Below are positions 1 to 64,000 of a DNA stretch of 64,000 bases, piece by piece (position 1 is the first letter of the stretch; each line of letters starts with the position of its first letter). The translations under genes and the position numbers were made by a program. The stretch lies in contig NZ_JACRVF010000001.1 in NCBI RefSeq assembly GCF_014306105.1, positions 1,442,413 to 1,506,412 of the forward strand, in the 5' to 3' direction. Origin of the DNA: Pontibacter cellulosilyticus (GTDB lineage Bacteria; Bacteroidota; Bacteroidia; Cytophagales; Hymenobacteraceae). The notes beneath the pieces are model-generated. The model saw nothing but the letters and a program-made list of their open reading frames with translations. It did not search any database and was not told the DNA's origin.

Positions 1-2
1 AT

Positions 3-416
3 ATTAATTCAGACCAGTTAAATCAATTAAGAACCAAGTTTAAGAGATTCAATAAGCTATATTCAAAATACTTTAATGAACATAGAAAAGCTCTTTTTGA
101 GGATCCTGAAAAGCTTTTAGAATGGTACGACAGGCAGAACGATTCTTGTAACTATTGTGGAACAACTCAATCTGTTCTGCATAAAATTGTAAAACGACGA
201 AATGGTAATCTAACTCTCAACAAAAAAACAAAAAGGTCCAAGGGAACACTAGAAATTGAAAAGCTAGACCCTAGTAAAGACTATACCTACGAGAACTCTG
301 TTCTATCATGTCCATTTTGTAATAATGCCAAAAGCAACCTGATTTCAGAAGAGGATTGGCGAAGGTTTTTTGCCCCAGCCATGAAAGATTATTTCAAATC
401 AATCTTGTTCACATGA
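3..416 (+). CDS. HNH endonuclease-like protein, 5'-truncated by window edge
   Basis: The frame is open from the left edge to a TGA at 414-416, giving 137 visible residues with no start codon in view. It has a CNYCG zinc knuckle in the middle, then LDPSKDYTYEN followed by LSCPFCNNAKSNLISEEDW. This is the usual layout of an HNH domain with paired CxxC zinc ligands, in which the N of CNNAKS is the HNH asparagine. HNH enzymes cut DNA using one metal ion. The stop overlaps the ATG of the next gene in an ATGA arrangement, so the two are probably translationally coupled. The role is unknown, but a nuclease in an accessory island suggests defence or mobility. The fold call is fairly secure and the function is inferred. 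Confidence 0.7.
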   Translation: MNSDQLNQLRTKFKRFNKLYSKYFNEHRKALFEDPEKLLEWYDRQNDSCNYCGTTQSVLHKIVKRRNGNLTLNKKTKRSKGTLEIEKLDPSKDYTYENSVLSCPFCNNAKSNLISEEDWRRFFAPAMKDYFKSILFT

Positions 417-1258
417 TTTTGGGTAAAGAAACCAATAGGGTTTATTTTTCAAAAAAACTCTATTCTGACGAGCGTTTTACAAACACCTGCAATGCGCTTA
501 CCAAACTGCTTGACAAGCAAGGAATCAGGCATGGTTTACTAAAAGCTACAAAAGACATTTGGTGCAGGGATTACATGCCGGTTCAGACTGAAAAAGGAAA
601 GTTTGTTCAATTTCGCTATAAACCTTCCTATTTAACGGATGACTTGGAACTTCAATCAGATCCAGGGGTAGTTTGTGAAGCAAATAATCTTGAGCCTGAA
701 TTTTCGAAAATAAATCTTGACGGTGGTAATGTTGTTAATTGGTCGGACAGAGCAATAATCACTGACCGGGTCTTTGACGAAAACCCCAAATACACAAGTA
801 AGACAAAACTGATCACAGAAATTGAAAACCTGCTAAAGGTTGAAGTAATTGTCATACCTCAGATTAGGTCTGATATGACAGGTCATGCAGACGGACTTGT
901 TCGGTTTGTTGACCGTAGCAAAGTTCTTGGGAATAACAGGGAACAGGAATACAAGTACTGGAAGAACGGAATTACCAAGATTCTTAAAGAACATGGAATA
1001 GAATACATTGACGTACCCTTTTTTGAGTTTTATAACAGAAAGTTTAAGGACAATGCTATTGGTTGCTACATTAACTTCTTGGAAGTAATGGACTTGATCG
1101 TGCTCCCTGTCTTTGAGGTTAGCGGAAACCGGGACGATGAAGCAGTTAACCTATTTAAAGAGATTTATCCAGATCGGGTTATTGAAACCATTAATTTTAA
1201 TGAAATCGGGCTACTGGGTGGTCTTTTAAACTGTACAACCTGGACGATTCTAGAGTAA
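413..1258 (+). CDS. Agmatine deiminase / peptidyl-arginine deiminase family protein
   Basis: I chose the ATG at 413, which overlaps the upstream TGA by 4 bases, over an upstream in-frame codon at 356 that would run deep into the HNH gene. The product is 281 aa. Family marks are RDYMP near the N-terminus, LDGGN mid-protein, GHADGLVRF (the catalytic His-x-Asp of the guanidine-modifying fold) and GGLLNCTTW at the C-terminus, whose Cys aligns with the nucleophile. Family members hydrolyse agmatine or peptidyl arginine to the carbamoyl/citrulline form plus ammonia. It is shorter than typical agmatine deiminases (about 340-370 aa) and divergent, so the substrate is open. Coupling to an HNH gene is unusual for a polyamine enzyme and hints at a toxin, effector or defence role (inference). 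Confidence 0.75.
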   Translation: MILGKETNRVYFSKKLYSDERFTNTCNALTKLLDKQGIRHGLLKATKDIWCRDYMPVQTEKGKFVQFRYKPSYLTDDLELQSDPGVVCEANNLEPEFSKINLDGGNVVNWSDRAIITDRVFDENPKYTSKTKLITEIENLLKVEVIVIPQIRSDMTGHADGLVRFVDRSKVLGNNREQEYKYWKNGITKILKEHGIEYIDVPFFEFYNRKFKDNAIGCYINFLEVMDLIVLPVFEVSGNRDDEAVNLFKEIYPDRVIETINFNEIGLLGGLLNCTTWTILE

Positions 1259-1362
1259 AAGTGACACTACAGCACCAGCTAAAAAGCATTAAAACACTTT
1301 TAGCACACCCGCACCTAGTTTAACCGATAATACGCGTATTAACGAATAAGCTAAGAATTAAA

Positions 1363-2247
1363 ATGTTGACATATAAGGAACTCATAGAGCTGAGGGAAAA
1401 ATTGGCTAGTGGCGAAATTAGTTTGGAACTAGCGAAAGCTCAGTATTGGAAGGACTTCAAAGAAGGACAACGTTCTTGGCATACAAAGGACTGGAAAGAA
1501 AGAAGGTGTGAATTCATTAAATGTAAATGTGAAATATGTAGTAGTAACGAAACATTAACGTTACAGCATCTTTCTCACCCCAAAAAATTCTCCGAACATC
1601 TAACAGAAGTAACAAAGATATACGCTAAAGATTACATAGACTCCAATCCCGAAATTGATAAGTCTGAATTACGTAATTACATACTAAAAAATTATGATTA
1701 TTTCCCCGCCCCATTGTGTCCAAATTGTCAGAGTAGAAAGCCTAACAAACGAATAAGAAAAGTCCCGCAGTATTTCTGCACAGAATGCCGGCACGAATTT
1801 GATGAAACAATTACTAAATCCTTGGATGAGCTTATTTCAACTTTTTATAAAAATGAAGAAGCAATTGAAGTTCTGGACAAGTGCTTTGTTTCAAATGATG
1901 GATGGAAAAATAAGCATAACCTATCAAGTATAAGGTATTGGCTACAAAGACAACGGACAAAGAATCAAGATGCTGAAGCGATTGAGAAGAAGGCATTTTT
2001 ACTTTATCTAAACGATAACATTAAATATCTTTCCTTTGAAGATACAATAACTGCTTGTAAAAAATGCGCATCTACCTTCGATCTATACAATATGGAACTA
2101 TGTCCAAAATGTAAAGCATATTACAAAGGCGTTCAATATCCAACTTGTGTTCAGTGTTTGCCAGAAGACAAACGGAAAACAGCTTTAGAGAAAACTGAGT
2201 TAGGTAAACAAATGCATGAATTGCACAAAGGATTGGGTATTGACTAG
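1363..2247 (+). CDS. Multi-zinc-ribbon protein of unknown function
   Basis: This 294-aa protein is not a family I can name. Three cysteine-rich modules are visible: CKCEICSS with a following LQHLSHP (residues about 55-75), a four-Cys ribbon CPNCQ...YFCTECRHEF (about 120-148), and a C-terminal cluster CKKC...LCPKC...TCVQC (about 235-270). The first resembles the CxxC...H pattern of HNH-type nucleases, but no complete catalytic set can be seen. The sequence between them is charged and helical. It lies about 100 bp after the deiminase gene on the same strand. The DNA is AT-rich like its left neighbours. Nucleic-acid binding is a reasonable guess and nothing more. Confidence 0.6.
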   Translation: MLTYKELIELREKLASGEISLELAKAQYWKDFKEGQRSWHTKDWKERRCEFIKCKCEICSSNETLTLQHLSHPKKFSEHLTEVTKIYAKDYIDSNPEIDKSELRNYILKNYDYFPAPLCPNCQSRKPNKRIRKVPQYFCTECRHEFDETITKSLDELISTFYKNEEAIEVLDKCFVSNDGWKNKHNLSSIRYWLQRQRTKNQDAEAIEKKAFLLYLNDNIKYLSFEDTITACKKCASTFDLYNMELCPKCKAYYKGVQYPTCVQCLPEDKRKTALEKTELGKQMHELHKGLGID

Positions 2248-2689
2248 GTTAGTCCTACTTGTAGAGACTTGCAAAATGAAAACCTGCTGCTAACATCGGT
2301 TTGGCATTATAGCGGCTAAAGTGCTTCTATGAAACATTTATGCAAGGTTCAACTGTTGGAATTCTATTGACTTTGTACTTAAAGTCCGCCACATCGTCAA
2401 GCGGAAAAACGTTCTTAACCTTTATAAGGATAAGTGTATTTTCAGAAAAATCCCAAAAAAATTCGGATACCTGTATTTAGAGACCTTGTTTATAAAGGGC
2501 GGGGGTAGCATGGAGAAATGGAAACGCTTTTGGTCAGACTGGGTGGGGCTTGTCTACTCAAATATGTTTTGATTTAAGCACCCTACAGAGTTATATCTTC
2601 CAGCTGTTGAACTGGAAATTTGATGTGCAATATCTGTTATAGTTTCCTTAGCTACAGGTTCGCAGAATATTGGAGTAATGAGTCAGCTT
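2248..2689. other. Non-coding gap between zinc-ribbon gene and recombinase
   Basis: No convincing gene is seen in these 440 bases. The stretch GCTGCTAACATCGGTTTGGC near 2285 is followed by small inverted words (for example TAGCGGCTA) of the kind found between small accessory genes in Bacteroidota. I could not delimit a repeat unit. Confidence 0.3.
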
Positions 2690-3325
2690 TCAGACCAGCT
2701 CTCCCAGCGTACGCTTCACTTTCATCACTGTGTTCGGAGATACTCCGCACAGCTTAGCAATCTCCCGTACCGAACATCTACCTTCTTTTAAATACTCTGC
2801 TACTTTCTTGTTTTCCTCTAGTAGCTTGGCTGTGCTTTTAACAGTCCCTTTGGGTCTAGCTATATGCTTACCCTGGCGCTTGGCTTCCTGCTGGCCTGAC
2901 ACGATCCGCTCCACCAGTGACTCCCGCTCCATCTGTGCCAGGTCTGCCAGTATCCCAAGCACCATCATGGTAACCGAATCCTTCCTGCGGTGCTTATCAA
3001 GCGAGCGCAGGTTGCGGTTTACCACATGCGTGCATACGCCCAAATCGGCCAGCTCTAGGATGATCTGGCGTACGTCCATATTATCCCTGCCTAACCTGGA
3101 TAGCTCCAGGCAAATGACTTCTGTGATCTCCTTTCTTTTGGCAAGCTCAAAGATTTCTCCCATGCCTGGGCGCTCATATTTGTTGTGTGTTCCTGAGACG
3201 GTCTCGCAGACGGTATAGACCACGTCAAAGCCATTGCGCCTGGCATAGTCATTTAGTTCCGTGACCTGACGGTCGGTGTTCTGCCTCGCAGTAGAGACAC
3301 GGGTATAGAGGGCAGCTTTAATCTT
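2690..3325 (-). CDS. Serine recombinase (resolvase/invertase family), start codon missing or non-standard
   Basis: The catalytic N-terminus reads AALYTRVSTARQNTDRQV, with the nucleophilic Ser in RVST. It is followed by LSRLGRDNMDV, the arginine-bearing helix, a long E helix rich in ER, and a C-terminal helix-turn-helix (SVREIAKLCGVSPNTVMKVK). The frame is open to 3325, but a TAG sits directly upstream at 3326-3328 and the only ATG (3223) would delete the active-site serine. Either an AUU at 3322 is used or the 5' end is damaged. Full extent is about 211 aa, slightly longer than Tn3/Hin-type enzymes. It probably acts on the inverted repeats lying just upstream. Confidence 0.8.
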   Translation of the reverse strand, partial: KIKAALYTRVSTARQNTDRQVTELNDYARRNGFDVVYTVCETVSGTHNKYERPGMGEIFELAKRKEITEVICLELSRLGRDNMDVRQIILELADLGVCTHVVNRNLRSLDKHRRKDSVTMMVLGILADLAQMERESLVERIVSGQQEAKRQGKHIARPKGTVKSTAKLLEENKKVAEYLKEGRCSVREIAKLCGVSPNTVMKVKRTLGELV

Positions 3326-3351
3326 CTAGTTTATGTAAGGGTGAAACTTAT

Positions 3352-3522
3352 ATTGTCCGCTGCAAATATAGTGACTGTATCAATAAAAGCTACAACTTAA
3401 CGTAATACAACAATTAAGTTAAGTTGTCTCCCTTGCAAATACAGAAAGACTTCTTAAGTTAACAACACTTTATTTGATACAGTAATTAACCCTATTTACT
3501 GTTGTAGCAAGGAGCGGACAAT
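3352..3522. repeat. Nested inverted repeats upstream of the serine recombinase (possible res/crossover site)
   Basis: ATTGTCCGCT at 3352-3361 matches AGCGGACAAT at 3513-3522 in inverse. ACTGTATCAA at 3374-3383 matches TTGATACAGT at 3474-3483. CAACTTAA near 3392 pairs with TTAAGTTG near 3418. Such nested dyads next to a resolvase gene are what a recombination or res site looks like. The dyads may also contain the recombinase promoter. The assignment is by position and symmetry only. Confidence 0.5.
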
Positions 3523-3790
3523 ACATATTAAAGAAGCAGCGTGATTGCTTACTGCTAAACTCACATCACCTTCCAAATTCTGGATAACATTGCCAGCACC
3601 TCAGTTAATTTCGTTTGATCTTTTATATTAGCATTTATGTATATTTGATCACCCAACTTTTCAATGCCAGTTATAGGTGTTCTACTTAAGGTTTAAAATA
3701 AATAAAGGTTAAGCAAAATATATAGTTTGGTTTAATACACTTTACTTGGCCTTACGCCCAAGTCTTTATTGTCAATACATTAGTCAAAGA

Positions 3791-5395
3791 ATGATGCTAC
3801 AGAAAAACCTATTGTTTGCACAGGAAGAGCAACTAAACAATTACTCTCTAGATGGGACCTCTATTAAAGGTTCATACAGTACAATGCAGTTCGCTTTAAG
3901 ACTAAGAAAGGATATTAGAGACGCTCAATTTAGTGACTTTTTACCTGAACAGTTACAAGCAAAATCCACAGTCTTGCATGAGAATATCCATTGGTGGCAA
4001 CATATGGGCTCGAATTTTGGATTTCTATTTAGTTTAAGCTATCCAGCGTTTATACACTACAGCCTTAACGAGATTCGAGAAGTTGTAAAGGATAATATCT
4101 TATTTAAATCACTACTAAAATTCGACAAAGAATATTTTGAGAAAAATGGTATAGCTGATCTAGCGAATTTAAATGTCGTAATAAACAACTATTATGATAT
4201 TGAATATGCTAAACTTTTCGCCCTCTCTAATCAGAATATACTAAAATTAAATGAAGATAGAAGGTTCTTTCTAAACATAGGACATTGCTATCATATCTTT
4301 TGGGTCGCTACAGTACACACTCTATCTGATTCTATTGACAAAGATTACAATTTTTTGCCTCCTACAAATTCTTGGTCAAAGGAATTCCAACGGTTAGGAG
4401 AAGAAAAAGTAGTTGGTTTCTATGTGGATTCACCTTTGCAATTAACTCAAGTCGGAATAAAAGCAATTTATGAGGGTCAAGCAATTTTCAATCAAGCTCA
4501 ATATCTTACAGGAACATTAAACAGAGACCTCACTTATTCTGACTTTGTTAACCGTGGAATGTTTTATGGTATATATACTGAAGCTTTTGATCTTTATATA
4601 AAAATCACAGGTTACTCAAGACCAGAAAATTTACTAGATCCAATTGTAGGTTTGTTCCTCTTGATATGTGATATGGCAATAAACCCAAATAATGGCTTCC
4701 CACTAGATATCTATGATTTTGAAAATTTTATCACTAAAAATGATCCTGGAATTAGATTCACACTTATTTGTAAAGAGGTTTCTAAAAAGGCTGAATATTA
4801 CAGAGACAGAATTAGTCAATATTCCAAAGAAGAGTATGTATTGTTATCAAAAGAATTGGCAACAAGTATTGGATGTGCTTGTTCCTATGAGAGCATATCA
4901 GAAGTTTTAAAATGGAGGGAGCAAGATATAGTAAAGGAGATATTAAAGGAAGAAGATCAGGCAGATTATACTCTTATAAATTTACCTATCCGTCTTCTTT
5001 TTTCAAAATATCTTAGATTTCAAGAAGACAAATTGGAACATCCCAACATCTTGTGCTGGGCCGGTTATCATCTATCAAATTTAGGGGGTGAATTCGATAC
5101 TGCTAACACTTTGTATTTAAAGCACCATGCAATTTTCATGGATGATGATAGTGGCGAAATTAAAGCAACAATTATCAATGGTAAGCCAAAAGACAAACTG
5201 TTAAAGTCATTCAATAATTTCTATGCCCACAACATACTTTATGATTTGGTTTTGAAATGGGTTACAGAAGAAGGAGAATTCAAGTTTGACTATAAGTGGC
5301 TAGCAGGTGAAAGAGCTAAAACATTTACTCCGACAATTAAAGAGAATTTTAAAAAACAATTTGGCATTGACATAGAATCAATTAAACCCATTTGA
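3791..5395 (+). CDS. Unknown protein with HExxH zinc-protease-like motif
   Basis: The product is 534 aa from the ATG at 3791; a TTG at 3746 would add 15 residues. Residues 63-67 read HENIH within LHENIHWWQHMG, the HExxH signature of zinc metallopeptidases. A glutamate in IYEGQAIFNQ (about residue 228) could be the third ligand, as in gluzincins. The rest is aromatic and helical, without a signal peptide, so it is probably cytoplasmic. The gene is markedly AT-rich compared with the core genes to the right, consistent with recent acquisition. It stands alone between non-coding gaps. I do not recognise the family. A protease-type effector is possible, but the motif alone does not prove catalysis. 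Confidence 0.65.
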   Translation: MMLQKNLLFAQEEQLNNYSLDGTSIKGSYSTMQFALRLRKDIRDAQFSDFLPEQLQAKSTVLHENIHWWQHMGSNFGFLFSLSYPAFIHYSLNEIREVVKDNILFKSLLKFDKEYFEKNGIADLANLNVVINNYYDIEYAKLFALSNQNILKLNEDRRFFLNIGHCYHIFWVATVHTLSDSIDKDYNFLPPTNSWSKEFQRLGEEKVVGFYVDSPLQLTQVGIKAIYEGQAIFNQAQYLTGTLNRDLTYSDFVNRGMFYGIYTEAFDLYIKITGYSRPENLLDPIVGLFLLICDMAINPNNGFPLDIYDFENFITKNDPGIRFTLICKEVSKKAEYYRDRISQYSKEEYVLLSKELATSIGCACSYESISEVLKWREQDIVKEILKEEDQADYTLINLPIRLLFSKYLRFQEDKLEHPNILCWAGYHLSNLGGEFDTANTLYLKHHAIFMDDDSGEIKATIINGKPKDKLLKSFNNFYAHNILYDLVLKWVTEEGEFKFDYKWLAGERAKTFTPTIKENFKKQFGIDIESIKPI

Positions 5396-5968
5396 TATGC
5401 TGCATTAGTCTTTTGAACCTCTGTTTACTTATATGGGTGTTTGTATACTGGATTTTGCTGATAGGAAACTAAGATCTTGTAAGGATTATAAAGTTTAGTT
5501 ATATAGAATATATAAACTTAATTAATGTATAGGCCTGCAATCTAGACAGTATAATCATGCTTAATTGTGGGAAAGACTTTACTTCATTTAAGTAGGGTGA
5601 AACAGCTATGCAAGTTTTATCCCATACAGATTAATTTGTAACAACTATAGTCCTGTTATGTCTAGTCCTACACTGCAGTACTCATTGTTGGTATAAATTT
5701 GCTTGACATACCACATATAGCGAATACAGCTACATTTTCAAAGCCAATTTATCAAAAATTATTTGTAGTTAACTATTGACAATAAATTTAAGTTAAACTT
5801 GCAAAGTTATGTAAAAACAGGTTTTTGAAGCTATGGCAAAGGTATTTTTTACTATGATAGGGCTACAGCAGCATTCAAACTGGAGTAATTGAACTACTCA
5901 TTTTAGTAGGAGCATCAGGATACTCTTCTTCAGTAAATTTACCTAATTGAATCACCCATGTTTAAAGA
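5396..5968. other. AT-rich non-coding gap
   Basis: No gene is supported in these 570 bases. A promoter-like TTGACA near 5777 followed by TAAACTTGC about 20 bases on points rightwards, but no plausible coding region follows on that strand before 7605. It may be a relic of a lost gene. Confidence 0.3.
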
Positions 5969-7393
5969 TCAATCTAACTTTTCTCTAACCTCTCTAATTC
6001 TTCGCAGATCGTCTCTAACTCTGTTTGCCTCTCCACTAACTCTAAAGATTTCTTCCCGCATCCAGCTATCAATCTGTCCCTCTGACTCAATTTGGCAGAT
6101 AACGTAGTATTCAGCTGCTCTATACTCTTTCTCCTCTCTGCCAAGGCGTTCCTCTTCGTCTCCAATTGAGTCAATCTCTCCTCTAAGCTCTTTAACTCGG
6201 ATACGAGTTGCTTCAACTCTCTTTGCAATGCTGTCTTCCTCTGCTCCGATCCTTGCATTAAGCTCAGACTCCTTTCTTGATAGCTTTTCTCTAGCTCGTC
6301 CAACTTCTTCTCTAAATGTTGTGGATAGTTCTCCCTGACTTCCTCCAACGTCTCTTTCCTCTTCTTCAAGCTTTCTCGACGCGTTTTGATATCGTTGCTC
6401 CAGTTTTCTGTACTCTCTTCTAGCTTCTTCGTCCAGTCGGTCTCTTTGCCGTATTTTTTCCTCAGCTGCTGCTCGAGCTTTAGCGTCCATTCGGAGAAAT
6501 CTCTCTCCAGCCTCGACTTCAGCTCCTCTAACTTGTCCGATTGCTTCTTCAGCTTCGCCTTTTCTTCTTCCAAATTCGCCAGAGCCCATGTATGTCTCAA
6601 GCTGTCGTATAACATTCTTAATTCGGTACGCTCTGCATTGGTAATCCTCCCCTGCAGGAACGCGTCCTCGTCCGAGAGCAGTTCCAGGACTTTTTCGCTT
6701 AGGGAGGTGGTTACTGGGGTCAAAGGTTGTGTGTGCTCTTTCATAATTGTACAGCCATTGCGTGTTGGTGTGGCTCTCTAGTATTTTCTCAATGTCTTCC
6801 TTCTCCGGTACTGGCGGGATTTTTACCTCCACCGCATCGATCCCGATGGTCATCAGCTTCGCCAGTTTCTCTGCGTCCACCTTGTGCGTGGCGCATATCT
6901 CTATTAGCAGGATGATCTTGCCCTGGGCGTCGAGGAACAATGCATCCGGCTTAACCGAGATGAACTTTTCACCTGTTGACTCATCCTTGGTCAAGCGGAC
7001 GTTGCCTGTCTCGTCCAGGTAAACGTACCGCTCTATCAGGACCCTGTGCGCCTGCACAGTCCTTGCCCCGCGTATTTCCGCTTCCTCGTCCTCGCCGTAC
7101 TCAGCTGGAAGAGGAATCGTAATAGGCGGCACTTTGATGGTCCTGGTGATTTGCAGTATGTCTTTGGCTACCTTGTGCCGGTGGGTCTCGTCAGACCACA
7201 CGCACTCCTTGGCGGCGCCCACGTCGGCCTGGTGGCGGAAGTGAGGGGTCTGCACAAGGCCGATACAGGCCATCATGGGCGAGCCGCAGCCAATACAGAA
7301 GTACCCCTTGCCGCCGCTGACAGCCTTGCGTATGGAGATTTCGTCACCGTTCTCTAGTTTGGCGTGCTGGAAAGTTGCTTTGCGCATTTGCAT
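5969..7393 (-). CDS. CoiA-like competence/nuclease family protein; C-terminal half probably frameshifted
   Basis: The start is taken at ATG 7393 (7387 is close behind); further upstream the sequence looks non-coding. The N-terminal 230 residues are CoiA-like: a zinc pair in YFCIGCGSPM, then PHFRHQ, CVWSDETHRHKVAK and a nuclease-like core KPDALFLD...IILLIEICATHKVD (a D...ExC variant of the PD-(D/E)xK pattern). CoiA-type proteins are linked to DNA uptake and recombination. The frame stays open to 5969 (474 aa), but beyond about 6750 its codons lose the G/C third-position preference. That preference moves to the +1 frame, where a leucine-rich coiled coil appears. I read this as a CoiA domain with a coiled-coil tail interrupted by an indel near 6745. 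Confidence 0.6.
   Translation of the reverse strand: MQMRKATFQHAKLENGDEISIRKAVSGGKGYFCIGCGSPMMACIGLVQTPHFRHQADVGAAKECVWSDETHRHKVAKDILQITRTIKVPPITIPLPAEYGEDEEAEIRGARTVQAHRVLIERYVYLDETGNVRLTKDESTGEKFISVKPDALFLDAQGKIILLIEICATHKVDAEKLAKLMTIGIDAVEVKIPPVPEKEDIEKILESHTNTQWLYNYERAHTTFDPSNHLPKRKSPGTALGRGRVPAGEDYQCRAYRIKNVIRQLETYMGSGEFGRRKGEAEEAIGQVRGAEVEAGERFLRMDAKARAAAEEKIRQRDRLDEEARREYRKLEQRYQNASRKLEEEERDVGGSQGELSTTFREEVGRAREKLSRKESELNARIGAEEDSIAKRVEATRIRVKELRGEIDSIGDEEERLGREEKEYRAAEYYVICQIESEGQIDSWMREEIFRVSGEANRVRDDLRRIREVREKLD
5974..6744 (-). CDS. Coiled-coil segment in the alternative frame, probable true tail of the CoiA-like protein
   Basis: These 256 codons begin at an ATG (6744) and run in the +1 frame relative to the CoiA-like gene, ending 5 bases before its stop. 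The product is a classic heptad coiled coil (LEELKSRLERDFSEWTLKLE and similar) with regular Leu spacing. Third positions in its first 60 codons are mostly G or C, matching the CoiA domain upstream, while the competing frame is A/T-rich there. A TAG in this frame just upstream (about residue -14) limits the crossover to roughly 6745-6785. Possibilities are a frameshift mutation, a sequencing indel, programmed +1 frameshifting, or a separately initiated small protein. Confidence 0.5.
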   Translation of the reverse strand: MKEHTQPLTPVTTSLSEKVLELLSDEDAFLQGRITNAERTELRMLYDSLRHTWALANLEEEKAKLKKQSDKLEELKSRLERDFSEWTLKLEQQLRKKYGKETDWTKKLEESTENWSNDIKTRRESLKKRKETLEEVRENYPQHLEKKLDELEKSYQERSLSLMQGSEQRKTALQRELKQLVSELKSLEERLTQLETKRNALAERRKSIEQLNTTLSAKLSQRDRLIAGCGKKSLELVERQTELETICEELERLEKS

Positions 7394-7604
7394 CAGTTTT
7401 CTACTATATATGAAAACAACAATAAAAAATCGTGCCAAACTCTACTTCTCTTGGCAGCAACTGAACCAGCTCTTCATTCTCACTTATTTGAAGTGTTAGG
7501 CCATACATCAGTTGTAATGTTGGAGTATATTTACCTTTTTTGTAAATAAGGCTGCTGTGCAGCTAATAATCTATATCTCTCAGTGAAAGCGACTAATATT
7601 TTAC

Positions 7605-9578
7605 ATGACGATAACACACCAAATTGATGATTTCCTCTTCGAGCTGTTTCCAAAAGCCAAAGCTGCAGAAAATAGTAAAGGGACACTTAAGGAGGAGATG
7701 TCCAGATACTATACAATAGGTCCTTTTGTGCCATCGGTGATAGTAAAAGGCGATACTATCGAGGTTACCTTGGATTCCGATCTTATAGACGAACAGCATA
7801 AGGAATATCAGACAGTTGTAGCACTTGCTGAGAAAGGCAGGTACAACGAGGCCAAGCAAAGGCTCCTCCCCTTGTTAGAGAAAGCCCCTCATATATCTGA
7901 ATACCACCGCATCTTGGGTCAGATCCAATCAGAGGAAGGTGATCAGGATGAAGCGATAAACTCTCTTATAGACGCACTTCGTTGGGATCCGAAGAACGGA
8001 TACGCGCTGCTCATGATGGGCAACATCTTCGCCCGGCACAAAAAGGACATTGACACAGCTTTAACCTATTACGCTCAGGCTGCTAAGGTGAATCCTGAAG
8101 ACAACATAACGCTTAATAATATCGGAGCGATCTTGGTGCAGTCGGGCCGGGTTAAGGAGGGGATAGATTACCTGCTGAGTGCAAAGGATCTCGCCCCCGA
8201 GTACCCTAATACGTACTTTGCCCTGGCCATGGCAGAAGAAAGTCAAGGTAGTCTACTCAGTGCATTCGATTATGCTGTCGGTGCTATCAAAAAAAGCAAG
8301 GGTAGTCAACTTTACAGCCAGAGCGTAGAGTGTGCTATTGACTTAGCTGGCCGATTAGTGGCACACGGTAAAGGTGACAGAATTGTGGCAAAATACACAG
8401 CCGAACTGCAGCAAAGTGTCGGCACAACCATTGAGGTGGTAGAGGATGACAGCATCGCCACCGCCGCAAAGATAGAGTTCGCGGAGAACTACAACAGAGA
8501 CAGACACATTATACGCTATAAGCCCTCCTACTCTGCCGTGCAGCACCTGATCATGCACGAGTTGGTACACTTGGACCTCGTAGCACAAGCCAGAAAGGAG
8601 CAGAAGAACCAACTTTTTACCTCTGGTCCCTCACACAGTACAGCCTTCAATAAGGCTATGGATAAGGATGTGAAACGGCTACGGAAGGAAGGAATACCAG
8701 AGGACTCGGTGATGCAGTTCCTCTCCTCTATCTTCAACGGACTTAACCTACAGGTCTACAATACGCCGATAGATCTCTTCATTGAGGACTACCTGTACAG
8801 CACCTATAAGGAGCTACGCCCTTACCAGTTCCTTTCGCTCATGCGCATCGTGCAGGAGGGGGTTAACGCCACTACTGACAAACGCATAGCTTCCCTTGCC
8901 CCGAGATTAGTACTGTCGGCTTCAAAAGTATACAACCTAGTGAATGCACTTCACCTGAAGGATCTTTATGGGGTGGATTATACAACAGTATTCAACGCTA
9001 CTGCTAAAGAGACAAAGCAGGCAGAGGAGTTTATAGAAGAGTTTGAGGAGTACCGCTATGATCGGGACGCAGCTGAGGAGTACGAACTGGTTCAGCATTG
9101 GGCAGACGACCTTGACTTAGGTGACTTTTTTGCATTAGTGCAGGAAAATTCCTTCCGTAAAGGGAAAAGCCCCGAAGATCTGATAGCCGAAATGGAGCAA
9201 GACGCATTGGGGACTGATGAAGCTGATCCATACGAGGAGGAGCAAATGCAGACCTTCTTAAAGGAGCATCAGAACAAGGACTTAAACATGGCCGTGGTCA
9301 TGTACATGGTAGATGCCCTAAAGTACTTTGGGAAGCTTTCAAAGGAAAAGGTAAAGACCATTGCACATGATATCGCGATGAAGGGAATGTACGGTATCTC
9401 CCCCGAAAAGTCAGACTACTCTATAGCAAGTATACCTGGAAAAACTTTCACTGGCTATCATCTGCTTGCTTACTACTATGTCAGCTGGGCTATTGCAGAA
9501 CCAGCTTTCTTAAAGGAACTGCAGCTACCATTCGACAAAGAATACGTGGTAGCGCAACAATTCAAGCAGGAGAAATAA
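7605..9578 (+). CDS. TPR-repeat protein with HExxH metallopeptidase motif
   Basis: This is a 657-aa protein. Residues about 65-230 are tetratricopeptide repeats (GRYNEAKQRLLPLLEKAP, GDQDEAINSLIDALRWDP, KDIDTALTYYAQAAKVNP, GRVKEGIDYLLSAKDLAP). HELVH at about 318-322, preceded by a hydrophobic helix, is a zinc-protease HExxH. A glutamate in LFIEDYL near residue 388 could be the third ligand. The C-terminal 250 residues are acidic and helical. No signal peptide is seen, so it should be cytoplasmic. It is first in a tight run: the MazG-like gene starts 2 bases after its stop. TPRs usually bind partner proteins, so a partner- or trigger-controlled protease fits, but this is inferred. The family is not recognised. 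Confidence 0.75.
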   Translation: MTITHQIDDFLFELFPKAKAAENSKGTLKEEMSRYYTIGPFVPSVIVKGDTIEVTLDSDLIDEQHKEYQTVVALAEKGRYNEAKQRLLPLLEKAPHISEYHRILGQIQSEEGDQDEAINSLIDALRWDPKNGYALLMMGNIFARHKKDIDTALTYYAQAAKVNPEDNITLNNIGAILVQSGRVKEGIDYLLSAKDLAPEYPNTYFALAMAEESQGSLLSAFDYAVGAIKKSKGSQLYSQSVECAIDLAGRLVAHGKGDRIVAKYTAELQQSVGTTIEVVEDDSIATAAKIEFAENYNRDRHIIRYKPSYSAVQHLIMHELVHLDLVAQARKEQKNQLFTSGPSHSTAFNKAMDKDVKRLRKEGIPEDSVMQFLSSIFNGLNLQVYNTPIDLFIEDYLYSTYKELRPYQFLSLMRIVQEGVNATTDKRIASLAPRLVLSASKVYNLVNALHLKDLYGVDYTTVFNATAKETKQAEEFIEEFEEYRYDRDAAEEYELVQHWADDLDLGDFFALVQENSFRKGKSPEDLIAEMEQDALGTDEADPYEEEQMQTFLKEHQNKDLNMAVVMYMVDALKYFGKLSKEKVKTIAHDIAMKGMYGISPEKSDYSIASIPGKTFTGYHLLAYYYVSWAIAEPAFLKELQLPFDKEYVVAQQFKQEK

Positions 9579-9580
9579 CT

Positions 9581-9913
9581 ATGAGCGCGATCCGAGATAT
9601 AACGACAGCACTTCTGAAGTTCAGAGATGAACGGGACTGGAAGCAATTTCATAATTCAAAGGACTTAGCGCTAGCCATTTCTATCGAAGCCTCTGAGTTA
9701 GTAGAGCTATTCTTGTGGAAAGGGAATGAAGATGTGGAGAAGGAACAACTGAAGGATGAGCTGGCAGATATCCTGTCCTACTGTTTACTGCTAGCTGAAA
9801 AACACGACATCGATATCCTTGACATCATAAAAGAGAAGATTGAGAAGAACGCCCTAAAGTACCCGGTATCTAAGGCAAAAGGTAATTCGAAAAAATACAA
9901 CGAGCTACAATAA
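9581..9913 (+). CDS. MazG-like nucleotide pyrophosphohydrolase
   Basis: This 110-aa protein belongs to the single-domain all-alpha NTP pyrophosphohydrolases of the RS21-C6/dCTPase type. It shows the metal-binding signature ExxE in SIEASELVELF and DELAD in LKDELADILSYCLLLA, preceded by RDWKQFHNSKDLA, which is typical of the family. These enzymes cleave (d)NTPs or modified NTPs to NMP plus pyrophosphate. The gene begins 2 bases after the TPR/HExxH gene and is followed 42 bases later by the first nuclease-helicase, so it is inside the operon. In a defence context such enzymes may deplete nucleotides or destroy a nucleotide signal. Length is normal. Confidence 0.88.
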   Translation: MSAIRDITTALLKFRDERDWKQFHNSKDLALAISIEASELVELFLWKGNEDVEKEQLKDELADILSYCLLLAEKHDIDILDIIKEKIEKNALKYPVSKAKGNSKKYNELQ

Positions 9914-9955
9914 CACCAACTTTACTAACAGCAAACTTAATATCCCTCACAGGCC

Positions 9956-11839
9956 ATGATCGTTTACAAGAAAACCAAGAGCGAGTTTATTACCGATATT
10001 GATGACTTCATCATTGAAGATATCATTCATGAAAGTGTTCAGCGAAAGCTAAACAAGCGTGTTGGCGAAAGTGAGTATAAATCCTGGCAAAACTCTTTGC
10101 AGTACATGGCTAATGTTCTCCGAACCGACATGATACCAGGTGATGCCGGTGTTGCCATTGAATATAATATACCAAGGACCAGCAATCGTATTGACTTTAT
10201 AGTTTCCGGTCAAAGCGTCAACGGGGAAGAGCATGCCGTTCTGATAGAGCTGAAGCAATGGAGTGAGGTGCAACTAACAGGGAAGGATGCCATGGTTCGA
10301 ACCCGTTTCAAACATGGCATGAGTGAGGAGCTACACCCAAGTTATCAGGCATGGTCTTATTCAGCGTTGCTCAATGGCTTCAACCAAACTGTTTACGAAG
10401 AGAACATTCAGTTAAAACCGTGTGCGTATCTCCACAACTATACCGATGATGGGCTTATCACAAATGCTTTCTATTCTGATTATATCGCCAAAGCACCTGT
10501 CTTTTGCAAAGAGGATAAGCTAAAGCTAAGGGACTTCATCAGCAGCTTTATCAAACATGGGGATAAAAAGGATCTAATACTTCGAATTGAGAACGGCAAG
10601 ATAAAGCCATCAAAAAACCTAGCTGATAGCATGGTGTCGATGATCAAGGGAAACCAAGAGTTTGTCATGATCGACACCCAGAAAATCGTGTATGAAAATG
10701 CACTTGCCCTAGCCAAATCATCTGCTCCATCTAAGAAAAATGTACTCATCGTTAAAGGTGGTCCCGGGACAGGCAAGTCGGTAGTAGCAATAAATTTGCT
10801 GGTAGCGCTAACAAAGAAAGGGCTCCTTACGCAATACGTGACCAGGAACTCAGCACCGAGAGTGGTATATGAAACCAAACTCACCGGTACGCTAAAGAAG
10901 ACAGAAATCTCGAACTTCTTTTCCGGCTCCGGGGCCTTTACTGAGTCAGCTTCTAACAGGTTTGATGCACTCATTGTGGATGAAGCACACCGGTTGAATG
11001 AAAAGTCTGGTATGTTTCAAAATTTGGGTGAAAACCAAATCAAAGAGATCATCTACTCATCTAAGTTCTCTGTTTTCTTTTTGGATGAAAATCAGAAAGT
11101 AACGCTGAAAGATGTCGGTAGTGAGGAAGAAATTGAGAGGTGGGCCACCTACCATAACGCTACCGTTCATAAGCTTGAACTGACCTCGCAGTTCCGTTGT
11201 GGTGGATCAGATGGTTACCTCGCCTGGCTAGATGACGTACTCCAAATCCGGGAAACTGCCAACACCGTCTTAGATCATAAAGATGGGTATGACTTCAGAA
11301 TTTTTGATAACCCTAATGACTTAAGAGACATCATCTATAAGAAGAACAAGGAGGCAAACAAAGCCCGTATTGTTGCCGGTTACTGCTGGGACTGGACAAG
11401 CAAGAAACACCCCAATGCTATGGATATCGTCATTCCGGAACATGACTTTGCCATGCAGTGGAACATGGTAGATGATGGCATGCTATGGATCGTAAAGCCG
11501 GAAACGGTTAGTGAAGTGGGATGTATTCATACTTGCCAAGGCCTCGAAGTAGATTACATCGGTGTAATTATTGGTGATGACCTGGTTTGCAGAGATGGTG
11601 AAGTGATAGTTGATCCTACTAAACGTTCACGGATGGATAAGTCGGTTCATGGCTATAAAAAGCTGCTGAAGGAAAACAAAGAAGAGACCATGAGCAGGCT
11701 AACGGATATAGTTAAAAACACATACCGGACGCTCATGTCCAGGGGCATGAAGGGGTGCTACGTCTACTTTACAGATAAAGAAACGGAAGAATACTTCCGG
11801 TCAAGAGTGCTGCAGTACCAGCAACAGGAAAGCATCTAA
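9956..11839 (+). CDS. RecB-like nuclease / DUF2075 (Schlafen-type) helicase fusion, copy A
   Basis: This 627-aa protein has an N-terminal PD-(D/E)xK nuclease domain: Asp80 in NRIDF, Glu98-x-Lys100 in VLIELKQW, and the RecB-type QxxxY at 131-135. From about residue 255 there is an SF1-like helicase of the DUF2075/SLFN-group-3 type: Walker A GGPGTGKS (268-275), DEAH at 342-345, SQFRCGGSDG, HTCQGLEVDYIGV and the arginine-bearing LMSRGMKGCYVYF. It should bind DNA, hydrolyse ATP and cut. It is third in the operon. The next gene, 25 bases on, encodes a full-length paralogue with the same motifs. Domain calls are strong; the biological role is inferred to be defence or DNA degradation. Confidence 0.88.
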   Translation: MIVYKKTKSEFITDIDDFIIEDIIHESVQRKLNKRVGESEYKSWQNSLQYMANVLRTDMIPGDAGVAIEYNIPRTSNRIDFIVSGQSVNGEEHAVLIELKQWSEVQLTGKDAMVRTRFKHGMSEELHPSYQAWSYSALLNGFNQTVYEENIQLKPCAYLHNYTDDGLITNAFYSDYIAKAPVFCKEDKLKLRDFISSFIKHGDKKDLILRIENGKIKPSKNLADSMVSMIKGNQEFVMIDTQKIVYENALALAKSSAPSKKNVLIVKGGPGTGKSVVAINLLVALTKKGLLTQYVTRNSAPRVVYETKLTGTLKKTEISNFFSGSGAFTESASNRFDALIVDEAHRLNEKSGMFQNLGENQIKEIIYSSKFSVFFLDENQKVTLKDVGSEEEIERWATYHNATVHKLELTSQFRCGGSDGYLAWLDDVLQIRETANTVLDHKDGYDFRIFDNPNDLRDIIYKKNKEANKARIVAGYCWDWTSKKHPNAMDIVIPEHDFAMQWNMVDDGMLWIVKPETVSEVGCIHTCQGLEVDYIGVIIGDDLVCRDGEVIVDPTKRSRMDKSVHGYKKLLKENKEETMSRLTDIVKNTYRTLMSRGMKGCYVYFTDKETEEYFRSRVLQYQQQESI

Positions 11840-11864
11840 CCTTTGTTCTTGAAGTAATAATGGT

Positions 11865-13745
11865 ATGCGTTTGTATCAAGGAAGTTCGCTAGAGTTTATT
11901 CGGGATAATGCACACAACAGTATTGTGTCAAAACTTGAGGAGAATTTCTTCAAGTACTATCGCCAAAAACCACAACCCAATGAAATACTAAGTTGGAAGA
12001 ACTCACTAAAGTCTATAAGTAAGGTGTTTGATGACGCCAGGTTGTACGATCATGGTGTGCTGGTGGAATATCAACTACCGTTAACTTCGAAGCGCTTAGA
12101 CTGCCTTATTTGTGGCAAGGACAAGCATGGTACTCCTAATGCCGTGATCATCGAACTTAAGCAATGGTCCGAGTCAGAACCGGCAGTTGGGGATAACGAA
12201 GTGACGACCTGGTTAGGTGGCGAACTAAGGGAAGTATTGCATCCTTCTGCTCAGGTAGGGCAGTACCGGGAATACCTCTCAGATGTGCATTCAGCATTTA
12301 CCGATGAAAATACACCCGTACAATTGTATGCCTGCGCTTACTTGCACAACTATACATACCAGGAAAAGGAAGCGATACTGGACCCCAAATTTAAAGAAGT
12401 ACTTAAAGAGAACCCGGTCTTTGCAACAAATGAAACTCAGAAACTAGAGCAGTATTTGCTAGATAAGTTATCAGCCGGTGACGGTCTCCCAACTTTGGAT
12501 AAGATTGCCGTTGGAAGCTTCAAGCCGTCAAAAAAGCTGATGGTTGAAGTTGGGGAGGTCTTGAGATCAAAATCTCCCTATGTGTTACTGGATGATCAGC
12601 TTATAGTATACGACAAGGTTAAATCACTGGTAGAACAAGCTCAGCAAGCCGCAAAGAAGACCGCTGTGATTGTGAAAGGTGGTCCCGGGACAGGAAAGTC
12701 TGTGATCGCATTACACTTGATGACAGAGCTTGCTAAAGCCGGTTTCAAGGCACATTATGCAACTGGCTCCAAAGCATTCACCGAAACGCTACGAGCCATA
12801 TTTGGAACAAAATCAGCGAAAGTATTCAAGTACTTCAACAACTATGTGGATGCTGAACCTAACAGCGTTGATGTCCTCATATGTGATGAAGCGCACCGGA
12901 TACGAGAGTCTAGCTTTAACCGGTTCAAGCCAAGTATAGGCAAAAGTGTACCACAACTATATGAGTTGCTTAGAGCAAGCAAGGTGTCAGTGTTGTTTAT
13001 CGATGACAATCAGATTGTACGACCAAGTGAAGTCGGGTCCATCGCGTATGTGAAGCAGTATGCTGCATCCAAAAATGTGGATGTTATAGAGTATGAGCTC
13101 GAATCACAGTTCCGTTGCAATGGTTCCGACGGTTTTATTAACTGGATCAACAATACACTCGGTATACAGCGAACAGCAAATGTGATCTGGTCCGAAGCGG
13201 ATACTGAAACATTCGATTTCCGGATTTATGAATCAGCAGAAAGTCTAGAAGCAGCTATCATGGAGAAAGCCGAAGCCGGTTATTCCGCTCGCTTAACCGC
13301 TGGATTTTGTTGGCCATGGTCAGAACCAGATAGCCAAGGAAATCTGGTAGCAGATGTAAAAGTTGGGAGTTTTCAGAGGCCATGGAATGCTAAACCGGCA
13401 GCTAGAAGGTTATCCAAAGAATATCCAACTGCATCGTTATGGGCATATGATCCGAAAGGCATTGGACAGGTTGGGTGCGTTTATACCGCGCAGGGTTTTG
13501 AATTCGATTATGTTGGTGTTATCGTTGGTGAAGACATGAAATATAATTTAGAGAGATCAATTTGGTTAGCCGATCCTTCGAAATCTCATGATGGGATGGT
13601 AAAGAAAGATAAAGCAAGGTTTATCGATTATATTAAGAACACCTATAAGGTACTAATGACTCGTGGCATGAAAGGATGCTATGTGTATTTTGTAGATAAG
13701 GAGACTGAGAAATTCTTCCGATCTAGGATTGAGAAGTCATTGTGA
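11865..13745 (+). CDS. RecB-like nuclease / DUF2075 helicase fusion, copy B
   Basis: The 626-aa paralogue of the preceding gene has the same order. Nuclease residues are Asp79 (KRLDC), Glu97-x-Lys99 (IIELKQWSE) and QxxxY at 130-134. The helicase has Walker A at 272-279, CDEAHRIRESS, SQFRCNGSDG, YTAQGFEFDYVGV and LMTRGMKGCYVYF. All catalytic motifs are kept in both copies, yet the intervening sequence has diverged strongly. That argues for an old duplication with distinct jobs, or an obligate pair like other two-subunit helicase-nucleases, rather than a recent redundant copy. It is the last gene of the operon. No strong rightward terminator is seen after it. Confidence 0.88.
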   Translation: MRLYQGSSLEFIRDNAHNSIVSKLEENFFKYYRQKPQPNEILSWKNSLKSISKVFDDARLYDHGVLVEYQLPLTSKRLDCLICGKDKHGTPNAVIIELKQWSESEPAVGDNEVTTWLGGELREVLHPSAQVGQYREYLSDVHSAFTDENTPVQLYACAYLHNYTYQEKEAILDPKFKEVLKENPVFATNETQKLEQYLLDKLSAGDGLPTLDKIAVGSFKPSKKLMVEVGEVLRSKSPYVLLDDQLIVYDKVKSLVEQAQQAAKKTAVIVKGGPGTGKSVIALHLMTELAKAGFKAHYATGSKAFTETLRAIFGTKSAKVFKYFNNYVDAEPNSVDVLICDEAHRIRESSFNRFKPSIGKSVPQLYELLRASKVSVLFIDDNQIVRPSEVGSIAYVKQYAASKNVDVIEYELESQFRCNGSDGFINWINNTLGIQRTANVIWSEADTETFDFRIYESAESLEAAIMEKAEAGYSARLTAGFCWPWSEPDSQGNLVADVKVGSFQRPWNAKPAARRLSKEYPTASLWAYDPKGIGQVGCVYTAQGFEFDYVGVIVGEDMKYNLERSIWLADPSKSHDGMVKKDKARFIDYIKNTYKVLMTRGMKGCYVYFVDKETEKFFRSRIEKSL

Positions 13746-13812
13746 CATTACTAAAAAGGATACGATTAACTAGAGGTTTGTTTGGGATTAGATGATACAT
13801 AGAGGTTATTTT

Positions 13813-13845
13813 AAAAAAAAGGCCGCTTACATCCCGAAAGCGGCC
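13813..13845 (-). terminator. Rho-independent terminator of the 70-aa gene
   Basis: GGCCGCTT (13821-13828) pairs with AAGCGGCC (13838-13845). On the minus strand the stem is followed by eight T. It lies 27 bases beyond the stop of the leftward small gene. Confidence 0.85.
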
Positions 13846-13871
13846 CTCATAATGAGTTAGGGTACATTCAA

Positions 13872-14084
13872 TTACTTTTGGTTAATTACAACGTCTCCTG
13901 ATTTTATTTGCACCGTGTTCACGGTAATCGGCAGAATGCTGATGCTCGGCAAGTTGATCGTAACGCTCTCGACCTGCACATCAAACATCGGCTTCTGCTC
14001 AACCTGGACTGCTCCGGATTGCAACAGCATCTTTAACCCGATCATCGGGATAAGCACTTTGCGCAGTATTCTCTGTTTTCTCAT
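13872..14084 (-). CDS. Small 70-aa protein with N-terminal hydrophobic segment, function unknown
   Basis: This gene is real on sequence grounds. A strong Shine-Dalgarno (AGGAGG) sits about 11 bases before the ATG, and a rho-independent terminator follows the stop. The product starts with a basic stretch (MRKQRILRK) and a short hydrophobic segment (VLIPMIGLKMLL). It then has a beta-prone tail with repeating V-x-I/V spacing (VESVTINLPSISILPI). A secreted or membrane-attached peptide is possible, but the hydrophobic run is short. It lies opposite in direction to the nuclease-helicase operon and the SIR2 gene. Such a strong ribosome site is rare in this window. It could be an antitoxin, toxin or phage-derived peptide; the sequence does not decide. 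Confidence 0.6.
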   Translation of the reverse strand: MRKQRILRKVLIPMIGLKMLLQSGAVQVEQKPMFDVQVESVTINLPSISILPITVNTVQIKSGDVVINQK

Positions 14085-14490
14085 GACTTTTTACACCTCC
14101 TTCCTGCCATATTTGGTTAATCGGTATGCGATGCCTGGCGTTGCTATCGCTGCTACCTATCCTACTAATTGTAGAAACTCTTTTTACTATCGGTTATATC
14201 ATAGTATCTGACTTGAGCCCACTTTGGTTATAGCTTAAAATGGGAATTAACCAATCTTATGTTTTTTTTGGCACAAACAGTAATTGAGTTTAGAAGTGTA
14301 TAGGTAATTTACTGAGGGAGAGGCAGAAAAAATCTTAAAAATTTTTATTGATCCTGATCAAGTGTATGAACTGACAAAGTTTAGCCACCCTATTAAATAT
14401 GTATTTATGTCTTTACGTATCAGACTGCTAACACTCGCTGTTTTAAAGGCCTAAATTCCATATATTGGGCCTCTACAAATCAGGCTTAAT
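14085..14490. other. Divergent intergenic region before the SIR2 gene
   Basis: This 400-base AT-rich stretch holds the ribosome site and presumably the promoter of the leftward 70-aa gene, and the promoter region of the rightward SIR2 gene. I see no coding sequence and no clear long repeat in it. Confidence 0.35.
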
Positions 14491-16215
14491 ATGAATGATC
14501 AAGTAACTTCGGTATCGTACTCAGTTTACAGCAACAAAGGCGCGTTTGCGCTGCTATTAGGCTCAGGTATTTCCAGAAGTGCCGGTATCCCCACAGGTTG
14601 GGAGGTAGTGCTCAACCTTATCCGGCATACTGCTACTCTGAAGAATGAAAATTGTGAGCCGGATCCAGAGAAATGGTTTACTGAGAAATTCAAAAAGGAC
14701 CCGGACTATTCCGATCTGCTAGAGTCCCTTACCAACACACCGGCTGAGCGACTTAACCTGTTGCGACCTCTCTTCGAGCCAAACGAAGAAGATTTGGAAG
14801 ATGGGTTGAAGAAACCGACAGTGGCGCATCGTATGATTGCTGAATTGGTCCGCAAGAGGTACATCAGGGTTGTCATAACAACAAACTTCGACAGGCTCCT
14901 AGAAAATGCATTGAAAGATGTCGGCATCGAGCCAACGGTAATAAGCAACCCAGGGCATGTAGAGAACACAATGCCGATTGTTCATTCCCCGATCACCATT
15001 ATCAAAATCCATGGAGACTACCTCGATACAAGCTTACTAAACATCAAAAGTGAGTTGTATAAATACGACGATCGGCTTGGAGAGCTGTTGCGCTTCGTGT
15101 TTGAGAACTTTGGTCTTATTACCTGTGGTTGGTCAGCAACCTGGGACATTGCGTTACGACAGGCTCTAGAATCTTCTAATAAGTTCAGGTTCTCCAACTA
15201 CTTTACCTATGTAGGCAAGCCAGTCGGGGACTTAGAAAACTTAGCTTCTATCAGGAAAGGGCATACAGTAGCTATTGACAATGCTGATACCTTTTTTAAG
15301 GAGTTGCACGAGAACGTTGAGGCACTAGAGAACAGCAACTCTGAGCACCCATTAACACCTCAGATCGCATTGGCTAGGCTAAAGAAGTACATTGTCCGCG
15401 ACGAGCACATCATCTCGCTCCATGACCTGATCAAAGGTGAAGTTGAAAGAGTTTACGAGAATTTCGACTCCTTATTGGTTAACGGTACGTCTAGCAGCGA
15501 AGAGATCAAGCAAAGAATCGAATACTACTTCCAGCAATGCAGCACGCTTTGCACCCTGTTCGTGAACGGAGTCTATTGGGGTAAAGAGCAGCACTACTCG
15601 ATCTGGCTTAGTAGCCTGGCCCGGTTCTCATCAGCTAAGGATCGAAGCGGCGGCACTATTTGGTTAAATCTTGAAACCCTCCCTGGCTTAATTTTCCTCT
15701 ATAGCATTGGCCTTTCTAGTATTCTGCGAAAAGATTACAAGCTCCTTTCTAATATGTTTTCGATGACTGTCCATCGGAGCTATGGGGAGATGAATATTCT
15801 TGAAGGTGTTAGTGCTCACAATGTGATTGACCCTGATAGTCTAAAAACAGTTTTAGGTAATCGGAATTTTGTACCTATGTCTGAGATGTTGTTCTCAAAG
15901 CTACAACCTTTCTTCGACAGCTACATGCCGCACACCCGCGATTATGAGAACCTGTTCGATATATTCGAATACATGTTGGCTATAGCCTATACAAAGAAAA
16001 TAGGCAGAGGCTGGAGCCCTATTGGACGATTTGGGTACCGTATTATGCGGAGCGGCAAAATGCACCCATCAGAACATATCCTTCATGAATTTAAGACAAC
16101 AAAGGAAGGAGCTAGGTTATTTTCCCCTTCCCTATTTGCAGACTTTGAAGATCTTGAGCAAACTGATAAAGACTTTAAAGAGTACTTCAGTAAAGTATGC
16201 TACCATTTCTTCTAG
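14491..16215 (+). CDS. SIR2-family NAD-binding protein, probable defence effector
   Basis: This 574-aa protein has an N-terminal SIR2 fold. GSGISRSAGIPTGWE (about 24-38) is the NAD-binding glycine loop, TTNFDRLLE (about 130-138) carries the conserved Asn-x-Asp, and KIHGD (172-176) provides the catalytic-type His. GWSATWDIALRQALE is the C-terminal end of the Rossmann part. The remaining 300 residues are helical and unassigned, likely sensor or oligomerisation. Stand-alone SIR2 proteins of this build commonly act in bacterial defence by degrading NAD+ on infection. No partner gene is adjacent on the same strand, so it may work alone or be functionally separate from the upstream operon. The domain call is strong and the role inferred. 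Confidence 0.85.
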   Translation: MNDQVTSVSYSVYSNKGAFALLLGSGISRSAGIPTGWEVVLNLIRHTATLKNENCEPDPEKWFTEKFKKDPDYSDLLESLTNTPAERLNLLRPLFEPNEEDLEDGLKKPTVAHRMIAELVRKRYIRVVITTNFDRLLENALKDVGIEPTVISNPGHVENTMPIVHSPITIIKIHGDYLDTSLLNIKSELYKYDDRLGELLRFVFENFGLITCGWSATWDIALRQALESSNKFRFSNYFTYVGKPVGDLENLASIRKGHTVAIDNADTFFKELHENVEALENSNSEHPLTPQIALARLKKYIVRDEHIISLHDLIKGEVERVYENFDSLLVNGTSSSEEIKQRIEYYFQQCSTLCTLFVNGVYWGKEQHYSIWLSSLARFSSAKDRSGGTIWLNLETLPGLIFLYSIGLSSILRKDYKLLSNMFSMTVHRSYGEMNILEGVSAHNVIDPDSLKTVLGNRNFVPMSEMLFSKLQPFFDSYMPHTRDYENLFDIFEYMLAIAYTKKIGRGWSPIGRFGYRIMRSGKMHPSEHILHEFKTTKEGARLFSPSLFADFEDLEQTDKDFKEYFSKVCYHFF

Positions 16216-16283
16216 ATATGAGTGCACATCTGCTTAAAACGTTTTACGCCTTTACATAAATATGTATTCCCGCATTTGCGTTT

Positions 16284-16625
16284 TTACTTGCGCGCAACGA
16301 TTACATAGTTAGCTACATAGCCCGCTCTTCTGCCCAGCTCCGCAGCTGCAGACACAATGCTTTCTTTTGCCGTGAGTAACCCCTTTGGCCTAGGCTGCTC
16401 AGGGTTGTATGTATAGTATTCCGCTCTCCTGTGCGCGTAGTCTTGCCATCCCTGGTGTGTGTAGTATACCCAGTTCTTTGCCTGAATCTCTCTTATCCTC
16501 TCCAGCCGGCCGGCGTAGGCTATCGCTTTACTTTTCTCTTCACACAGCTGCCGAACACGCCTAAACTCTTGGTAGTCATCAAAGCCCAACACGGCGAAGC
16601 CCGTCTCTAAATCCACGTATTCCAT
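16284..16625 (-). CDS. Hypothetical protein, 113 aa
   Basis: The ATG at 16625 begins a charged, tyrosine-rich protein. QAKNWVYYTHQGWQDYAHRR and YYTYNPEQPRPKG in the middle are distinctive but belong to no family I recognise. No signal peptide or membrane segment is seen. A possible 51-aa gene overlaps its 5' end, and another small leftward gene lies further upstream. All three read left from the tRNA end of the island and may be backbone genes of the mobile element. Codon composition looks coding. Confidence 0.5.
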   Translation of the reverse strand: MEYVDLETGFAVLGFDDYQEFRRVRQLCEEKSKAIAYAGRLERIREIQAKNWVYYTHQGWQDYAHRRAEYYTYNPEQPRPKGLLTAKESIVSAAAELGRRAGYVANYVIVARK

Positions 16626-16734
16626 CAGTTATGCTCAGGTTGATTTTATTTGCATTAAAGGCATGAATAACTACCTCATCCGTTAGTTTAGCTACAGCTT
16701 CTTTCAGTTTTTCAAACTCCTCAGCTGTTGGCAC
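16579..16734 (-). CDS. Possible 51-aa protein (GTG start)
   Basis: A GTG at 16734 opens 51 codons starting VPTAEEFEKLKEAVAKLTDE, a natural-looking amphipathic helix, and ends at a TGA inside the next gene, a 47-base overlap. A stop lies 18 bases before the GTG. It fits the gap between two leftward genes and would make the three genes contiguous. There is no clear ribosome site. It could equally be chance. Confidence 0.3.
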   Translation of the reverse strand: MPTAEEFEKLKEAVAKLTDEVVIHAFNANKINLSITDGIRGFRDGLRRVGL

Positions 16735-16769
16735 CGTTGGCCTGTGTTTCTATATTTCTTTGTTGTGTT

Positions 16770-17075
16770 TCACTCTCCGGAAAACCATTTTAGCAACAAA
16801 GTTAAGAGAGGCTCCGCAATCTCTTTGGCTCGATATAGCAGTATCAGCTTACAGCTCCATTTGACAATGTTTAAGAGCCATTCAAACAGAGCAGCTAACT
16901 GTAATAAATTATTGTTGAGCTTGCCCATCTGAGCTATGATGTGGCTACCTAAAAGCTTAGCAAGCATCCTGTTGACCCACCAGTCCCTTTTTGCCGGCAG
17001 CTTACCAGACGCAGCTGCTCCCTCCCCTTTCAGGATGGTCTGCTGTGGGTTCTTACGTTGCTTCCGTTTGGACAT
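16770..17075 (-). CDS. Hypothetical basic protein, 101 aa
   Basis: It begins MSKRKQRKNPQQ, a lysine/arginine-rich tail. It continues with a tryptophan-containing linker and two amphipathic to hydrophobic helices (LNNNLLQLAALFEWLLNIV and KLILLYRAKEIAEPLLTLLL). It might attach to the membrane or form a small helical bundle. No family is recognised. It is the gene nearest the tRNA end of the island and reads away from it. There is no strong ribosome site, so the call rests on composition and on co-orientation with the two small genes to its left. Confidence 0.4.
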   Translation of the reverse strand: MSKRKQRKNPQQTILKGEGAAASGKLPAKRDWWVNRMLAKLLGSHIIAQMGKLNNNLLQLAALFEWLLNIVKWSCKLILLYRAKEIAEPLLTLLLKWFSGE

Positions 17076-17752
17076 GGTACACCGCTTAATTGTTAAGCAG
17101 TGCCCTCTCTTCTATTCCAGTAAAGCCTTAGGGAAAGATACTGTAGTTGTGAAAGGAGCAAAAGGACAGGGTTTTAATTTATCCAGTTAAGTCCTATAAA
17201 TGAACCATAACTATCTAAACCTGTTAATATTGCACTTATGCTCACCGTATTCTACTACAGTCTCTTGATCTCACCAAGGTAAAAGAAAAGGGCACAACAT
17301 AGGCTTTAAATGCCTCGTGTTATGCCTCTCTATTTCTTTTAACTTGCGTTCAGCTAATATAACGTTTTAATCTCAGCCCAGCTCAATACCCCCTCCTGCA
17401 AAAAAGCACTTTTTTCGGATAAATCCTAAATATTAGCATTACTTCTTTATTTTGTCATATTTAACAGGCAATACCCTTGACATTATACCCAGCCCAATCA
17501 CCCAGAAGGCAATCAGAATCCAGTGAAACCACAATAGTTAGCCTTAAAGTGCTTTCACAGAGCTGTATCCTAGTAAACAATTTTAAGGATTACATTCCAG
17601 TAAGTCAGGAGAGCACAATCACGGGGATTAAGTCTAGTACCATGCTCGTTATCTACCACTTGGAGAGGAGAGAACAGAACTTATGCCTCTACTAAGTCTA
17701 TCAAGTTATCTTGGTAAGCGATTAGGATGCATTTGTATGCAAATTGTATGCA
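17076..17752. other. Non-coding island end, with paired TTGTATGCA repeats
   Basis: No gene is supported in these 680 bases. Close to the tRNA end lie two direct copies of the word TTGTATGCA (within 17732-17741 and 17743-17752), immediately before the tRNA terminator. Short repeated words at a tRNA 3' flank are what integrase arm sites or an attachment-site remnant would look like. No second copy of the tRNA 3' end was seen to the left in this window. Confidence 0.4.
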
Positions 17753-17753
17753 C

Positions 17754-17790
17754 AAAAAAAGCACTTACCAGATTTCTCTACGTAAGTGCT
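17754..17790 (-). terminator. Terminator of tRNA-Ile(CAU)
   Basis: AGCACTTAC (17760-17768) pairs perfectly with GTAAGTGCT (17782-17790). On the minus strand it is followed by seven T. It starts 10 bases beyond the tRNA 3' end. Confidence 0.85.
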
Positions 17791-17800
17791 TCATTTTCAG

Positions 17801-17874
17801 TGGGCCCACCTGGGCTCGAACCAGGGACCACCTGATTATGAGTCAGGTGCTCTAACCAACTGAGCTATAGGCCC
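17801..17874 (-). tRNA. tRNA with CAU anticodon, probably tRNA-Ile2
   Basis: The 74-nt cloverleaf folds completely: acceptor GGGCCTA/TGGGCCC, D arm, anticodon loop CTCATAA with anticodon CAT, and T arm GGTTCGAGCC. No CCA is encoded. The acceptor stem GGGCCTA is what I expect of tRNA-Ile in this phylum, favouring the lysidine-modified Ile2 (AUA) tRNA over elongator Met, but both share the anticodon. Its 3' end faces the accessory island, consistent with use as an integration site. Confidence 0.92.
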
Positions 17875-17966
17875 GTTCCCTTTAAAGAAATGTGCTTCCT
17901 TTGAATTGGGAGTGCAATTTTACATATTTGCATTCAATATTTCAAATCCTTATCAAATATTTTTTC

Positions 17967-18602
17967 GTGGATCTTACAAAAATAAAGAATATCATCTTCG
18001 ACTTGGGCGGAGTTATCATCAACATAGACTACAACAAAAGTATACAGGAGCTGCAAAAGCTGTGTAAAGACGATTGCCAGGTGCAGTACAGCCAGAAAGA
18101 ACAATCTCACCTGTTCGACCTGTTCGAGACCGGCACCAGCTCCCCGGAAGAGTTTAGAAGAGACCTGCGCGAAACTTACCAGATGCGCGATGTAACCGAC
18201 CAACAGATAGACAATGCCTGGAATGCTATGCTGCTGGATATTCCGCAGGAGCGCATTGACCTGCTTAGGGAGTTGGCTAAGAAGTACAGAATTTTCTTGC
18301 TTAGCAACACCAATGCCATTCACTTGGAGGCTTTTAATAAAATTGTGGAGCACAGCTTTTCCATTCCTAACCTCGATTCGCTATTTGAAGAGGCATACTA
18401 TTCGCACTTAGTGGGCAAACGCAAACCCGATGAAGCTATCTTTAAACTGATACTGGACAACCACGACTTGGCAAAGGAGGAGACACTGTTTATTGATGAC
18501 AGCAAACAACATATTGACAGTGCACAGGCAGTGGGTATACATACGCTGCACCTACAACCGCCGCTTACTATAAACAAGTTTTTTGCGAATGGGGCAGTTT
18601 AG
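17967..18602 (+). CDS. HAD-superfamily hydrolase (class IA phosphatase)
   Basis: Of the possible starts, GTG 17967 places the first HAD motif eight residues in, as is usual; the upstream ATG at 17892 would overlap the tRNA promoter zone. The product is 211 aa. Motif I is FDLGGVI (the nucleophile Asp, with Gly in the second-Asp position), motif II LLSNTN, the lysine is in GKRKPDEAIF, and motif IV is LFIDDSKQHID. It resembles YihX-type sugar-phosphate phosphatases and is cytoplasmic. Its last 14 bases overlap the M50 protease start, so the two are co-transcribed. The substrate cannot be told from sequence. Confidence 0.88.
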   Translation: MDLTKIKNIIFDLGGVIINIDYNKSIQELQKLCKDDCQVQYSQKEQSHLFDLFETGTSSPEEFRRDLRETYQMRDVTDQQIDNAWNAMLLDIPQERIDLLRELAKKYRIFLLSNTNAIHLEAFNKIVEHSFSIPNLDSLFEEAYYSHLVGKRKPDEAIFKLILDNHDLAKEETLFIDDSKQHIDSAQAVGIHTLHLQPPLTINKFFANGAV

Positions 18603-19878
18603 CAAGCAGCAAACGTACGGGCTGCACCTGCTTCTTTTCTGCATTACACTGGTTACAACTACCCTGGCCGGTACCGAATGGATCTTTGGCAAACTGTTTT
18701 TTGTAGGCAGAGACGGCTTTACCTGGACAGGAAGTATAACGTGGGCAGAGTTTGTAGCCGGGCTATACTTTTCGCTGCCCTTCCTGGGTGTGCTCACGGT
18801 GCATGAGTTTGGCCACTACTTCACGGCAAAACGCTACCGCACCGATGTTACCCTGCCCTACTATATTCCGCTTTGGTTTGGTATAACTTCGTCTATTGGT
18901 ACGATGGGTGCTTTTATCCGAATCAAGAGCCGTATTTTGTCGCGGCAGCAGTTCTTTGATATTGGAATTGCTGGTCCGTTGGCTGGTTTTGTGGTAGCGC
19001 TGCCTTTGCTGTTTTACGCCTTTACACACCTGCCAGAGCCGGATTACGTTTTTAAAATACATCCGGAGTACCAGCAGTTTGGTTTAGATTATGCGCAGCA
19101 TGTATACCAGAATGGCTTTGGGAATCTGGCATTGGGCAAAAACCTACTGTTTATACTTTTCGAGAAGTATGTAGCAGACCCTGCACTGGTACCCAACCAG
19201 TACGAGATGATGCACTATCCCTTGCTGTTTGCCGGCTTCCTGGCCTTGTTCTTTACAGCACTAAACCTGTTGCCGATTGGCCAGTTGGATGGAGGGCATG
19301 TGCTTTATGGCCTGATCGGCTACAAGAAGTTTAACCGCATCTCGCCTATCTTCTTCAGCCTGTTTATACTTTATGCTGGCCTGGGCGTTATTTCGCCTTA
19401 TAACGAGCCACTGTGGGAAGAGGACCTGCTGATCATCTTTGCCCCATTTTCTTACTGGGCTTTTTTGAAACTGCTGGATAACCGTCGTTTTGCACTGGCT
19501 GCCACCATGGGCATGTTCCTGTTGCAGTATAGCTTGTCTGGTCTGTTTCCTGTGTATGAGGCTTACATTTGGCTGTGGCCTTTTTACATGTTGTACCTGG
19601 TGTTTGTACTGCAGCCAGCTACACCGCACATAAAGTATAGTTTATACTTAACGGGCATCATACTTGCAGCGCAGGTGCTCATCGTAACTTTTTATGCTGC
19701 TGCCGATGGCTACAGTGGCTGGTTGGTTTTTGGCCTGCTACTCTCAAGAGTAATGGGCTTGTTTCACCCGTCCAGCGTTATCGAGGCTCCGATTACCCCG
19801 GCAAGGCGGGTGCTTGGTATACTTGCTTTTGTAATTTTTATACTTTGCTTCAGCCCCTCTCCTTTTATTCTGGAGTAA
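18589..19878 (+). CDS. Site-2 protease family (M50) membrane metallopeptidase
   Basis: The product is 429 aa from ATG 18589 (a TTG lies 6 bases earlier). It is a polytopic membrane protein with HEFGH (HExxH) in the segment VLTVHEFGHYFTAKRY, and the second-half zinc motif in LPIGQLDGGHVLYGLIG (the LDG aspartate). A long hydrophobic C-terminal region adds several helices. Enzymes of this family cut transmembrane segments of regulators such as anti-sigma factors. There is no PDZ domain in the visible sequence. It is coupled to the upstream HAD gene by overlap. The natural substrate is unknown. Confidence 0.88.
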   Translation: MGQFSKQQTYGLHLLLFCITLVTTTLAGTEWIFGKLFFVGRDGFTWTGSITWAEFVAGLYFSLPFLGVLTVHEFGHYFTAKRYRTDVTLPYYIPLWFGITSSIGTMGAFIRIKSRILSRQQFFDIGIAGPLAGFVVALPLLFYAFTHLPEPDYVFKIHPEYQQFGLDYAQHVYQNGFGNLALGKNLLFILFEKYVADPALVPNQYEMMHYPLLFAGFLALFFTALNLLPIGQLDGGHVLYGLIGYKKFNRISPIFFSLFILYAGLGVISPYNEPLWEEDLLIIFAPFSYWAFLKLLDNRRFALAATMGMFLLQYSLSGLFPVYEAYIWLWPFYMLYLVFVLQPATPHIKYSLYLTGIILAAQVLIVTFYAAADGYSGWLVFGLLLSRVMGLFHPSSVIEAPITPARRVLGILAFVIFILCFSPSPFILE

Positions 19879-19921
19879 GAGTTAAGAAAGCAAGCATCCT
19901 TACCAATAGATAAAATATACA

Positions 19922-19954
19922 AAGAGCCGCTCCCTGTTTAAGGAAGCGGCTCTT
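19922..19954. terminator. Bidirectional terminator between M50 protease and S8 peptidase genes
   Basis: AAGAGCCGCT pairs with AGCGGCTCTT around a 13-base loop between two convergent genes. T-rich sequence lies on the minus-strand side and a weaker one on the plus side. Confidence 0.7.
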
Positions 19955-19979
19955 CAGTTTCACCCTAAACTAATAGCTC

Positions 19980-22736
19980 TTATTTAGTAAGGATCATTCT
20001 GTTTGAGTATACTTTGCTGCCAGCCTGCACACGGTAGATGTAAGTACCACCAGGTAAATTACTGCCATCAAATTTCGTGGTGTAGCTACCGGCCTTCATA
20101 CTTTCCGCCACCAGAGTCTGTAGCTTCTTGCCAAGCACATCATAAATTGCTACCTGCACCTCACCGTCCTGTGGCACCACATAACTGATAGTGGTAACGC
20201 CTGTAAAAGGATTTGGGTAGCTATATACCTGCTCAGTTGCTGTGCTTAGTTCACCGGCAGCAATGGCAGCAGAGGTGCTTGATGACGCTATCGGCTGCGT
20301 GGCTGCGTTCCACTGTGCATGTGTACGGGTGATGATCACAGCGAAGTCACCGCGGGTAACATCCTGGTTCGGCTTAAAGTTAGCGTGCAAGGTAGGCTGC
20401 AGGTCGTATGGCCCCTGAGTTAACGTAAAATAAGCGTTGATCAGGTTCATCTCCAGTGCCACGCTAACGTAGCCCTCTAAGCCAGCTGGTATATCGGCAG
20501 CGTCTTCTATTGGATAGGTGGTACCGTCTACATTAACTGTTGGCGATTTACCGTTGCGCTCTACCGCAAACTTCTGCAGCCCTAAAGCCTGCACCAGCGA
20601 GTAAGCTATGTCTGCCCTGCTTACTTTACCATTCGGATTAAACTTACCCGGCGCCACAGGCAGCATAATACCGCTGTATACATGGTCCACGTCACGCAGT
20701 GCCGCACCTTTAGCCACAATCGACTCAGCCAGCAGGTTTCTTTCCTTCACATCACTCAATGTGAAGGAACCATCTATAGGCAGGAACTGGCGAATGCCCT
20801 CACCCATCATCAGGTAATCTGCCATGTCGATGCGCTTCAGTAACTCATCAGGTCTGTAATTGCCACCAGATAATCCATCTGCCAATCGTGCATTAACAGC
20901 CATTTTGATAGAAGCCTCTGCCGGGTGGCCTGCAATATCGTTCAAGCCAGTCATACCGGCTGCAGTCATCATGTTGATGGTGCCGTTTATAGTTTCCGGG
21001 AAAGCTGCGCCGTTCAAGCCGGAGATTTCTACTGTCCAGGTACCTGCCTCCGGAGAGGCAACCGCTACTCCACGATCGTAGCTTAACGTGAATGTAACCG
21101 GTATACCGGCGCTTGTTCTTACACCACTAGGCGAGATTAGCGTCAGCCTTACAGGGTTACCCGTTTCGCCGGCCACACCGGTAGCCTTTATTTTTGCTTC
21201 GATGCTGGTAGTACCAGAAGCTACGTTAAAAGTCGTGTTGTTTGTAACTGTGGTAGCAGGGTTAAAGTCTATTGTAAATTTCTCCGATACATTATTAGAG
21301 TTTACATTGCTGTTAAAGGTGCGGGTAAGGTTTAGGGTAGAGCCATAAGGAGCCGTAGCTCTGAAAGCTCTGTCTACGGCAGCGTAAGCGTTAACATAAC
21401 CGGCTCCCACCTCCCACGATTCACGATTTGGAATGTTAGTAGCCGTTTGCTGAAGTATTTCTTTTACCTGAGCCACAGTAAGCGTAGGGTTTGCGTCGAG
21501 CAACAGCGCCACGATACCGGCCACATGCGGAGCCGCCATAGAAGTACCGCTCATGTGTGTGTAGTATGGCACATGTGCCGCCTCAAGTTCTGTTGCATCT
21601 TTATCCGCAGATAACGAAGAAACTGGGGCAATTACTCTTGTAGAGATGATGTCTACACCAGGAGATGTAACTGTTGGGCGATCCTGCCAGGTATAAGTCT
21701 TACCATCCAGCATAAAAGAACCGCCTTTGCCTTCTATCCCTCTTGACGAAAAGTCAGCTAAACGGCCCTGCTTGTCGCCGGCGGCCACTGCTATTACCCA
21801 TGGTGCTTTTTTATACTGCCCTGTAATGGTGCCTGAGCTTGGACCTGAGTTACCTGCCGAGAACACCACCACAATGTTTCTGTCTACGCAACGTTTGGTT
21901 GCCAATGTAATAGGGTCTGCAGGATTTACATCTGTACCTGTATCGCTTGTGGTGCCAAACGAGTTGGTAATAACACGGATGTTATACTGAGCCTGGTTAA
22001 TTAATGCATAATCGAAACCGGAAAGTACATCCAGCAGCAACAGCGCCGCACCAGAACCATAACCCACCAAATCAGCACCGGGAGCAACGCCAGTATACTT
22101 ACCAGTTGATGCCTGGCCTGTTCCTCCTACAATACCGGCCACGTGTGTACCGTGCCCGCCTGTGGCATCGGTGTTCGGAACATTCTCAATAGGTGTGTAT
22201 GGTAAGATACCGGATACAGAGTTCAAATTAGTGGCTGCCGTTACGTTCTGCTTCAGATTTTTACCAAACTGCAGATCCGGGTGTGTGCCGTCTACGCCGC
22301 TATCGTTAACCAGCACGCCAATGCCCTTTCCGGAAACAGGCATACCACCATTCAGGGTAGTAAAGGCCATTTCGTTGCGTACTTTATTTACACCGGTAAT
22401 GGCTGTACCAGTATTGTTCTCATACTTTAGCGACTCGTTTAAGTAAAGCGAAAGCACTCTTGAACTTTTAGCCAGTTCCTCTACCTGCGGTGCCGTAGCC
22501 AAAACGCCTGCAATTGGCAGTGCCTTCAGGGTTAAACCCTGTAAGATCCCAACCTGGGTAAGAAGAGATTTGTCTAGTAATGTAGGAGCCCCGTCGCTTT
22601 TAAAGGTAACGACTACCTGTACCAGTTTAGTCCTGTCTGCAATGGCATCCTTTAGTTTCGGATCGATAAACGCCTGGGCAAAAACCGTGTTTGCCCATAG
22701 CATGCAAATTGCAGCTACAGCTAAAATGTTCTTCAT
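19980..22736 (-). CDS. Secreted S8 (subtilisin) peptidase with SLH-like repeats and T9SS sorting domain
   Basis: This 918-aa protein begins with a signal peptide (cleavage near VFAQ). The catalytic triad lies in VNDSGVDGTHPD (Asp), GGHGTHVAGIVGG (His) and SGTSMAAPHVAG (Ser). A beta-rich proprotein-convertase-like segment follows. Three S-layer-homology-like repeats come next (for example LADGLSGGNYRPDELLKRID and GKFNPNGKVSRADIAYSL). It ends with a type IX secretion sorting domain starting YSYPNPF and closing RMILTK. It should be exported through the Sec and Por systems and held at or released from the surface. SLH domains together with a T9SS tail are an uncommon mix. Leftward, single-gene unit with its own terminator. 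Confidence 0.92.
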   Translation of the reverse strand: MKNILAVAAICMLWANTVFAQAFIDPKLKDAIADRTKLVQVVVTFKSDGAPTLLDKSLLTQVGILQGLTLKALPIAGVLATAPQVEELAKSSRVLSLYLNESLKYENNTGTAITGVNKVRNEMAFTTLNGGMPVSGKGIGVLVNDSGVDGTHPDLQFGKNLKQNVTAATNLNSVSGILPYTPIENVPNTDATGGHGTHVAGIVGGTGQASTGKYTGVAPGADLVGYGSGAALLLLDVLSGFDYALINQAQYNIRVITNSFGTTSDTGTDVNPADPITLATKRCVDRNIVVVFSAGNSGPSSGTITGQYKKAPWVIAVAAGDKQGRLADFSSRGIEGKGGSFMLDGKTYTWQDRPTVTSPGVDIISTRVIAPVSSLSADKDATELEAAHVPYYTHMSGTSMAAPHVAGIVALLLDANPTLTVAQVKEILQQTATNIPNRESWEVGAGYVNAYAAVDRAFRATAPYGSTLNLTRTFNSNVNSNNVSEKFTIDFNPATTVTNNTTFNVASGTTSIEAKIKATGVAGETGNPVRLTLISPSGVRTSAGIPVTFTLSYDRGVAVASPEAGTWTVEISGLNGAAFPETINGTINMMTAAGMTGLNDIAGHPAEASIKMAVNARLADGLSGGNYRPDELLKRIDMADYLMMGEGIRQFLPIDGSFTLSDVKERNLLAESIVAKGAALRDVDHVYSGIMLPVAPGKFNPNGKVSRADIAYSLVQALGLQKFAVERNGKSPTVNVDGTTYPIEDAADIPAGLEGYVSVALEMNLINAYFTLTQGPYDLQPTLHANFKPNQDVTRGDFAVIITRTHAQWNAATQPIASSSTSAAIAAGELSTATEQVYSYPNPFTGVTTISYVVPQDGEVQVAIYDVLGKKLQTLVAESMKAGSYTTKFDGSNLPGGTYIYRVQAGSKVYSNRMILTK

Positions 22737-23071
22737 AAAGATTTAAGTAAAAGTTAGACATATAGTTGTTTAAGGTGAAATCAGTGAATAATGCGCAATT
22801 GAACTATCAACTGGAGCAGCAGCAGACATTGCACAAAGCCTATAATACGTGCTATGTTGCGACCAATAATTATATTATTAGAACTATTACTTTTACTTAT
22901 AGAAGAATTTGTTTAACTACCATTAACTTGGTGCTTAAGTGAGCAGGTGTAGGGAAAGTATGAATTGAATTTGATAAATGGGAAATCTACACGCCTTGTT
23001 ACATGCTGCCGTTGTGATCAAATCTGCTACAAAGTATAATAAGAGCCAGCACAAGCTGAGAGGAGTTAAAT
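22737..23071. other. Intergenic region upstream of the S8 peptidase gene
   Basis: These 335 bases are AT-rich and contain no supported gene. They presumably hold the leftward promoter of the S8 peptidase. No repeat stands out. Confidence 0.3.
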
Positions 23072-23109
23072 GAAAAAAGGGCAGAAACACCACTGTGCCC
23101 CTGCCCTTT
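23072..23109 (-). terminator. Terminator after the rhodanese gene
   Basis: AAAGGGCAG (23076-23084) pairs with CTGCCCTTT (23101-23109). On the minus strand it is followed by a T tract. Confidence 0.8.
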
Positions 23110-23129
23110 ACTATTATATCTTTTATGAC

Positions 23130-23435
23130 TTATCCGTTGTAAGCCATAATGCCGCCAAGCAGGTTACGGACATTGCTAAAGCCCTGCTGCTGCAGGAACG
23201 CTTTGGCCGTAGCAGAACGCGCACCAGAACGACACTGCACGATAACTTCCTGGTCCTTCAGGTCTTCAAGGTCTTCGAGTTGCTGCGGCAGCGCACCCAG
23301 CGGAATGTTCTTTGCGCCTGCAATATTAGCCTCTTGGTATTCCCAATCTTCTCTAACGTCTATGATAACAGGCGTCTCTCCTTTGGCAAGGCGCTCTTTT
23401 AATTCTTCTACTGTGATATCAGATGATGTGATCAT
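23130..23435 (-). CDS. Rhodanese-like domain protein
   Basis: This 101-aa single-domain rhodanese has IIDVREDWEYQEANIAGAKN, the typical N-terminal signature, and the active-site loop CRSGARSA containing the catalytic cysteine. Such proteins carry persulfide sulfur between partners in the cytoplasm. There is no signal peptide. It starts 3 bases after the stop of the secreted T9SS-cargo gene and ends before a terminator, so it is the distal gene of that two-gene unit, an unexpected pairing likely due to transcription alone. Length is normal. Confidence 0.92.
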   Translation of the reverse strand: MITSSDITVEELKERLAKGETPVIIDVREDWEYQEANIAGAKNIPLGALPQQLEDLEDLKDQEVIVQCRSGARSATAKAFLQQQGFSNVRNLLGGIMAYNG

Positions 23436-23438
23436 GGC

Positions 23439-25238
23439 TTAATTCAATATTATTTTTTTTGTAATAATAGCTTTTCTCGTTTGAATGCGCAAAGTATAAA
23501 ATCCTGGGGCAAGGCTTTTTAAATCAATTGGCTCACTTTCAGTTTTATACTTGTGCTGGTACACTTGCTGCCCTGTTACAGTATAGATACGCAGGTTATC
23601 ATACTCTCCTTCTATATAAATACGTCCATCAGCTGGATTTGGGAAAACTTTTATCCTGGCTGCCTCCATTTCCTCAGCCAAGCCCAGCGCCTCCCCTACC
23701 AGCACGGGCCGCATCATAATGGCTCCCTGCAATTGGGTATCCTGGGTCCATTGGTTTAAGGTGGTAAACAGAAACCTACGCCCTGTGGCAACTTCATTCC
23801 TATCAAAACCCACATTCACGAACAAATTACCCGGCTGCTGCCAACCGATGTAAAAAGAGCCGCTTACAGGCACAGGCTTGCTCAGCTGTACTTCATAGAA
23901 CTCGTTTAACTTATCGCTGTACTGTATCTGGAAGTTTTGCTGATGCAGTATTTCGCCGGGTACTCCGTTATTGTCTGCCCATACTTTAAAGGTAAGCGAA
24001 GTACCCGCCAGATTGGTGCGCACCCTCGGGAAGTATATCCTAAAAGCGGATACCTGGTCTGGCTGGTTAAGGTCGAAGCGCTGGGCCACCTGCGTGCTAC
24101 TGGACCCCGGAAAGCTAAAACTGGCCTCTGCCGTGCCGTCGTCGTAGGCGTAGTAGTTGGCAAAAACTGTTTTGCGCTGGGTGCTGTCGTTGGCCCGCTG
24201 CAAAGGGTCTGCCTCGTTAGTGATCAGCCGCACCCCATGCACTAGTATAAACCCGTTCTTATCCAGCTCCAGGTTATCTATTCGCGGAACACCGGTTATG
24301 GCAAACTGCCTGGCATTTCCCGGTATCAGGCCTTGCCCTCGTAAAAAAGTATCGGCTGCAGCATCGTTTTGTTTTTTGATGTAACCTCTCCAACTAATAG
24401 CTCCGGGCAGGCCTCCCAGATTGTTTACTGTGGTTTTTACCTCAACGGCTAATTCCTGCTGCTTGTTCTGCAGAAACTGCACGGCGGGCATGGCCGTGTA
24501 GTGCTTCAGCAGTTTGCTTATCCCCTGGCTAATAGCGATGTCACGGGTTATACTTTGCCCTTTTCGGCGGTTCCTATCAAGTAGTACATAATCTACGTTC
24601 CAGACATCGGCTATACCATTACGTTGCCCCACACTTCGGAACCTGAACTGGAAGTTATTGTGAAAGTACTTGGGATCTTTTAAGCCAATAAACACCTGGG
24701 CAAATGGCGTTACCTCTCCTAAACCTGTCTGTCGCCATACTTCCTGCCAGTTGCCGGCCGCGTCTCTAAACTCCAGCAACAGGTATACCTGCTCCGATCT
24801 GTCAGGAATATCACCAAAGCCACCAGACTGCCAGTAAAAGCTTAAGTAAACAGAGTCGGCTGGCGTGAGGCCTGCCAGCAGTATAGGCTGTGTGGTAAGC
24901 GTATCGGATGCGCCGGTTCCTGTTGTACCCGGTGCGTAGGCGATGCCATTGGCATTAAGTCCGTCAAAAGAGGCTACGTTTATGGTGATAGGCTCCTGAG
25001 CATAGCGGTTGTTCACGTACACGCCTCCGTTTATCCAGCGGTTGGGGTCAGGCACAACTGAGACAGTAGCGAAGTCATCGAAAAAGGGCAAGGACTGTGG
25101 TGCAGCGGCCTGGCGTAATGTTGATTTTATACTTTGCTGCAGGTGCTGCTCCTGTTGCAGCGGAGCTAAAACCGCCTGCGCCGATGCTACTGCACTACCC
25201 ACAAGTATAAAAAGTATGATTGCCAGCGCTTTTTTCAT
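23439..25238 (-). CDS. Secreted protein with T9SS type A sorting domain
   Basis: This 599-aa protein has a signal peptide (cleavage near ASAQ). Beta-sandwich-like extracellular segments include a choice-of-anchor-like region near FFDDFATVSVVPDPNRW and an internal FANYYAYDDGTAEASFSFPG. It ends with a sorting domain from VFPNPADGRIYIEG to KKIILN. The C-terminal domain is recognised by the type IX secretion system. No catalytic motif is seen, so it may be adhesive or structural. It is transcribed leftward, with the rhodanese gene 3 bases downstream. The MITE-like repeat and the TCTA microsatellite lie 175-520 bases upstream of its start. Confidence 0.85.
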   Translation of the reverse strand: MKKALAIILFILVGSAVASAQAVLAPLQQEQHLQQSIKSTLRQAAAPQSLPFFDDFATVSVVPDPNRWINGGVYVNNRYAQEPITINVASFDGLNANGIAYAPGTTGTGASDTLTTQPILLAGLTPADSVYLSFYWQSGGFGDIPDRSEQVYLLLEFRDAAGNWQEVWRQTGLGEVTPFAQVFIGLKDPKYFHNNFQFRFRSVGQRNGIADVWNVDYVLLDRNRRKGQSITRDIAISQGISKLLKHYTAMPAVQFLQNKQQELAVEVKTTVNNLGGLPGAISWRGYIKKQNDAAADTFLRGQGLIPGNARQFAITGVPRIDNLELDKNGFILVHGVRLITNEADPLQRANDSTQRKTVFANYYAYDDGTAEASFSFPGSSSTQVAQRFDLNQPDQVSAFRIYFPRVRTNLAGTSLTFKVWADNNGVPGEILHQQNFQIQYSDKLNEFYEVQLSKPVPVSGSFYIGWQQPGNLFVNVGFDRNEVATGRRFLFTTLNQWTQDTQLQGAIMMRPVLVGEALGLAEEMEAARIKVFPNPADGRIYIEGEYDNLRIYTVTGQQVYQHKYKTESEPIDLKSLAPGFYTLRIQTRKAIITKKIILN

Positions 25239-25412
25239 AAGTATGGTTATCGGTCAGATTAGTGGTGTCGCGTTCAAAGCCTTAAAATAAGCAAAGCCCC
25301 GGACTTTCGGACACTTTACTATACTTAGTTATACTTTGTTTTAATGAAAATGGCTTTTTACAGCCTGTAAAGTATAAGTACAACGAAGTACTGATTGAGT
25401 ATTATACTGTTT

Positions 25413-25647
25413 CCAACCACCCCTTTATCCCCTCCTTATCTAAGGCGGGGAATCTGCTATTACTTCAATCGTGTTTTATACTTTTAGCTACTGCTTAATC
25501 TTCCATCTACCACTATCTCCAGTTAAAAATCCTGGATTTGCCACTTTAAAATGACAAAGGAGAAGAACGGTTGCTATTGCAATGACAGGAAAAGTGGCAA
25601 GTAAAATTCCCCGCCTTAGATAAGGAGGGGATAAAGGGGTGGTTGGA
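25413..25647. repeat. 235-bp MITE-like element with 40-bp perfect terminal inverted repeats
   Basis: The 40 bases at 25413-25452 are exactly repeated in inverse at 25608-25647 (core CCCCTCCTTATCTAAGGCGG). The interior has no gene. The same terminal sequence recurs, slightly changed, at 43158/43326 and as single copies near 30058 and 51614. This is a dispersed non-coding repeat family. Confidence 0.85.
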
Positions 25648-25667
25648 TAAACGCAGCTGAAGGAAAG

Positions 25668-25753
<86 letters not shown>

Positions 25754-25778
25754 CTGAGAATCCTGATCTAAAACAAAA

Positions 25779-25805
25779 ACGCCTGAACATTTCTGCTCAG
25801 ACGCT
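25779..25805 (-). terminator. Terminator after the PASTA-domain gene
   Basis: An imperfect hairpin (ACGCCTGAACA against TGCTCAGACGC) is followed on the minus strand by a T-rich run. It lies about 20 bases beyond the PASTA gene stop. Confidence 0.65.
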
Positions 25806-25825
25806 TTATATCAAATCTAAGTTTC

Positions 25826-26602
25826 TTATTCTATACCTTCTATCGGTTCTCTACCGGCTACCCAAAGGTCTACCAGTTCGCCCACTCTTATTTTGGCGCC
25901 TACCTCCGCAAAAGGACGCTGTTTTACTACTGTTCCATCAGGCTCATCGCTGCCCTGCACGTAAATGATGTTTCCAATCTGGAGCCCCTGCCCTACCAGC
26001 AGCACCGACGCCTCATCAACAGGCATGCCTACCACAGATGGCATCTCGAACTCAGAGTTGCCCAGGCCATCGCCTACGTGTAAGTCAACCACAGCACCTT
26101 TGGGTACCATGTCGCCTGGCTTTACCTCTTTGCCGTTTACAAACTGCTTTAAGATAGCGCCCTGCTGCAAGTCCGGCACATAGGTTAGCTTACCCTTCTT
26201 TAGGTCGTAGCTTTTAAGTATAAGCTCGGCATTTTTAACCGATCCGTCAATCAGCTTTGGCATCTTGATCATCGGCGGGTTCTTCATGTTAACCGAGATG
26301 TAGATCTTACGGTCTTCCTTTACCTTGGCTCCCGGCGAAGGATCCTGTGTCAGGATCTGGAACGGCTTCAGGTCTGGCTTGTAAGTAGAGTCGTTGATGA
26401 AGTAACGCAGGTTCTGGTCCTCCAGCAACTCCTCTGCGTCTGCCAATTGCATACCCTCTATTTTAGGCACCGAAATACTCTCACCGTGATTCGTGGTTGC
26501 CGGCAGGTAAACGTAAAAGAAACCGATTACCAGCACCACAACAATGGCTGCCATCACGGCCAGATGTTTCAGAACATCTACAAATGAATTCGTTTTAAAC
26601 AT
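25826..26602 (-). CDS. PASTA-domain membrane protein
   Basis: This 258-aa protein has one N-terminal transmembrane helix (about residues 14-33: LAVMAAIVVVLVIGFFYVYL). Three PASTA domains follow, beginning SVPKIEGMQLADAEELLED, IKMPKLIDGSVKNAELILK and FEMPSVVGMPVDEASVLLV. PASTA domains bind peptidoglycan stem peptides or unlinked muropeptides, and the domains here would face the periplasm. There is no kinase or transpeptidase domain, so it is a stand-alone sensor or scaffold. It follows the double D-Ala-D-Ala ligase gene by about 100 bases on the same strand, linking both to cell-wall synthesis. Confidence 0.88.
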   Translation of the reverse strand: MFKTNSFVDVLKHLAVMAAIVVVLVIGFFYVYLPATTNHGESISVPKIEGMQLADAEELLEDQNLRYFINDSTYKPDLKPFQILTQDPSPGAKVKEDRKIYISVNMKNPPMIKMPKLIDGSVKNAELILKSYDLKKGKLTYVPDLQQGAILKQFVNGKEVKPGDMVPKGAVVDLHVGDGLGNSEFEMPSVVGMPVDEASVLLVGQGLQIGNIIYVQGSDEPDGTVVKQRPFAEVGAKIRVGELVDLWVAGREPIEGIE

Positions 26603-26700
26603 TTTTCTTTAGAGAATAGACGTTAGACAATAGACATAGGACTCTTTACCCTACTATCTCTAACTCTTTAAATTTCTAACTTTTTAACTTTCTAACTCAA

Positions 26701-29403
26701 CTATACTTCTGCCTTCATTTTGGTGCGCTCCATACCGTACTGCAGAATACGGTCAATAAAGTCGTATGGCTTGTAACCGTTAATCGCTGTCTGGTGGAAA
26801 ATGCAAGTTGCTGGTGTCATGCCTGGCAGTGAGTTCACTTCAATAATGATCGTCTCTACCTCATCGTTCTCCAGCACGCGCACAAAGGCATCTATGCGGG
26901 CGTAACCTTCTATGTTCAAAATCTGGGCCACGCGTCTCAGGTCTTCTTTTACCTTGTCAGATATTTTCTGGCGACGCTCCGGATCAGCAGCATAACGCGC
27001 AGGCGTAATGTTTTGTCCTTCGCCGGCCAGGAATTTTTCTTCCAATGATAAGACCTCGCCTTCTGCCAGAGCCTCCGATGCCTCAAACACCTCGTAGCTA
27101 ACTGTTCCGTCAGGGGCATACTTGGTAAGCAGACCACCGGTAATTTCCAGGAAGTGCTTGGCGCCTTCTCTCGAGATAAGCGTTTCTACCAGGAAGCCGG
27201 CTTTGTTCGGGAATTCCTCTTTAAAACCAAGCTGTAACGTTACTGCACAATCAGAATCCAGCTCCTCCATCTCCCGGAAGATTAGTTTAGCAAAGGCCTG
27301 CAGTTCCTGGCGGTTCTTTATCTTCTTCACAGCAGAGCTGCAACCGTCATCGGCTGGCTTAGCTATGAACGGATACTTAAATTCATTTTCTATACTTTGG
27401 AAGAAAGCTTCCGGGTCTTTTTCCCAGTCCTCTTTCATAGCCATGGCATGCTTTGCCACCGGCACCCCGTGCTGCGCCAGAATCTCGTTCGTCTCATACT
27501 TGTTAATGGTAATGCGCGACGAGCGAATACCTGAACCGTTGTATGGGATGTATAGCTTCTCCAGCTCTGTTTGCAAGGCACCGTCTTCGCCTGGGCGGCC
27601 ATGCAGGGCAATAAACACTGCATCCACCAGGTTTTTTAACTGACTGTAGGTAATGCGCTGCGGCTCTTCCAAACTGCGGCCTGTATACTTGCGGGTTATA
27701 CTTTCGGCTTCTTTGGCGATCTCGGCCAATACCGGGTGCGGCTTGCCACCCTGCTCAAAGTAATGCACTTTCTCTTTGATGTCGTCTGCATTATCCTTTA
27801 GCATGATGTTGATCGGGATAGTATACAAACGGTGCTCATCGTTGCTGCCTGTTAAGAAGATTGGCAGTGGCTCATACTTGGTAGATGAAGAAAGCTTTTC
27901 GTAAATGTTACGGCCGCTCTCTACTGAAATATGGCGCTCAGAAGAGTAACCACCCATGATCACACCCACACGAACTTTCTCGCCACGGTGCGCCTGCTCT
28001 TCTTTAATAGCTTTATCCAGTTTGTTTAGCAGACGTGTCAACTTTACGGTGTCTTTACCGGTTTTCAAACGCTCTGCAACAGAAGTGCGGATAATGTAAG
28101 TAAGGAACTGCGACGGGTTAAGCCCGATCTCAGCTGCCTGGTGGAAGAAGAACGACGACGGCAACATACCAGAGGTCGTGTTCGGGTCATTCAGGAATAT
28201 CTCACCGTTATCGGTGATAAAGCCATCCAGACGGGCATACACGTTAAAGCCAAAGTCTTTGAACAGTTTGCTCGTGGCTTTGCGTATCTGCTGTATCTGC
28301 TCAGTTGGCAGGTTTATCGGTGTTATTTTGCGGCTAAGGCCTGGCAGGTATTTCGAACGATAGTCGAATACCTCGCTGCCCTTCACGATCTCGGTTGGCG
28401 GAAGCGCAATTGGCTCTCCAGCTTCGTTCTGTACCACAATACAAGAGAACTCTTTGCCTCTTATAAAAGCTTCTACCAGCACCTGCTGCTCGTGCTCAAT
28501 GTTTGTCAGAGTAAGGCTATCAGTGGCAGAGGTATTAAATGTATGGTTGATCTTGTTCAGCAGCTCTTCCGGGTGGTATACAATCGTACCATCCTCCAGC
28601 ATCACCGGCATTCCGATACCCTCACGGATATCCACCAGTTGCTTCATGCTCATCAGCTGCTTCTCCTCACCTAATGCCAGCCACTGGCTCTTGTAAATGG
28701 TTTTGGTGAAGAAGCTGCGCTCCATGGCTGCCTCAAACGCTGCAAAGTTGTTCTCTTTGATAATAGAAACCCCAATAGACGAACCCTGATGAGGCGCTTT
28801 TAAAACCAGCGGCAAACTCAGGTCGGCTACCAGGTTGTTAAAGATCTGCTCGCGCTGCTCCTGCTTTGCCCAGTCAGCGTACTGAACAGTTCTATAATCT
28901 GGCGTAGCGAAGTTGTTTTGCTTCAGCAGTTTTTTCTGAGCCGCCTTATCAATACCTATGGCCGAAGGAAGTATACCAGAGCCAGAGTACGGAATGTGGT
29001 ACCACTCCAGCAAGCCCTGAATAGAGCCATCCTCGCCATAAGGACCATGAAGTGCCAGGAAAGCAAAATCAAAGTGCTCCTTAAACTCGTTTGGCTGCAA
29101 ACGCTTACCGGCATTGGCAATTATCTTGTCCTGCTCCGCTATGCTTAGTTCGCCAAGCGACTCCAGGTAGATCTGCAGCCCGTGCTCACTCTCCGGCAAT
29201 GCCTCTACCGGTGGGTAAAAGTCACGGATTGTGCCTTTGTAAATGAACTGCCAGTCCAGGAGGATGAAGTTACCCAGGCTGTCCACAAATACCGGAACTG
29301 GCTCAAACAGAGCTTTATCCAGATTATCGTATACCGTACGGCCACCTGCAAAAGAGATTTCGCGCTCACGTGATGGTCCGCCAAAGATGATTCCTACTTT
29401 CAT
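26701..29403 (-). CDS. ddl: Tandem (double-length) D-alanine--D-alanine ligase
   Basis: The 900-aa protein is two full Ddl units in one chain, about twice the usual 300-370 aa. Unit 1 (about 1-440) has IIFGGPSREREIS, HGPYGEDGSIQG and GSSIGVSIIK. Unit 2 (about 476-900) has VIMGGYSSERHIS, HGRPGEDGALQT and EVNSLPGMT. Ddl uses ATP to join two D-alanines for peptidoglycan precursors. Unit 2 keeps the canonical E-x-N metal loop and PGMT. Unit 1 has DPNTTSGML at that place, so the metal- and substrate-binding loop has changed. One half may be catalytic and the other regulatory, or specific for another substrate. The PASTA gene follows downstream. Confidence 0.9.
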   Translation of the reverse strand: MKVGIIFGGPSREREISFAGGRTVYDNLDKALFEPVPVFVDSLGNFILLDWQFIYKGTIRDFYPPVEALPESEHGLQIYLESLGELSIAEQDKIIANAGKRLQPNEFKEHFDFAFLALHGPYGEDGSIQGLLEWYHIPYSGSGILPSAIGIDKAAQKKLLKQNNFATPDYRTVQYADWAKQEQREQIFNNLVADLSLPLVLKAPHQGSSIGVSIIKENNFAAFEAAMERSFFTKTIYKSQWLALGEEKQLMSMKQLVDIREGIGMPVMLEDGTIVYHPEELLNKINHTFNTSATDSLTLTNIEHEQQVLVEAFIRGKEFSCIVVQNEAGEPIALPPTEIVKGSEVFDYRSKYLPGLSRKITPINLPTEQIQQIRKATSKLFKDFGFNVYARLDGFITDNGEIFLNDPNTTSGMLPSSFFFHQAAEIGLNPSQFLTYIIRTSVAERLKTGKDTVKLTRLLNKLDKAIKEEQAHRGEKVRVGVIMGGYSSERHISVESGRNIYEKLSSSTKYEPLPIFLTGSNDEHRLYTIPINIMLKDNADDIKEKVHYFEQGGKPHPVLAEIAKEAESITRKYTGRSLEEPQRITYSQLKNLVDAVFIALHGRPGEDGALQTELEKLYIPYNGSGIRSSRITINKYETNEILAQHGVPVAKHAMAMKEDWEKDPEAFFQSIENEFKYPFIAKPADDGCSSAVKKIKNRQELQAFAKLIFREMEELDSDCAVTLQLGFKEEFPNKAGFLVETLISREGAKHFLEITGGLLTKYAPDGTVSYEVFEASEALAEGEVLSLEEKFLAGEGQNITPARYAADPERRQKISDKVKEDLRRVAQILNIEGYARIDAFVRVLENDEVETIIIEVNSLPGMTPATCIFHQTAINGYKPYDFIDRILQYGMERTKMKAEV

Positions 29404-29814
29404 TAATGCAAAGGTAATAAATAGAGGGGCATTATACTCACTAAAGTTATAAGCTGCTATTCTAGTTCAATTTTAGGTTTTATCAAAGTATAAGCGGGGT
29501 TTATACTTGCAACTGCCATACTTTCTTGCTGCCTATCTATCGAGTAGTTGGTGTTCCTCAGTCTAACCTGCCTATACTTTCACCTTTGGCTTTGGTGCCC
29601 TCCCAAACCGGGAGGCCTCGTCCTCGGGCATCGCGCTGTCTATTGAAGCTGCTCCTCGCTCCGCTGCGGGCTGCTGAGCAAGCTCAGCACCGCAACAATA
29701 GAAGGCGCTCAACCCAAGGAATGTATAGGACACTTCTTCGTGAACGGCATCTGCAAATGGCAAAATTCCCCTCCTCAGTGGGACTGGAGGTGGGTTTACA
29801 CCTTCGTAGGGATA
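29404..29814. other. Repeat-rich intergenic region upstream of ddl
   Basis: No gene is supported. GC-rich low-complexity words near 29600-29700 (for example CTCCTCGCTCCGCTGCGGGC) look like part of a dispersed repeat rather than coding sequence. The leftward ddl promoter must lie in the first part. Confidence 0.35.
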
Positions 29815-30002
29815 GGTCGCGACCCAATGCCGTCAATTTAAGGAAAAAGCTGTCATTTCGAACACTCTTGAGGCGAGAGCCGAAGAGAGCCAGCGTAGCT
29901 GTGAGAAATCTATCTGGAATTAGTGCAGAAGAAGTTCTATAAAGATCTCTTCTATCGTCGAGATGACAAAAAAGCTTAAGTTGACGGCATTGGGTCTCGA
30001 CC
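29815..30002. repeat. 188-bp inverted-repeat element
   Basis: The ends pair over about 29 bases with few mismatches (GGTCGcGACCCAATGCCGTC at 29815 against its inverse ending at 30002). An inner dyad, TGTCATTTCGA against TCGAGATGACA, nests inside. The inner part resembles the common Bacteroidota repeat around GAGAAATCT/AGATCTCT. There is no coding sequence. It is a different family from the 40-bp-TIR elements. Confidence 0.8.
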
Positions 30003-30057
30003 TGTCCGAGGAATAGCATCAGCAATGAAACCTATACATTGGCAAAAGCAACTGCAG

Positions 30058-30096
30058 ACTCCCCTCCTTGGTTAAGGAGGGGCAGGGGTGGTTGGA
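30058..30096. repeat. Single copy of the dispersed inverted-repeat family
   Basis: CTCCTTGGTTAAGGAGGGG followed by CAGGGGTGGTTGGA matches the terminal repeat of the elements at 25413 and 43158. CCGGTGCTGC follows here, and CCGGTACTGC follows the copy at 43363. The unit itself forms a small hairpin. Confidence 0.7.
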
Positions 30097-30156
30097 CCCG
30101 GTGCTGCAGAAAAACAATCAACAACCAGCAACCTCTAACAAGTATAACCATTTCAC

Positions 30157-30164
30157 TATATTTG
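30157..30164 (+). promoter_or_regulatory. Candidate -7 promoter element of pgk
   Basis: TATATTTG matches the Bacteroidota -7 consensus TAnnTTTG and lies 73 bases before the pgk ATG. No clean TTG -33 element was found at the usual spacing, so this is tentative. Confidence 0.4.
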
Positions 30165-30237
30165 CTTCGCCTAAGATTTTGTGGCAACAAAATCTGGCGT
30201 TATAACGAACAACGAGTAACAAAACCTTAATCACCTC

Positions 30238-31437
30238 ATGAAAACCGTAGATCAGTATAACTTTGCCGGCAAAAAGGCATTGGTGCGTGTGGATTTTAAC
30301 GTGCCGCTTGACGAAAAACACAACATCACCGACGATACCCGAATTCGCGCGGCTGTGCCCACCATCCGTAAGATCATGAACGATGGCGGCGCGGTTATCC
30401 TGATGTCGCACCTGGGACGGCCTAAGAACGGACCAGAAGAAAAATACTCGCTTCGCCACCTTGTAGACCGATTGGCCGATGAGTTTGACACAATAGTGCG
30501 TTTCTCTCCGGATGCCATTGGGCCTGAGGCACAGCAAATGGCCGCTGAATTAAAGCCACGCGAAATACTGCTGCTGGAGAACCTGCGCTTCCATAAGGAA
30601 GAAGAAAAAGGAGACCCGAGATTTGCCGAAGAACTGGCTAAACTGGGCGATGTGTATGTGAATGATGCCTTCGGCACGGCACACCGCGAGCATGCCTCAA
30701 CTGCTGTAATTGCCCGCTACTTCCCTAAAGATAAGGTAATGGGCTACGTAATGCAGGCTGAGTTAGACAATGCCAGCCGTGTACTGGATAACGCCGAACG
30801 ACCATTTACCGCCATTATGGGCGGAGCCAAGATTTCTGACAAGATCATGATCATAGAGCAGCTGATGAACCGGGTAGATAACCTACTTATCGGTGGCGGC
30901 ATGTCGTATACTTTTATAAAGGCTGATGGCGGCGATATTGGATCTTCGCTGGTTGAAGCAGACAAACTTGACCTGGCCCGCAGATTAATTGCCATGGCCC
31001 GTGAGAAAGGCGTTAATCTGATGATACCCGTAGACTCAGTAATTGCGGATGACTTCAGCAACGATGCCAACGTAGATACCTGCCTGAGCCACCATATCAA
31101 GCCGATGTGGATGGGTTTAGATATCGGACCTGAGGCGCGTGAGCAGTATGCAGATGTTATCAGAAATTCCAAAACCATACTTTGGAACGGCCCGATGGGT
31201 GTATTTGAGATGTCTAATTTCTCGGTAGGCACTGAGGCTGTAGCGGAAGCTGTGGTTGAAGCAAGCCGCCGTGGCGCTTACTCTCTGATAGGTGGCGGCG
31301 ACTCAGCAGCAGCCGTTAACCAGTTCGGCTATGCTGATCGTGTTTCCTACGTATCTACGGGTGGCGGGGCACTACTAGAGTATATGGAAGGCCGTACTCT
31401 GCCTGGCGTTGCTGCCCTGGAGCGCGATGATTACTAG
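30238..31437 (+). CDS. pgk: Phosphoglycerate kinase
   Basis: This 399-aa protein has the normal family length. RVDFNVPLD at the N-terminus is the family signature for substrate binding. [50 protein letters not shown] and the C-terminal nucleotide loop [13 protein letters not shown] all match. It moves the 1-phosphate of 1,3-bisphosphoglycerate to ADP in glycolysis and works in reverse in gluconeogenesis, in the cytosol. It stands as a single gene with its own hairpin terminator. Nothing is unusual. Confidence 0.98.
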
Positions 31438-31460
31438 AATTATACTAGAAGTTATACTTA

Positions 31461-31501
31461 AAAACAGCCTTGCTACTTATCTGTAGTAAGGCTGTTTTTT
31501 T
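31461..31501 (+). terminator. pgk terminator
   Basis: AACAGCCTTGCTAC pairs with GTAGTAAGGCTGTT around a 6-base loop and is followed by a run of T. Confidence 0.9.
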
Positions 31502-31608
31502 ATGAGAAGTTGTATACAGTTCCTATATTTAGGATATACTAAGCTAAGTACATAGTGTTGATAAGCGTATGTTTACGCATAGCCGTTAGTTAGGTGCAAA
31601 CAGTAATA

Positions 31609-32202
31609 ATGAAGAAGGAAAGAATAAACACATTAGCAGCAACAAGTCTTTCAGGACTATTAGGAGGTTTTCTATACCTTATGACACCTTCTACGCCTGT
31701 TCTATTCTTTTCAGCCCCTATAGTTTTTGGATTAGGGGTGTTAGCATCCAATCATGCACATATAAAATGGAAGAGAAAACTTATTCCATACTTGCTGATT
31801 GGCCCTATTGCTTTGATCGTCCAATCTTATGGAGGAATAATATTTGCAGGAGTCGGAGCAAATTTATTTGTTCGAACAGTAGAGAAGCTATCCTTCTTAG
31901 CTGTTTACTTTGGGAGTGGTTTGTGTGCTTTGTTTATGGCGTACATTTTTGAAAGAATACTTGACAACATCAATCTTAACCTTCTCAATTGTTTGATAAT
32001 CTTTATACTTGGAAGCCTCTCCTTATTAATATTCTTCCTTGCAAAAGGTTTTCCCTTAGACAATCTTTACCAAGGTATACCAGGGGAAGATGTTTACGGA
32101 GTTTTGCCGCTAATTTGGCAGCCATTAGTAGGTGTGGGTATTGCTCTAAGCTTGAAAAGAAAGTCTACACCTAACACAGCACATGAGCAAAGCTTCGGCT
32201 GA
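31609..32202 (+). CDS. Small polytopic membrane protein, cassette-like gene
   Basis: The product is 197 aa from ATG 31609 (GTG 31594 would add five residues). Five or six hydrophobic segments are visible (for example FLYLMTPSTPVLFFSAPIVF and FLAVYFGSGLCALFMAYIF), and the protein is probably in the inner membrane. I know no family for it. The gene is AT-rich compared with pgk. Its last codons lie inside an imperfect palindrome at 32181-32232, and GTTAGTTAGGTGCAAAC precedes it. That arrangement, repeated for the next small gene, resembles mobile gene cassettes. The function is unknown. Confidence 0.6.
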   Translation: MKKERINTLAATSLSGLLGGFLYLMTPSTPVLFFSAPIVFGLGVLASNHAHIKWKRKLIPYLLIGPIALIVQSYGGIIFAGVGANLFVRTVEKLSFLAVYFGSGLCALFMAYIFERILDNINLNLLNCLIIFILGSLSLLIFFLAKGFPLDNLYQGIPGEDVYGVLPLIWQPLVGVGIALSLKRKSTPNTAHEQSFG

Positions 32203-32232
32203 TGCCTTGCTCACCTCATGTACAAATCCGTT
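32181..32232. repeat. Cassette-type imperfect palindrome 1
   Basis: ACATGAG (32181) pairs with CTCATGT (ending 32221) around GCTTCGGCT...GCCTTGCTC, followed by ACAAATCCGTT. It shares these words with the palindrome at 32500 and overlaps the 3' end of the preceding gene. Confidence 0.6.
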
Positions 32233-32273
32233 CTGGTTAATTGAAAGGTAAAATCTGGTAGTTGTAAAATCTT

Positions 32274-32468
32274 ATGAACTTTGCTCACCTAATTAGTTTA
32301 CTCTTTGTTCCTATAGGAATTCTATTTATGATAAAGAACAAGTTTTGGAAGTATGATACAGGAGATATGCTGTATCCAGCAAACTTAAAACTATTCCTAG
32401 GTGGACTTTTCTTTTTAATGATTGGCTTATATGGAATCATTGATGGAACTATAAAACTAATCGAGTAA
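32274..32468 (+). CDS. Small two-helix membrane protein, 64 aa
   Basis: ATG 32274 opens a 64-aa protein with two hydrophobic helices (LISLLFVPIGILFMI and LFLGGLFFLMIGLYGII) joined by a short polar loop with a KYDTGDMLYP motif. It should sit in the membrane. No family is recognised. It is AT-rich, lies between two related imperfect palindromes, and reads in the same direction as the previous small membrane gene. That supports it as a cassette gene despite its size. There is no strong ribosome site. Confidence 0.55.
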   Translation: MNFAHLISLLFVPIGILFMIKNKFWKYDTGDMLYPANLKLFLGGLFFLMIGLYGIIDGTIKLIE

Positions 32469-32499
32469 GTAATCAAAAAAAACAACTGCCCATAACCCA

Positions 32500-32550
32500 G
32501 TACATAAACCGTGCTTCGGCTACGCCTTGCTCGTTTTATGTACAAACCGT
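32500..32550. repeat. Cassette-type imperfect palindrome 2
   Basis: GTACATAAA (32500) pairs with TTTATGTAC (ending 32543) around GTGCTTCGGCTACGCCTTGC, followed by AAACCGTTACAACCGTT. The GCTTCGGCT, GCCTTGCTC and ATGTACAAA words are shared with palindrome 1. Confidence 0.6.
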
Positions 32551-32648
32551 TACAACCGTTAAACTCCCTACTGCCGTAAAGTAACAGGGATTTTTTGTTT
32601 ATATTGTTTTGAAAATATCATATACCCTGGATCACTAACTTATACCCT

Positions 32649-34226
32649 GTGGCAGACAAACTTTCATACCTGATCAGCGCGTTGCTTTCTCTCCTGCTCC
32701 TGAGCGGTTGTACCCCGGAAGCAACCTCCTCCGCTACAACCGCAGATTTTAATTTGCAAGAAGCAACTATCACAGAAATCCATCAGGCTTTTAAAGAAGG
32801 CACCTGTACTTGTCAGCAGTTAGTATCTGCTTACCTTGAGCGGATAGAGAAGTACGACCAGCCAACAAAGCTGAATGCCATTGTAGTAACCAATCCTGAG
32901 GCGTTGGAAAGAGCCCGGCAACTGGATGAGGAGTATAGAAAGACCAGGAGGTTGCGACCACTGCACTGCATACCGGTTATCGTAAAGGACAACTATAACA
33001 CCAAAGGCCTGCAAACTGCCGCCGGCTCGCTGGCCATGAAAGGCTTTAAACCTAATGAGGATGCCTACCAGGTGCGGGAGTTAAAAGAGGCTGGCGCAAT
33101 AGTGCTTGCCAAATCTAACATGGCGGAGTGGGCTTTTAGCCCAATGGTATCCATAAGCTCCATTGCAGGTGAAACGCTTAACCCTTACAGCCTGGAGCAT
33201 GTGCCGGCTGGCTCCAGTGGCGGCACGGCTGCCGCCGTTGCTGCTAATTTCGGCACGGTAGGTTTGGGCACTGATACCGGCAATTCTATCAGGGGGCCAT
33301 CTTCTCATAACGCATTGGTTGGTTTCCGTTCTACGCTTGGTTTAACAAGTCGCCACGGAATTGCTCCTCTGTACCTGCGTAACGATGTAGGCGGCCCAAT
33401 GGCCCGAACCGTTGAAGACGCCACCAAGGTATTGGAGGTGATTGCCGGATATGACCCTGCGGACCCTCTTACAAAACACAGCCAGGGAAAAGTGCCCCAG
33501 AATTACACGCAGTTCCTGGACAAGAACGGACTAAAGGGGGCTCGGATCGGCGTACTCAGAGTTTTAAGCGATAAGGATCCTGATCCTCAGGTAAAAGCTT
33601 TGTTTGAGCAGGCCATCGCTGACCTGCAAGCTTTAGGGGCAGTAATCGTAGACCCGTTTGAAGTAGCACACTTCGATAGCCTCCGCAAAGACCAATGGTG
33701 CGCTGTATTCCAACGCGACATCAATGAATACCTCTCTGCACAGGGGGCAACCGTACCGGTTAAAAACCTTGACGAGATCATAGCCACTGGCAAGTATTCG
33801 TCCTACATTGAAGAGAACCTGAAGTACTTTCAGAAAAACCAAGTTGGACCGGATGAAGGCTCCCATACCTGTGGCGATGCCTATCATGACCCTAAAAGAA
33901 TAGCCTTCCGCAATGCCATAGAAGAAGCCATGGATCATTTTAAAGTTGATGCGATCATTTATCCAACCTGGAATAATCCTCCAGCCAAAGTAGGAGACTT
34001 TGAAGGGTACAAAGGCGATAATAGCCAGATCATTGCACCGCACACAGGGCAGCCAGCCTTTACTGTTCCAATGGGCTATACTTACAGTAGCTTGCCAGCC
34101 GGCCTTCAGTTTCTTGGCCGTATGTTTGACGAACCTACTTTGATCAGGCTAACTTACTCTTATGAACAGGGAACAAAACATCGGAAACCGCCGGTAAAGT
34201 TTACTGAGAAAGTGGCGGGCAAATAA
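32649..34226 (+). CDS. Amidase-signature family lipoprotein
   Basis: The start is GTG 32649, placing a lipoprotein signal with lipobox LLSGC at the N-terminus; the product is 525 aa. The amidase-signature triad is complete: Lys in VIVKDNYN, the Gly/Ser-rich stretch [16 protein letters not shown], and the catalytic Ser in [13 protein letters not shown]. Family members hydrolyse amide bonds by a Ser-cisSer-Lys mechanism. The lipid anchor places it in the periplasm or outer membrane, so it probably acts on imported amides or peptides rather than on Glu-tRNA. No operon partner is seen. Confidence 0.9.
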
Positions 34227-34513
34227 CCCAAGCAAACTTGGTCTAATATATACAGCATCAAAACTGGCAAGCTTAAACATGGTAGTGCTTTTGGGGCAAG
34301 TATGGCCTAAGGAAGCACTGCCCCTCGCCAGAACAGTAAATATTATAGTCTGCACATTAAGCCTTTTGTTCTTTATTTCCTATTTTAGAGGAAGAAGCAA
34401 AATTTAACATCCCCGGCCTACAGCTTTTGTAAGGAACAGTCGTAAGCAAAACGGTGTTGCTTATCCATACCCCACGCACCGGAGACATTAAACTTATAGC
34501 GCTATCACATTCT

Positions 34514-36127
34514 ATGAAAAAGTACTTTCTCATCGCATTGCTGGCTTTCAGCAGCATTTCGGCCACTGCCCAGGACGATAACTGGACCTGGGGCGGACCT
34601 GTAGACCCGGCACAGGCGGCTTACGATGTTAAGCATTATACACTGAACCTCACCGTTAATCCGGAAGGCAAATCTATTGCAGGATGGGCAGAAGCTACTG
34701 TAGCCATCGTGTCGCCAATAGACCACATTAAGCTGGACCTGATTGACAGGTATAAAGTTAGCGAGGTATTTGTGGATGGGAAGAAGGCAAAGTATACTAG
34801 AACCAAAGACGGGCTGGATGTGCAGCTAAAGAAAAAGTATGCGCCGGGGCAAAGAGTAAAGTTGAAGGTAAATTATGCCGGCACTACACCCGAGGCCGTC
34901 CGTCCGCCATGGCAGGGTGGCTTTACCTACGCTAAAGATGCCAACGGTAAGCACTGGGTGGGCCTGTCGTCGCAGAACGAAGGAGCCAAGATATTTATGC
35001 CTTCCAAAGACCACCCCTCAGATGAGCCTGACGAAGGTGTAGATCAATTTATTACAGTGCCTGCACCTTATAAGGTAGCTGCAAATGGTCTGCTGGTTTC
35101 GGAGAAAGAAGAGAAAGGCCAGATCACCTATCACTGGAAAACAGATTATACCATCAACAACTATGGCATAAACTTCACGGTAGGCGATTTTGTGCAGGCA
35201 CAGAAAAACTATACTACTGTAAACGGCAACACCGTACCAATGGTAATGTACCTGCTACGCCAGAACGAGGCAAAGCTTCCGGAACTGATGGCAGTGCTTG
35301 AAAATAGTGTAAAAACCCAGGAGAAATACTTTGGTGAATATCCTTTCCCGAAAGATAAAATAGGCATAGTAGAAACACCTTACCTAGGCATGGAGCACCA
35401 GACTATAAACGCCTATGGCAACAACTACAGGTTTACAAAAGTAGGCGACGCTACCCACGATTGGCTGCTGTACCACGAACTGGGCCACGAGTGGTGGGGC
35501 AACAAAGTGAGCGTAAAAGACTGGGCTGACTTCTGGATCCAGGAAGGCCTGTGCACCTACGGCGACTGGCTGTTTGTGGAGGAGCATGGCGGGCACGAGG
35601 CGTACCTGAAACACGTGCAGCAGATCGGCCGCAACATCCGAAACGAAAAGCCGATTATTGTTAAAGAGTTTGCCACGTCAGATGAGGCTTACCATGGCGA
35701 GATCTACACCAAAGGTGCGCATGTAATGCACACAGTAAGGTATATTTTAGGTGATGATGTTTTCTTCAAAACCCTCAAAAACTTTATTAATGACCCGGCT
35801 TATACTTATGCCAACCAGGTAAAAACATTCGACCTGCAGAACTATATCAATGTAAACACCAGCCACAATATTACGCCTGTGTTTGATATGTACCTGCGCA
35901 CTACCAAGGTGCCGGAGGTACAGGTAAAGCAGACTGGTGAAAACACTTATACCATCCAGATTCCGAACATTAACTTTTCGCTACCCATGGATGTGAAAAC
36001 CGACAACGGCACGCAGCGCATGGAGTTGTCTTCTAAACCTATAACGGTAACATCTAAAGAGGCACCGGTGGTTGATGAAAAGGGTTGGTATCTGAAGAAG
36101 GTAAGCACCGAGAAAAGGAGTAGCTAA
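34514..36127 (+). CDS. M1-family (gluzincin) aminopeptidase, secreted
   Basis: I chose ATG 34514 because it gives a clean signal peptide (MKKYFLIALLAFSSISATAQ); an upstream in-frame ATG at 34454 adds a non-hydrophobic leader. The product is 537 aa. An N-terminal beta domain is followed by LGMEHQT, the equivalent of the GAMEN substrate loop, then HELGHEWWGN and the third zinc ligand in WIQEGLCTY. It removes N-terminal residues from peptides, probably in the periplasm. The chain is shorter than classical PepN and lacks the C-terminal helical ERAP domain. It ends with a beta domain around TYTIQIPNINFSLP. Confidence 0.92.
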   Translation: MKKYFLIALLAFSSISATAQDDNWTWGGPVDPAQAAYDVKHYTLNLTVNPEGKSIAGWAEATVAIVSPIDHIKLDLIDRYKVSEVFVDGKKAKYTRTKDGLDVQLKKKYAPGQRVKLKVNYAGTTPEAVRPPWQGGFTYAKDANGKHWVGLSSQNEGAKIFMPSKDHPSDEPDEGVDQFITVPAPYKVAANGLLVSEKEEKGQITYHWKTDYTINNYGINFTVGDFVQAQKNYTTVNGNTVPMVMYLLRQNEAKLPELMAVLENSVKTQEKYFGEYPFPKDKIGIVETPYLGMEHQTINAYGNNYRFTKVGDATHDWLLYHELGHEWWGNKVSVKDWADFWIQEGLCTYGDWLFVEEHGGHEAYLKHVQQIGRNIRNEKPIIVKEFATSDEAYHGEIYTKGAHVMHTVRYILGDDVFFKTLKNFINDPAYTYANQVKTFDLQNYINVNTSHNITPVFDMYLRTTKVPEVQVKQTGENTYTIQIPNINFSLPMDVKTDNGTQRMELSSKPITVTSKEAPVVDEKGWYLKKVSTEKRSS

Positions 36128-36188
36128 CTTGTAAAAGCAGAGGCCGAAGCTATAATTGCGCCCCTGCTTTTATACATTTTTTACTTGT

Positions 36189-37135
36189 CTACTCTGCCAG
36201 ACTTACCACTACTTTACCCCTGGTCTTGTGCGTTTCTACCTGTTGGTGTGCTTTTGGCAGATCTTCAAAAGTATACACATGCGAAACGTGTGGGCGCAGG
36301 TGGCCATCCCGCATCAGATTAGCAAGCTGTTCCATATCCTCGGCGCTGGAGTGCACCAGGTAGTTTTTAGCTGTGATATTATGTTTCTTGGCCTCTTCCT
36401 GCACAGCCTCTTTTGCACCGCCAAGTATAGATACAATCGTTCCACCGTCTTTTAGCGCCTTAAGTGAGTTACGGGTGTTCTCCTCCCCCAGCGAGTCCAG
36501 TACAATGTCCGCGTCCATTATTACTTCTGCCGGGTTATAATGATTATAATCTATCTGTTCATCGGCCCCCATGTTACGAAGAAAATCGTGGTTCTCAGGT
36601 GAGGCTGTGCCTATAACATTAGCTTTAAAGTACCTGGCAATCTGTACCGCAAAATGACCTACGCCACCTGCAGCTGCATGAATAAGCACCCGCTGCCCTG
36701 CTTTAATGTTAGCCTGATGCACCAGCACCTGCCAGGCAGTTAGGGCAGCCAGGGTGGCGGCGGCCGCTTCGTGGTGCGGAATGTTTGCAGGTTTGTGTGC
36801 CAGTGTGCCTCGGGTGCTGCCACATACTCAGCGTAGGCTCTGCCATGCCCCGGAAAGTTTACCATTCCAAACACCTCATCGCCAGCTTTAAACACCATTA
36901 CATCCTCACCTACAGCCTCTACCACACCCGAAATATCCCATCCGGGTATAACAGGGGGGTCTTCTGACAACTGTTTATATAATGCTTTGCCTTCGCGTGT
37001 CTTTACATCAACAGGGTTTATACTGATGGCCTTTACCTTTACCAGCACCTCTCCAGCTTTTGGAGCAGGCTTATCTATTTCCTGCAATTGTAGCTTTTCC
37101 ACTCCTCCCGGTTCGTTAACGATATATGCTTTCAT
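36189..37135 (-). pseudogene. NAD(P)-dependent quinone-oxidoreductase-like MDR protein, frameshifted
   Basis: Two pieces make one medium-chain dehydrogenase/reductase. The N-terminal piece (36740-37135) has INPVDVKTREG, IPGWDISGVVEAVG and GDEVFG. The C-terminal piece (up to 36728) has the Rossmann loop HAAAGGVGHFAVQIA. Between them the natural continuation AHKPANIPHHEAAAATLAAL is readable in the other frame. One base appears missing around 36800-36803, within CACACTGG on the minus strand, where a C would restore the frame. The intact protein would be about 315 aa, like NADP-dependent alkenal or quinone reductases. It is either a recent pseudogene or a single-base sequencing error; the rest is undamaged. 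Confidence 0.85.
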
Positions 37136-37371
37136 GGCTGTCTTTTGTTATTGTTATGCTTCATCTAACCCTGCCATCCACAAAAAGTTATGATATGGCC
37201 CGGTCTTCTTGGCAGGTAGTTACGAGAGTACTATAAAATATACTTTGTACTAAGTAGGCAACCCAAGTACAACCGAGCTCTGGCACTTTGGTGCGGAAGT
37301 ATAAATTACTTTTCATCTGCACAAAAAATACCGACATTTGCAGCATCTTTACAAGACTAAACACAGCACAA

Positions 37372-38169
37372 ATGACCTTTAAATTCTTAAAAAGATTATT
37401 CCTGATCGGCTTAATGGCTTACCTGCCTTCGCAGGCAATGGCCTGGGGCATGTTGGGGCACCGCGTTGTAGGCGAGATTGCAGAGCGAAACCTGACCTGC
37501 AAAGCGAAAAAAAATATTAAAAAGATACTTGGCAACGAGTCGTTGGCAATTGCCAGCAACTGGGCAGACTTTATCAAGTCAGATCCATCCTACGATTACT
37601 TAGGGCCATGGCACTACATCAACTTTAAGCAAGGCCTTACGCTGGACCAGTTTACCGCAAGCGTTATGCAGGATACCTCTACCAACGTGCATACCAAGCT
37701 GAACATGATGGTGTCGGAGCTGAAGAACAACAAGAACCTTACGCAGGATAAGAAGCAGATGTACCTGCGCCTGATCATCCATATGGTAGGCGACATTCAT
37801 CAGCCAATGCACGCGGGCCGTCCTGAGGACTTAGGTGGTAACCGTGTTAGATTAAGCTGGTTTAACACCCCAACCAACCTGCACAGAGTATGGGACGAGC
37901 AGTTGGTAGAGTATCAGAATTTGAGCTACACAGAGTATGCTACAGCGCTTAACTTCACTGACAAATCGCAGCGCCGCACCTGGCAGCAGGCACCGGTAAG
38001 CACCTGGATCTATGAGTCGTACCAGATTGCAGATAAGCTTTATGAAGGTGTGAAACCAGAAGAGAAACTTGGCTACAGGTATAACTTCGATCACGTAGAT
38101 ACTCTAAATGACAGACTATTGAAAGGTGGCATTCGCTTGGCAGGTCTTTTGAACGAGATCTTCGGATAA
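37372..38169 (+). CDS. S1/P1-type nuclease, secreted
   Basis: I start at ATG 37372, which gives a signal peptide ending QAMA. The mature protein then begins with WGMLGHRVVGEIAE, whose N-terminal Trp is itself a zinc ligand in this family. Further ligands are in ASNWADF, PWHYINF, HMVGDIHQPMH and the following GGNRVRLSWF...TNLHRVWD. The product is 265 aa. S1/P1 nucleases use three zinc ions to cut single-stranded DNA and RNA and to remove 3'-phosphates. Export suggests nutrient or phosphate scavenging. It is a single gene followed by a strong terminator. Confidence 0.95.
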   Translation: MTFKFLKRLFLIGLMAYLPSQAMAWGMLGHRVVGEIAERNLTCKAKKNIKKILGNESLAIASNWADFIKSDPSYDYLGPWHYINFKQGLTLDQFTASVMQDTSTNVHTKLNMMVSELKNNKNLTQDKKQMYLRLIIHMVGDIHQPMHAGRPEDLGGNRVRLSWFNTPTNLHRVWDEQLVEYQNLSYTEYATALNFTDKSQRRTWQQAPVSTWIYESYQIADKLYEGVKPEEKLGYRYNFDHVDTLNDRLLKGGIRLAGLLNEIFG

Positions 38170-38191
38170 GGTTATACTTTGATGATACTTT

Positions 38192-38230
38192 AGCCCTGGC
38201 AGGTTTATACTTGCCGGGGCTTTTTATTTT
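38192..38230 (+). terminator. Terminator after the S1/P1 nuclease gene
   Basis: AGCCCTGGCA pairs with TGCCGGGGCT around a loop containing TTTATACTT, and is followed by a T tract. Confidence 0.85.
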
Positions 38231-38446
38231 AATGAGCTTAAACTTTGAGTAGGTGCCTCTTTAACTATTCGTGGTCCCCATTTGAAGGGGGCAGGAGGAT
38301 GAGAGCCGTCATAAATTCATACAAACCCTTAACCACAGCTGTGACATTATCGCTTCATTGTAAATCTCCAATGCACTCCCTAATTCTTTTAAAAGAATCT
38401 TTCCTATATTAGTAGCCTCTACCATACTACAAGCCCGAAAACAAGC

Positions 38447-39577
38447 ATGTACCTGAGCCTTTTTGATATCATTATTTTGTTTGGCGCGCTGCAGGGGCTC
38501 ATACTTGGACTGGTGCTGCTCTTCTCGAAACCGGAAGAGCGTATTTCTGGCAAAAAGAACTACCTAGCGCTGCTGGTGCTTATCCTTGTCTACAACGGCC
38601 TCGAAACGTTTAGCTGGAGCTCAGACAACAACACGTTCAACTACTTTTTCAGCCTGTTTCCGAATGTGCTCATCTTTGGCTTAGGGCCGTGCTTATACTT
38701 GTACATTCGGTCTTTTACTCATCCGCAAGGTTTTTCTAAAAGCACGCTGCTAAAGCACTTTGCCATTGTAGGTGTGCAGTTTGCACTAAGGCTTTTTATA
38801 CTTGCTGTTGCGTTGTTAAACCAGCGCGGCACCGTGCTCGGCCTCTGGAGCGCAGACCTGGATATCCTGCATAATACTGTCTCGGATAACCTGGCGGTAG
38901 TGGTATTCTGGTTTTACCTAGTGCTGGCGGGCAGGGAAATCTGGTTGCAGTATAAAAACCCCGAAGAACAGATACCGCTTAAATGGCTGCGCATCCTTTA
39001 CCTGTTCACGTTGGTGTGGGGTATAGCCTGGGCGGTAACAACAGTTTACCCGGTAATCTTTAAAGCGAACAAGAGCAGCTACTACTACCCTATTGAGGTG
39101 CTTCAGGTGCTGTTTATCTACTGGCTGGGCATTACGGGCTTCTACCGTATTAAAGTGGTGCAGGTGGAGGCACAGAAAAAAACTGGTGCATACTTCGAGG
39201 GAATTGATACTGAAACAGTAGAAAGATGCGAGGTGGCGCTCAAAAAAGCAATGGAAACCGAGAGGCTATACCTCGACCCTGAATTGACAGTAAGCAAACT
39301 GGCCGATCACATCAACATAAGCGCCAAAACGATCTCGGCAGTCCTAAATCAACACCTGCAAAAAGGCTTCAGCGAGTATGTTAATGATTACCGCATTGCA
39401 GAAGTAAAACGCCGGCTGGCCCGCAACGAAACCAGAACCATGACCATTGCCGGCATAGCCCTGGACTCAGGTTTTAACTCCATGGCAACTTTCCAGCGTG
39501 TGTTCAAATCATCCGAGAACATGACACCAAAGGAATACCTGGCTAAGGTTAGCGAAAACAAATCTCAGGAAGCCTGA
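38447..39577 (+). CDS. AraC-family transcriptional regulator with membrane sensor region
   Basis: This 376-aa protein has six or seven hydrophobic helices in residues 1-235 (starting LFDIIILFGALQGLILGLVL). A C-terminal AraC/XylS DNA-binding domain follows: LTVSKLADHINISAKTISAVLNQ is the first helix-turn-helix, IAGIALDSGFNSMATFQRVFK the second, then MTPKEYL. Membrane-anchored AraC regulators of this build are common in Bacteroidota and sense small hydrophobic or envelope signals. The target is unknown. The next gene (a START-domain protein) lies 74 bases on in the same direction and could be co-transcribed. Confidence 0.92.
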   Translation: MYLSLFDIIILFGALQGLILGLVLLFSKPEERISGKKNYLALLVLILVYNGLETFSWSSDNNTFNYFFSLFPNVLIFGLGPCLYLYIRSFTHPQGFSKSTLLKHFAIVGVQFALRLFILAVALLNQRGTVLGLWSADLDILHNTVSDNLAVVVFWFYLVLAGREIWLQYKNPEEQIPLKWLRILYLFTLVWGIAWAVTTVYPVIFKANKSSYYYPIEVLQVLFIYWLGITGFYRIKVVQVEAQKKTGAYFEGIDTETVERCEVALKKAMETERLYLDPELTVSKLADHINISAKTISAVLNQHLQKGFSEYVNDYRIAEVKRRLARNETRTMTIAGIALDSGFNSMATFQRVFKSSENMTPKEYLAKVSENKSQEA

Positions 39578-39650
39578 TTGTTTTACATTGGCTATACTTC
39601 TGCCACACTAAATACTTAACTTACCGAGAAACAAAAATAGCAGCATCTGC

Positions 39651-40031
39651 ATGAAAGACTATAAGAAATACTACATTATTCCAGCCTCTCCAGAGGAAGT
39701 ATACGTGGCCTTAACCAACGCGAACACCATCCAATTGTGGTCCGGCGAACAGGCCGACATGTCTACGGAGCCAGGCTCTGAGTTCGAGTTATTTGAGGGC
39801 AGCATTGTAGGCAAGAATTTGGAGTTTGAGGAAAATAAGAAGATCGTGCAGCAGTGGTATTTCGGGGATCAGGAAGAGCCTTCTATTGTTACCATTAAGC
39901 TGCACCCACACAAGTATGGCACCTCGGCAGAATTGCGCCACACTAACATTCCGGACGAGGCTTACGATGACTTAGTTGAAGGTTGGGACGAAGCCTACTT
40001 TGGCTCCATTATAGAGTTTTATGAGGATTAA
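39651..40031 (+). CDS. SRPBCC (AHSA1/START-like) domain protein
   Basis: This 126-aa single-domain protein matches the Aha1-C/START-like fold: YYIIPASPEEVYVALTNANT at the N-terminus, LWSGEQADMSTEPGSEFELF, IVQQWYFGD, and the C-terminal helix VEGWDEAYFGSIIEF. Such proteins hold hydrophobic ligands in a helix-grip pocket. Substrates are mostly unknown. It is cytoplasmic, with no signal sequence. The gene follows the AraC-type regulator. Length is usual for the group. Confidence 0.85.
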   Translation: MKDYKKYYIIPASPEEVYVALTNANTIQLWSGEQADMSTEPGSEFELFEGSIVGKNLEFEENKKIVQQWYFGDQEEPSIVTIKLHPHKYGTSAELRHTNIPDEAYDDLVEGWDEAYFGSIIEFYED

Positions 40032-40074
40032 TAGCAGCATACTATAGTCAGCTTAATTTCTATCAAACCTAATC

Positions 40075-40740
40075 ATGAAACAGACTTTTATACTTCTAGT
40101 CTTTGTGTTCGTATGTCATGCAGCCTTTGCTCAAACAGGAACATACGTCAGGTCTACTAAAGTAGTCACAAAAACCACATTCGATGATGACCACAGTTAT
40201 GCCCTGATAAACGGCGTAAAAACAAGTAGCAATATCAAATCGCTGTTCAAGCCTTCTGAGATTATTATCACCCGCGTTCATTCCAAGGATGAAAGTATGG
40301 CTTATTTTGTGTCTGGTGTTGAGGTAAAGAACTCGAACCACCCCGTACTTAAATACTTCGAGCATAAAGCCAGACTCAAAGTTTACAACAAATACTTTGA
40401 GCACAATGATATCCCGGACTTCAATCCTAATCAGATAGCGTCACTTGAGTTTCATGAAGCCGATGGCCAAACTGAGAGTTACCTGGAAGTGAAGCTGATT
40501 CCAAGGGGAGAATTTCAAAACAAGCCAATCCGATATGATGTCGTGCCTTACAAAACAAGATATTATGACATAGACGGAAAAATAATTGAGATCGGAAGAA
40601 GCCAGAACCAAAGCGATGTCAGCTACACTAGGCCCAAGAATGGTGAAGTAAGATCTGAAACACTTTGCTGCCGAGAAGCCTATGAGAAGTATAAAGACGA
40701 AAAGTACGTTGAAGGAATAAGAGTTATCCGAACTAAATAG
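40075..40740 (+). CDS. Secreted hypothetical protein
   Basis: This 221-aa protein has a signal peptide (FILLVFVFVCHAAFAQ, cleaved after AFAQ). The mature part is polar, with YYDIDGKIIEIGRSQNQSD and a late CCREAYEKYKDEKYVEG. No enzyme motif and no T9SS sorting tail are visible, so it is probably periplasmic. I cannot assign a family. It lies 43 bases after the START-like gene in the same direction. Confidence 0.7.
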   Translation: MKQTFILLVFVFVCHAAFAQTGTYVRSTKVVTKTTFDDDHSYALINGVKTSSNIKSLFKPSEIIITRVHSKDESMAYFVSGVEVKNSNHPVLKYFEHKARLKVYNKYFEHNDIPDFNPNQIASLEFHEADGQTESYLEVKLIPRGEFQNKPIRYDVVPYKTRYYDIDGKIIEIGRSQNQSDVSYTRPKNGEVRSETLCCREAYEKYKDEKYVEGIRVIRTK

Positions 40741-40901
40741 AGGCCAATAAGATACAGTCAAAAATCCCTATCTACTTACTTCATCAGGCAATCTGCAAAT
40801 ATTTTTAACAAAAATCCGAACCATAGGCAACCTGAAGTATACTTTCTGCATCTACCCTACATGCCACACAAAAAGGCATCAGAACCTATACTTCTACAAC
40901 T

Positions 40902-41618
40902 ATGGAAAAAGAATTAACACAAGTAAAACGCCAGCTTAACTGGCTAAAGTATTATGCGGTTGTAAGCAGCAGCCTTTTTATGGCCTTTATGATGTTGAGC
41001 ATGTCTGGCCGTAAGACTGATATTATTCGGGCAAAAGGAATCGTGATCGAAGACAGCATGGGCCGCGACAGGATTCTGATCGGAGCCACCATCCCTCCAT
41101 CAAAAGACAGGGTAAGAACCAACCCGGACAAGGTGCGCGAAACCTGGGCTAAAAGCTTTGGCGGTGAAAAGTACATGAAGGATTACGCAACTTACGAGCA
41201 CGGCGAAAACGGCATTATCTTCCTGAATGAAAAAGGTTACGACAAACTGGTGCTGGGCGAAAATGTTGGCGACCCCAATACAGGCAAACGTATCGTGAAA
41301 GCCGCTGGCTTCTCTTTCAATGATGATGAAGGCTTTGAGCGTGGCGGCCTCGGCATCTCTAAAACACAGGCAGGAGATTATCGCGTTGTGTTTGGCATGG
41401 ACGACCCAAAAGTAGGTGAAGCCTTGCACCTGTTCCTGCTGGAGGATGGTACCAAAGGTATGCAGATAGCTTATGAAGGAGGCCGTATGTTGCTGGGCAG
41501 AGCAGAACCGAACAGCGCCTTCTTCGGCAACAAAGAAGAATTTGCAGGTATTAAGATCGAAGGAAAAGACGGCAAAGTGCTGTGGGAGAACAACGCCTAC
41601 CAGCAGCCGAAAAAGTAG
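40902..41618 (+). CDS. Membrane-anchored hypothetical protein
   Basis: This 238-aa protein has a short cytosolic N-terminus (MEKELTQVKRQLNWLKYY), one transmembrane helix (AVVSSSLFMAFMMLSM) and an extracytoplasmic beta-rich domain starting IIRAKGIVIEDSMGRDRI. Repeating glycine-turn-beta patterns (IVIED, GIIFLNEKG, GLGISKTQAG, GIKIEGKDGK) suggest a stacked beta structure. No family is named with confidence. It is a single gene with a strong terminator after it. Confidence 0.7.
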   Translation: MEKELTQVKRQLNWLKYYAVVSSSLFMAFMMLSMSGRKTDIIRAKGIVIEDSMGRDRILIGATIPPSKDRVRTNPDKVRETWAKSFGGEKYMKDYATYEHGENGIIFLNEKGYDKLVLGENVGDPNTGKRIVKAAGFSFNDDEGFERGGLGISKTQAGDYRVVFGMDDPKVGEALHLFLLEDGTKGMQIAYEGGRMLLGRAEPNSAFFGNKEEFAGIKIEGKDGKVLWENNAYQQPKK

Positions 41619-41641
41619 TTAAAAACTTAAACACAAACATA

Positions 41642-41677
41642 AGCAGCCCCGTCTTGATAAAGGTGGGGCTGCTTTTT
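41642..41677 (+). terminator. Terminator between convergent genes
   Basis: AGCAGCCCC pairs with GGGGCTGCT and is followed by six T. It ends the rightward gene at 41618. Confidence 0.88.
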
Positions 41678-41687
41678 TATTGATTTT

Positions 41688-42314
41688 CTAAATTGAAATA
41701 CTACGGTCTCTCTTATTCATGTAAGCCAGCACCTCCTCCACTTTCGCCAGGTCTCCCATGGATCCATACTTATGGATGCGCTCCATTTCGCCGGCAATTA
41801 ATTCGGCACGCGTGCCATGCACTTTGCCCTGCGAGTGCGTTACTTTTTCGCACCACGACAAGTTTCTTCCTGGGTAACTATACACTTTAAGCTCAGGGTA
41901 AAAGTCGTTTACAGCTGTTACGGCCGTCATAAAAGCGCGTGGCTGCTGAAACGGCGATGCTGAGGCAATAATACTTTTATACCCAATTTCTCTGGCATGT
42001 TTGATAGCGGCCTGTGCCTCTTTTCGTGTGTTCAGGCTGGTGGTATCTGCGGCAACCGGCACAGGCTCTATTTCTTTCTGCGTTACGCCAAGCTTTTCCA
42101 ACTCCTTATGCCATGCATCAAAGCCGGGGTAGCCACTCATAGGCTCTGCTTGCAGAAACATCACTTTCTTAGCCAGTTTGTTGCTTAGTAAGTATACAGA
42201 TGAGGCAAAAACAGACTGTTGGTTATCCTCTGTCTGGCCGAAGAGGAATACAGCGTCTGCAGGTGTGGATGGTAGCGTATCGCAGAGCGTACGAATGATG
42301 AGTTCTTCTAACAT
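41688..42314 (-). CDS. YdcF/ElyC (DUF218)-like protein
   Basis: This 208-aa protein shows the DUF218-type pattern: an early VFLFGQTEDNQ, the conserved polar turn TTSLNTRKEAQAAIKHARE, then GYKSIIASASPFQQPRAFMTA. The family groups ElyC, SanA and YdcF-like proteins with a Rossmann-type fold that act around envelope precursor metabolism, though YdcF itself is soluble. Here there is no membrane helix, so it resembles the soluble YdcF type. The exact reaction is unknown. It is transcribed leftward alone, divergent from the NTF2-like gene. Confidence 0.7.
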   Translation of the reverse strand: MLEELIIRTLCDTLPSTPADAVFLFGQTEDNQQSVFASSVYLLSNKLAKKVMFLQAEPMSGYPGFDAWHKELEKLGVTQKEIEPVPVAADTTSLNTRKEAQAAIKHAREIGYKSIIASASPFQQPRAFMTAVTAVNDFYPELKVYSYPGRNLSWCEKVTHSQGKVHGTRAELIAGEMERIHKYGSMGDLAKVEEVLAYMNKRDRSISI

Positions 42315-42422
42315 AGGAGGTGTATACGGGAAGACAGCTGAATGGTGTCTGTACTGGAAGGCTGGAACTTCTAATTCAGAATTTCCTAAATTGCACCAGG
42401 AAGAAACACTCTACAGCAAAAG

Positions 42423-42842
42423 ATGAAATCAGTTATACTTACAGCACTATTCATACTTCTTGGCATGACAGCATACAGCCAGCAAAACCAGAATACCGAG
42501 GCCTTACTGGCTCCCGTTAAGCAGCAACTGGAGGCCTATAATAGCCGCGACATCGAAAAGTTTGCCAGTGCCTTTAGCGAGAATGTGAAAGTATACCGCC
42601 AGCCGGGCGTGCTTACTTACCAGGGCCGCGATGAATTGAAAAAGCGCTACGGTGCCATGTTTGCTGCCACTCCCGATCTGCACTGCGAAATCGTAAACCG
42701 TATTGTTGCCGGCGAGGTGGTGATAGACCAGGAGAAAGTACAGCGCACTAAAGGCCAGCCCCGCACCGATGCCATTGCGGTTTATCGAGTAAAGGATGGT
42801 TTAATTGTAGAGGTAACATTTATACCTCCTGTAAGCAACTAA
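42423..42842 (+). CDS. Secreted SnoaL/NTF2-like domain protein
   Basis: This 139-aa protein has a signal peptide (SVILTALFILLGMTAYSQ). The NTF2-like cone fold signature is VKQQLEAYNSRDIEKFASAF with FSENVKVYRQPG, YQGRDELKKRYGAMF and VYRVKDGLIVEV. SnoaL-like proteins include small isomerases and hydrolases as well as binding proteins; no active-site set can be assigned. It is periplasmic. The VF530-family gene follows about 50 bases downstream. Confidence 0.85.
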   Translation: MKSVILTALFILLGMTAYSQQNQNTEALLAPVKQQLEAYNSRDIEKFASAFSENVKVYRQPGVLTYQGRDELKKRYGAMFAATPDLHCEIVNRIVAGEVVIDQEKVQRTKGQPRTDAIAVYRVKDGLIVEVTFIPPVSN

Positions 42843-42894
42843 TCTGGTAAGGCTGCAAGTATAAAATAGCAGCATTAACGTACCTTTGCAACCT

Positions 42895-43119
42895 ATGGCA
42901 GAAGCACAAAAAAACAACCCCCTGCACGGCGTAACACTACAGATGATGCTCGAGCACCTCGTGGATTATTATGGCTGGGAACACCTGAGCACGAAAATCA
43001 ACATCAACTGTTTTAAGAGCAACCCAAGTATAAAGTCCAGCTTAACATTTCTGCGTAAGACGCCATGGGCTCGTGAGAAGGTGGAGAGTTTATACTTATA
43101 TACTTTGCGGAGAGGGTAA
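42895..43119 (+). CDS. VF530-family (DUF2132) DNA-binding protein
   Basis: The product is 74 aa from ATG 42895; an upstream TTG at 42886 is less likely because TACCTTTGC there looks like a promoter -7 element. The sequence [20 protein letters not shown], then [20 protein letters not shown] and [12 protein letters not shown], matches the small conserved VF530 family, whose members are helical and reported to bind DNA. It is cytoplasmic. The end of the gene is followed by a MITE-like repeat. Confidence 0.88.
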
Positions 43120-43157
43120 TAGTCGCGAAGGGAGTGTTTGCTGATCTCAATATTTTT

Positions 43158-43363
43158 CCAACCACCCCTAACCCCTCCTTATCCAAGGCGGGGAACTGTA
43201 CTTACCACTTCGTCTGCTATTGCAATAGCAAAGGCTCTCTTTATGGTCATCCTACAAAGGATCTTGTATGAAGGGAGGTTGTGCAGCAGCTATACCACTT
43301 TTGCTTTTGCAGGAGTAATGCCTGATTCCCCGCCTTGGATAAGGAGGGGTTAGGGGTGATTTG
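43158..43363. repeat. 206-bp MITE-like element, second copy of the 40-bp inverted-repeat family
   Basis: The end repeats at 43158-43195 and 43326-43363 are inverse copies with about 36 of 38 matches, and nearly match the termini of the element at 25413-25647. The interior shares GCTATTGCAA with that element but is otherwise different. No gene lies inside. Confidence 0.8.
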
Positions 43364-43496
43364 ATCCGGTACTGCTGAAGAAGTAGTTTCACCCTCCCCT
43401 TCTATGTACCTACATTATTTTTAGTTGAAAATTTGGAATTGTAAAATTCGGGTGCAAACTTTGTAACCGTAAAGTCAATTACCCTCACAGGATTTG

Positions 43497-43597
43497 ATTT
43501 ATAAAGAAGAAGGGAGAGAACAGGCTCTGTGAACTTCTAGCAACCAGTTTAAAAACAAGGTGCTAATTCCTGCCTAAAAAATTTAGGGGATATAAAT
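43497..43597 (+). promoter_or_regulatory. SAM-I-type riboswitch (S-box)
   Basis: The P1 stem is ATTTATA (43497-43503) with TATAAAT (43591-43597). Inside are the S-box hallmarks GGGAGAGAACAGGCTCTGTG, then TAGCAACC, then AAGGTGCTAATTCCTGC. SAM-I riboswitches bind S-adenosylmethionine and turn off sulfur genes. P1 closes only 8 bases before the ATG of the poly-cysteine leader, so ligand binding could block leader translation. The downstream operon encodes an ATP-grasp ligase and an LLM monooxygenase. Confidence 0.85.
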
Positions 43598-43605
43598 TCA
43601 CAAAA

Positions 43606-43719
43606 ATGAAAATTTCAGCATCTCAACTTGCTGCCGCACAGGCAAACATTTTCAACCGATCGATTATCGGCACTACTTTACACACTTCACATTTCTGTTG
43701 TTGTTGCTGTTGCTGCTAA
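43606..43719 (+). CDS. Poly-cysteine leader peptide, 37 aa, putative cysteine-sensing attenuator
   Basis: ATG 43606 lies 8 bases after the SAM riboswitch P1 stem. The 37-codon frame begins MKISASQLAAAQ and ends HFCCCCCCC followed directly by TAA: seven consecutive Cys codons (TGT TGT TGT TGC TGT TGC TGC). A run of codons for the pathway product just before the stop is the hallmark of a ribosome-stalling leader. When charged Cys-tRNA is low, ribosomes would pause there and expose or block downstream RNA structure. Mixed TGT/TGC use argues against a simple trinucleotide repeat. Hairpins follow at 43732-43770 and beyond. The enzyme genes start 239 bases later. The regulatory role is inferred. 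Confidence 0.75.
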   Translation: MKISASQLAAAQANIFNRSIIGTTLHTSHFCCCCCCC

Positions 43720-43731
43720 CACAGCTGGGCA

Positions 43732-43770
43732 AAGTATAAGCTTTTTGTAGCACCTCGGTGCATTATACTT
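43732..43770 (+). promoter_or_regulatory. Hairpin in the leader region after the poly-Cys ORF
   Basis: AAGTATAA (43732) pairs with TTATACTT (43763-43770), enclosing an inner GCACC-TC-GGTGC stem. It begins 13 bases after the leader stop, a natural place for an attenuation structure. No U tract follows, so it is not a simple intrinsic terminator. Rho-dependent control or a translational effect is possible. Confidence 0.45.
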
Positions 43771-43958
43771 CTGCTGCAGTCTACTGAGTAGCACGGGCTT
43801 TCTGTATCCATACCTGAAAGCTTCAGGGGTTGCTGTATCCATACTTTTGGCTATACCGGCTCCTGCCCTACTCTAATTCTCAAGTCTTTTTCATTGCCAT
43901 TTCAGGTTACCTGTCCTCACCTGTCTGGCTATACTTATACTTTTAAATCAGAAATACT

Positions 43959-44939
43959 ATGTCTACGATAGTAAAACCAATTGCTATTTTCCATGAGCAC
44001 CAGGAGTGGTTCAAACCGCTTTTCAATGAACTGGAGCAGAACGAAATTCCATATGTTCGACTAGATGCTGCCCGCCACACTTACGACATTGCGGCACAGG
44101 ACATTCCGTACAGCCTGTTCTTTAACCGCATGAGCCCATCGGCTTACCTGCGAAACAACGAGAACGGCATTTTCTATACATTAAGCCTGCTGGCACACCT
44201 GGAGTCCAAAGGAATTCCGGTGGTAAACGGCTACAAAGCCTTCCAGTACGAGACCTCTAAAGCGCTGCAAATAAGCCTGCTGGAGAAACTGGGTTTGCCC
44301 TATCCAAAGTCAAGAGTGATTAACCATGCCTCACAAGCCATTGCTGCCGCAAATGGTCTGCGCTACCCAATTGTTGTTAAGGCAAATATCGGCGGCAGCG
44401 GCGCTGGCATCACCCGCTTCGACTCACAAGAGGAACTCGCACTGGCTGTTTCTACGAACCAGATCAACCTAGGCATTGATCATACGGCATTGGTGCAGGA
44501 GTACATCACCGCCCGCGATGGCCATATTACTCGCGTAGAAACCTTAGGTGGCAAGTACTTATATGCCATTAAAGTATACACCGACGGCGAAAGCTTTAAC
44601 CTCTGCCCTGCCGACATATGCCAGACAACAGGCGGTAAAGAGCTGGTGCGCAACGCCTGCGCTATTGATGCCCCCAAGAACGGTATGCGTGTAGAGGCCT
44701 ATACGCCACCGCAGGATGTGATTGATGCCATTGAAAAGATCGTGCAGGAAGCCGGTATTGACGTGGGTGGCATTGAGTACATGGTTGACGACCGGGACGG
44801 GCAATTGTACTACTACGATGTGAACGCACTCTCAAACTTTGTGGCAGATGCCGTGAACGTGATCGGCTTTAACCCGCATGCACGCTTGGTAGAATTTTTG
44901 GAAACTAAGGCTCAACTTAAACTGGAGGAGGTAAAATAA
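43959..44939 (+). CDS. ATP-grasp ligase (RimK-like), sulfur-regulated operon
   Basis: This 326-aa protein has an ATP-grasp fold. YPIVVKANIGGSGAGITRF carries the ATP-binding lysine and glycine loop. LVQEYITARDGHITRVETLG follows, and the metal site is IEYMVDD with YDVNALSNF. RimK-like enzymes join an amino acid to a carboxylate using ATP. The substrate here is unknown; location under a SAM riboswitch and poly-Cys leader suggests a sulfur compound. Its stop overlaps the next ATG by one base (TAATG), so the two genes are translationally coupled. Cytoplasmic. Confidence 0.88.
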   Translation: MSTIVKPIAIFHEHQEWFKPLFNELEQNEIPYVRLDAARHTYDIAAQDIPYSLFFNRMSPSAYLRNNENGIFYTLSLLAHLESKGIPVVNGYKAFQYETSKALQISLLEKLGLPYPKSRVINHASQAIAAANGLRYPIVVKANIGGSGAGITRFDSQEELALAVSTNQINLGIDHTALVQEYITARDGHITRVETLGGKYLYAIKVYTDGESFNLCPADICQTTGGKELVRNACAIDAPKNGMRVEAYTPPQDVIDAIEKIVQEAGIDVGGIEYMVDDRDGQLYYYDVNALSNFVADAVNVIGFNPHARLVEFLETKAQLKLEEVK

Positions 44940-45973
44940 TGGAATTCGGATATTGGTTGCCTGTTTTTGGAGGATGGCTCCGCAACGTGCCCGACGAAGG
45001 CATGGACACATCCTGGAACTATGTGAAAAAGCTGGCGCAGCGCAGCGAAGAATGGGGCTATAGCCTATCGCTTATTGCAGAGCTTTACCTGAACGATATA
45101 AAAGGAAAAGAGGCGCCCTCATTGGATGCCTGGTCTACGGCCGCGGCTCTTGCTGCCGTTACCGAACAGCTGGAAATAATGGTAGCAGTTCGTCCTACGT
45201 TTCACAATCCGGCTATACTAGCCAAGCAGGCAGCAAACATTGCTAACATCAGTGGTGGCAGATTATCGCTTAACGTTGTGTCGTCGTGGTGGCGCGACGA
45301 AGCTACCAAGTATGGTATCCAGTTTGAGCAGCACGATGATCGCTATGCCCGCACAAAAGAATGGCTTGATGTAGTAACGAACGTATGGGAGCAGGATCAT
45401 TTCTCTTACAGCGGCAACTACTACAACGTAGAGGATAACATTCTACAGCCCAAGCCAATTAAGAAGCCTTTTATTTACGCTGGCGGGGAATCTGAAGCAG
45501 CTAAAACGCTTATCTCCAGCCAGTGCGATGGCTATGTAATGCACGGAGATTCCCCTGAGCTCATCGGCAAGCGAATTTCGAACATGAGAGAACGCAGAGA
45601 AGCATTTGGCCTGCCTCCTATGAAGTTCGGTGTGGCAGCCTACAGCATCGTGCGCGACACTGAGCAGGAAGTGCAGAAAGAGCTCACTCGAATTACTGAC
45701 GTAAAAAGCTCTGCCGCCGGATTTGAGAACTACCAGCAGTGGTTAGCCGGCACCCAGCTAGAGGGGCAGCTCTCTTTACAGGAATACTCTGTATCTAACC
45801 GTGGCCTACGTTCTGGTTTGGTTGGCACACCGGCTCAGGTGCAGGACAAGATCGCTGAGTTCGAGGCTGTGGGTGTTGACTTCTTCTTGCTGCAGTGCAG
45901 TCCGCAGTTAGAGGAGATGGAGCGCTTCTCCGACTCTGTGATCAAAGCTCATACTTTGTCCGCTACTGCTTAG
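44939..45973 (+). CDS. LLM-class flavin-dependent monooxygenase (SsuD/SfnG-like)
   Basis: The 344-aa protein begins FGYWLPVFGGWLRNV, close to the dimethylsulfone/alkanesulfonate monooxygenase group. Further marks are RPTFHNPAILAKQAANIANI, SGGRLSLNVVSSWWRDEA and IYAGGESEAAKTLI for flavin and phosphate binding. These enzymes use FMNH2 and oxygen to release sulfite or methanesulfinate from organosulfur compounds. Control by a SAM riboswitch fits a sulfur-scavenging role. No dedicated flavin reductase gene is adjacent. It is coupled to the ATP-grasp gene by a one-base overlap and followed by a terminator. Confidence 0.9.
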   Translation: MEFGYWLPVFGGWLRNVPDEGMDTSWNYVKKLAQRSEEWGYSLSLIAELYLNDIKGKEAPSLDAWSTAAALAAVTEQLEIMVAVRPTFHNPAILAKQAANIANISGGRLSLNVVSSWWRDEATKYGIQFEQHDDRYARTKEWLDVVTNVWEQDHFSYSGNYYNVEDNILQPKPIKKPFIYAGGESEAAKTLISSQCDGYVMHGDSPELIGKRISNMRERREAFGLPPMKFGVAAYSIVRDTEQEVQKELTRITDVKSSAAGFENYQQWLAGTQLEGQLSLQEYSVSNRGLRSGLVGTPAQVQDKIAEFEAVGVDFFLLQCSPQLEEMERFSDSVIKAHTLSATA

Positions 45974-46023
45974 CACAACAAACACACTTTAAAACAAATA
46001 AACCACTTAGCTAATCAATTCCG

Positions 46024-46059
46024 GATCCCCTGTTGCTTCTGGCGGCAGGGGATTTTTTT
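46024..46059 (+). terminator. Terminator of the riboswitch-controlled operon
   Basis: ATCCCCTG pairs with CAGGGGAT around a loop containing two more GC pairs, followed by seven T. Confidence 0.9.
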
Positions 46060-46148
46060 CTGCGTTTGGGTTGAGATACAAAAGCAGGAAAGTATCGATG
46101 GCTTAAAGTATAAAATGTTTACTTTTATACTTCTGAAAACCTAAAACT

Positions 46149-47252
46149 ATGAAACGTAACTACTTCACACTCTTGCTAGTACTGCTGGTTTGCTTTTCTG
46201 CGGTTGCACAAAGCACAGCCACTCTACAGAAGCAATTATTCCAACATTTTCACGAAAAGGCTTACCCGGGCATTCTGATTGGCTACTCAAATGGCCAACA
46301 CAACATTTCACAAGCTTTAGGCTACACAAACACTGCTACAAAACAGTATTTAAAACCTGACCAGCTTATGATAAGCGGCAGCACCGGCAAAATTGTAGTG
46401 GCAGCGGCGGCGCTCAAACTGGTTCAGGAAAAGAAATTGGAGTTGGATGCCCCTGTGAGCAAATACTTGAAAGGTGAGTGGGCAGAGGCTATTCCTAACT
46501 ATGATTGCCTTACAGTTAGGCACCTGATGCAGCACCGCACCGGCCTGGCCCGCTATATTTTCACAAACTTTAAAGAAGACGTAAAACAAGATCCTGATAA
46601 AGTATGGCAACCACTGGAGCAGGTAAAGTACATCACAGCCGTTCCTCCGAAGTTTGGCTGTGGTCAGGGTTTCGCCTACTCCGACACCAATTACCTTATA
46701 CTTGGAGTTATTATTGAAAAGGTGTCTGGCCAGGACTTTTATACTTATGCTGAGCAGAATATACTGAAGCCCAACAACATTAAGACTTTCGTCCCGACCA
46801 CTAAACGCACTATATCTGGTCTGGCAAACGGCTATGCCGGGGAAAAGGACCCAGTAGATTTCACTGGCCCGGCGCTGGATAAAGATGGCAAGTCGCGCTA
46901 CAATCTCCAGTTTGAGTGGACCGGCGGCGGCTATGCCTATTCGCCAGTAATGATGGCGAGATTAATGATTGCTATATTTGAAGGCAAAGTTTTTGGTAAA
47001 GAACTGCTTGCGGAATACACAGCCACATTGCCAGCTCCAGAAATTAATGCAGAATATGGCTTAGGCCTTATGAAGTATAACCTGAACGGAAAAACACTTT
47101 ATGGCCATAGCGGCTTTTTTCCGGGCTACTTAGCACAGGTTTATTACGACCCGGAAACCAAAGAGTCTTTTGTGTTTATGATAAATACAACAGAACCAGC
47201 CGGAATACAGGATCTTTACAAAAGTATAAACTCATTCTTTGCTCAACGATAG
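46149..47252 (+). CDS. Serine hydrolase of the beta-lactamase/PBP4* family, secreted
   Basis: This 367-aa protein has a signal peptide ending AVAQ. The SxxK motif is in SGSTGKIVVAAAALKL, the Y-x-N-type motif in FAYSDTNYLILG, and a third-motif candidate is GHSGFFPG near the C-terminus. Class C beta-lactamase-like hydrolases act as D-Ala-D-Ala carboxypeptidases, esterases or peptidases; true resistance activity cannot be claimed. It is exported to the periplasm. It is a single gene with its own terminator. Confidence 0.9.
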   Translation: MKRNYFTLLLVLLVCFSAVAQSTATLQKQLFQHFHEKAYPGILIGYSNGQHNISQALGYTNTATKQYLKPDQLMISGSTGKIVVAAAALKLVQEKKLELDAPVSKYLKGEWAEAIPNYDCLTVRHLMQHRTGLARYIFTNFKEDVKQDPDKVWQPLEQVKYITAVPPKFGCGQGFAYSDTNYLILGVIIEKVSGQDFYTYAEQNILKPNNIKTFVPTTKRTISGLANGYAGEKDPVDFTGPALDKDGKSRYNLQFEWTGGGYAYSPVMMARLMIAIFEGKVFGKELLAEYTATLPAPEINAEYGLGLMKYNLNGKTLYGHSGFFPGYLAQVYYDPETKESFVFMINTTEPAGIQDLYKSINSFFAQR

Positions 47253-47260
47253 TATGAAAA

Positions 47261-47308
47261 ACCGAACGCCTCCGAAGCTCTTTTATACTTTGGAGGCGTT
47301 TGGTTTAT
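47261..47308 (+). terminator. Terminator after the serine hydrolase gene
   Basis: ACCGAACGCCTCCGAAG pairs with CTTTGGAGGCGTTTGGT around a loop that contains TTTATACTT. Confidence 0.8.
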
Positions 47309-47389
47309 AATCTTTTGAGTTGATGATTTTCTTATAGCCTGTCACTAAGTATAGCCTCTGCACTGGCTAAAAAAAGAAGACGAACATTG

Positions 47390-48124
47390 TTACTTCTTCA
47401 CAACTTTACCTGAGCCAGTTACAGTTGTAGTTACAGTAGGGTTGCCCTTGTAATACACATTCCCACTTCCCGAAATCTCTACAGCCAAAGCACTAACAGC
47501 ATTCACCTCTGCTACACCAGAACCGGATAAATTTACTGTTACGTTATTGGCTTGCATGCCAAATGTCTCTGTCCTTCCTGAGCCAGATATATTAACACTA
47601 TGCCGTGCCGCCGCCCCACTTAAAACAATCTCCCCGGAGCCAATTAATCGCGTTATCACCTGATCAGCAGAGGCGTTCAGCTCTATCTTACCAGACCCGT
47701 TAAGTGTTACCTGCAAATCAGCTGCTGTCAAAGCATTCTGGCCTTTTATGCGTCCGGAGCCATTTAAAAGCAGACTTTCTACAACAGGCATGGTAATGTA
47801 TATTTCAACATCATTGCTTCTTCTTACACAGCTCGTGTGCTCTATTTTCCAGGTGTTGTTGCTAATGCTGGTGTTAAGCTGGTCCAGAATGTTGGACTCC
47901 CCCTTCACCTCTACCTGCTGTGTGGCGCCTTGAGTAATGTATACTTTAAAACTTCCGTTAGCCTCTATACTTTTAAACTGCTGCAGGTTTAAAGTTCGAG
48001 TCTCTCTAGGGCCCTCGCCTTTTATACAGTTGATATCGTCGCAGGCGCTTAGAAATAATGTTGTAAAAAGTGCAAGCAGAACAAATTGCCCTGAGCTCCA
48101 CACACGTGTAAGTTTCTTTTTCAT
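47390..48124 (-). CDS. Head-GIN (DUF2807) lipoprotein
   Basis: I start at ATG 48124, which gives a lipoprotein signal with lipobox LFLSAC; an upstream ATG at 48214 adds a non-signal leader. The product is 244 aa. The mature protein opens RTLNLQQFKSIEANGSFKVY and then has many short repeats with GSG turns (LLNGSGRIKGQ, TLNGSGKIELNA, LIGSGEIVLSG). This is the right-handed beta-helix pattern of DUF2807. It is anchored in the outer or inner membrane. The function in Bacteroidota is unclear; surface binding is likely. Confidence 0.9.
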   Translation of the reverse strand: MKKKLTRVWSSGQFVLLALFTTLFLSACDDINCIKGEGPRETRTLNLQQFKSIEANGSFKVYITQGATQQVEVKGESNILDQLNTSISNNTWKIEHTSCVRRSNDVEIYITMPVVESLLLNGSGRIKGQNALTAADLQVTLNGSGKIELNASADQVITRLIGSGEIVLSGAAARHSVNISGSGRTETFGMQANNVTVNLSGSGVAEVNAVSALAVEISGSGNVYYKGNPTVTTTVTGSGKVVKK

Positions 48125-48278
48125 AGTTGAGTGGTTTTTGATCGGAACATGAAGAGAAGATACCCAAACGGGCAGAATGGTTGCAAGCCTACTTATAAAA
48201 TTAAGTGTAGCCATTCCATATGGAGGCCAGCGGCGGCATCAGTAGTGATCAGAAGTATAAAAGTATTTTGCTCGGATA

Positions 48279-50186
48279 TCAGGCAGATACCAGTTTCCCG
48301 CTTTCGAGTTGTTTTATACTTCCGAGGTCCAGCATGCCACGAAGTAGTTCTGTAACTGTTTCATGATGCTTCGGTTCAAATTGCTGTACCAACTCCTTTG
48401 GCAAGTATGGCTTTACCTGTAGTAGTTCTAACAGCTTACTTCTTAACTGCTTCTCCTCCTGCCCTTCCCGTTCCTTCTTCCGCTCTGCCAGGCAGTAGTC
48501 GCAGATACGGCAGGCTTTGTCGTTTACCTCGCCAAAGTATTCCAGCAACAGTTGTGTGCGGCAACGGTTAGAGGTTTCGACGTAATAGGCCATTTCTTTT
48601 GCCTGCACCTGTGCCCGCTCCCGCAGTTGGTTAAGTTTAGCGGTATCCAGTACAAGTGTAGTGGCATCCTGGCGTGGTTTGTTAAATACTACCTGAGGGG
48701 CATCGTGCTGCGGCTCGTATACCAGCAGTTGCAGCTTTTGCATGTACTCCAGCTTTTTGCGCAACTCCTGCTCCGGTATGTTAAGCTGCTTTGCTAGCTT
48801 CGGCTCCGATATCTTCACAAAGTTCACAAAAGCCTCCCCGCCGTAGGTTCTTAGTAAAGCCTGTATCAGCTTATCCAGCTTTGGGTTAGCTATTTGAAAC
48901 TCGTACAGGGCAATGTTCTCAACAGTAAAGTATAAACGGGACGGGGTGTAGTATCCTTCGTTTAGTTGAATGTAGCCTTCACTCTCCAGTCGTTTTATAG
49001 CGTGGTGCACCTGCAAAGGCTGCAGCTTGTAGTTTTTGGAGAAATCAGCGAGGTCAAAATCGAAACTACTGAGCAGGCCGCTGCCCACTGCCAACTGATA
49101 GTAGTTAGCAAGGCACTGGTACACTCTCCGGATAAACTCAACAGGCGGGTGTGCGTCCTCAACTTTCTGCAGCAGTTCGGTCGTATCGTTAGGACCGTAA
49201 AGTATGGTGGCATAAGCGTATTTCTCGTCGCGCCCGGCACGGCCTGCTTCCTGGTAATACGCCTCCAAGCTCTCCGGCAGGTCCAGATGTACTACCAGTC
49301 GCACATCGGGCTTATCGATGCCCATACCAAAGGCATTGGTAGCCACCATTACCCGAACCTTATCCTCGATCCAGAGCTGTTGTACCTGGCTACGCTCTTC
49401 AAACTTTAAACCGGCATGGTAGGCGGCTGCCGAAATGCGGCGGCTCTGCAGGAATTTAGCCAGTTCTACTGTCTGCCTGCGGCTACGCACATACACTATA
49501 CTTTGCCCCTGCATGCGCTGCAAAATCTCGAGCAGGCGGGTAACTTTTTCTTCGGTGTAAAGGCAGGAGTAAGAAAGGTTGGCACGGGCAAAACTCTTCT
49601 GAAAAACATTTTGCTTTGGGAAGTTAAGCTTCTCCTGGATGTCAGCTTTTACAGGCTCTGTGGCCGTTGCGGTAAGCGCAATGACAGGCACACCGGCAAG
49701 TATGGTCCGGAGCTCAGCCAACTGCAGGTAGGTTGGCCTGAAATCATAACCCCATTGCGAGATACAATGCGCCTCGTCTACAGCCAGCAAACCAACCTTC
49801 ATCTTCTTTACCCGCTCCTGAAACAGATCGGTTAGCAAACGCTCCGGCGACAAGTATAAAAACTTAACGCTGCCATACACGCAGTTATCCAGCGTAATAT
49901 CTATCTCGCGTCGGTTCATGCCTGAGTAGATAGCCACCGCCGAAATACCTCTTCGCTTCAGCTGCTCCACCTGGTCTTTCATCAAGGCAATCAGTGGCGT
50001 AATCACCAGGCACAGGCCATCAATCGTCATGGCCGGCACCTGAAAGCAAATAGACTTGCCTCCACCTGTTGGCAACAGCGCCAGCGTATCCTGCCCGCCC
50101 AGTACCGAACGGATAATATCCTCCTGCAGCGGCCTGAACTGATCATAGCCCCAGTAGGTTTTAAGGATGTGGTGGATGTCTTGCAA
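48279..50186 (-). CDS. recQ: RecQ-family ATP-dependent DNA helicase
   Basis: This 635-aa protein has motif I LLPTGGGKSICFQ, the DEAH box in AVDEAHCISQWGYDFRP, motif III ALTATAT, motif V VATNAFGMGIDKPDVR and motif VI EAGRAGRD. The zinc-binding four-Cys region RCRTQLLLEYFGE with CRICDYC follows the helicase core, then a winged-helix RQC-like part. I do not see a clear HRDC domain at the end. It unwinds DNA 3' to 5' in recombination and replication repair. It is transcribed leftward alone, about 155 bases from the DUF2807 gene. Confidence 0.95.
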   Translation of the reverse strand: MQDIHHILKTYWGYDQFRPLQEDIIRSVLGGQDTLALLPTGGGKSICFQVPAMTIDGLCLVITPLIALMKDQVEQLKRRGISAVAIYSGMNRREIDITLDNCVYGSVKFLYLSPERLLTDLFQERVKKMKVGLLAVDEAHCISQWGYDFRPTYLQLAELRTILAGVPVIALTATATEPVKADIQEKLNFPKQNVFQKSFARANLSYSCLYTEEKVTRLLEILQRMQGQSIVYVRSRRQTVELAKFLQSRRISAAAYHAGLKFEERSQVQQLWIEDKVRVMVATNAFGMGIDKPDVRLVVHLDLPESLEAYYQEAGRAGRDEKYAYATILYGPNDTTELLQKVEDAHPPVEFIRRVYQCLANYYQLAVGSGLLSSFDFDLADFSKNYKLQPLQVHHAIKRLESEGYIQLNEGYYTPSRLYFTVENIALYEFQIANPKLDKLIQALLRTYGGEAFVNFVKISEPKLAKQLNIPEQELRKKLEYMQKLQLLVYEPQHDAPQVVFNKPRQDATTLVLDTAKLNQLRERAQVQAKEMAYYVETSNRCRTQLLLEYFGEVNDKACRICDYCLAERKKEREGQEEKQLRSKLLELLQVKPYLPKELVQQFEPKHHETVTELLRGMLDLGSIKQLESGKLVSA

Positions 50187-50312
50187 AGGTTAAGCGCTTT
50201 TTCAAAGCGAAGATAAAGTATAGCCGACAGAAGTCAGCATATCTATGCAGGTAAGTATAAAAGTTTGTTGCACTAATCTGTAAGTGTGCTTATCGTGCTG
50301 CCGGAACAAAAA

Positions 50313-50343
50313 AAAGCCCCTGCTTTAAAAGCAGAGGCTTTTG
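50313..50343 (-). terminator. Terminator of the 261-aa protein gene
   Basis: AAGCCCCTGCTTT pairs with AAAGCAGAGGCTT with one mismatch. T-rich sequence follows on the minus strand. Confidence 0.85.
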
Positions 50344-50359
50344 CTAGTAGTATATAAAA

Positions 50360-51145
50360 TTATGCTGCTGCAGACTGGCCGTCTTCACGATCCTCGATCA
50401 CTTTCTTCAGTTTCTCGATGGCCTGTGCGGCACGCTCTTCATCAAAACGGTTGATGTTCAGCAACATTTTAGTTTTCTCCTGGCGCGTAATGGTCGGGTT
50501 GTTCAGCAAACGAATAATCTCCTCTTTCTGCTTGGCAGAAGCGTAGCGCACGCTGGCGTTTTGCTCCTCAGTTATTTCAGCAGTTGCAGGAGCCGGAGTT
50601 GCTGTAGCCGATTTCATAGTAGCCTTTTTCTCAGTTGGCACAGCTGGCTTAGCAGCAGTTTCGTTTCCGCCGTAGTCCATTTCCTCGGAAGGAGTTGGCT
50701 CGTAGCCGGCAGCGCGAATTACCCAGGCTAAAATATTACGGTATGCTTTACCAATGGCTCTTGTCTGTGCCATACTTGCAATCGCAAACTCCTGGTAATA
50801 CTTCTTGCCCTGCTCTTTGTTAGAGCAGATGGCAAAGCCGGCGCCAACTATCTGCTGACTGCGCAGGTCAAGCAAATTAACTTTTGCCTGATACTTAATT
50901 TCTTCGTCGGTGCTGATGTTAACCACATGCTCTACCACCGGCAGAATACCCAAACGAGATCCGGCATACTGCCAGCCCTCCACGTTTACATACTCTTTGC
51001 CTTGTATATTCTGGTATAAGCGGTTCTCCTTAATAAACTTAGCTAAGTCAACAGCCAAGTGAAGTGTCTCATCAGACTTGGCAATATCATAGCTCTCAAC
51101 TTTGGCTTTTTTCTGCACCTTCGTCTCTTTAACTGGTTGATTCAT
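50360..51145 (-). CDS. Conserved-looking protein resembling phage DNA-annealing/recombination proteins
   Basis: This 261-aa protein has a compact N-terminal domain (about 25-155). It contains ENRLYQNIQGKEYVNVEGW and, at its end, SMAQTRAIGKAYRNILAWVI followed by GYEPTPSEEM. The TRAxxKAxRN plus GYEPTPxEEM pattern is known to me mainly from phage-associated Rad52/ERF-type annealing proteins and their relatives. A low-complexity Ala/Thr/Pro linker and a helical C-terminal domain (ASAKQKEEIIRLLNNPTITR) follow. A role in DNA annealing or single-strand binding is suggested, but no residue proves it. It has its own terminator and no phage genes beside it, so it appears to be a resident gene. Confidence 0.5.
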   Translation of the reverse strand: MNQPVKETKVQKKAKVESYDIAKSDETLHLAVDLAKFIKENRLYQNIQGKEYVNVEGWQYAGSRLGILPVVEHVVNISTDEEIKYQAKVNLLDLRSQQIVGAGFAICSNKEQGKKYYQEFAIASMAQTRAIGKAYRNILAWVIRAAGYEPTPSEEMDYGGNETAAKPAVPTEKKATMKSATATPAPATAEITEEQNASVRYASAKQKEEIIRLLNNPTITRQEKTKMLLNINRFDEERAAQAIEKLKKVIEDREDGQSAAA

Positions 51146-51675
51146 AATACTTATTAGCTTTCATGTTTTGTACATATATCAAACACAGCGGCATCATAAA
51201 TAGTGCAAAAAATTACAAAAATTATGTATTTTATATCATTGATTATCAATGTGTTACAAAATATTTTTTAATCTTTTTACTACCCTACTCCTGCAGCTGC
51301 TAATGGCTAAAAATTGAGCAAAGGGTAAAGTATAGGTACGAACTTGGGAGTGAAGAGTTTAGGGGTAGAAAAGTTAAGAAGTAAATAGGTAGTAAGGCAG
51401 AAAGTTGAAAGATGAAATAGTGGATGGGATTGTTTGTAGCATCATGTAGAACTGCCCCGGCCTTCCCTAGTTAAGGAGGAAAACTCCTGTATTTCTTTAT
51501 CTTAAGTAAAAACTCTGTAGCTTTTGCACACATTTCTTTCTGCCAAGTTCTTTCTTAGATGAAAATTAGAATTGTCCTGTACTGTTGTGATGGCAGAAAA
51601 GAAAGTAATTAAAACTCCCCTCCTTAGTTGAGGAGGGCAGGGGTGGTTTGACCACACTTATAAATTTTGAATTCT
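51146..51675. other. Intergenic region with REP-like copies
   Basis: It holds the leftward promoter region of the 261-aa gene (AT-rich, 51150-51290) and, near 51614-51652, a copy of the dispersed repeat (CTCCTTAGTTGAGGAGGGCA then GGGGTGGTTTG). A degraded inverse partner lies near 51456-51488. No gene is seen. Confidence 0.5.
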
Positions 51676-52341
51676 TTAGATGGTTACTTCAGATACGATC
51701 TGTCCATCCTTCATCACCAGTGTTCTGTCGGCCATACCTGCCAGCTGCTCGTTGTGTGTAACGATCACGAAGGTCTGGTTGAACTCATTGCGAAGCCTGA
51801 AGAAAATATCGTGCAGTTCCTGCGCATTTTTAGAGTCGAGGTTACCGCTTGGCTCGTCGGCAAAGATTATTTTAGGAGAATTAATAAGCGCACGGGCAAC
51901 GGCTGTACGCTGCTGCTCGCCACCCGACATCTCGGAAGGCTTGTGATTAAGCCGGTGCGATAAGCCTAACATACCTAGGAGTTGTTCAGCTTGCTCTTGT
52001 ACCTCCTTTTCAGGTCGGCCTGCCAGGTAGCCGGGCAGGCAGGCGTTCTCAAGGGCTGTAAATTCTGGCAACAGGTTATGGAACTGAAAGATAAAGCCAA
52101 TGTGCCTGTTCCGGAAACGGGCCATTTCGGTGGCACTCATTCGGGCAATGTTCTTTCCATCAAAAACTACCTCACCCGAGTCAGCTGTATCCAGGGTACC
52201 TAATATGTGCAGCAGCGTGCTTTTGCCGGCACCCGAGGCACCTACAATAGACACAACCTCTCCTGCTCCAATTTCTAAATCAATTCCCTTCAGTACCTGA
52301 AGCGAGCCGTACTTTTTATGGATGTTTGTTACCTGCAGCAC
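51676..52341 (-). CDS. ABC transporter ATP-binding protein, LolD/MacB type
   Basis: This 221-aa ATPase has Walker [11 protein letters not shown]-loop [16 protein letters not shown], signature [15 protein letters not shown], Walker [13 protein letters not shown] and the H-loop VTHNEQL. The PSGNLD after Walker B and the sequence around the signature fit the LolD/MacB/FtsE group, which powers lipoprotein release or mechanotransmission rather than solute import. No permease gene is adjacent, which is common for lolD in Bacteroidota. Leftward single gene. Confidence 0.92.
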
Positions 52342-52488
52342 TTTCTGATGTTTGTTTGCACCTAATCTGGCGAATTTCCTGCCAAATCTACAAAATAATT
52401 ACTTAACCTGAACTGGGCATCATCTTTCCTATAAAGCAAGCTTTGTAGTGTATCAGCTTAAAGTATGATTGCTCTTAGCATCGATCTT

Positions 52489-53535
52489 TCAGGATGGCTG
52501 TACTTGTCCCTTCTCAAGCACATCTTTCACATATAATTCGTTTACTACAACCATTACAACTGCCAGCAAAGGCGCTGCCAAAAGTAAGCCAATGGCACCT
52601 TGCAGTATGCCCAGCAACACCTGGAAGAATAGCAACAAAGCCGGCGGCAGGTCTACTGTTTTCTGAAAGATAATGGGTGTAATGGCATACGTTTCCACCA
52701 TTTGTATCGCTCCGTAGAGTAACAATGCATACAAAGCCATCTGAGGACTTACGGTTAGTCCTACAAGCCCTGCTGGAATGGCCGCAAGCCAAGGGCCGAT
52801 ATTCGGTATAAATGCAAGCAAGAACGTGATAATGCCTAAAGCCAGGGCAAGAGGTAATCCTAATAAGCTGTAGCTTATCGCCGTACTCACACCAATTATC
52901 GTCATGGCCAACAGCATAGCAAGCAACCAGAGTTTTAGTGTGTTATAGCACTTGCCCAGCACCTGCATTACTCTGGACCGATGCCGTATCGGAAAAAGCT
53001 TGGAGAAACCAACTGTATAAAGCTTAGGATTAGCAGCTAAAAATATAGCAGTAACAACAACAATCACAATATCAGCCAGTACACTAAGCGTGGCAGAGAA
53101 AATAGAGCTGAACTTAGAAAAGATGCTCTGGTCCTGAGGGAGTAGATCACTCATATTTTGCGGCACCTTGTTCATCAGCTTCTGCCCAACTCCAAACCCT
53201 TGCAGCCAGTCCTGTATTTTTCTAATAGCCGAAGGCAGTGTTTGCTGCATTTCCTGTATCTGTTTACTAACAGTAGGCACAATAAAATAAAACGCACCTA
53301 CTAAAACACCGAAGAAAAGGAGCACAGCCAGAAAAAGTGCCAGCCCATGCTTAAGGTGCAGCTTATTCTCAAACCACTCAGCAATTCCGCTTAACAGAAC
53401 AGCCAGCAACACTCCGGCAAATACTAATAAAAAGAAGTATCCATGTTTACCGAGCATATAAAATGCCGATGCTATCAGTAATATTATAAAAGCCGCAAGA
53501 GCAACACGTTTCGCAAAAGAAGACAAATCTGCCAT
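52489..53535 (-). CDS. AI-2E family transporter / permease
   Basis: The product is 348 aa from ATG 53535 (ATG 53550 would add five residues). It has seven or eight hydrophobic helices with the family layout: an N-terminal pair (LAAFIILLIASAFYMLGK), a large amphipathic soluble segment (VSKQIQEMQQTLPSAIRKIQ), and the conserved loop FIPNIGPWLAAIPAGLVGL near the C-terminus. Known family members export the autoinducer AI-2 or act as Na+/H+ antiporters, so the substrate is not certain. It is an inner-membrane protein. It is a leftward gene, divergent from sucC. Confidence 0.9.
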   Translation of the reverse strand: MADLSSFAKRVALAAFIILLIASAFYMLGKHGYFFLLVFAGVLLAVLLSGIAEWFENKLHLKHGLALFLAVLLFFGVLVGAFYFIVPTVSKQIQEMQQTLPSAIRKIQDWLQGFGVGQKLMNKVPQNMSDLLPQDQSIFSKFSSIFSATLSVLADIVIVVVTAIFLAANPKLYTVGFSKLFPIRHRSRVMQVLGKCYNTLKLWLLAMLLAMTIIGVSTAISYSLLGLPLALALGIITFLLAFIPNIGPWLAAIPAGLVGLTVSPQMALYALLLYGAIQMVETYAITPIIFQKTVDLPPALLLFFQVLLGILQGAIGLLLAAPLLAVVMVVVNELYVKDVLEKGQVQPS

Positions 53536-53669
53536 ACTATAGAGTATCAAGTATAAACTATTGAATATCTTTTCATACTTGAATTGTGCAACTTACGTTG
53601 CAAACCACATTACTCCCTTGATTTAAAGTATAGCAGTTGCGATGGGCTTATATTTTAAAAAAGCTTTAC

Positions 53670-53700
53670 TTGAATTTAAGGGGATAAAGGCGTACTTTCG
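53670..53700 (+). promoter_or_regulatory. Candidate sucC promoter
   Basis: TTG at 53670-53672 and TACTTTCG at 53693-53700 (near TAnnTTTG), spaced 20 bases, lie 22 bases before the chosen ATG. This also argues against the upstream in-frame ATG at 53642 being the true start. Confidence 0.5.
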
Positions 53701-53722
53701 TGCGTCCATTAAAACTGAAAGC

Positions 53723-54925
53723 ATGAACATACACGAATATCAGGCTAAAGACATTTTAAAAAGCTACGGCGTACGCATACAAGAGGGCATCGTGGCCGAA
53801 ACTCCAGACCAGGCGGTAAAAGCTGCCATGAAACTGACTGAAGAGACAGGCACAGGCTGGCATGTGATCAAAGCACAGATTCATGCGGGTGGCCGTGGTA
53901 AAGGCGGTGGCGTAAAGCTAGCTAAAAACCTGGAGCAGGTAAAGCAGATCGCTGACGACATACTGGGTATGACACTGGTAACACACCAGACTGGCCCAGA
54001 AGGAAAACTTGTACAGAAGGTTCTGGTTGCGCAGGATGTTTACTATCCAGGCGAGTCTGATCCGAAGGAGTTTTACCTGAGCATCCTGTTGGATCGTGCG
54101 AAAGGCAGAAACGTGATCATGGCATCTACTGAAGGTGGTATGGACATCGAAGAAGTAGCTGAGAAGCACCCTGAGAAGATCATCAAAGAGTGGATCGATC
54201 CGGCTACTGGCTTAAGACCTTTCCAGGCTAACAAAATCGCTTTTGCATTTGGCTTACAGGGTGAGGCTTTCAAGGAGATGGTAAAATTCATCACTAACCT
54301 TTACAAAGCTTACGTTGATACTGACTCTTCTATGTTTGAGATCAACCCTGTTCTTAAGACATCAGACAACAAGATTCTTGCTGTAGATGCAAAAGTAGAT
54401 CTTGACGATAACGCATTGTTCCGTCACAAAGACCTTGCTGCCCTTCGCGATACTTCTGAAGAAGATCCGTTGGAGGTTGAGGCTAGCGCTTCTAACCTGA
54501 ATTATGTAAAGCTTGACGGTAACGTAGGCTGTATGGTAAACGGTGCAGGTCTTGCTATGGCTACCATGGATATCATCAAACTTTCTGGCGGTGAGCCTGC
54601 TAACTTCCTTGACGTAGGTGGTGGGGCAAACGCACAGACTGTAGAAGCTGGTTTCCGCATTATCCTGAAAGACCCGAATGTAAAGGCTATCCTGATTAAC
54701 ATCTTCGGTGGTATCGTTCGTTGCGACCGTGTTGCTAATGGTGTGGTTGAGGCTTACAAAAACATCGGCGACATCCGTGTTCCGATCATCGTTCGCCTTC
54801 AGGGTACAAACGCTGAAGAAGGTGCCCGCATCATCGACGAGTCTGGCCTGAAAGTATACTCTGCAGTTGCGCTTAAAGAAGCCGCTGACAAAGTAAAGCA
54901 GGTTTTAGCAGAAGTAGGAGCTTAA
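53723..54925 (+). CDS. sucC: Succinate--CoA ligase [ADP-forming] subunit beta
   Basis: I start at ATG 53723 because MNIHEYQAKDILKSYGV is the conserved family N-terminus; an upstream ATG at 53642 would put an unrelated leader in front. The product is 400 aa, the normal length. VIKAQIHAGGRGKGGGVKLA is the ATP-grasp nucleotide region, and FEINPVLKTSDNKILAVDAK and ILINIFGGIVRCDRVANGVV are conserved. With the alpha subunit (not in the window) it makes ATP from succinyl-CoA in the TCA cycle. A perfect terminator follows. Confidence 0.97.
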   Translation: MNIHEYQAKDILKSYGVRIQEGIVAETPDQAVKAAMKLTEETGTGWHVIKAQIHAGGRGKGGGVKLAKNLEQVKQIADDILGMTLVTHQTGPEGKLVQKVLVAQDVYYPGESDPKEFYLSILLDRAKGRNVIMASTEGGMDIEEVAEKHPEKIIKEWIDPATGLRPFQANKIAFAFGLQGEAFKEMVKFITNLYKAYVDTDSSMFEINPVLKTSDNKILAVDAKVDLDDNALFRHKDLAALRDTSEEDPLEVEASASNLNYVKLDGNVGCMVNGAGLAMATMDIIKLSGGEPANFLDVGGGANAQTVEAGFRIILKDPNVKAILINIFGGIVRCDRVANGVVEAYKNIGDIRVPIIVRLQGTNAEEGARIIDESGLKVYSAVALKEAADKVKQVLAEVGA

Positions 54926-54938
54926 TCGCTTAAATATA

Positions 54939-54982
54939 AAAACAGAAAAGGCTGCCGTAATTGGCAGCCTTTTCTGTTTTTA
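54939..54982 (+). terminator. sucC terminator
   Basis: AACAGAAAAGGCTGCC pairs perfectly with GGCAGCCTTTTCTGTT around a 6-base loop, with a T run after. It can also serve the leftward strand because A-rich sequence precedes it. Confidence 0.93.
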
Positions 54983-55031
54983 TGCTAGAAGGAAATAACG
55001 AAACAAACAGCGTTTCAACCCACTCTATATT

Positions 55032-55448
55032 CTACACTACCTCTAGTTGCACCTCTACATTGCCCTGAACACCTATAGAGTAAGGACATATCTGATGTGC
55101 TTCGTCTACCATCTGCTGGGCTTTTTCTTTATCTAAGCCCTTCAGATCAACTGTCAGCTTCACACCTAATCCATACTTGCCATTTTCACCTTTCAGCAGG
55201 TCTACATGTGCTTTAACAGTAGACTCAGTATCTAGTCGTTCGTGATGCTTTCCGGCCACTACTAATAATGCACTCTGAAAGCAAGCGGCATAACCTGCCG
55301 CAAACAGCTGCTCCGGGTTAGTCTTACCCTTCTCCCCTCCCAGTCCTTCCGGCAACGACAGCGGCATATCCAATACCCCGTCCGAAGACACAATATGGCC
55401 ACGGCGGCCTCCTGTGGCAGTTACTTCTGCCGTATACAATTTTTCCAT
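55032..55448 (-). CDS. ohr: Organic hydroperoxide resistance protein (Ohr/OsmC family)
   Basis: This 138-aa protein has both redox cysteines: the first in AAGYAACFQSALLVVA and the second in AHQICPYSIGVQGNVEV. The N-terminal TAEVTATGGRRGHIVSSDGV is typical of Ohr rather than OsmC. Ohr reduces organic hydroperoxides using lipoylated partners. Expression is often under OhrR, but no ohrR is seen adjacent. It is cytosolic. It is a leftward gene converging on sucC. Confidence 0.95.
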   Translation of the reverse strand: MEKLYTAEVTATGGRRGHIVSSDGVLDMPLSLPEGLGGEKGKTNPEQLFAAGYAACFQSALLVVAGKHHERLDTESTVKAHVDLLKGENGKYGLGVKLTVDLKGLDKEKAQQMVDEAHQICPYSIGVQGNVEVQLEVV

Positions 55449-55626
55449 AGTATATCAGTATTCTGTTTTAGATTCTATTAAATACTACTTAACAGAAGTA
55501 AGCTTAGTATTGTTTTACTTTTTACCTCCATGTATTGTACAGCTGCTTAAAATATAAACTAACTGATACTTTTTTTGAGACTATGTTTCCTTTTATCGGC
55601 ATTGTTTCTATTTTTGCACACGTTCT

Positions 55627-55700
55627 GCACCCGTAGTTCAATTGGATAGAATATCGGATTTCGGCTCCGAGGGTTAGGGGTTCGAATCCTCTCGGGTGCA
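55627..55700 (+). tRNA. tRNA-Arg (anticodon UCG)
   Basis: The cloverleaf is complete: acceptor GCACCCG/CGGGTGC, D arm with a G-T wobble, anticodon stem TCGGA/TCCGA around loop TTTCGGC (anticodon TCG), and T arm AGGGGTTCGAATCCTCT. It is 74 nt, with no encoded CCA. Confidence 0.95.
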
Positions 55701-56266
55701 CATAAAGCCTTGTAAGTATAACTTGCAGGGCTTTTTTGTTTTTTGTCTCCTCCAACCACTCCCTTACAAACCTTCATTAGCGCGGCAGCCACTAAACATA
55801 CAGTAAAATGATTATAGTATTTTGCTGTATAAAAGCTAAAGAAGATGATAGAATAATCACCACAACTCCAACGGCTAAAGTTCTTACATTACTGCAAAAT
55901 GGCTTCTATACTTTGAAAGGATTGTATAGCTCAGCACTTTCTTATTTAAAATTTACAAATGAGATTCTGTCCTCCATCACCCTTTATACTTAATTAAGTA
56001 TACACCACCAACAGAAAGAATACTATATAATGTACAATATATAGTCAATAATATATTATTTGTTAAATTCTACTTCACGTTTAACAACTATAGAATAGTC
56101 TTCTAGCCAAAAACTTCTTTAATGATAGCGTTGACAATTATTCCCAAATTAAACATGAGCTAAGATTACTCATTAACAAAGATTAGCTCATACATAAATG
56201 CAGCTCAACTTATAGGCCATAAGCAATGTGTGGCTGGCTTAAAAGTTAAATCATGCTACAAGCCCT
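55701..56266. other. AT-rich non-coding gap
   Basis: No gene is supported in 560 bases between tRNA-Arg and the response regulator. Short open frames exist but lack ribosome sites and sensible composition. The upstream region of the response regulator must contain its promoter. Confidence 0.35.
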
Positions 56267-56653
56267 ATGAAAATTTACAGTATCGACGACGACCATATTA
56301 ATAACTTTTTAACTGAGAGGGTACTACAGGAGGCCGGCCTTCCTAGTCTTACCCGATCATACGCATCTGCTGAGGTAGCACTGGCTGATATAGTACAAAC
56401 CAGCCGAGAAGAACTTCCCGATATAGTATTTCTTGACCTAAACATGCCCGCGATGAATGGTTGGCAGTTCTTGGAAGCGTTGGAGCCTTATAAAGAGAAA
56501 ATTCTGGGCAAATCTCATATTTACATCTTGACCTCATCACTTGACACATCAGATGTTAAGAAGTCTGAAGATTACGAGCTGATAGATGGCTTTATCCATA
56601 AACCCTTAACTGTAGAGGATGTACAGGTTGTGCTTGATGAGATGAACAATTAA
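56267..56653 (+). CDS. Single-domain response regulator
   Basis: This 128-aa CheY-like receiver has acidic pocket IDDDH, phospho-acceptor Asp in VFLDLNMPAMNGWQF, Thr/Ser in ILTSSLD and Lys in GFIHKPLT. There is no output domain, so it relays phosphate to or regulates a partner protein. Immediately downstream, on the other strand, lies a decayed histidine kinase fragment that may have been its partner. The second receiver in the window (61566-61994) is similar in type but divergent. Confidence 0.93.
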   Translation: MKIYSIDDDHINNFLTERVLQEAGLPSLTRSYASAEVALADIVQTSREELPDIVFLDLNMPAMNGWQFLEALEPYKEKILGKSHIYILTSSLDTSDVKKSEDYELIDGFIHKPLTVEDVQVVLDEMNN

Positions 56654-56683
56654 GTATAGTAGTAAACAAACCTCAACTATAAG

Positions 56684-57037
56684 TTACTTAGGTAGTTCGA
56701 TATATACATGAGATTCCCTTATTTTCTTCGATATCGAACCATATTTTACCTCGGTGCCATTCAACAATCGTTCTAATAATTTACATCCCAAGTCCGGTCG
56801 AAGGCTTTCCTCTAAGTCCAGGATGACGGGTCCAAGTAAATCTATTCGGTTTACCTATCCATTTTCTTGGATAATCACTAGTAAACTATTCTTCAGCTCT
56901 TCAATTTTAGTAGTAATAACATCTTTGTAGTGGGTAAACTGAATTGCGTTTGAAATAAGTTTATTGATTACCTGCACAAACTTTGTCTGATTTATACAAG
57001 CGAATATTTGTAAGTGAAGAGGTGAAAACACAAATTT
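56684..57037 (-). pseudogene. Decayed histidine kinase ATPase-domain fragment
   Basis: Reading leftward from 57037, one frame gives INQTKFVQVINKLISNAIQF (the N box of a histidine kinase) and, after TTKIEELKNSLLVIIQENG, stops at a TAG. The next frame continues with a G-box-like RPDLGCKLLERLLNGTEVKY and ends VYIELPK plus TAA at 56684. No start codon, dimerisation domain or intact ATP lid remains. It is a truncated, frameshifted HATPase_c remnant lying tail to tail with an intact response regulator. Confidence 0.75.
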
Positions 57038-57094
57038 TCATATTACCAGGTATTGTATTTTAAGCATTGTAACTTTAATTTGCCTCTGCTAATA

Positions 57095-57171
57095 CGGGGT
57101 GTAGCGTAGCCTGGTATCGCGCCAGCATGGGGTGCTGGAGGTCGTGGGTTCGAATCCCGCCACTCCGACCA
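57095..57171 (+). tRNA. tRNA-Pro (anticodon GGG)
   Basis: Acceptor CGGGGTG pairs with CACTCCG with one G-T. The anticodon stem is CCAGC/GCTGG around loop ATGGGGT (anticodon GGG), and the T arm contains GGGTTCGAATCCC. A CCA is encoded at 57169-57171, unlike the other two tRNAs in the window. Confidence 0.93.
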
Positions 57172-57177
57172 AAGCCC

Positions 57178-57207
57178 GGTCCTGTTCTACAGACAGGACC
57201 TTTTTTA
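57178..57207 (+). terminator. tRNA-Pro terminator
   Basis: GGTCCTGT pairs with ACAGGACC around a 7-base loop and is followed by six T. It starts 6 bases after the encoded CCA. Confidence 0.9.
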
Positions 57208-57455
57208 TTTATAATTTACTGTAAAGAGAGCCTAACCTCCTCTTCAGCCCAGCATCCGCAAAACTTCCTCTATTGTATCATTTCAGCATATCCTTTAAAC
57301 CGATTGCCCGTACTACCTATCTGCTTTAAGTATAATGCCCGGCATCACACTTATTCGTTTTATTTTTATACCTTTGGTACATGTGGCCTTTAGTGCACTC
57401 TTCCTGAATTATCTGATCACATCAAATTGAACTTAAACCGTTCATTCTTAAAAAC

Positions 57456-58328
57456 ATGAACATAACTGCCAACCTCTTGCAAAAGCAAAAAAAGAGAATA
57501 CTGGAAATCTGGATGCAAAATCAGCTTGCTGATAGCGCACTAAGAGATGACCTAATGACAAACGACGAGCTACTGAAGCAGTCTGAAGAATTGATAGATG
57601 CGCTCGCTCGTGCTGTTAAATCTGGCAACATAGACAATATTTTTGCCGCTGAATTCGATCAAATTACAGAGATTTTAAGTGACGTATCTATTACACGTGC
57701 CCGCCAGGGTTTTAGTCCACGCGAAACAGGTATGTATGTGCTTAGCCTGAAAAGAGCTATTAGCACTGTAATGGAAGATGAGTATAAGGATCAGCCTGAA
57801 GTTCTTTACAAAGAAATTACCACTATCAATAACCTGCTCGATCAGCTAAGCATCATCACTTTCGAGACGTTCATCAAAAGCCGGGAGGAGGTTATACTTC
57901 GCCAGACAGATGAGATAAGCGAAATATCTACTCCGGTTATCCGTGTGTGGGAAGGTATACTTGCATTGCCTATCATTGGCACCTTGGACAGTGCCCGTAC
58001 CCAGGTTGTGATGGAAAACCTGTTGCAGGAGATTGTGAACACAGGCAGCAACATCGCCATACTTGACATTTCGGGTGTGCCGGCTGTTGACTCTCTGGTA
58101 GCGCAGCACCTTATCAAAACAGTTAGCGCAACCCGCCTGATGGGTGCCGAGTGTATCATCAGCGGTATCCGCGCCGAGATTGCTCAGACAATTGTGCACT
58201 TAGGTATCGACCTGTCTAACATCAAAACAAAAGCCTCTTTGGCAAGCGCGCTGCAGCTGGCCTTTAGCATGAGTAGCGTGGAAGTAAGGAAAATAAACAA
58301 GAACACAGGTGCTGGCCTGATTCGATAA
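57456..58328 (+). CDS. rsbR: RsbR-type stressosome protein (STAS domain)
   Basis: This 290-aa protein has a helical N-terminal sensor (residues 1-145: ILEIWMQNQLADSALRDD and TRARQGFSPRETGMYVLSLK). The C-terminal STAS domain begins STPVIRVWEGILALPIIGTL and contains NIAILDISGVPAVDSLVAQH, whose Ser/Thr in VDS is the kinase target. RsbR paralogues form the stressosome shell with RsbS and hold RsbT until stress. It is the first gene of a run in which rsbS starts 6 bases after its stop. Confidence 0.92.
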   Translation: MNITANLLQKQKKRILEIWMQNQLADSALRDDLMTNDELLKQSEELIDALARAVKSGNIDNIFAAEFDQITEILSDVSITRARQGFSPRETGMYVLSLKRAISTVMEDEYKDQPEVLYKEITTINNLLDQLSIITFETFIKSREEVILRQTDEISEISTPVIRVWEGILALPIIGTLDSARTQVVMENLLQEIVNTGSNIAILDISGVPAVDSLVAQHLIKTVSATRLMGAECIISGIRAEIAQTIVHLGIDLSNIKTKASLASALQLAFSMSSVEVRKINKNTGAGLIR

Positions 58329-58334
58329 CTTAGA

Positions 58335-58745
58335 ATGGATAGAATTCCTATTTTAAAGATGGGGCCATACTTGCTGGTTACTATACAGGTAGACCTGTAT
58401 GACCGGCTGGCCCTCAATCTTGAAAATGACTTAATTAGCATGGTAAGCAAAACTGAGGCAAAAGGTGTGCTTATCGATATCTCAGCTGTAAGTATTGTCG
58501 ACTCTTTTATGGGTCGCATCTTAGGTAACATAGCCTCCATGTCACGCATTATGGATGCCGAGACAGTTGTGGTTGGTATGCAGCCTGCTGTGGCAATTAC
58601 TCTGGTCGAACTTGGCCTTACCTTGCAAGGGGTGCATACGGCACTTAATGTAGAAAAAGGCATGGAGCTGTTACAGGACCTTATTGGCCTGTACGGTGGC
58701 TCTAACGAAGACGAAGAGGGAGAGCCAGATGATCGTAATGACTAA
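58335..58745 (+). CDS. rsbS: RsbS-type STAS protein
   Basis: This 136-aa single STAS-domain protein has PILKMGPYLLVTIQVDLYD at the N-terminus, typical of RsbS, and GVLIDISAVSIVDSFMGRIL with the phosphorylatable serine in VDSF. It ends in an acidic tail (EDEEGEPDDRND). RsbS makes the stressosome core with RsbR, and RsbT phosphorylates it. It overlaps the rsbT start by 17 bases, so translation is coupled. The family is normally about 120 aa, so the tail is the only addition. Confidence 0.93.
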   Translation: MDRIPILKMGPYLLVTIQVDLYDRLALNLENDLISMVSKTEAKGVLIDISAVSIVDSFMGRILGNIASMSRIMDAETVVVGMQPAVAITLVELGLTLQGVHTALNVEKGMELLQDLIGLYGGSNEDEEGEPDDRND

Positions 58746-59142
58746 AGACACGATGCAAATCGTGCGGGAGCAAGATGTAGTTCCTTTTAGAAATAGGGTA
58801 CGCGAGTTTGCTGCAAAAATAGGCATGAGCCTGGTTAACCAGACCAAGCTTATTACGGCAGCCAGCGAACTTGTCCGCAACATGCTAAAGTATGCCAGCG
58901 GCGGCAAAGTTATTTTAGAAATTATCAGCAAAAGTGCTCAAACTGGCGTAAGACTAACTTTCGTGGACGAAGGGCCGGGTATATCTGATATAAAACAGGC
59001 TATGCAGGATGGATTTTCTACGGGCCGTAGTTTAGGCCTTGGGCTTCCTGGCGCTAAAAGACTCGTAAATGAGTTTGATATTCAGAGCACCCCGGGCACC
59101 GGCACCACCGTTACGATTATACACTGGAAGCATGGACGCTAA
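58729..59142 (+). CDS. rsbT: RsbT-type serine kinase / switch protein
   Basis: The product is 137 aa from ATG 58729 (ATG 58738 is an alternative). GHKL ATPase features are NQTKLITAASELVRNMLKYA (N box), VDEGPGI (G1) and TGRSLGLGLPGAKRLVNEFD (G2). RsbT phosphorylates RsbR and RsbS on stress, leaves the stressosome and activates a downstream phosphatase. It overlaps both neighbours (rsbS before, the phosphatase gene after by 11 bases). No sigma factor or RsbU is adjacent; the next gene supplies a PP2C domain. Confidence 0.93.
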   Translation: MIVMTKDTMQIVREQDVVPFRNRVREFAAKIGMSLVNQTKLITAASELVRNMLKYASGGKVILEIISKSAQTGVRLTFVDEGPGISDIKQAMQDGFSTGRSLGLGLPGAKRLVNEFDIQSTPGTGTTVTIIHWKHGR

Positions 59143-60166
59143 TCACCATCACCGTTTTGCCCTACCTGACAGAAGCTTTGCAAGTATCACTAAAAGGGAT
59201 ATTGCCAAGCTTGCTGAAGGCTGGGGTTTTTCTGAGGGGGAAATAGGCAAGGTAAATATCGTTGTTTCTGAACTGCTTTCTAACCTGGCAAAATTTTCTG
59301 CAAACGGCGGCGAGATACTTGTAAAGCCAATCGGCAACCCGATCCATACATTCGAGATTGTATGTATGGATAATGGCCCTGGCATGAGTGAGCCTGCCCG
59401 TATGCAGGAGGATGGTGTGTCTACTTTCGGCTCATCAGGCGAAGGGTTGGGTGCTATCAAAAGGCAATCATCTTTCTTCGACCTTTACTCGCAACCTAAC
59501 TTCGGTACTGTAATACTGGTACACATTACCAAAGCCAGTGCGCTTTCTAAAATCCTGCAGGCACCTGCCCGATTAGAGACAGGTTATATTATGGTGCCTA
59601 AGCCCAACGAGACTGTTTGCGGCGACGGCTTTGCCATAACTGTAAAGAACAGCAGAACGGAGATCCTGGCACTTGATGGGCTTGGGCATGGTACAAATGC
59701 AAACGAAGCGTCTGGGCAAGCTATTGCTGCGTTTCACGAAAACATCAGCCTTGACCCCGCCAACAGGCTGAGGGCAATACACGGTGCTATAAAGAGAACA
59801 AGAGGGGCAGTAGGTTTTTCTGCCAGCATCAGCAACGGCACCATAACGTATTGCGGCATCGGTAACATTGCCGGTAAATTGTATACACCAGAATCGTCTC
59901 TGCTTGGGGCACAGTATAAGAACATTATCTCGTACAACGGTATACTTGGGCATAACATACCTACCACACTTAACAATCAGCAACTGGAGTGGATGCGCAA
60001 TAAAATACTTATACTTCATTCTGATGGTCTGAAATCGAGGTGGGATATTGGCAAGTACCCGAACCTGCTAAAGCACCACCCAACCACCATTGCCGCCGTA
60101 CTTTATTTAGACAACAGCCGCCACACCGACGACACATTGGTAGTGGTATGCAAGGCAAAACTATAG
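59132..60166 (+). CDS. HATPase / SpoIIE-type PP2C phosphatase (RsbX-like fusion)
   Basis: I start at ATG 59132, overlapping the rsbT stop. The 344-aa protein has an RsbT/RsbW-like ATPase half (VNIVVSELLSNLAKFSANGG, CMDNGPGMSEP, GSSGEGLGAIKRQSSFFDL). A SpoIIE-type PP2C half follows (ETVCGDGFAITV, LALDGLGHGTNANEASGQAI, LHSDGLKSRWD, HTDDTLVVV). PP2C phosphatases of this type remove phosphate from STAS proteins. RsbX resets the stressosome, so this fusion may do the same with an added ATPase switch. The gene is in the same overlapping run as rsbRST. Confidence 0.9.
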   Translation: MDANHHHRFALPDRSFASITKRDIAKLAEGWGFSEGEIGKVNIVVSELLSNLAKFSANGGEILVKPIGNPIHTFEIVCMDNGPGMSEPARMQEDGVSTFGSSGEGLGAIKRQSSFFDLYSQPNFGTVILVHITKASALSKILQAPARLETGYIMVPKPNETVCGDGFAITVKNSRTEILALDGLGHGTNANEASGQAIAAFHENISLDPANRLRAIHGAIKRTRGAVGFSASISNGTITYCGIGNIAGKLYTPESSLLGAQYKNIISYNGILGHNIPTTLNNQQLEWMRNKILILHSDGLKSRWDIGKYPNLLKHHPTTIAAVLYLDNSRHTDDTLVVVCKAKL

Positions 60167-60172
60167 TTGATC

Positions 60173-61534
60173 ATGCTCCGCAACATACTCCGCATTAATA
60201 TTAACAACGAACTGGATATTGTGCTGGCTTATAAACGCGCAATGCAGCTCTCAGAGAGGCTAGGTGTAGCACTTGCTAACCAGACTAAGTTCGCCACAGC
60301 TGTTTCGGAGATTTGCCGCAACGTGGTGGAGTATGTGGGTAGCGGCAACATACAGTTTAACTATGTTGAGGAGAACGGGGTAAATTACCTGGAGGCAATT
60401 ATCAGCGACAGAGGCCGAGGCATAGGCAATCTGGATCTTATACTTCAGCAAAGCGAACGGTACGGTTACGGCAGCTCACGCGGCATGGGCATCATCAACT
60501 CTAAAAAGCTGGTAGATCAGTTTAACATAGAATCTGAGTTCGAGAAAGGTACGAGGGTAACTTTGCGCCGTAAAATTCCGGCACAGGCAGCTATTGTTAC
60601 TAAAGCAATACTAGACCAATGGGCACTGGAGTTTGAGCAGGAGACAGACATATCGCCATACGCCGAGATAAAGAAACAGAATATGCAGTTGCTGGAGCTG
60701 CTGGAGCAACTGCGCATACGCAACCTGGAGGCCGAGCAGCAACTACATGAGATCAAACGCTTGAACTCGAAACTTCAGCAGTACAATACTGAGATCAGCG
60801 AACTGCTTGAGGACCGTGATAAGAAGAACAAACTGCTGCAGAAGATAAATGATAACCTGGATGCCTTTGCGCATACGGTATCACATGACCTGCGCTCGCC
60901 ACTGCAAAACATAAACGGATTAACCACAGCGCTGGAAGCCTGTATCGAGTCCGAGCACCTGAAAGAAGCTAATGTGCTGCTGCCCATGCTAAGGGAGCAA
61001 ACCTTTAAAATGGACAGGCTGATTACAGGAATTCTGACCTACTCTTTGGCCGGCCACCACGACATACAACGCCGGTATGTGGATTTGCCTGTGCTTATAC
61101 ATCAGGTTATTTCTTCGTTACAAGTGCCAAATAACTTTAAAATAGAAGTACAGTCAGACCTGCCTAACCTCTTTACGCAGGAAATATACATGCAGCAGGT
61201 TTTAGCCAACCTGATTGGTAATGCCATAAAATACCACGATCAGCCGGAGCAGGGTGTTATAACCATCAGGTATGAAAAACACCCCGACAGGCTATTATTT
61301 ACAATAGAGGATAACGGCCCTGGAATACTGGCAGAGCACCAGCCTCTTATATTCGACATGTTTGAGCGCGGGCAGTATAGCGAACGCTTGGACAGCACCG
61401 GACTTGGCCTTTCTATTGTTAAAAAGATAGTGAACGAGAAAGGCGGCAACGTGTGGATAGAGTCGCATGGCCGGGGCAGTAAATTTTTGTTTACCTGGCC
61501 TGTTGAGGACCTTGTATCGGAAGAAGATAAATAA
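60173..61534 (+). CDS. Hybrid sensor kinase: RsbT-like ATPase domain plus HisKA/HATPase
   Basis: The product is 453 aa from ATG 60173 (TTG 60167 is less likely), starting 6 bases after the phosphatase stop. Residues 1-135 form an RsbT-like GHKL domain (NQTKFATAVSEICRNVVEYV, ISDRGRGI, SSRGMGIINSKKLVDQF). A coiled coil follows (QLLELLEQLRIRNLEAEQQL). Then comes a full histidine kinase: His in FAHTVSHDLRSPLQN, N box QQVLANLIGNAIKYH, IEDNGPGI and DSTGLGLSIVKKI. Two ATPase modules in one chain would link stressosome release to phosphorelay. There is no membrane segment. The convergent receiver gene 30 bases away is the likely partner. Confidence 0.9.
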   Translation: MLRNILRININNELDIVLAYKRAMQLSERLGVALANQTKFATAVSEICRNVVEYVGSGNIQFNYVEENGVNYLEAIISDRGRGIGNLDLILQQSERYGYGSSRGMGIINSKKLVDQFNIESEFEKGTRVTLRRKIPAQAAIVTKAILDQWALEFEQETDISPYAEIKKQNMQLLELLEQLRIRNLEAEQQLHEIKRLNSKLQQYNTEISELLEDRDKKNKLLQKINDNLDAFAHTVSHDLRSPLQNINGLTTALEACIESEHLKEANVLLPMLREQTFKMDRLITGILTYSLAGHHDIQRRYVDLPVLIHQVISSLQVPNNFKIEVQSDLPNLFTQEIYMQQVLANLIGNAIKYHDQPEQGVITIRYEKHPDRLLFTIEDNGPGILAEHQPLIFDMFERGQYSERLDSTGLGLSIVKKIVNEKGGNVWIESHGRGSKFLFTWPVEDLVSEEDK

Positions 61535-61537
61535 AAA

Positions 61538-61558
61538 AGGGCTGCATTGCAGCCCTTA
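61538..61558. terminator. Bidirectional terminator between the kinase and receiver genes
   Basis: AAGGGCTGCATTGCAGCCCTT is a near-perfect palindrome with an A run on its left and a T run on its right. It serves both convergent genes. Confidence 0.9.
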
Positions 61559-61565
61559 ACTTTTT

Positions 61566-61994
61566 CTATCGTGTAGCAAAATATTCTCTCATAATCTCAC
61601 GTACATCGTGCTTTGTAAGTGCTTTGGAGAAATGCTTCTTCACTTTTTTGTAATTCCTTAGCCTCTCCAGATCATAGAAGCTGGCAGATGAGGTAAGCAT
61701 TAGGATGATCACCTGGTCTGTAACATCGAGCCCTTCCTGCTGATATGCGTCCAGGAATGAAAAGCCATCCATTACAGGCATTTTAATATCCAGGAAGATA
61801 AGGTCAGGTGATTTTAGATCAGAGGTTCCGGAGGCAGCAGTTTTAAGATAGTCAATCGCCTCACGGCCATTCTTCATTACAACAATTTTCTTGGCTACCT
61901 GCATGTCTTTCAACAAGCGCTCATTTAAGTAATTTGTAGTGTCATCGTCGTCTACCAACATCACTAAATCAAGCGATTCACTGTATTTATCCAT
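61566..61994 (-). CDS. Single-domain response regulator
   Basis: This 142-aa receiver has acidic pair VDDDDTT, phospho-acceptor in LIFLDIKMPVMDGFSFLD, Thr/Ser in LMLTSSAS and Lys in KHFSKALT, where the usual K-P is K-A. There is no output domain. It converges on the stressosome-linked kinase, sharing its terminator, and is the probable receiver of that kinase. It may pass phosphate on or act by protein contact. Confidence 0.92.
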   Translation of the reverse strand: MDKYSESLDLVMLVDDDDTTNYLNERLLKDMQVAKKIVVMKNGREAIDYLKTAASGTSDLKSPDLIFLDIKMPVMDGFSFLDAYQQEGLDVTDQVIILMLTSSASFYDLERLRNYKKVKKHFSKALTKHDVREIMREYFATR

Positions 61995-62229
61995 TGTTGC
62001 TTCTGCTGTTATGAGTAAGTATAGACGCCTATGGATTTCATAATTGCACTATACTTGTTTAACCCTTGCAAATATCGCCTTTTGTTATCAACAAACCAAT
62101 TAATGTCCAAACATTTGGTTAGTTTCTGACTATTAAGAAAGTATGAAATTCTCATTATCATACTTATAGGTTGCTTATCTGATTTAGCTGCGCCAATTAA
62201 TTAAACAAAAGTATCGCCTGATGTAGCCT

Positions 62230-63360
62230 TTAGGCAGTAATCTGATCTGTGTGTTTTGCCTGAGATTTTTTCTTTTTGCTCTTGTTACGCCAGATCACAA
62301 TTCCGCTCACCCAAAGTATAGCTGGCATCAAACCCATTATAAACCAAAGCACTCTGGTAAACATCCCTCCTATCTCTCCGAAGTGCACAGGCAGAAACCA
62401 GTTGCGTGTAAGTTGGCTACCACTAGATGCTCTTAAGGGTTCATACACATACAAAGGCTGGCCGCTGTACTGGTCCAGGTATACTTGTGGGCGGTATTCC
62501 GGGCCTCGGTCTACTTCGCTTGCGTTGGTTAAGGAAAAGTAGGCATAGTCCAGGCTGTCTTTTGGCATGGTTAGGTTACGTTTATAGTAGCCCTGGTCTT
62601 CGAATGACTGCATCTGCTCCAGCAACTGGTACACACTAACAGGTGCTACACCAGCCTGGTAAACCGACTTTAGTTCTTTAGGGTTTGGTGTCTTCGCTTT
62701 CGAGTTTGTCAGCACATCTGCTACCGCTTGTACCTGCTCCGGAAAAGCAAAGTATAAACCGGTAGTGGCAGCTATGAAAAGCGGCAGACTAAAGTAAAAA
62801 CCCAGTACATTATGGATATCATAATTGCGGCGCTTGCTAGAGGCATTACGCTTAAATGTAAGTCCAGCTTTGAGCTTTTTCTTTTTGCGTGGCAGCCACA
62901 AGTATAAACCCGACGACACCAGCACCAGTGCCAGCAGAAGACTGCAAATACCGGTTATCGTGGATCCAATTTCACCTAATGTCAGCTGGCGGTGTATTTC
63001 CAGAACAGTATCAAGTATACCGCGCCTTTTTTCCATTTCACCTAAGTAGGCGCCTGTACTGGCATCAAAAAATACCCATTCTTTTTTACCCTTTACTTTA
63101 AAGGCATAGTTCTCGAGCTCACGCAGCGGGAACAGGGCATTTGTAACCGGTGCTCCAAAATGTTTCTCAGCTGCTTTAAAGACCACCTCTGCAGGCTTTG
63201 GCAGAACACCGGATGCTGTGCTGGTATACAGGTCGCTGTAAAGCATGCGGGTAAGCTCCGGCTGAAAAGTATAAACGGAACCTGTTACCCCAACAACAGC
63301 AAGTACAGCCCCTGTAGTAAGGCCAATCCACAGGTGCAGTTGGATGATCAGTTTACGCAT
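62230..63360 (-). CDS. PepSY-domain membrane protein (PepSY-associated TM family)
   Basis: This 376-aa protein has four hydrophobic helices. The first is at the N-terminus (LWIGLTTGAVLAVVGVTGSV), others are near ITGICSLLLALVLVSSGLYLW and NVLGFYFSLPLFIAATTGLY, and the last is near LWFIMGLMPAILWVSGIVIW. The His-bearing start LIIQLHLWIGL and DIHNVLGF resemble heme-ligand positions in this family. PepSY_TM proteins include siderophore-iron reductases; here that role is plausible but not proven because no TonB receptor gene is adjacent. It ends in a basic tail (KKKKSQAK). Leftward single gene. Confidence 0.9.
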   Translation of the reverse strand: MRKLIIQLHLWIGLTTGAVLAVVGVTGSVYTFQPELTRMLYSDLYTSTASGVLPKPAEVVFKAAEKHFGAPVTNALFPLRELENYAFKVKGKKEWVFFDASTGAYLGEMEKRRGILDTVLEIHRQLTLGEIGSTITGICSLLLALVLVSSGLYLWLPRKKKKLKAGLTFKRNASSKRRNYDIHNVLGFYFSLPLFIAATTGLYFAFPEQVQAVADVLTNSKAKTPNPKELKSVYQAGVAPVSVYQLLEQMQSFEDQGYYKRNLTMPKDSLDYAYFSLTNASEVDRGPEYRPQVYLDQYSGQPLYVYEPLRASSGSQLTRNWFLPVHFGEIGGMFTRVLWFIMGLMPAILWVSGIVIWRNKSKKKKSQAKHTDQITA

Positions 63361-63605
63361 AGTATACTTTTGCTTTCTTAACCGGAATATAGCTTTGGTT
63401 ATAGCCTCTCAATTATTTAGATTAATTCTAATTAGAACACAAATGTACATCGCACCGGCACATTACCAAGCAGGTTACCATTAATTTATCTTTGAGTGCT
63501 CCCAAGTATACCCTCTCCCCTATATCCTTTTTTAGCTTTTACCTGTATTTAGAGTATAATTTGCCCGTGTAGGCACTAGTTGGAGCAAAAGAAAGCAAAT
63601 ACATT

Positions 63606-63902
63606 ATGGATACATATCACCTAAACCCGGAGCACATGCGGGCTCCTGATCACCTGACAAGAGAAGAGGTGCAGAAGAGCCTGGCAGAACTGGATAGCAA
63701 GATAAAGACGCTGCGCGGCCGCATTAACGCGACAACAGCGGACTCTAACCATACTTACCACGAACACATTGCCGCCCTTGAACGAAAGCGTGAGCTTATA
63801 GCCGAAAAGCTAAACGACACCGAAGATACTCAAAGCAAATGGCATGAACTAAAGAGCGGATTAGACAACTTGAAAGACGATATAGGCAAGTTCTTTAAGT
63901 AG
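63606..63902 (+). CDS. Small coiled-coil protein, 98 aa
   Basis: It begins MDTYHLNPEHMRAPDHLTRE, then has two helical heptad stretches (VQKSLAELDSKIKTLRGRIN and IAALERKRELIAEKLNDTED) and a terminal SGLDNLKDDIGKFF. It has no membrane segment or signal peptide. Such short coiled-coil proteins are often stress-associated, but no family is recognised. It is a single gene with a strong terminator. Confidence 0.8.
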   Translation: MDTYHLNPEHMRAPDHLTREEVQKSLAELDSKIKTLRGRINATTADSNHTYHEHIAALERKRELIAEKLNDTEDTQSKWHELKSGLDNLKDDIGKFFK

Positions 63903-63907
63903 AAACA

Positions 63908-63940
63908 AAAAACGCCGTCAGCTTACTCTGACGGCGTTTT
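63908..63940. terminator. Bidirectional terminator near the right edge
   Basis: AAAACGCCGTCAG pairs perfectly with CTGACGGCGTTTT around CTTACT. A and T runs flank both sides, between convergent genes. Confidence 0.92.
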
Positions 63941-63959
63941 ACTTTAAGCTTTATTATAC

Positions 63960-64000
63960 TTAGCCTGCAACCGGCTCACGGAAGCCAACCCAGGTAAAGC
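63960..64000 (-). CDS. C-terminal end of a leftward gene, cut by window edge
   Basis: The minus strand from 64000 reads FTWVGFREPVAG and stops at a TAA (63960-63962), followed at once by the shared terminator. Only about 12 codons are visible, so no product can be named. Position and stop before a terminator support a real gene end. Confidence 0.45.
   Translation of the reverse strand, partial: FTWVGFREPVAG

Follow-up and report, generated by a model that had tools for sequence, protein, structure and literature searches.

The 5′ region of an ATP-grasp/monooxygenase operon of Pontibacter cellulosilyticus is very probably a two-input leader, in which S-adenosylmethionine (SAM) would gate the start of a short leader ORF and the charging of Cys-tRNA (or Met-tRNA) would gate its completion. 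As an anatomical and comparative fact, the stacking of a SAM-I aptamer on a Cys-ended ORF is well supported; the regulatory logic is our reading of sequence comparisons. The locus lies in the window, by which we mean the whole stretch of 64,000 nt that was analysed, and its parts are as follows.

43456..43463, + strand: candidate −7 box AAACTTTG, one mismatch to the Bacteroidota sigma-A consensus TAnnTTTG
43496..43598, + strand: SAM-I (S-box) riboswitch aptamer, RF00162, 82.5 bits, full length
43599..43605, + strand: 7-nt spacer CACAAAA between aptamer P1 and leader ORF start, read from the sequence
43606..43719, + strand: leader peptide upstream ORF (uORF), ATG start, 37 codons plus TAA; position, frame and Cys tail are kept in orthologous operons with an aptamer
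43696..43716, + strand: seven Cys codons (TGT TGT TGT TGC TGT TGC TGC), proposed Cys-tRNA sensor
43720..43958, + strand: post-uORF leader of 239 nt, C 61 versus G 43, proposed site of the expression platform; no + strand intrinsic terminator found
43959..44939, + strand: ATP-grasp protein (RimK-like), first gene of the operon; PF08443 2.6e-06, TIGR00768 3.9e-20 (below its cut-off)
44939..45973, + strand: luciferase-like FMN monooxygenase (LLM), SfnG/SsuD-like, overlapping the ATP-grasp stop; PF00296 3.6e-58, TIGR04021 1.3e-71 (below cut-off)

Aptamer, leader ORF and operon at the window locus

A covariance-model search of the window returned the SAM-I aptamer over model positions 1–108, that is, at full length, with an E value of 6e-18 and a score far over the gathering threshold of 44.4 bits. 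The initial annotation had called this aptamer from the letters and had named such a search as its check; the call held, and its end, given as 43597, proved one base early. The 37-codon ORF that it had described, with seven terminal Cys codons of both kinds before a TAA, is likewise present, seven bases past the aptamer. It encodes the peptide MKISASQLAAAQANIFNRSIIGTTLHTSHFCCCCCCC, whose tail uses four TGT and three TGC codons and runs directly into the stop at 43717–43719. The two strands of the window together hold 663 ATG ORFs with 12 aa or more, and apart from this one none ends in more than 2 Cys residues, so a Cys-ended leader ORF is not to be expected by chance at this site. In the 4.61 Mb genome, the pattern of five TGY codons followed by TRR occurs three times (reversed control, 0), and the other two matches have no in-frame ATG, GTG or TTG start.

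The 103-nt aptamer and the candidate −7 box (consensus from PMC9723704) both lie 5′ of the ATG, which argues for a long 5′ UTR. Boxes loosely resembling the −7 element stand 30–62 nt 5′ of the aptamer in 28 of 28 leaders, in a loose search run without a control. Further 5′ of the leader we noted a perfect 32-base inverted repeat, ACCCCTAACCCCTCCTTATCCAAGGCGGGGAA, with arms at 43164–43195 and 43326–43357 set 130 bases apart, which looks like a small repeated element.

Behind the leader, family models match both genes of the operon, in agreement with the initial annotation. Structural relatives of the monooxygenase in the PDB include 3rao (6.4e-120) and 8vw6, named an alkanesulfonate monooxygenase (2.6e-104), and through 8vw6 and the TIGR04021 match, which lies below its cut-off, the protein resembles alkanesulfonate and dimethylsulfone monooxygenases. 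The likely role of the operon is sulfur scavenging, the LLM family being the one reason for this assignment.

The Cys-ended ORF accompanies the aptamer 5′ of ATP-grasp genes

We collected relatives of the ATP-grasp gene and kept the best 80 of 374 tblastn-confirmed stretches, taken from named records. A Cys-ended uORF was defined by three or more Cys among its final 6 residues, a position within 600 nt upstream and the same strand as the gene; a first scan near ATP-grasp genes, which demanded four or more Cys among the final 10 residues, had missed shorter tails. In these best 80 of 374, an aptamer lies 5′ of the gene at 13 loci, and all 13 carry a Cys-ended uORF, as against none of the 67 loci without an upstream aptamer, 65 of which have the full 600 nt. 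The conservation of the ORF at homologous loci, which the initial annotation had proposed to examine, is thus confirmed at the 13 loci that have the aptamer upstream. The tails of the 13 uORFs are, in terminal Cys residues or residue letters, 7, 7, CCFC, 7, 6, 7, 5, 3, 3, 3, 6, 5 and CCCWH. By record title, these loci span Pontibacter, Rufibacter, Sabulibacter and Nafulsella as well as the flavobacteria Gillisia, Salegentibacter and Salinimicrobium, and some of them coincide with loci of the 59-genome set described next. At L111, which belongs to the 67, an aptamer does occur, but downstream of the ATP-grasp gene and before a metH-like gene.

In the 59 genomes there are 11 close copies of the ATP-grasp gene (at least 78% identity) in 10 genomes, our own included. 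Eight further copies have the aptamer (L004–L009, L011 and L033) and all eight have the Cys-ended ORF, while L010 and L012 have neither; L010 (the same locus as L051) is the P. pamirensis copy, which stands without a leader. Short or impure tails also occur: RCCC in Rufibacter, HCCFC in L048, SCCCWH in L061 and VCCYCIS in L243. When these 600 nt are read on the other strand, 8 of the 80 loci show a Cys-ended ORF, and those of L070 and L117 are the leaders of divergent SusC-type genes. The opposite-strand short ORFs of L062, L063, L064, L069, L072 and L090 point away from the ATP-grasp gene and may be SusC-type leaders or antisense chance matches.

The tail is conserved while the rest of the peptide drifts

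In ten same-genus uORF peptides, mean identity rises from 0.24 in the middle to 0.89 over the final six columns of the alignment, and there is not a single Cys in the 297 residues outside the tail. This is the pattern of a ribosome-mediated attenuator, a conserved codon run in a drifting peptide, and it is the outcome that the initial annotation had anticipated. The Cys codons vary in their third base (98 TGT and 61 TGC in the uORFs of the 28 leaders), a mixture at odds with slippage of a single repeat. A by-column count of the Cys codons covered 15 of the 28 leaders; L048, L061 and L009 were omitted, their tails not being pure Cys runs. A codon-position test for coding gave a mild signal for the metY uORFs described below (0.394/0.343/0.438) and failed for the cysH uORFs (0.471/0.395/0.431).

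Five of the cysH uORFs (L365, L366, L357, L358 and L373) share the motif AVQHGCC. In L293 and L295 the DNA of this motif includes the self-complementary GCTGTACAGC, and this part of the leader may be kept as RNA and not as peptide. A further cause of the Met/Cys motifs described below could be the conservation of RNA structure.

Spread across SAM aptamers and gene classes

We then surveyed 130 SAM aptamers, a non-random sample made up of most of the best-scoring matches fetched from 395 genomes of the class, all aptamers of 20 genomes, some of which had been picked for poly-Cys patterns, and both aptamers of our own genome. Coordinates were taken from Infernal, an earlier rough regular expression having recovered 92 of 134 loci. 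A uORF that starts 0–20 nt past the aptamer and has at least 3 Cys in its last 12 residues is present at 21 of the 130 and absent at 109. As a control for the residue, we counted ORFs with the same start range in which a single amino acid takes up four or more of the final 12 positions: Cys accounts for 20, Leu for 4, Ile for 3, and Thr, Arg and Ala for 1 each. The P. cellulosilyticus genome (4.61 Mb in 13 contigs) has two SAM aptamers over the cut-off, that of the window and one other, which is followed by a gene that is metH-like by sequence motif and lacks a Cys-ended ORF by the 130-aptamer rule. Spacing is narrow: the uORF starts 6–12 nt past the aptamer in 26 of 28 leaders, and exactly 7 nt past it in 13.

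An unselected count was obtained from genus g23, which belongs to the family of the window genome and for which all 67 aptamers listed for 15 genomes were used (G245 was previously known for such leaders). The rule here was 3 Cys in the last 16 residues. We assigned gene names from sequence motifs and checked a single member of each class by family models, except for ATP-grasp, whose representative has no NCBIfam match at 1e-20. Cys-ended uORFs precede metY in 15 of 15 cases, cysH in 9 of 9, the ATP-grasp gene in 5 of 5 and an amino-acid permease gene in 11 of 12; they precede metH in 0 of 15, and 3 of the 11 remaining class-less aptamers have one. Taken together, the four sulfur classes stand at 40 of 41 against 0 of 15 for metH (Fisher 1e-12, a value that ignores relatedness). 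Just short of the rule are the Cys/Met-rich ORFs of L397 and L401, before SusC-type receptors; L351–L354 and L356, with aptamers before other genes (in L354 a cystathionine gamma-synthase-like gene), miss it, and L413 has an aptamer without an ORF. Of the 43 uORFs, 40 start 7–10 nt past the aptamer, the script having picked the start that gives the most Cys.

Methionine is a second recurrent residue. It is found in the last 16 residues of 15/15 metY and 9/9 cysH uORFs of g23, versus 3/11 for the permease and 2/5 for ATP-grasp (Fisher 1.9e-6, again ignoring relatedness). The metY/cysH tails of this genus often read RMRMRCC..CCCCC or HGCCGMM.., and those before metY in family f60 read CICMCCCCC, CMCMCCCCC and CCCMCMCCC. 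The metY and cysH leaders would hence report the charging of methionine as well as cysteine tRNAs, and the earlier proposal of a Cys-tRNA signal, right about the Cys codons, is too narrow for these two classes. Another SAM plus Cys7 leader, in family f82 (L201), precedes an operon for PAPS reductase, a member of the sulfite/nitrite reductase family and uroporphyrinogen methyltransferase.

Cys-ended mini-ORFs also occur without an aptamer

We read the cysS loci of 30 of the 57 genomes with cysS, among them the locus that had prompted this search (L321, identical with L199). Nine of these 30 loci, which were read in one family, have a Cys-ended mini-ORF 56–79 nt before cysS, and the other 21 have none. 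The peptides include MRFYHLYCCCC, MILSSKYCCCCCC and MKIFYNTYCCCC, and no Rfam match was found in the nine loci that carry them. In two cysS leaders, L199 and L200 (the latter additional to the nine), the downstream gene matches TIGR00435 with 438 and 445 bits, and neither has an aptamer. Aptamer-free Cys-ended ORFs also precede SusC-type receptors (L070 and L117) and a PhyH-domain gene (L205). A sensor of tRNA charging fits what the cysS, PhyH, SusC-type and sulfur-operon targets share. Attenuators of this type stand before genes that make, import or charge the amino acid, and cysS, cysH, metY and the amino-acid permease gene are such genes. The aptamer-free mini-ORFs before cysS point independently to Cys-tRNA sensing.

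The search for T-boxes (RF00230) gave no match in any of the 59 genomes, our own included, while the same search responds in 5 of 14 control genomes; at the gathering score there is none in the window either. A scan for Cys-rich ORFs at 40 loci, drawn from TAA/TAG-ended pattern matches and four loci of the first ATP-grasp scan, also yielded L186, L187, L190, L206, L213, L217 and L219, which have TTG starts only or no fitting gene and are probable noise. Four loci (L066, L070, L117 and L197) have a similar palindrome at the likely promoter just 5′ of the poly-Cys ORF, approximately TTTGTCTACCNAATTTAGTAGACTAAT with variants. It has the look of a repressor site, perhaps of the Rrf2/CymR-like kind.

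Proposed mechanism and alternative explanations

The serial two-signal interpretation put forward in the initial annotation is supported by those of its predictions that can be computed, namely the aptamer score and the conservation of the tail, and by the co-occurrence, the spacing of 6–12 nt and the cysS mini-ORFs. We propose that SAM binds the aptamer and locks P1, which ends 7 nt before the ATG, and that ribosomes would in this way be kept off the leader ORF; given the fixed spacing, a SAM-stabilised P1 would lie inside the landing site of the ribosome, so SAM should block leader translation. When SAM is low the ORF would be translated, and the supply of Cys-tRNA would decide between passage and stalling at the terminal Cys codons, whose position at the very end of the ORF would place a starved ribosome beside the stop. 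With cysteine replete, the ribosome would leave, and the pyrimidine-rich RNA behind it would let transcription stop in a Rho-type manner, or the start of the operon would stay closed. Under cysteine starvation, the ribosome would remain on the Cys run and the operon would be made. The operon would thus follow AND logic and be expressed only if low SAM coincides with a shortage of cysteine (or methionine). The same device appears to recur in other Bacteroidota gene by gene: the metY and cysH leaders contain Met codons as well, and the metH genes examined go without the device. That it amounts to a sulfur regulon of Bacteroidota run through composite leaders, in which the SAM-I aptamer gates ORF start, the end codons set which shortage counts and Rho gives the readout, is a broader idea to which we give somewhat less than even chances.

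Clusters for peptide modification can set a small ORF beside an ATP-grasp enzyme and a flavin monooxygenase. Such is the context of our leader ORF, and the Cys-rich peptide might be read as a product in its own right (a RiPP precursor, a metal-binding peptide or a sulfur store) that the two enzymes modify, with the riboswitch controlling a peptide operon. Yet 67 of the 80 ATP-grasp loci have no such peptide upstream, like peptides stand before metY, cysH, the amino-acid permease, SusC-type receptors and cysS, and the peptide body is poorly conserved; we consider this reading hardly credible, and rejected a RiPP precursor on the strength of its gene context. It is also unlikely that the leader holds two unrelated devices, an aptamer with its own terminator or direct action on the operon and a Cys ORF acting as a parallel attenuator. 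Aptamer-free Cys-ended leaders do exist before cysS, SusC-type receptors and the PhyH operon, and in the non-random sample most aptamers (109 of 130) lack a Cys ORF; against this, the interval between aptamer and ORF start, 6–12 nt in 26 of 28 leaders, is too short to hold a terminator, and before ATP-grasp genes the two co-occur strictly. There are precedents in other bacteria for uORFs and nascent proteins that report copper (PMC9426467; PMC9973294), and the poly-Cys uORF could in the same way sense copper, zinc or redox state through its Cys residues, or be an arrest peptide that stalls the ribosome through the nascent chain. The targets, however, are cysS and sulfur genes, Met codons join the Cys codons in the metY and cysH leaders, and little of the peptide body is conserved besides short group motifs, which makes such sensing very improbable.

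Expression platform

Regarding the readout of the two-input leader, the hairpins that the initial annotation had seen after the ORF were not substantiated. A scan of 43380–43980 found no intrinsic-terminator-like site on the + strand and one on the − strand, inside the leader ORF. RNAalifold gave no post-uORF structure common across groups in five folded alignments, only structures shared by close relatives, such as ACACGT..ACGTGT after the metY uORFs of one family. As these alignments also lack a common hairpin with a U run, we rejected the intrinsic terminator model. Alternative terminator and antiterminator hairpins were thus not found; Rho-dependent and translational variants do not need them. 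We likewise rejected a sequestering helix formed between the Cys run and the leader 3′ of it, duplex energies equalling those of shuffles (mean z −0.11 in 38 leaders). A stop-spanning hairpin of at least 4 bp is present in 9 of 10 cysS leaders (combined p 0.012, mostly due to composition), in 16 of 32 SAM leaders (p 0.27) and in 1 of 5 others (p 0.96), a marginal signal confined to the cysS leaders.

The RNA after the uORF has a bias in composition. C exceeds G in 28 of 28 leaders, with a median skew of 0.23, as compared with −0.03 in 29 leaderless Bacteroidota-titled copies (MWU p 3.6e-9), 0.06 in 37 intergenic stretches of the window (p 2.2e-7) and 0.02 in 66 leaderless copies of all phyla; the pyrimidine content has a median of 0.617 and is at least 0.6 in 43 of 70 distinct leaders, versus a median of 0.50 and 12% at or above 0.6 for the RNA behind 510 other short ORFs taken from these loci (p 1.1e-19, a comparison that includes the leader L210 twice), and all these p values are too small because relatives are not independent. 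In g23, the metY leaders have a CU-rich tract about 20–45 nt past the stop, seen by eye and farther away than a ribosome positioned at the Cys codons would cover. Because there is no conserved terminator and the RNA is pyrimidine-rich with C over G, we take Rho-dependent attenuation as the leading idea for the readout, at the strength of a hint, and translational control as its main alternative. In the latter, the device would be the same and the stalled ribosome would open a structure that covers the start of the first gene. This mode is stated for the cysteine genes of Mycobacterium smegmatis (PMC13236596), and it would suit the cysS leaders, which are short at 56–79 nt from uORF stop to cysS; set against it are the missing conserved pairing between Cys run and downstream leader and a composition expected of Rho sites. 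The permease group is an exception to the latter, its g23 leaders having a C minus G of −0.03 in the first 50 nt after the stop and a median pyrimidine content of 0.567 (at least 0.6 in 5 of 11). On balance, we regard the translational platform as a possibility of some weight, and a doubtful one.

Relation to known systems

The SAM-I aptamer and the Cys leader are each known already. A close likeness to our leader ORF is seen in the poly-Cys leaders of actinobacterial cys operons (Seliverstov et al., 2005; PMC1262725), short ORFs with a Cys codon run near the stop that precede cysteine genes and, as described there, have no conserved terminator hairpin and a pyrimidine-rich stretch for which a Rho site is weakly suggested. 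They belong to another phylum, and the passages on them mention no riboswitch in front. The mycobacterial poly-Cys uORFs (Canestrari et al., 2020; doi 10.1111/mmi.14498) are described as leaderless short ORFs, probably a difference from ours. In the Alphaproteobacteria, uORFC-8-2 of Rhodobacterales (PMC8632094) also places conserved tandem Cys codons before cysS, with ribosome-mediated attenuation proposed; unlike our leader, it has two Cys codons, along with two stems and a U-run intrinsic terminator, and its description makes no mention of a SAM aptamer.

Other systems combine the two signals by different means. In Xanthomonas, the met operon has a SAM-I riboswitch to which uncharged initiator tRNA binds too, and an aptamer and a tRNA-charging signal thereby share one leader; there, however, the tRNA reportedly binds the expression platform directly, and no Cys-codon leader ORF is involved (PMC7270179). 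SAM and Cys-tRNA signals meet on one sulfur operon in the clostridial ubiGmccBA (PMC2940859), although this Bacillota case relies on a T-box RNA, together with antisense transcripts whose own promoter depends on an S-box. Contiguous riboswitches (PMC12452182) place two regulatory elements serially in one leader, these being aptamer plus aptamer or T-box; neither leader peptides nor terms in Bacteroid- occur in the main text. For Bacteroidota, the passages on leader-peptide attenuation in two transcriptome papers (PMC9723704; PMC7366714) treat it in general terms and name no cysteine genes. Full-text searches of open-access literature, which omits most subscription papers, brought up neither a SAM aptamer that directly targets a leader ORF sensing an amino acid, nor poly-Cys leaders from any Bacteroidota, nor the sparing of metH or the Cys/Met mix. 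Within that literature, the stack, the phylum, the metH sparing and the Cys/Met mix are what is new, and the statement of the initial annotation that it knew of no stacked example in Bacteroidota stands.

If our reading is true, this is a riboswitch whose regulated gene is itself a second sensor, and an RNA AND gate with its specificity written in codons. It would explain how SAM/methionine and cysteine are coupled in the control of sulfate assimilation, metY and uptake where no T-box was found (0/59 genomes), and it would make the regulon readable from sequence. The natural two-signal gate would even come with built-in controls, the metH aptamers without an ORF and the cysS ORFs without an aptamer.

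Other elements near ATP-grasp genes

Relatives of the ATP-grasp gene are widespread, the titles of the 374 tblastn-confirmed stretches including Planctomycetota, Acidobacteria, Gemmatimonadetes and Armatimonadetes. In a metagenome-assembled genome titled 'bacterium' (L120:2868-2942), a borderline SAM-II match (SAM_alpha, RF00521, 36.1 bits versus 36) lies directly 5′ of the ATP-grasp gene, a hint that SAM control of this operon may exist there separately. Between the uORF and the gene of L203, some 40–80 nt before the ATP-grasp start, we noted a long palindrome, TTTATCTAACTAATTGACAATCAGTTAGTTAGATAAA, perhaps an internal operator or promoter. Finally, a Flavo-1 RNA (RF01705, 59.7 bits) is located downstream of the ATP-grasp gene at L077:5973-6056.
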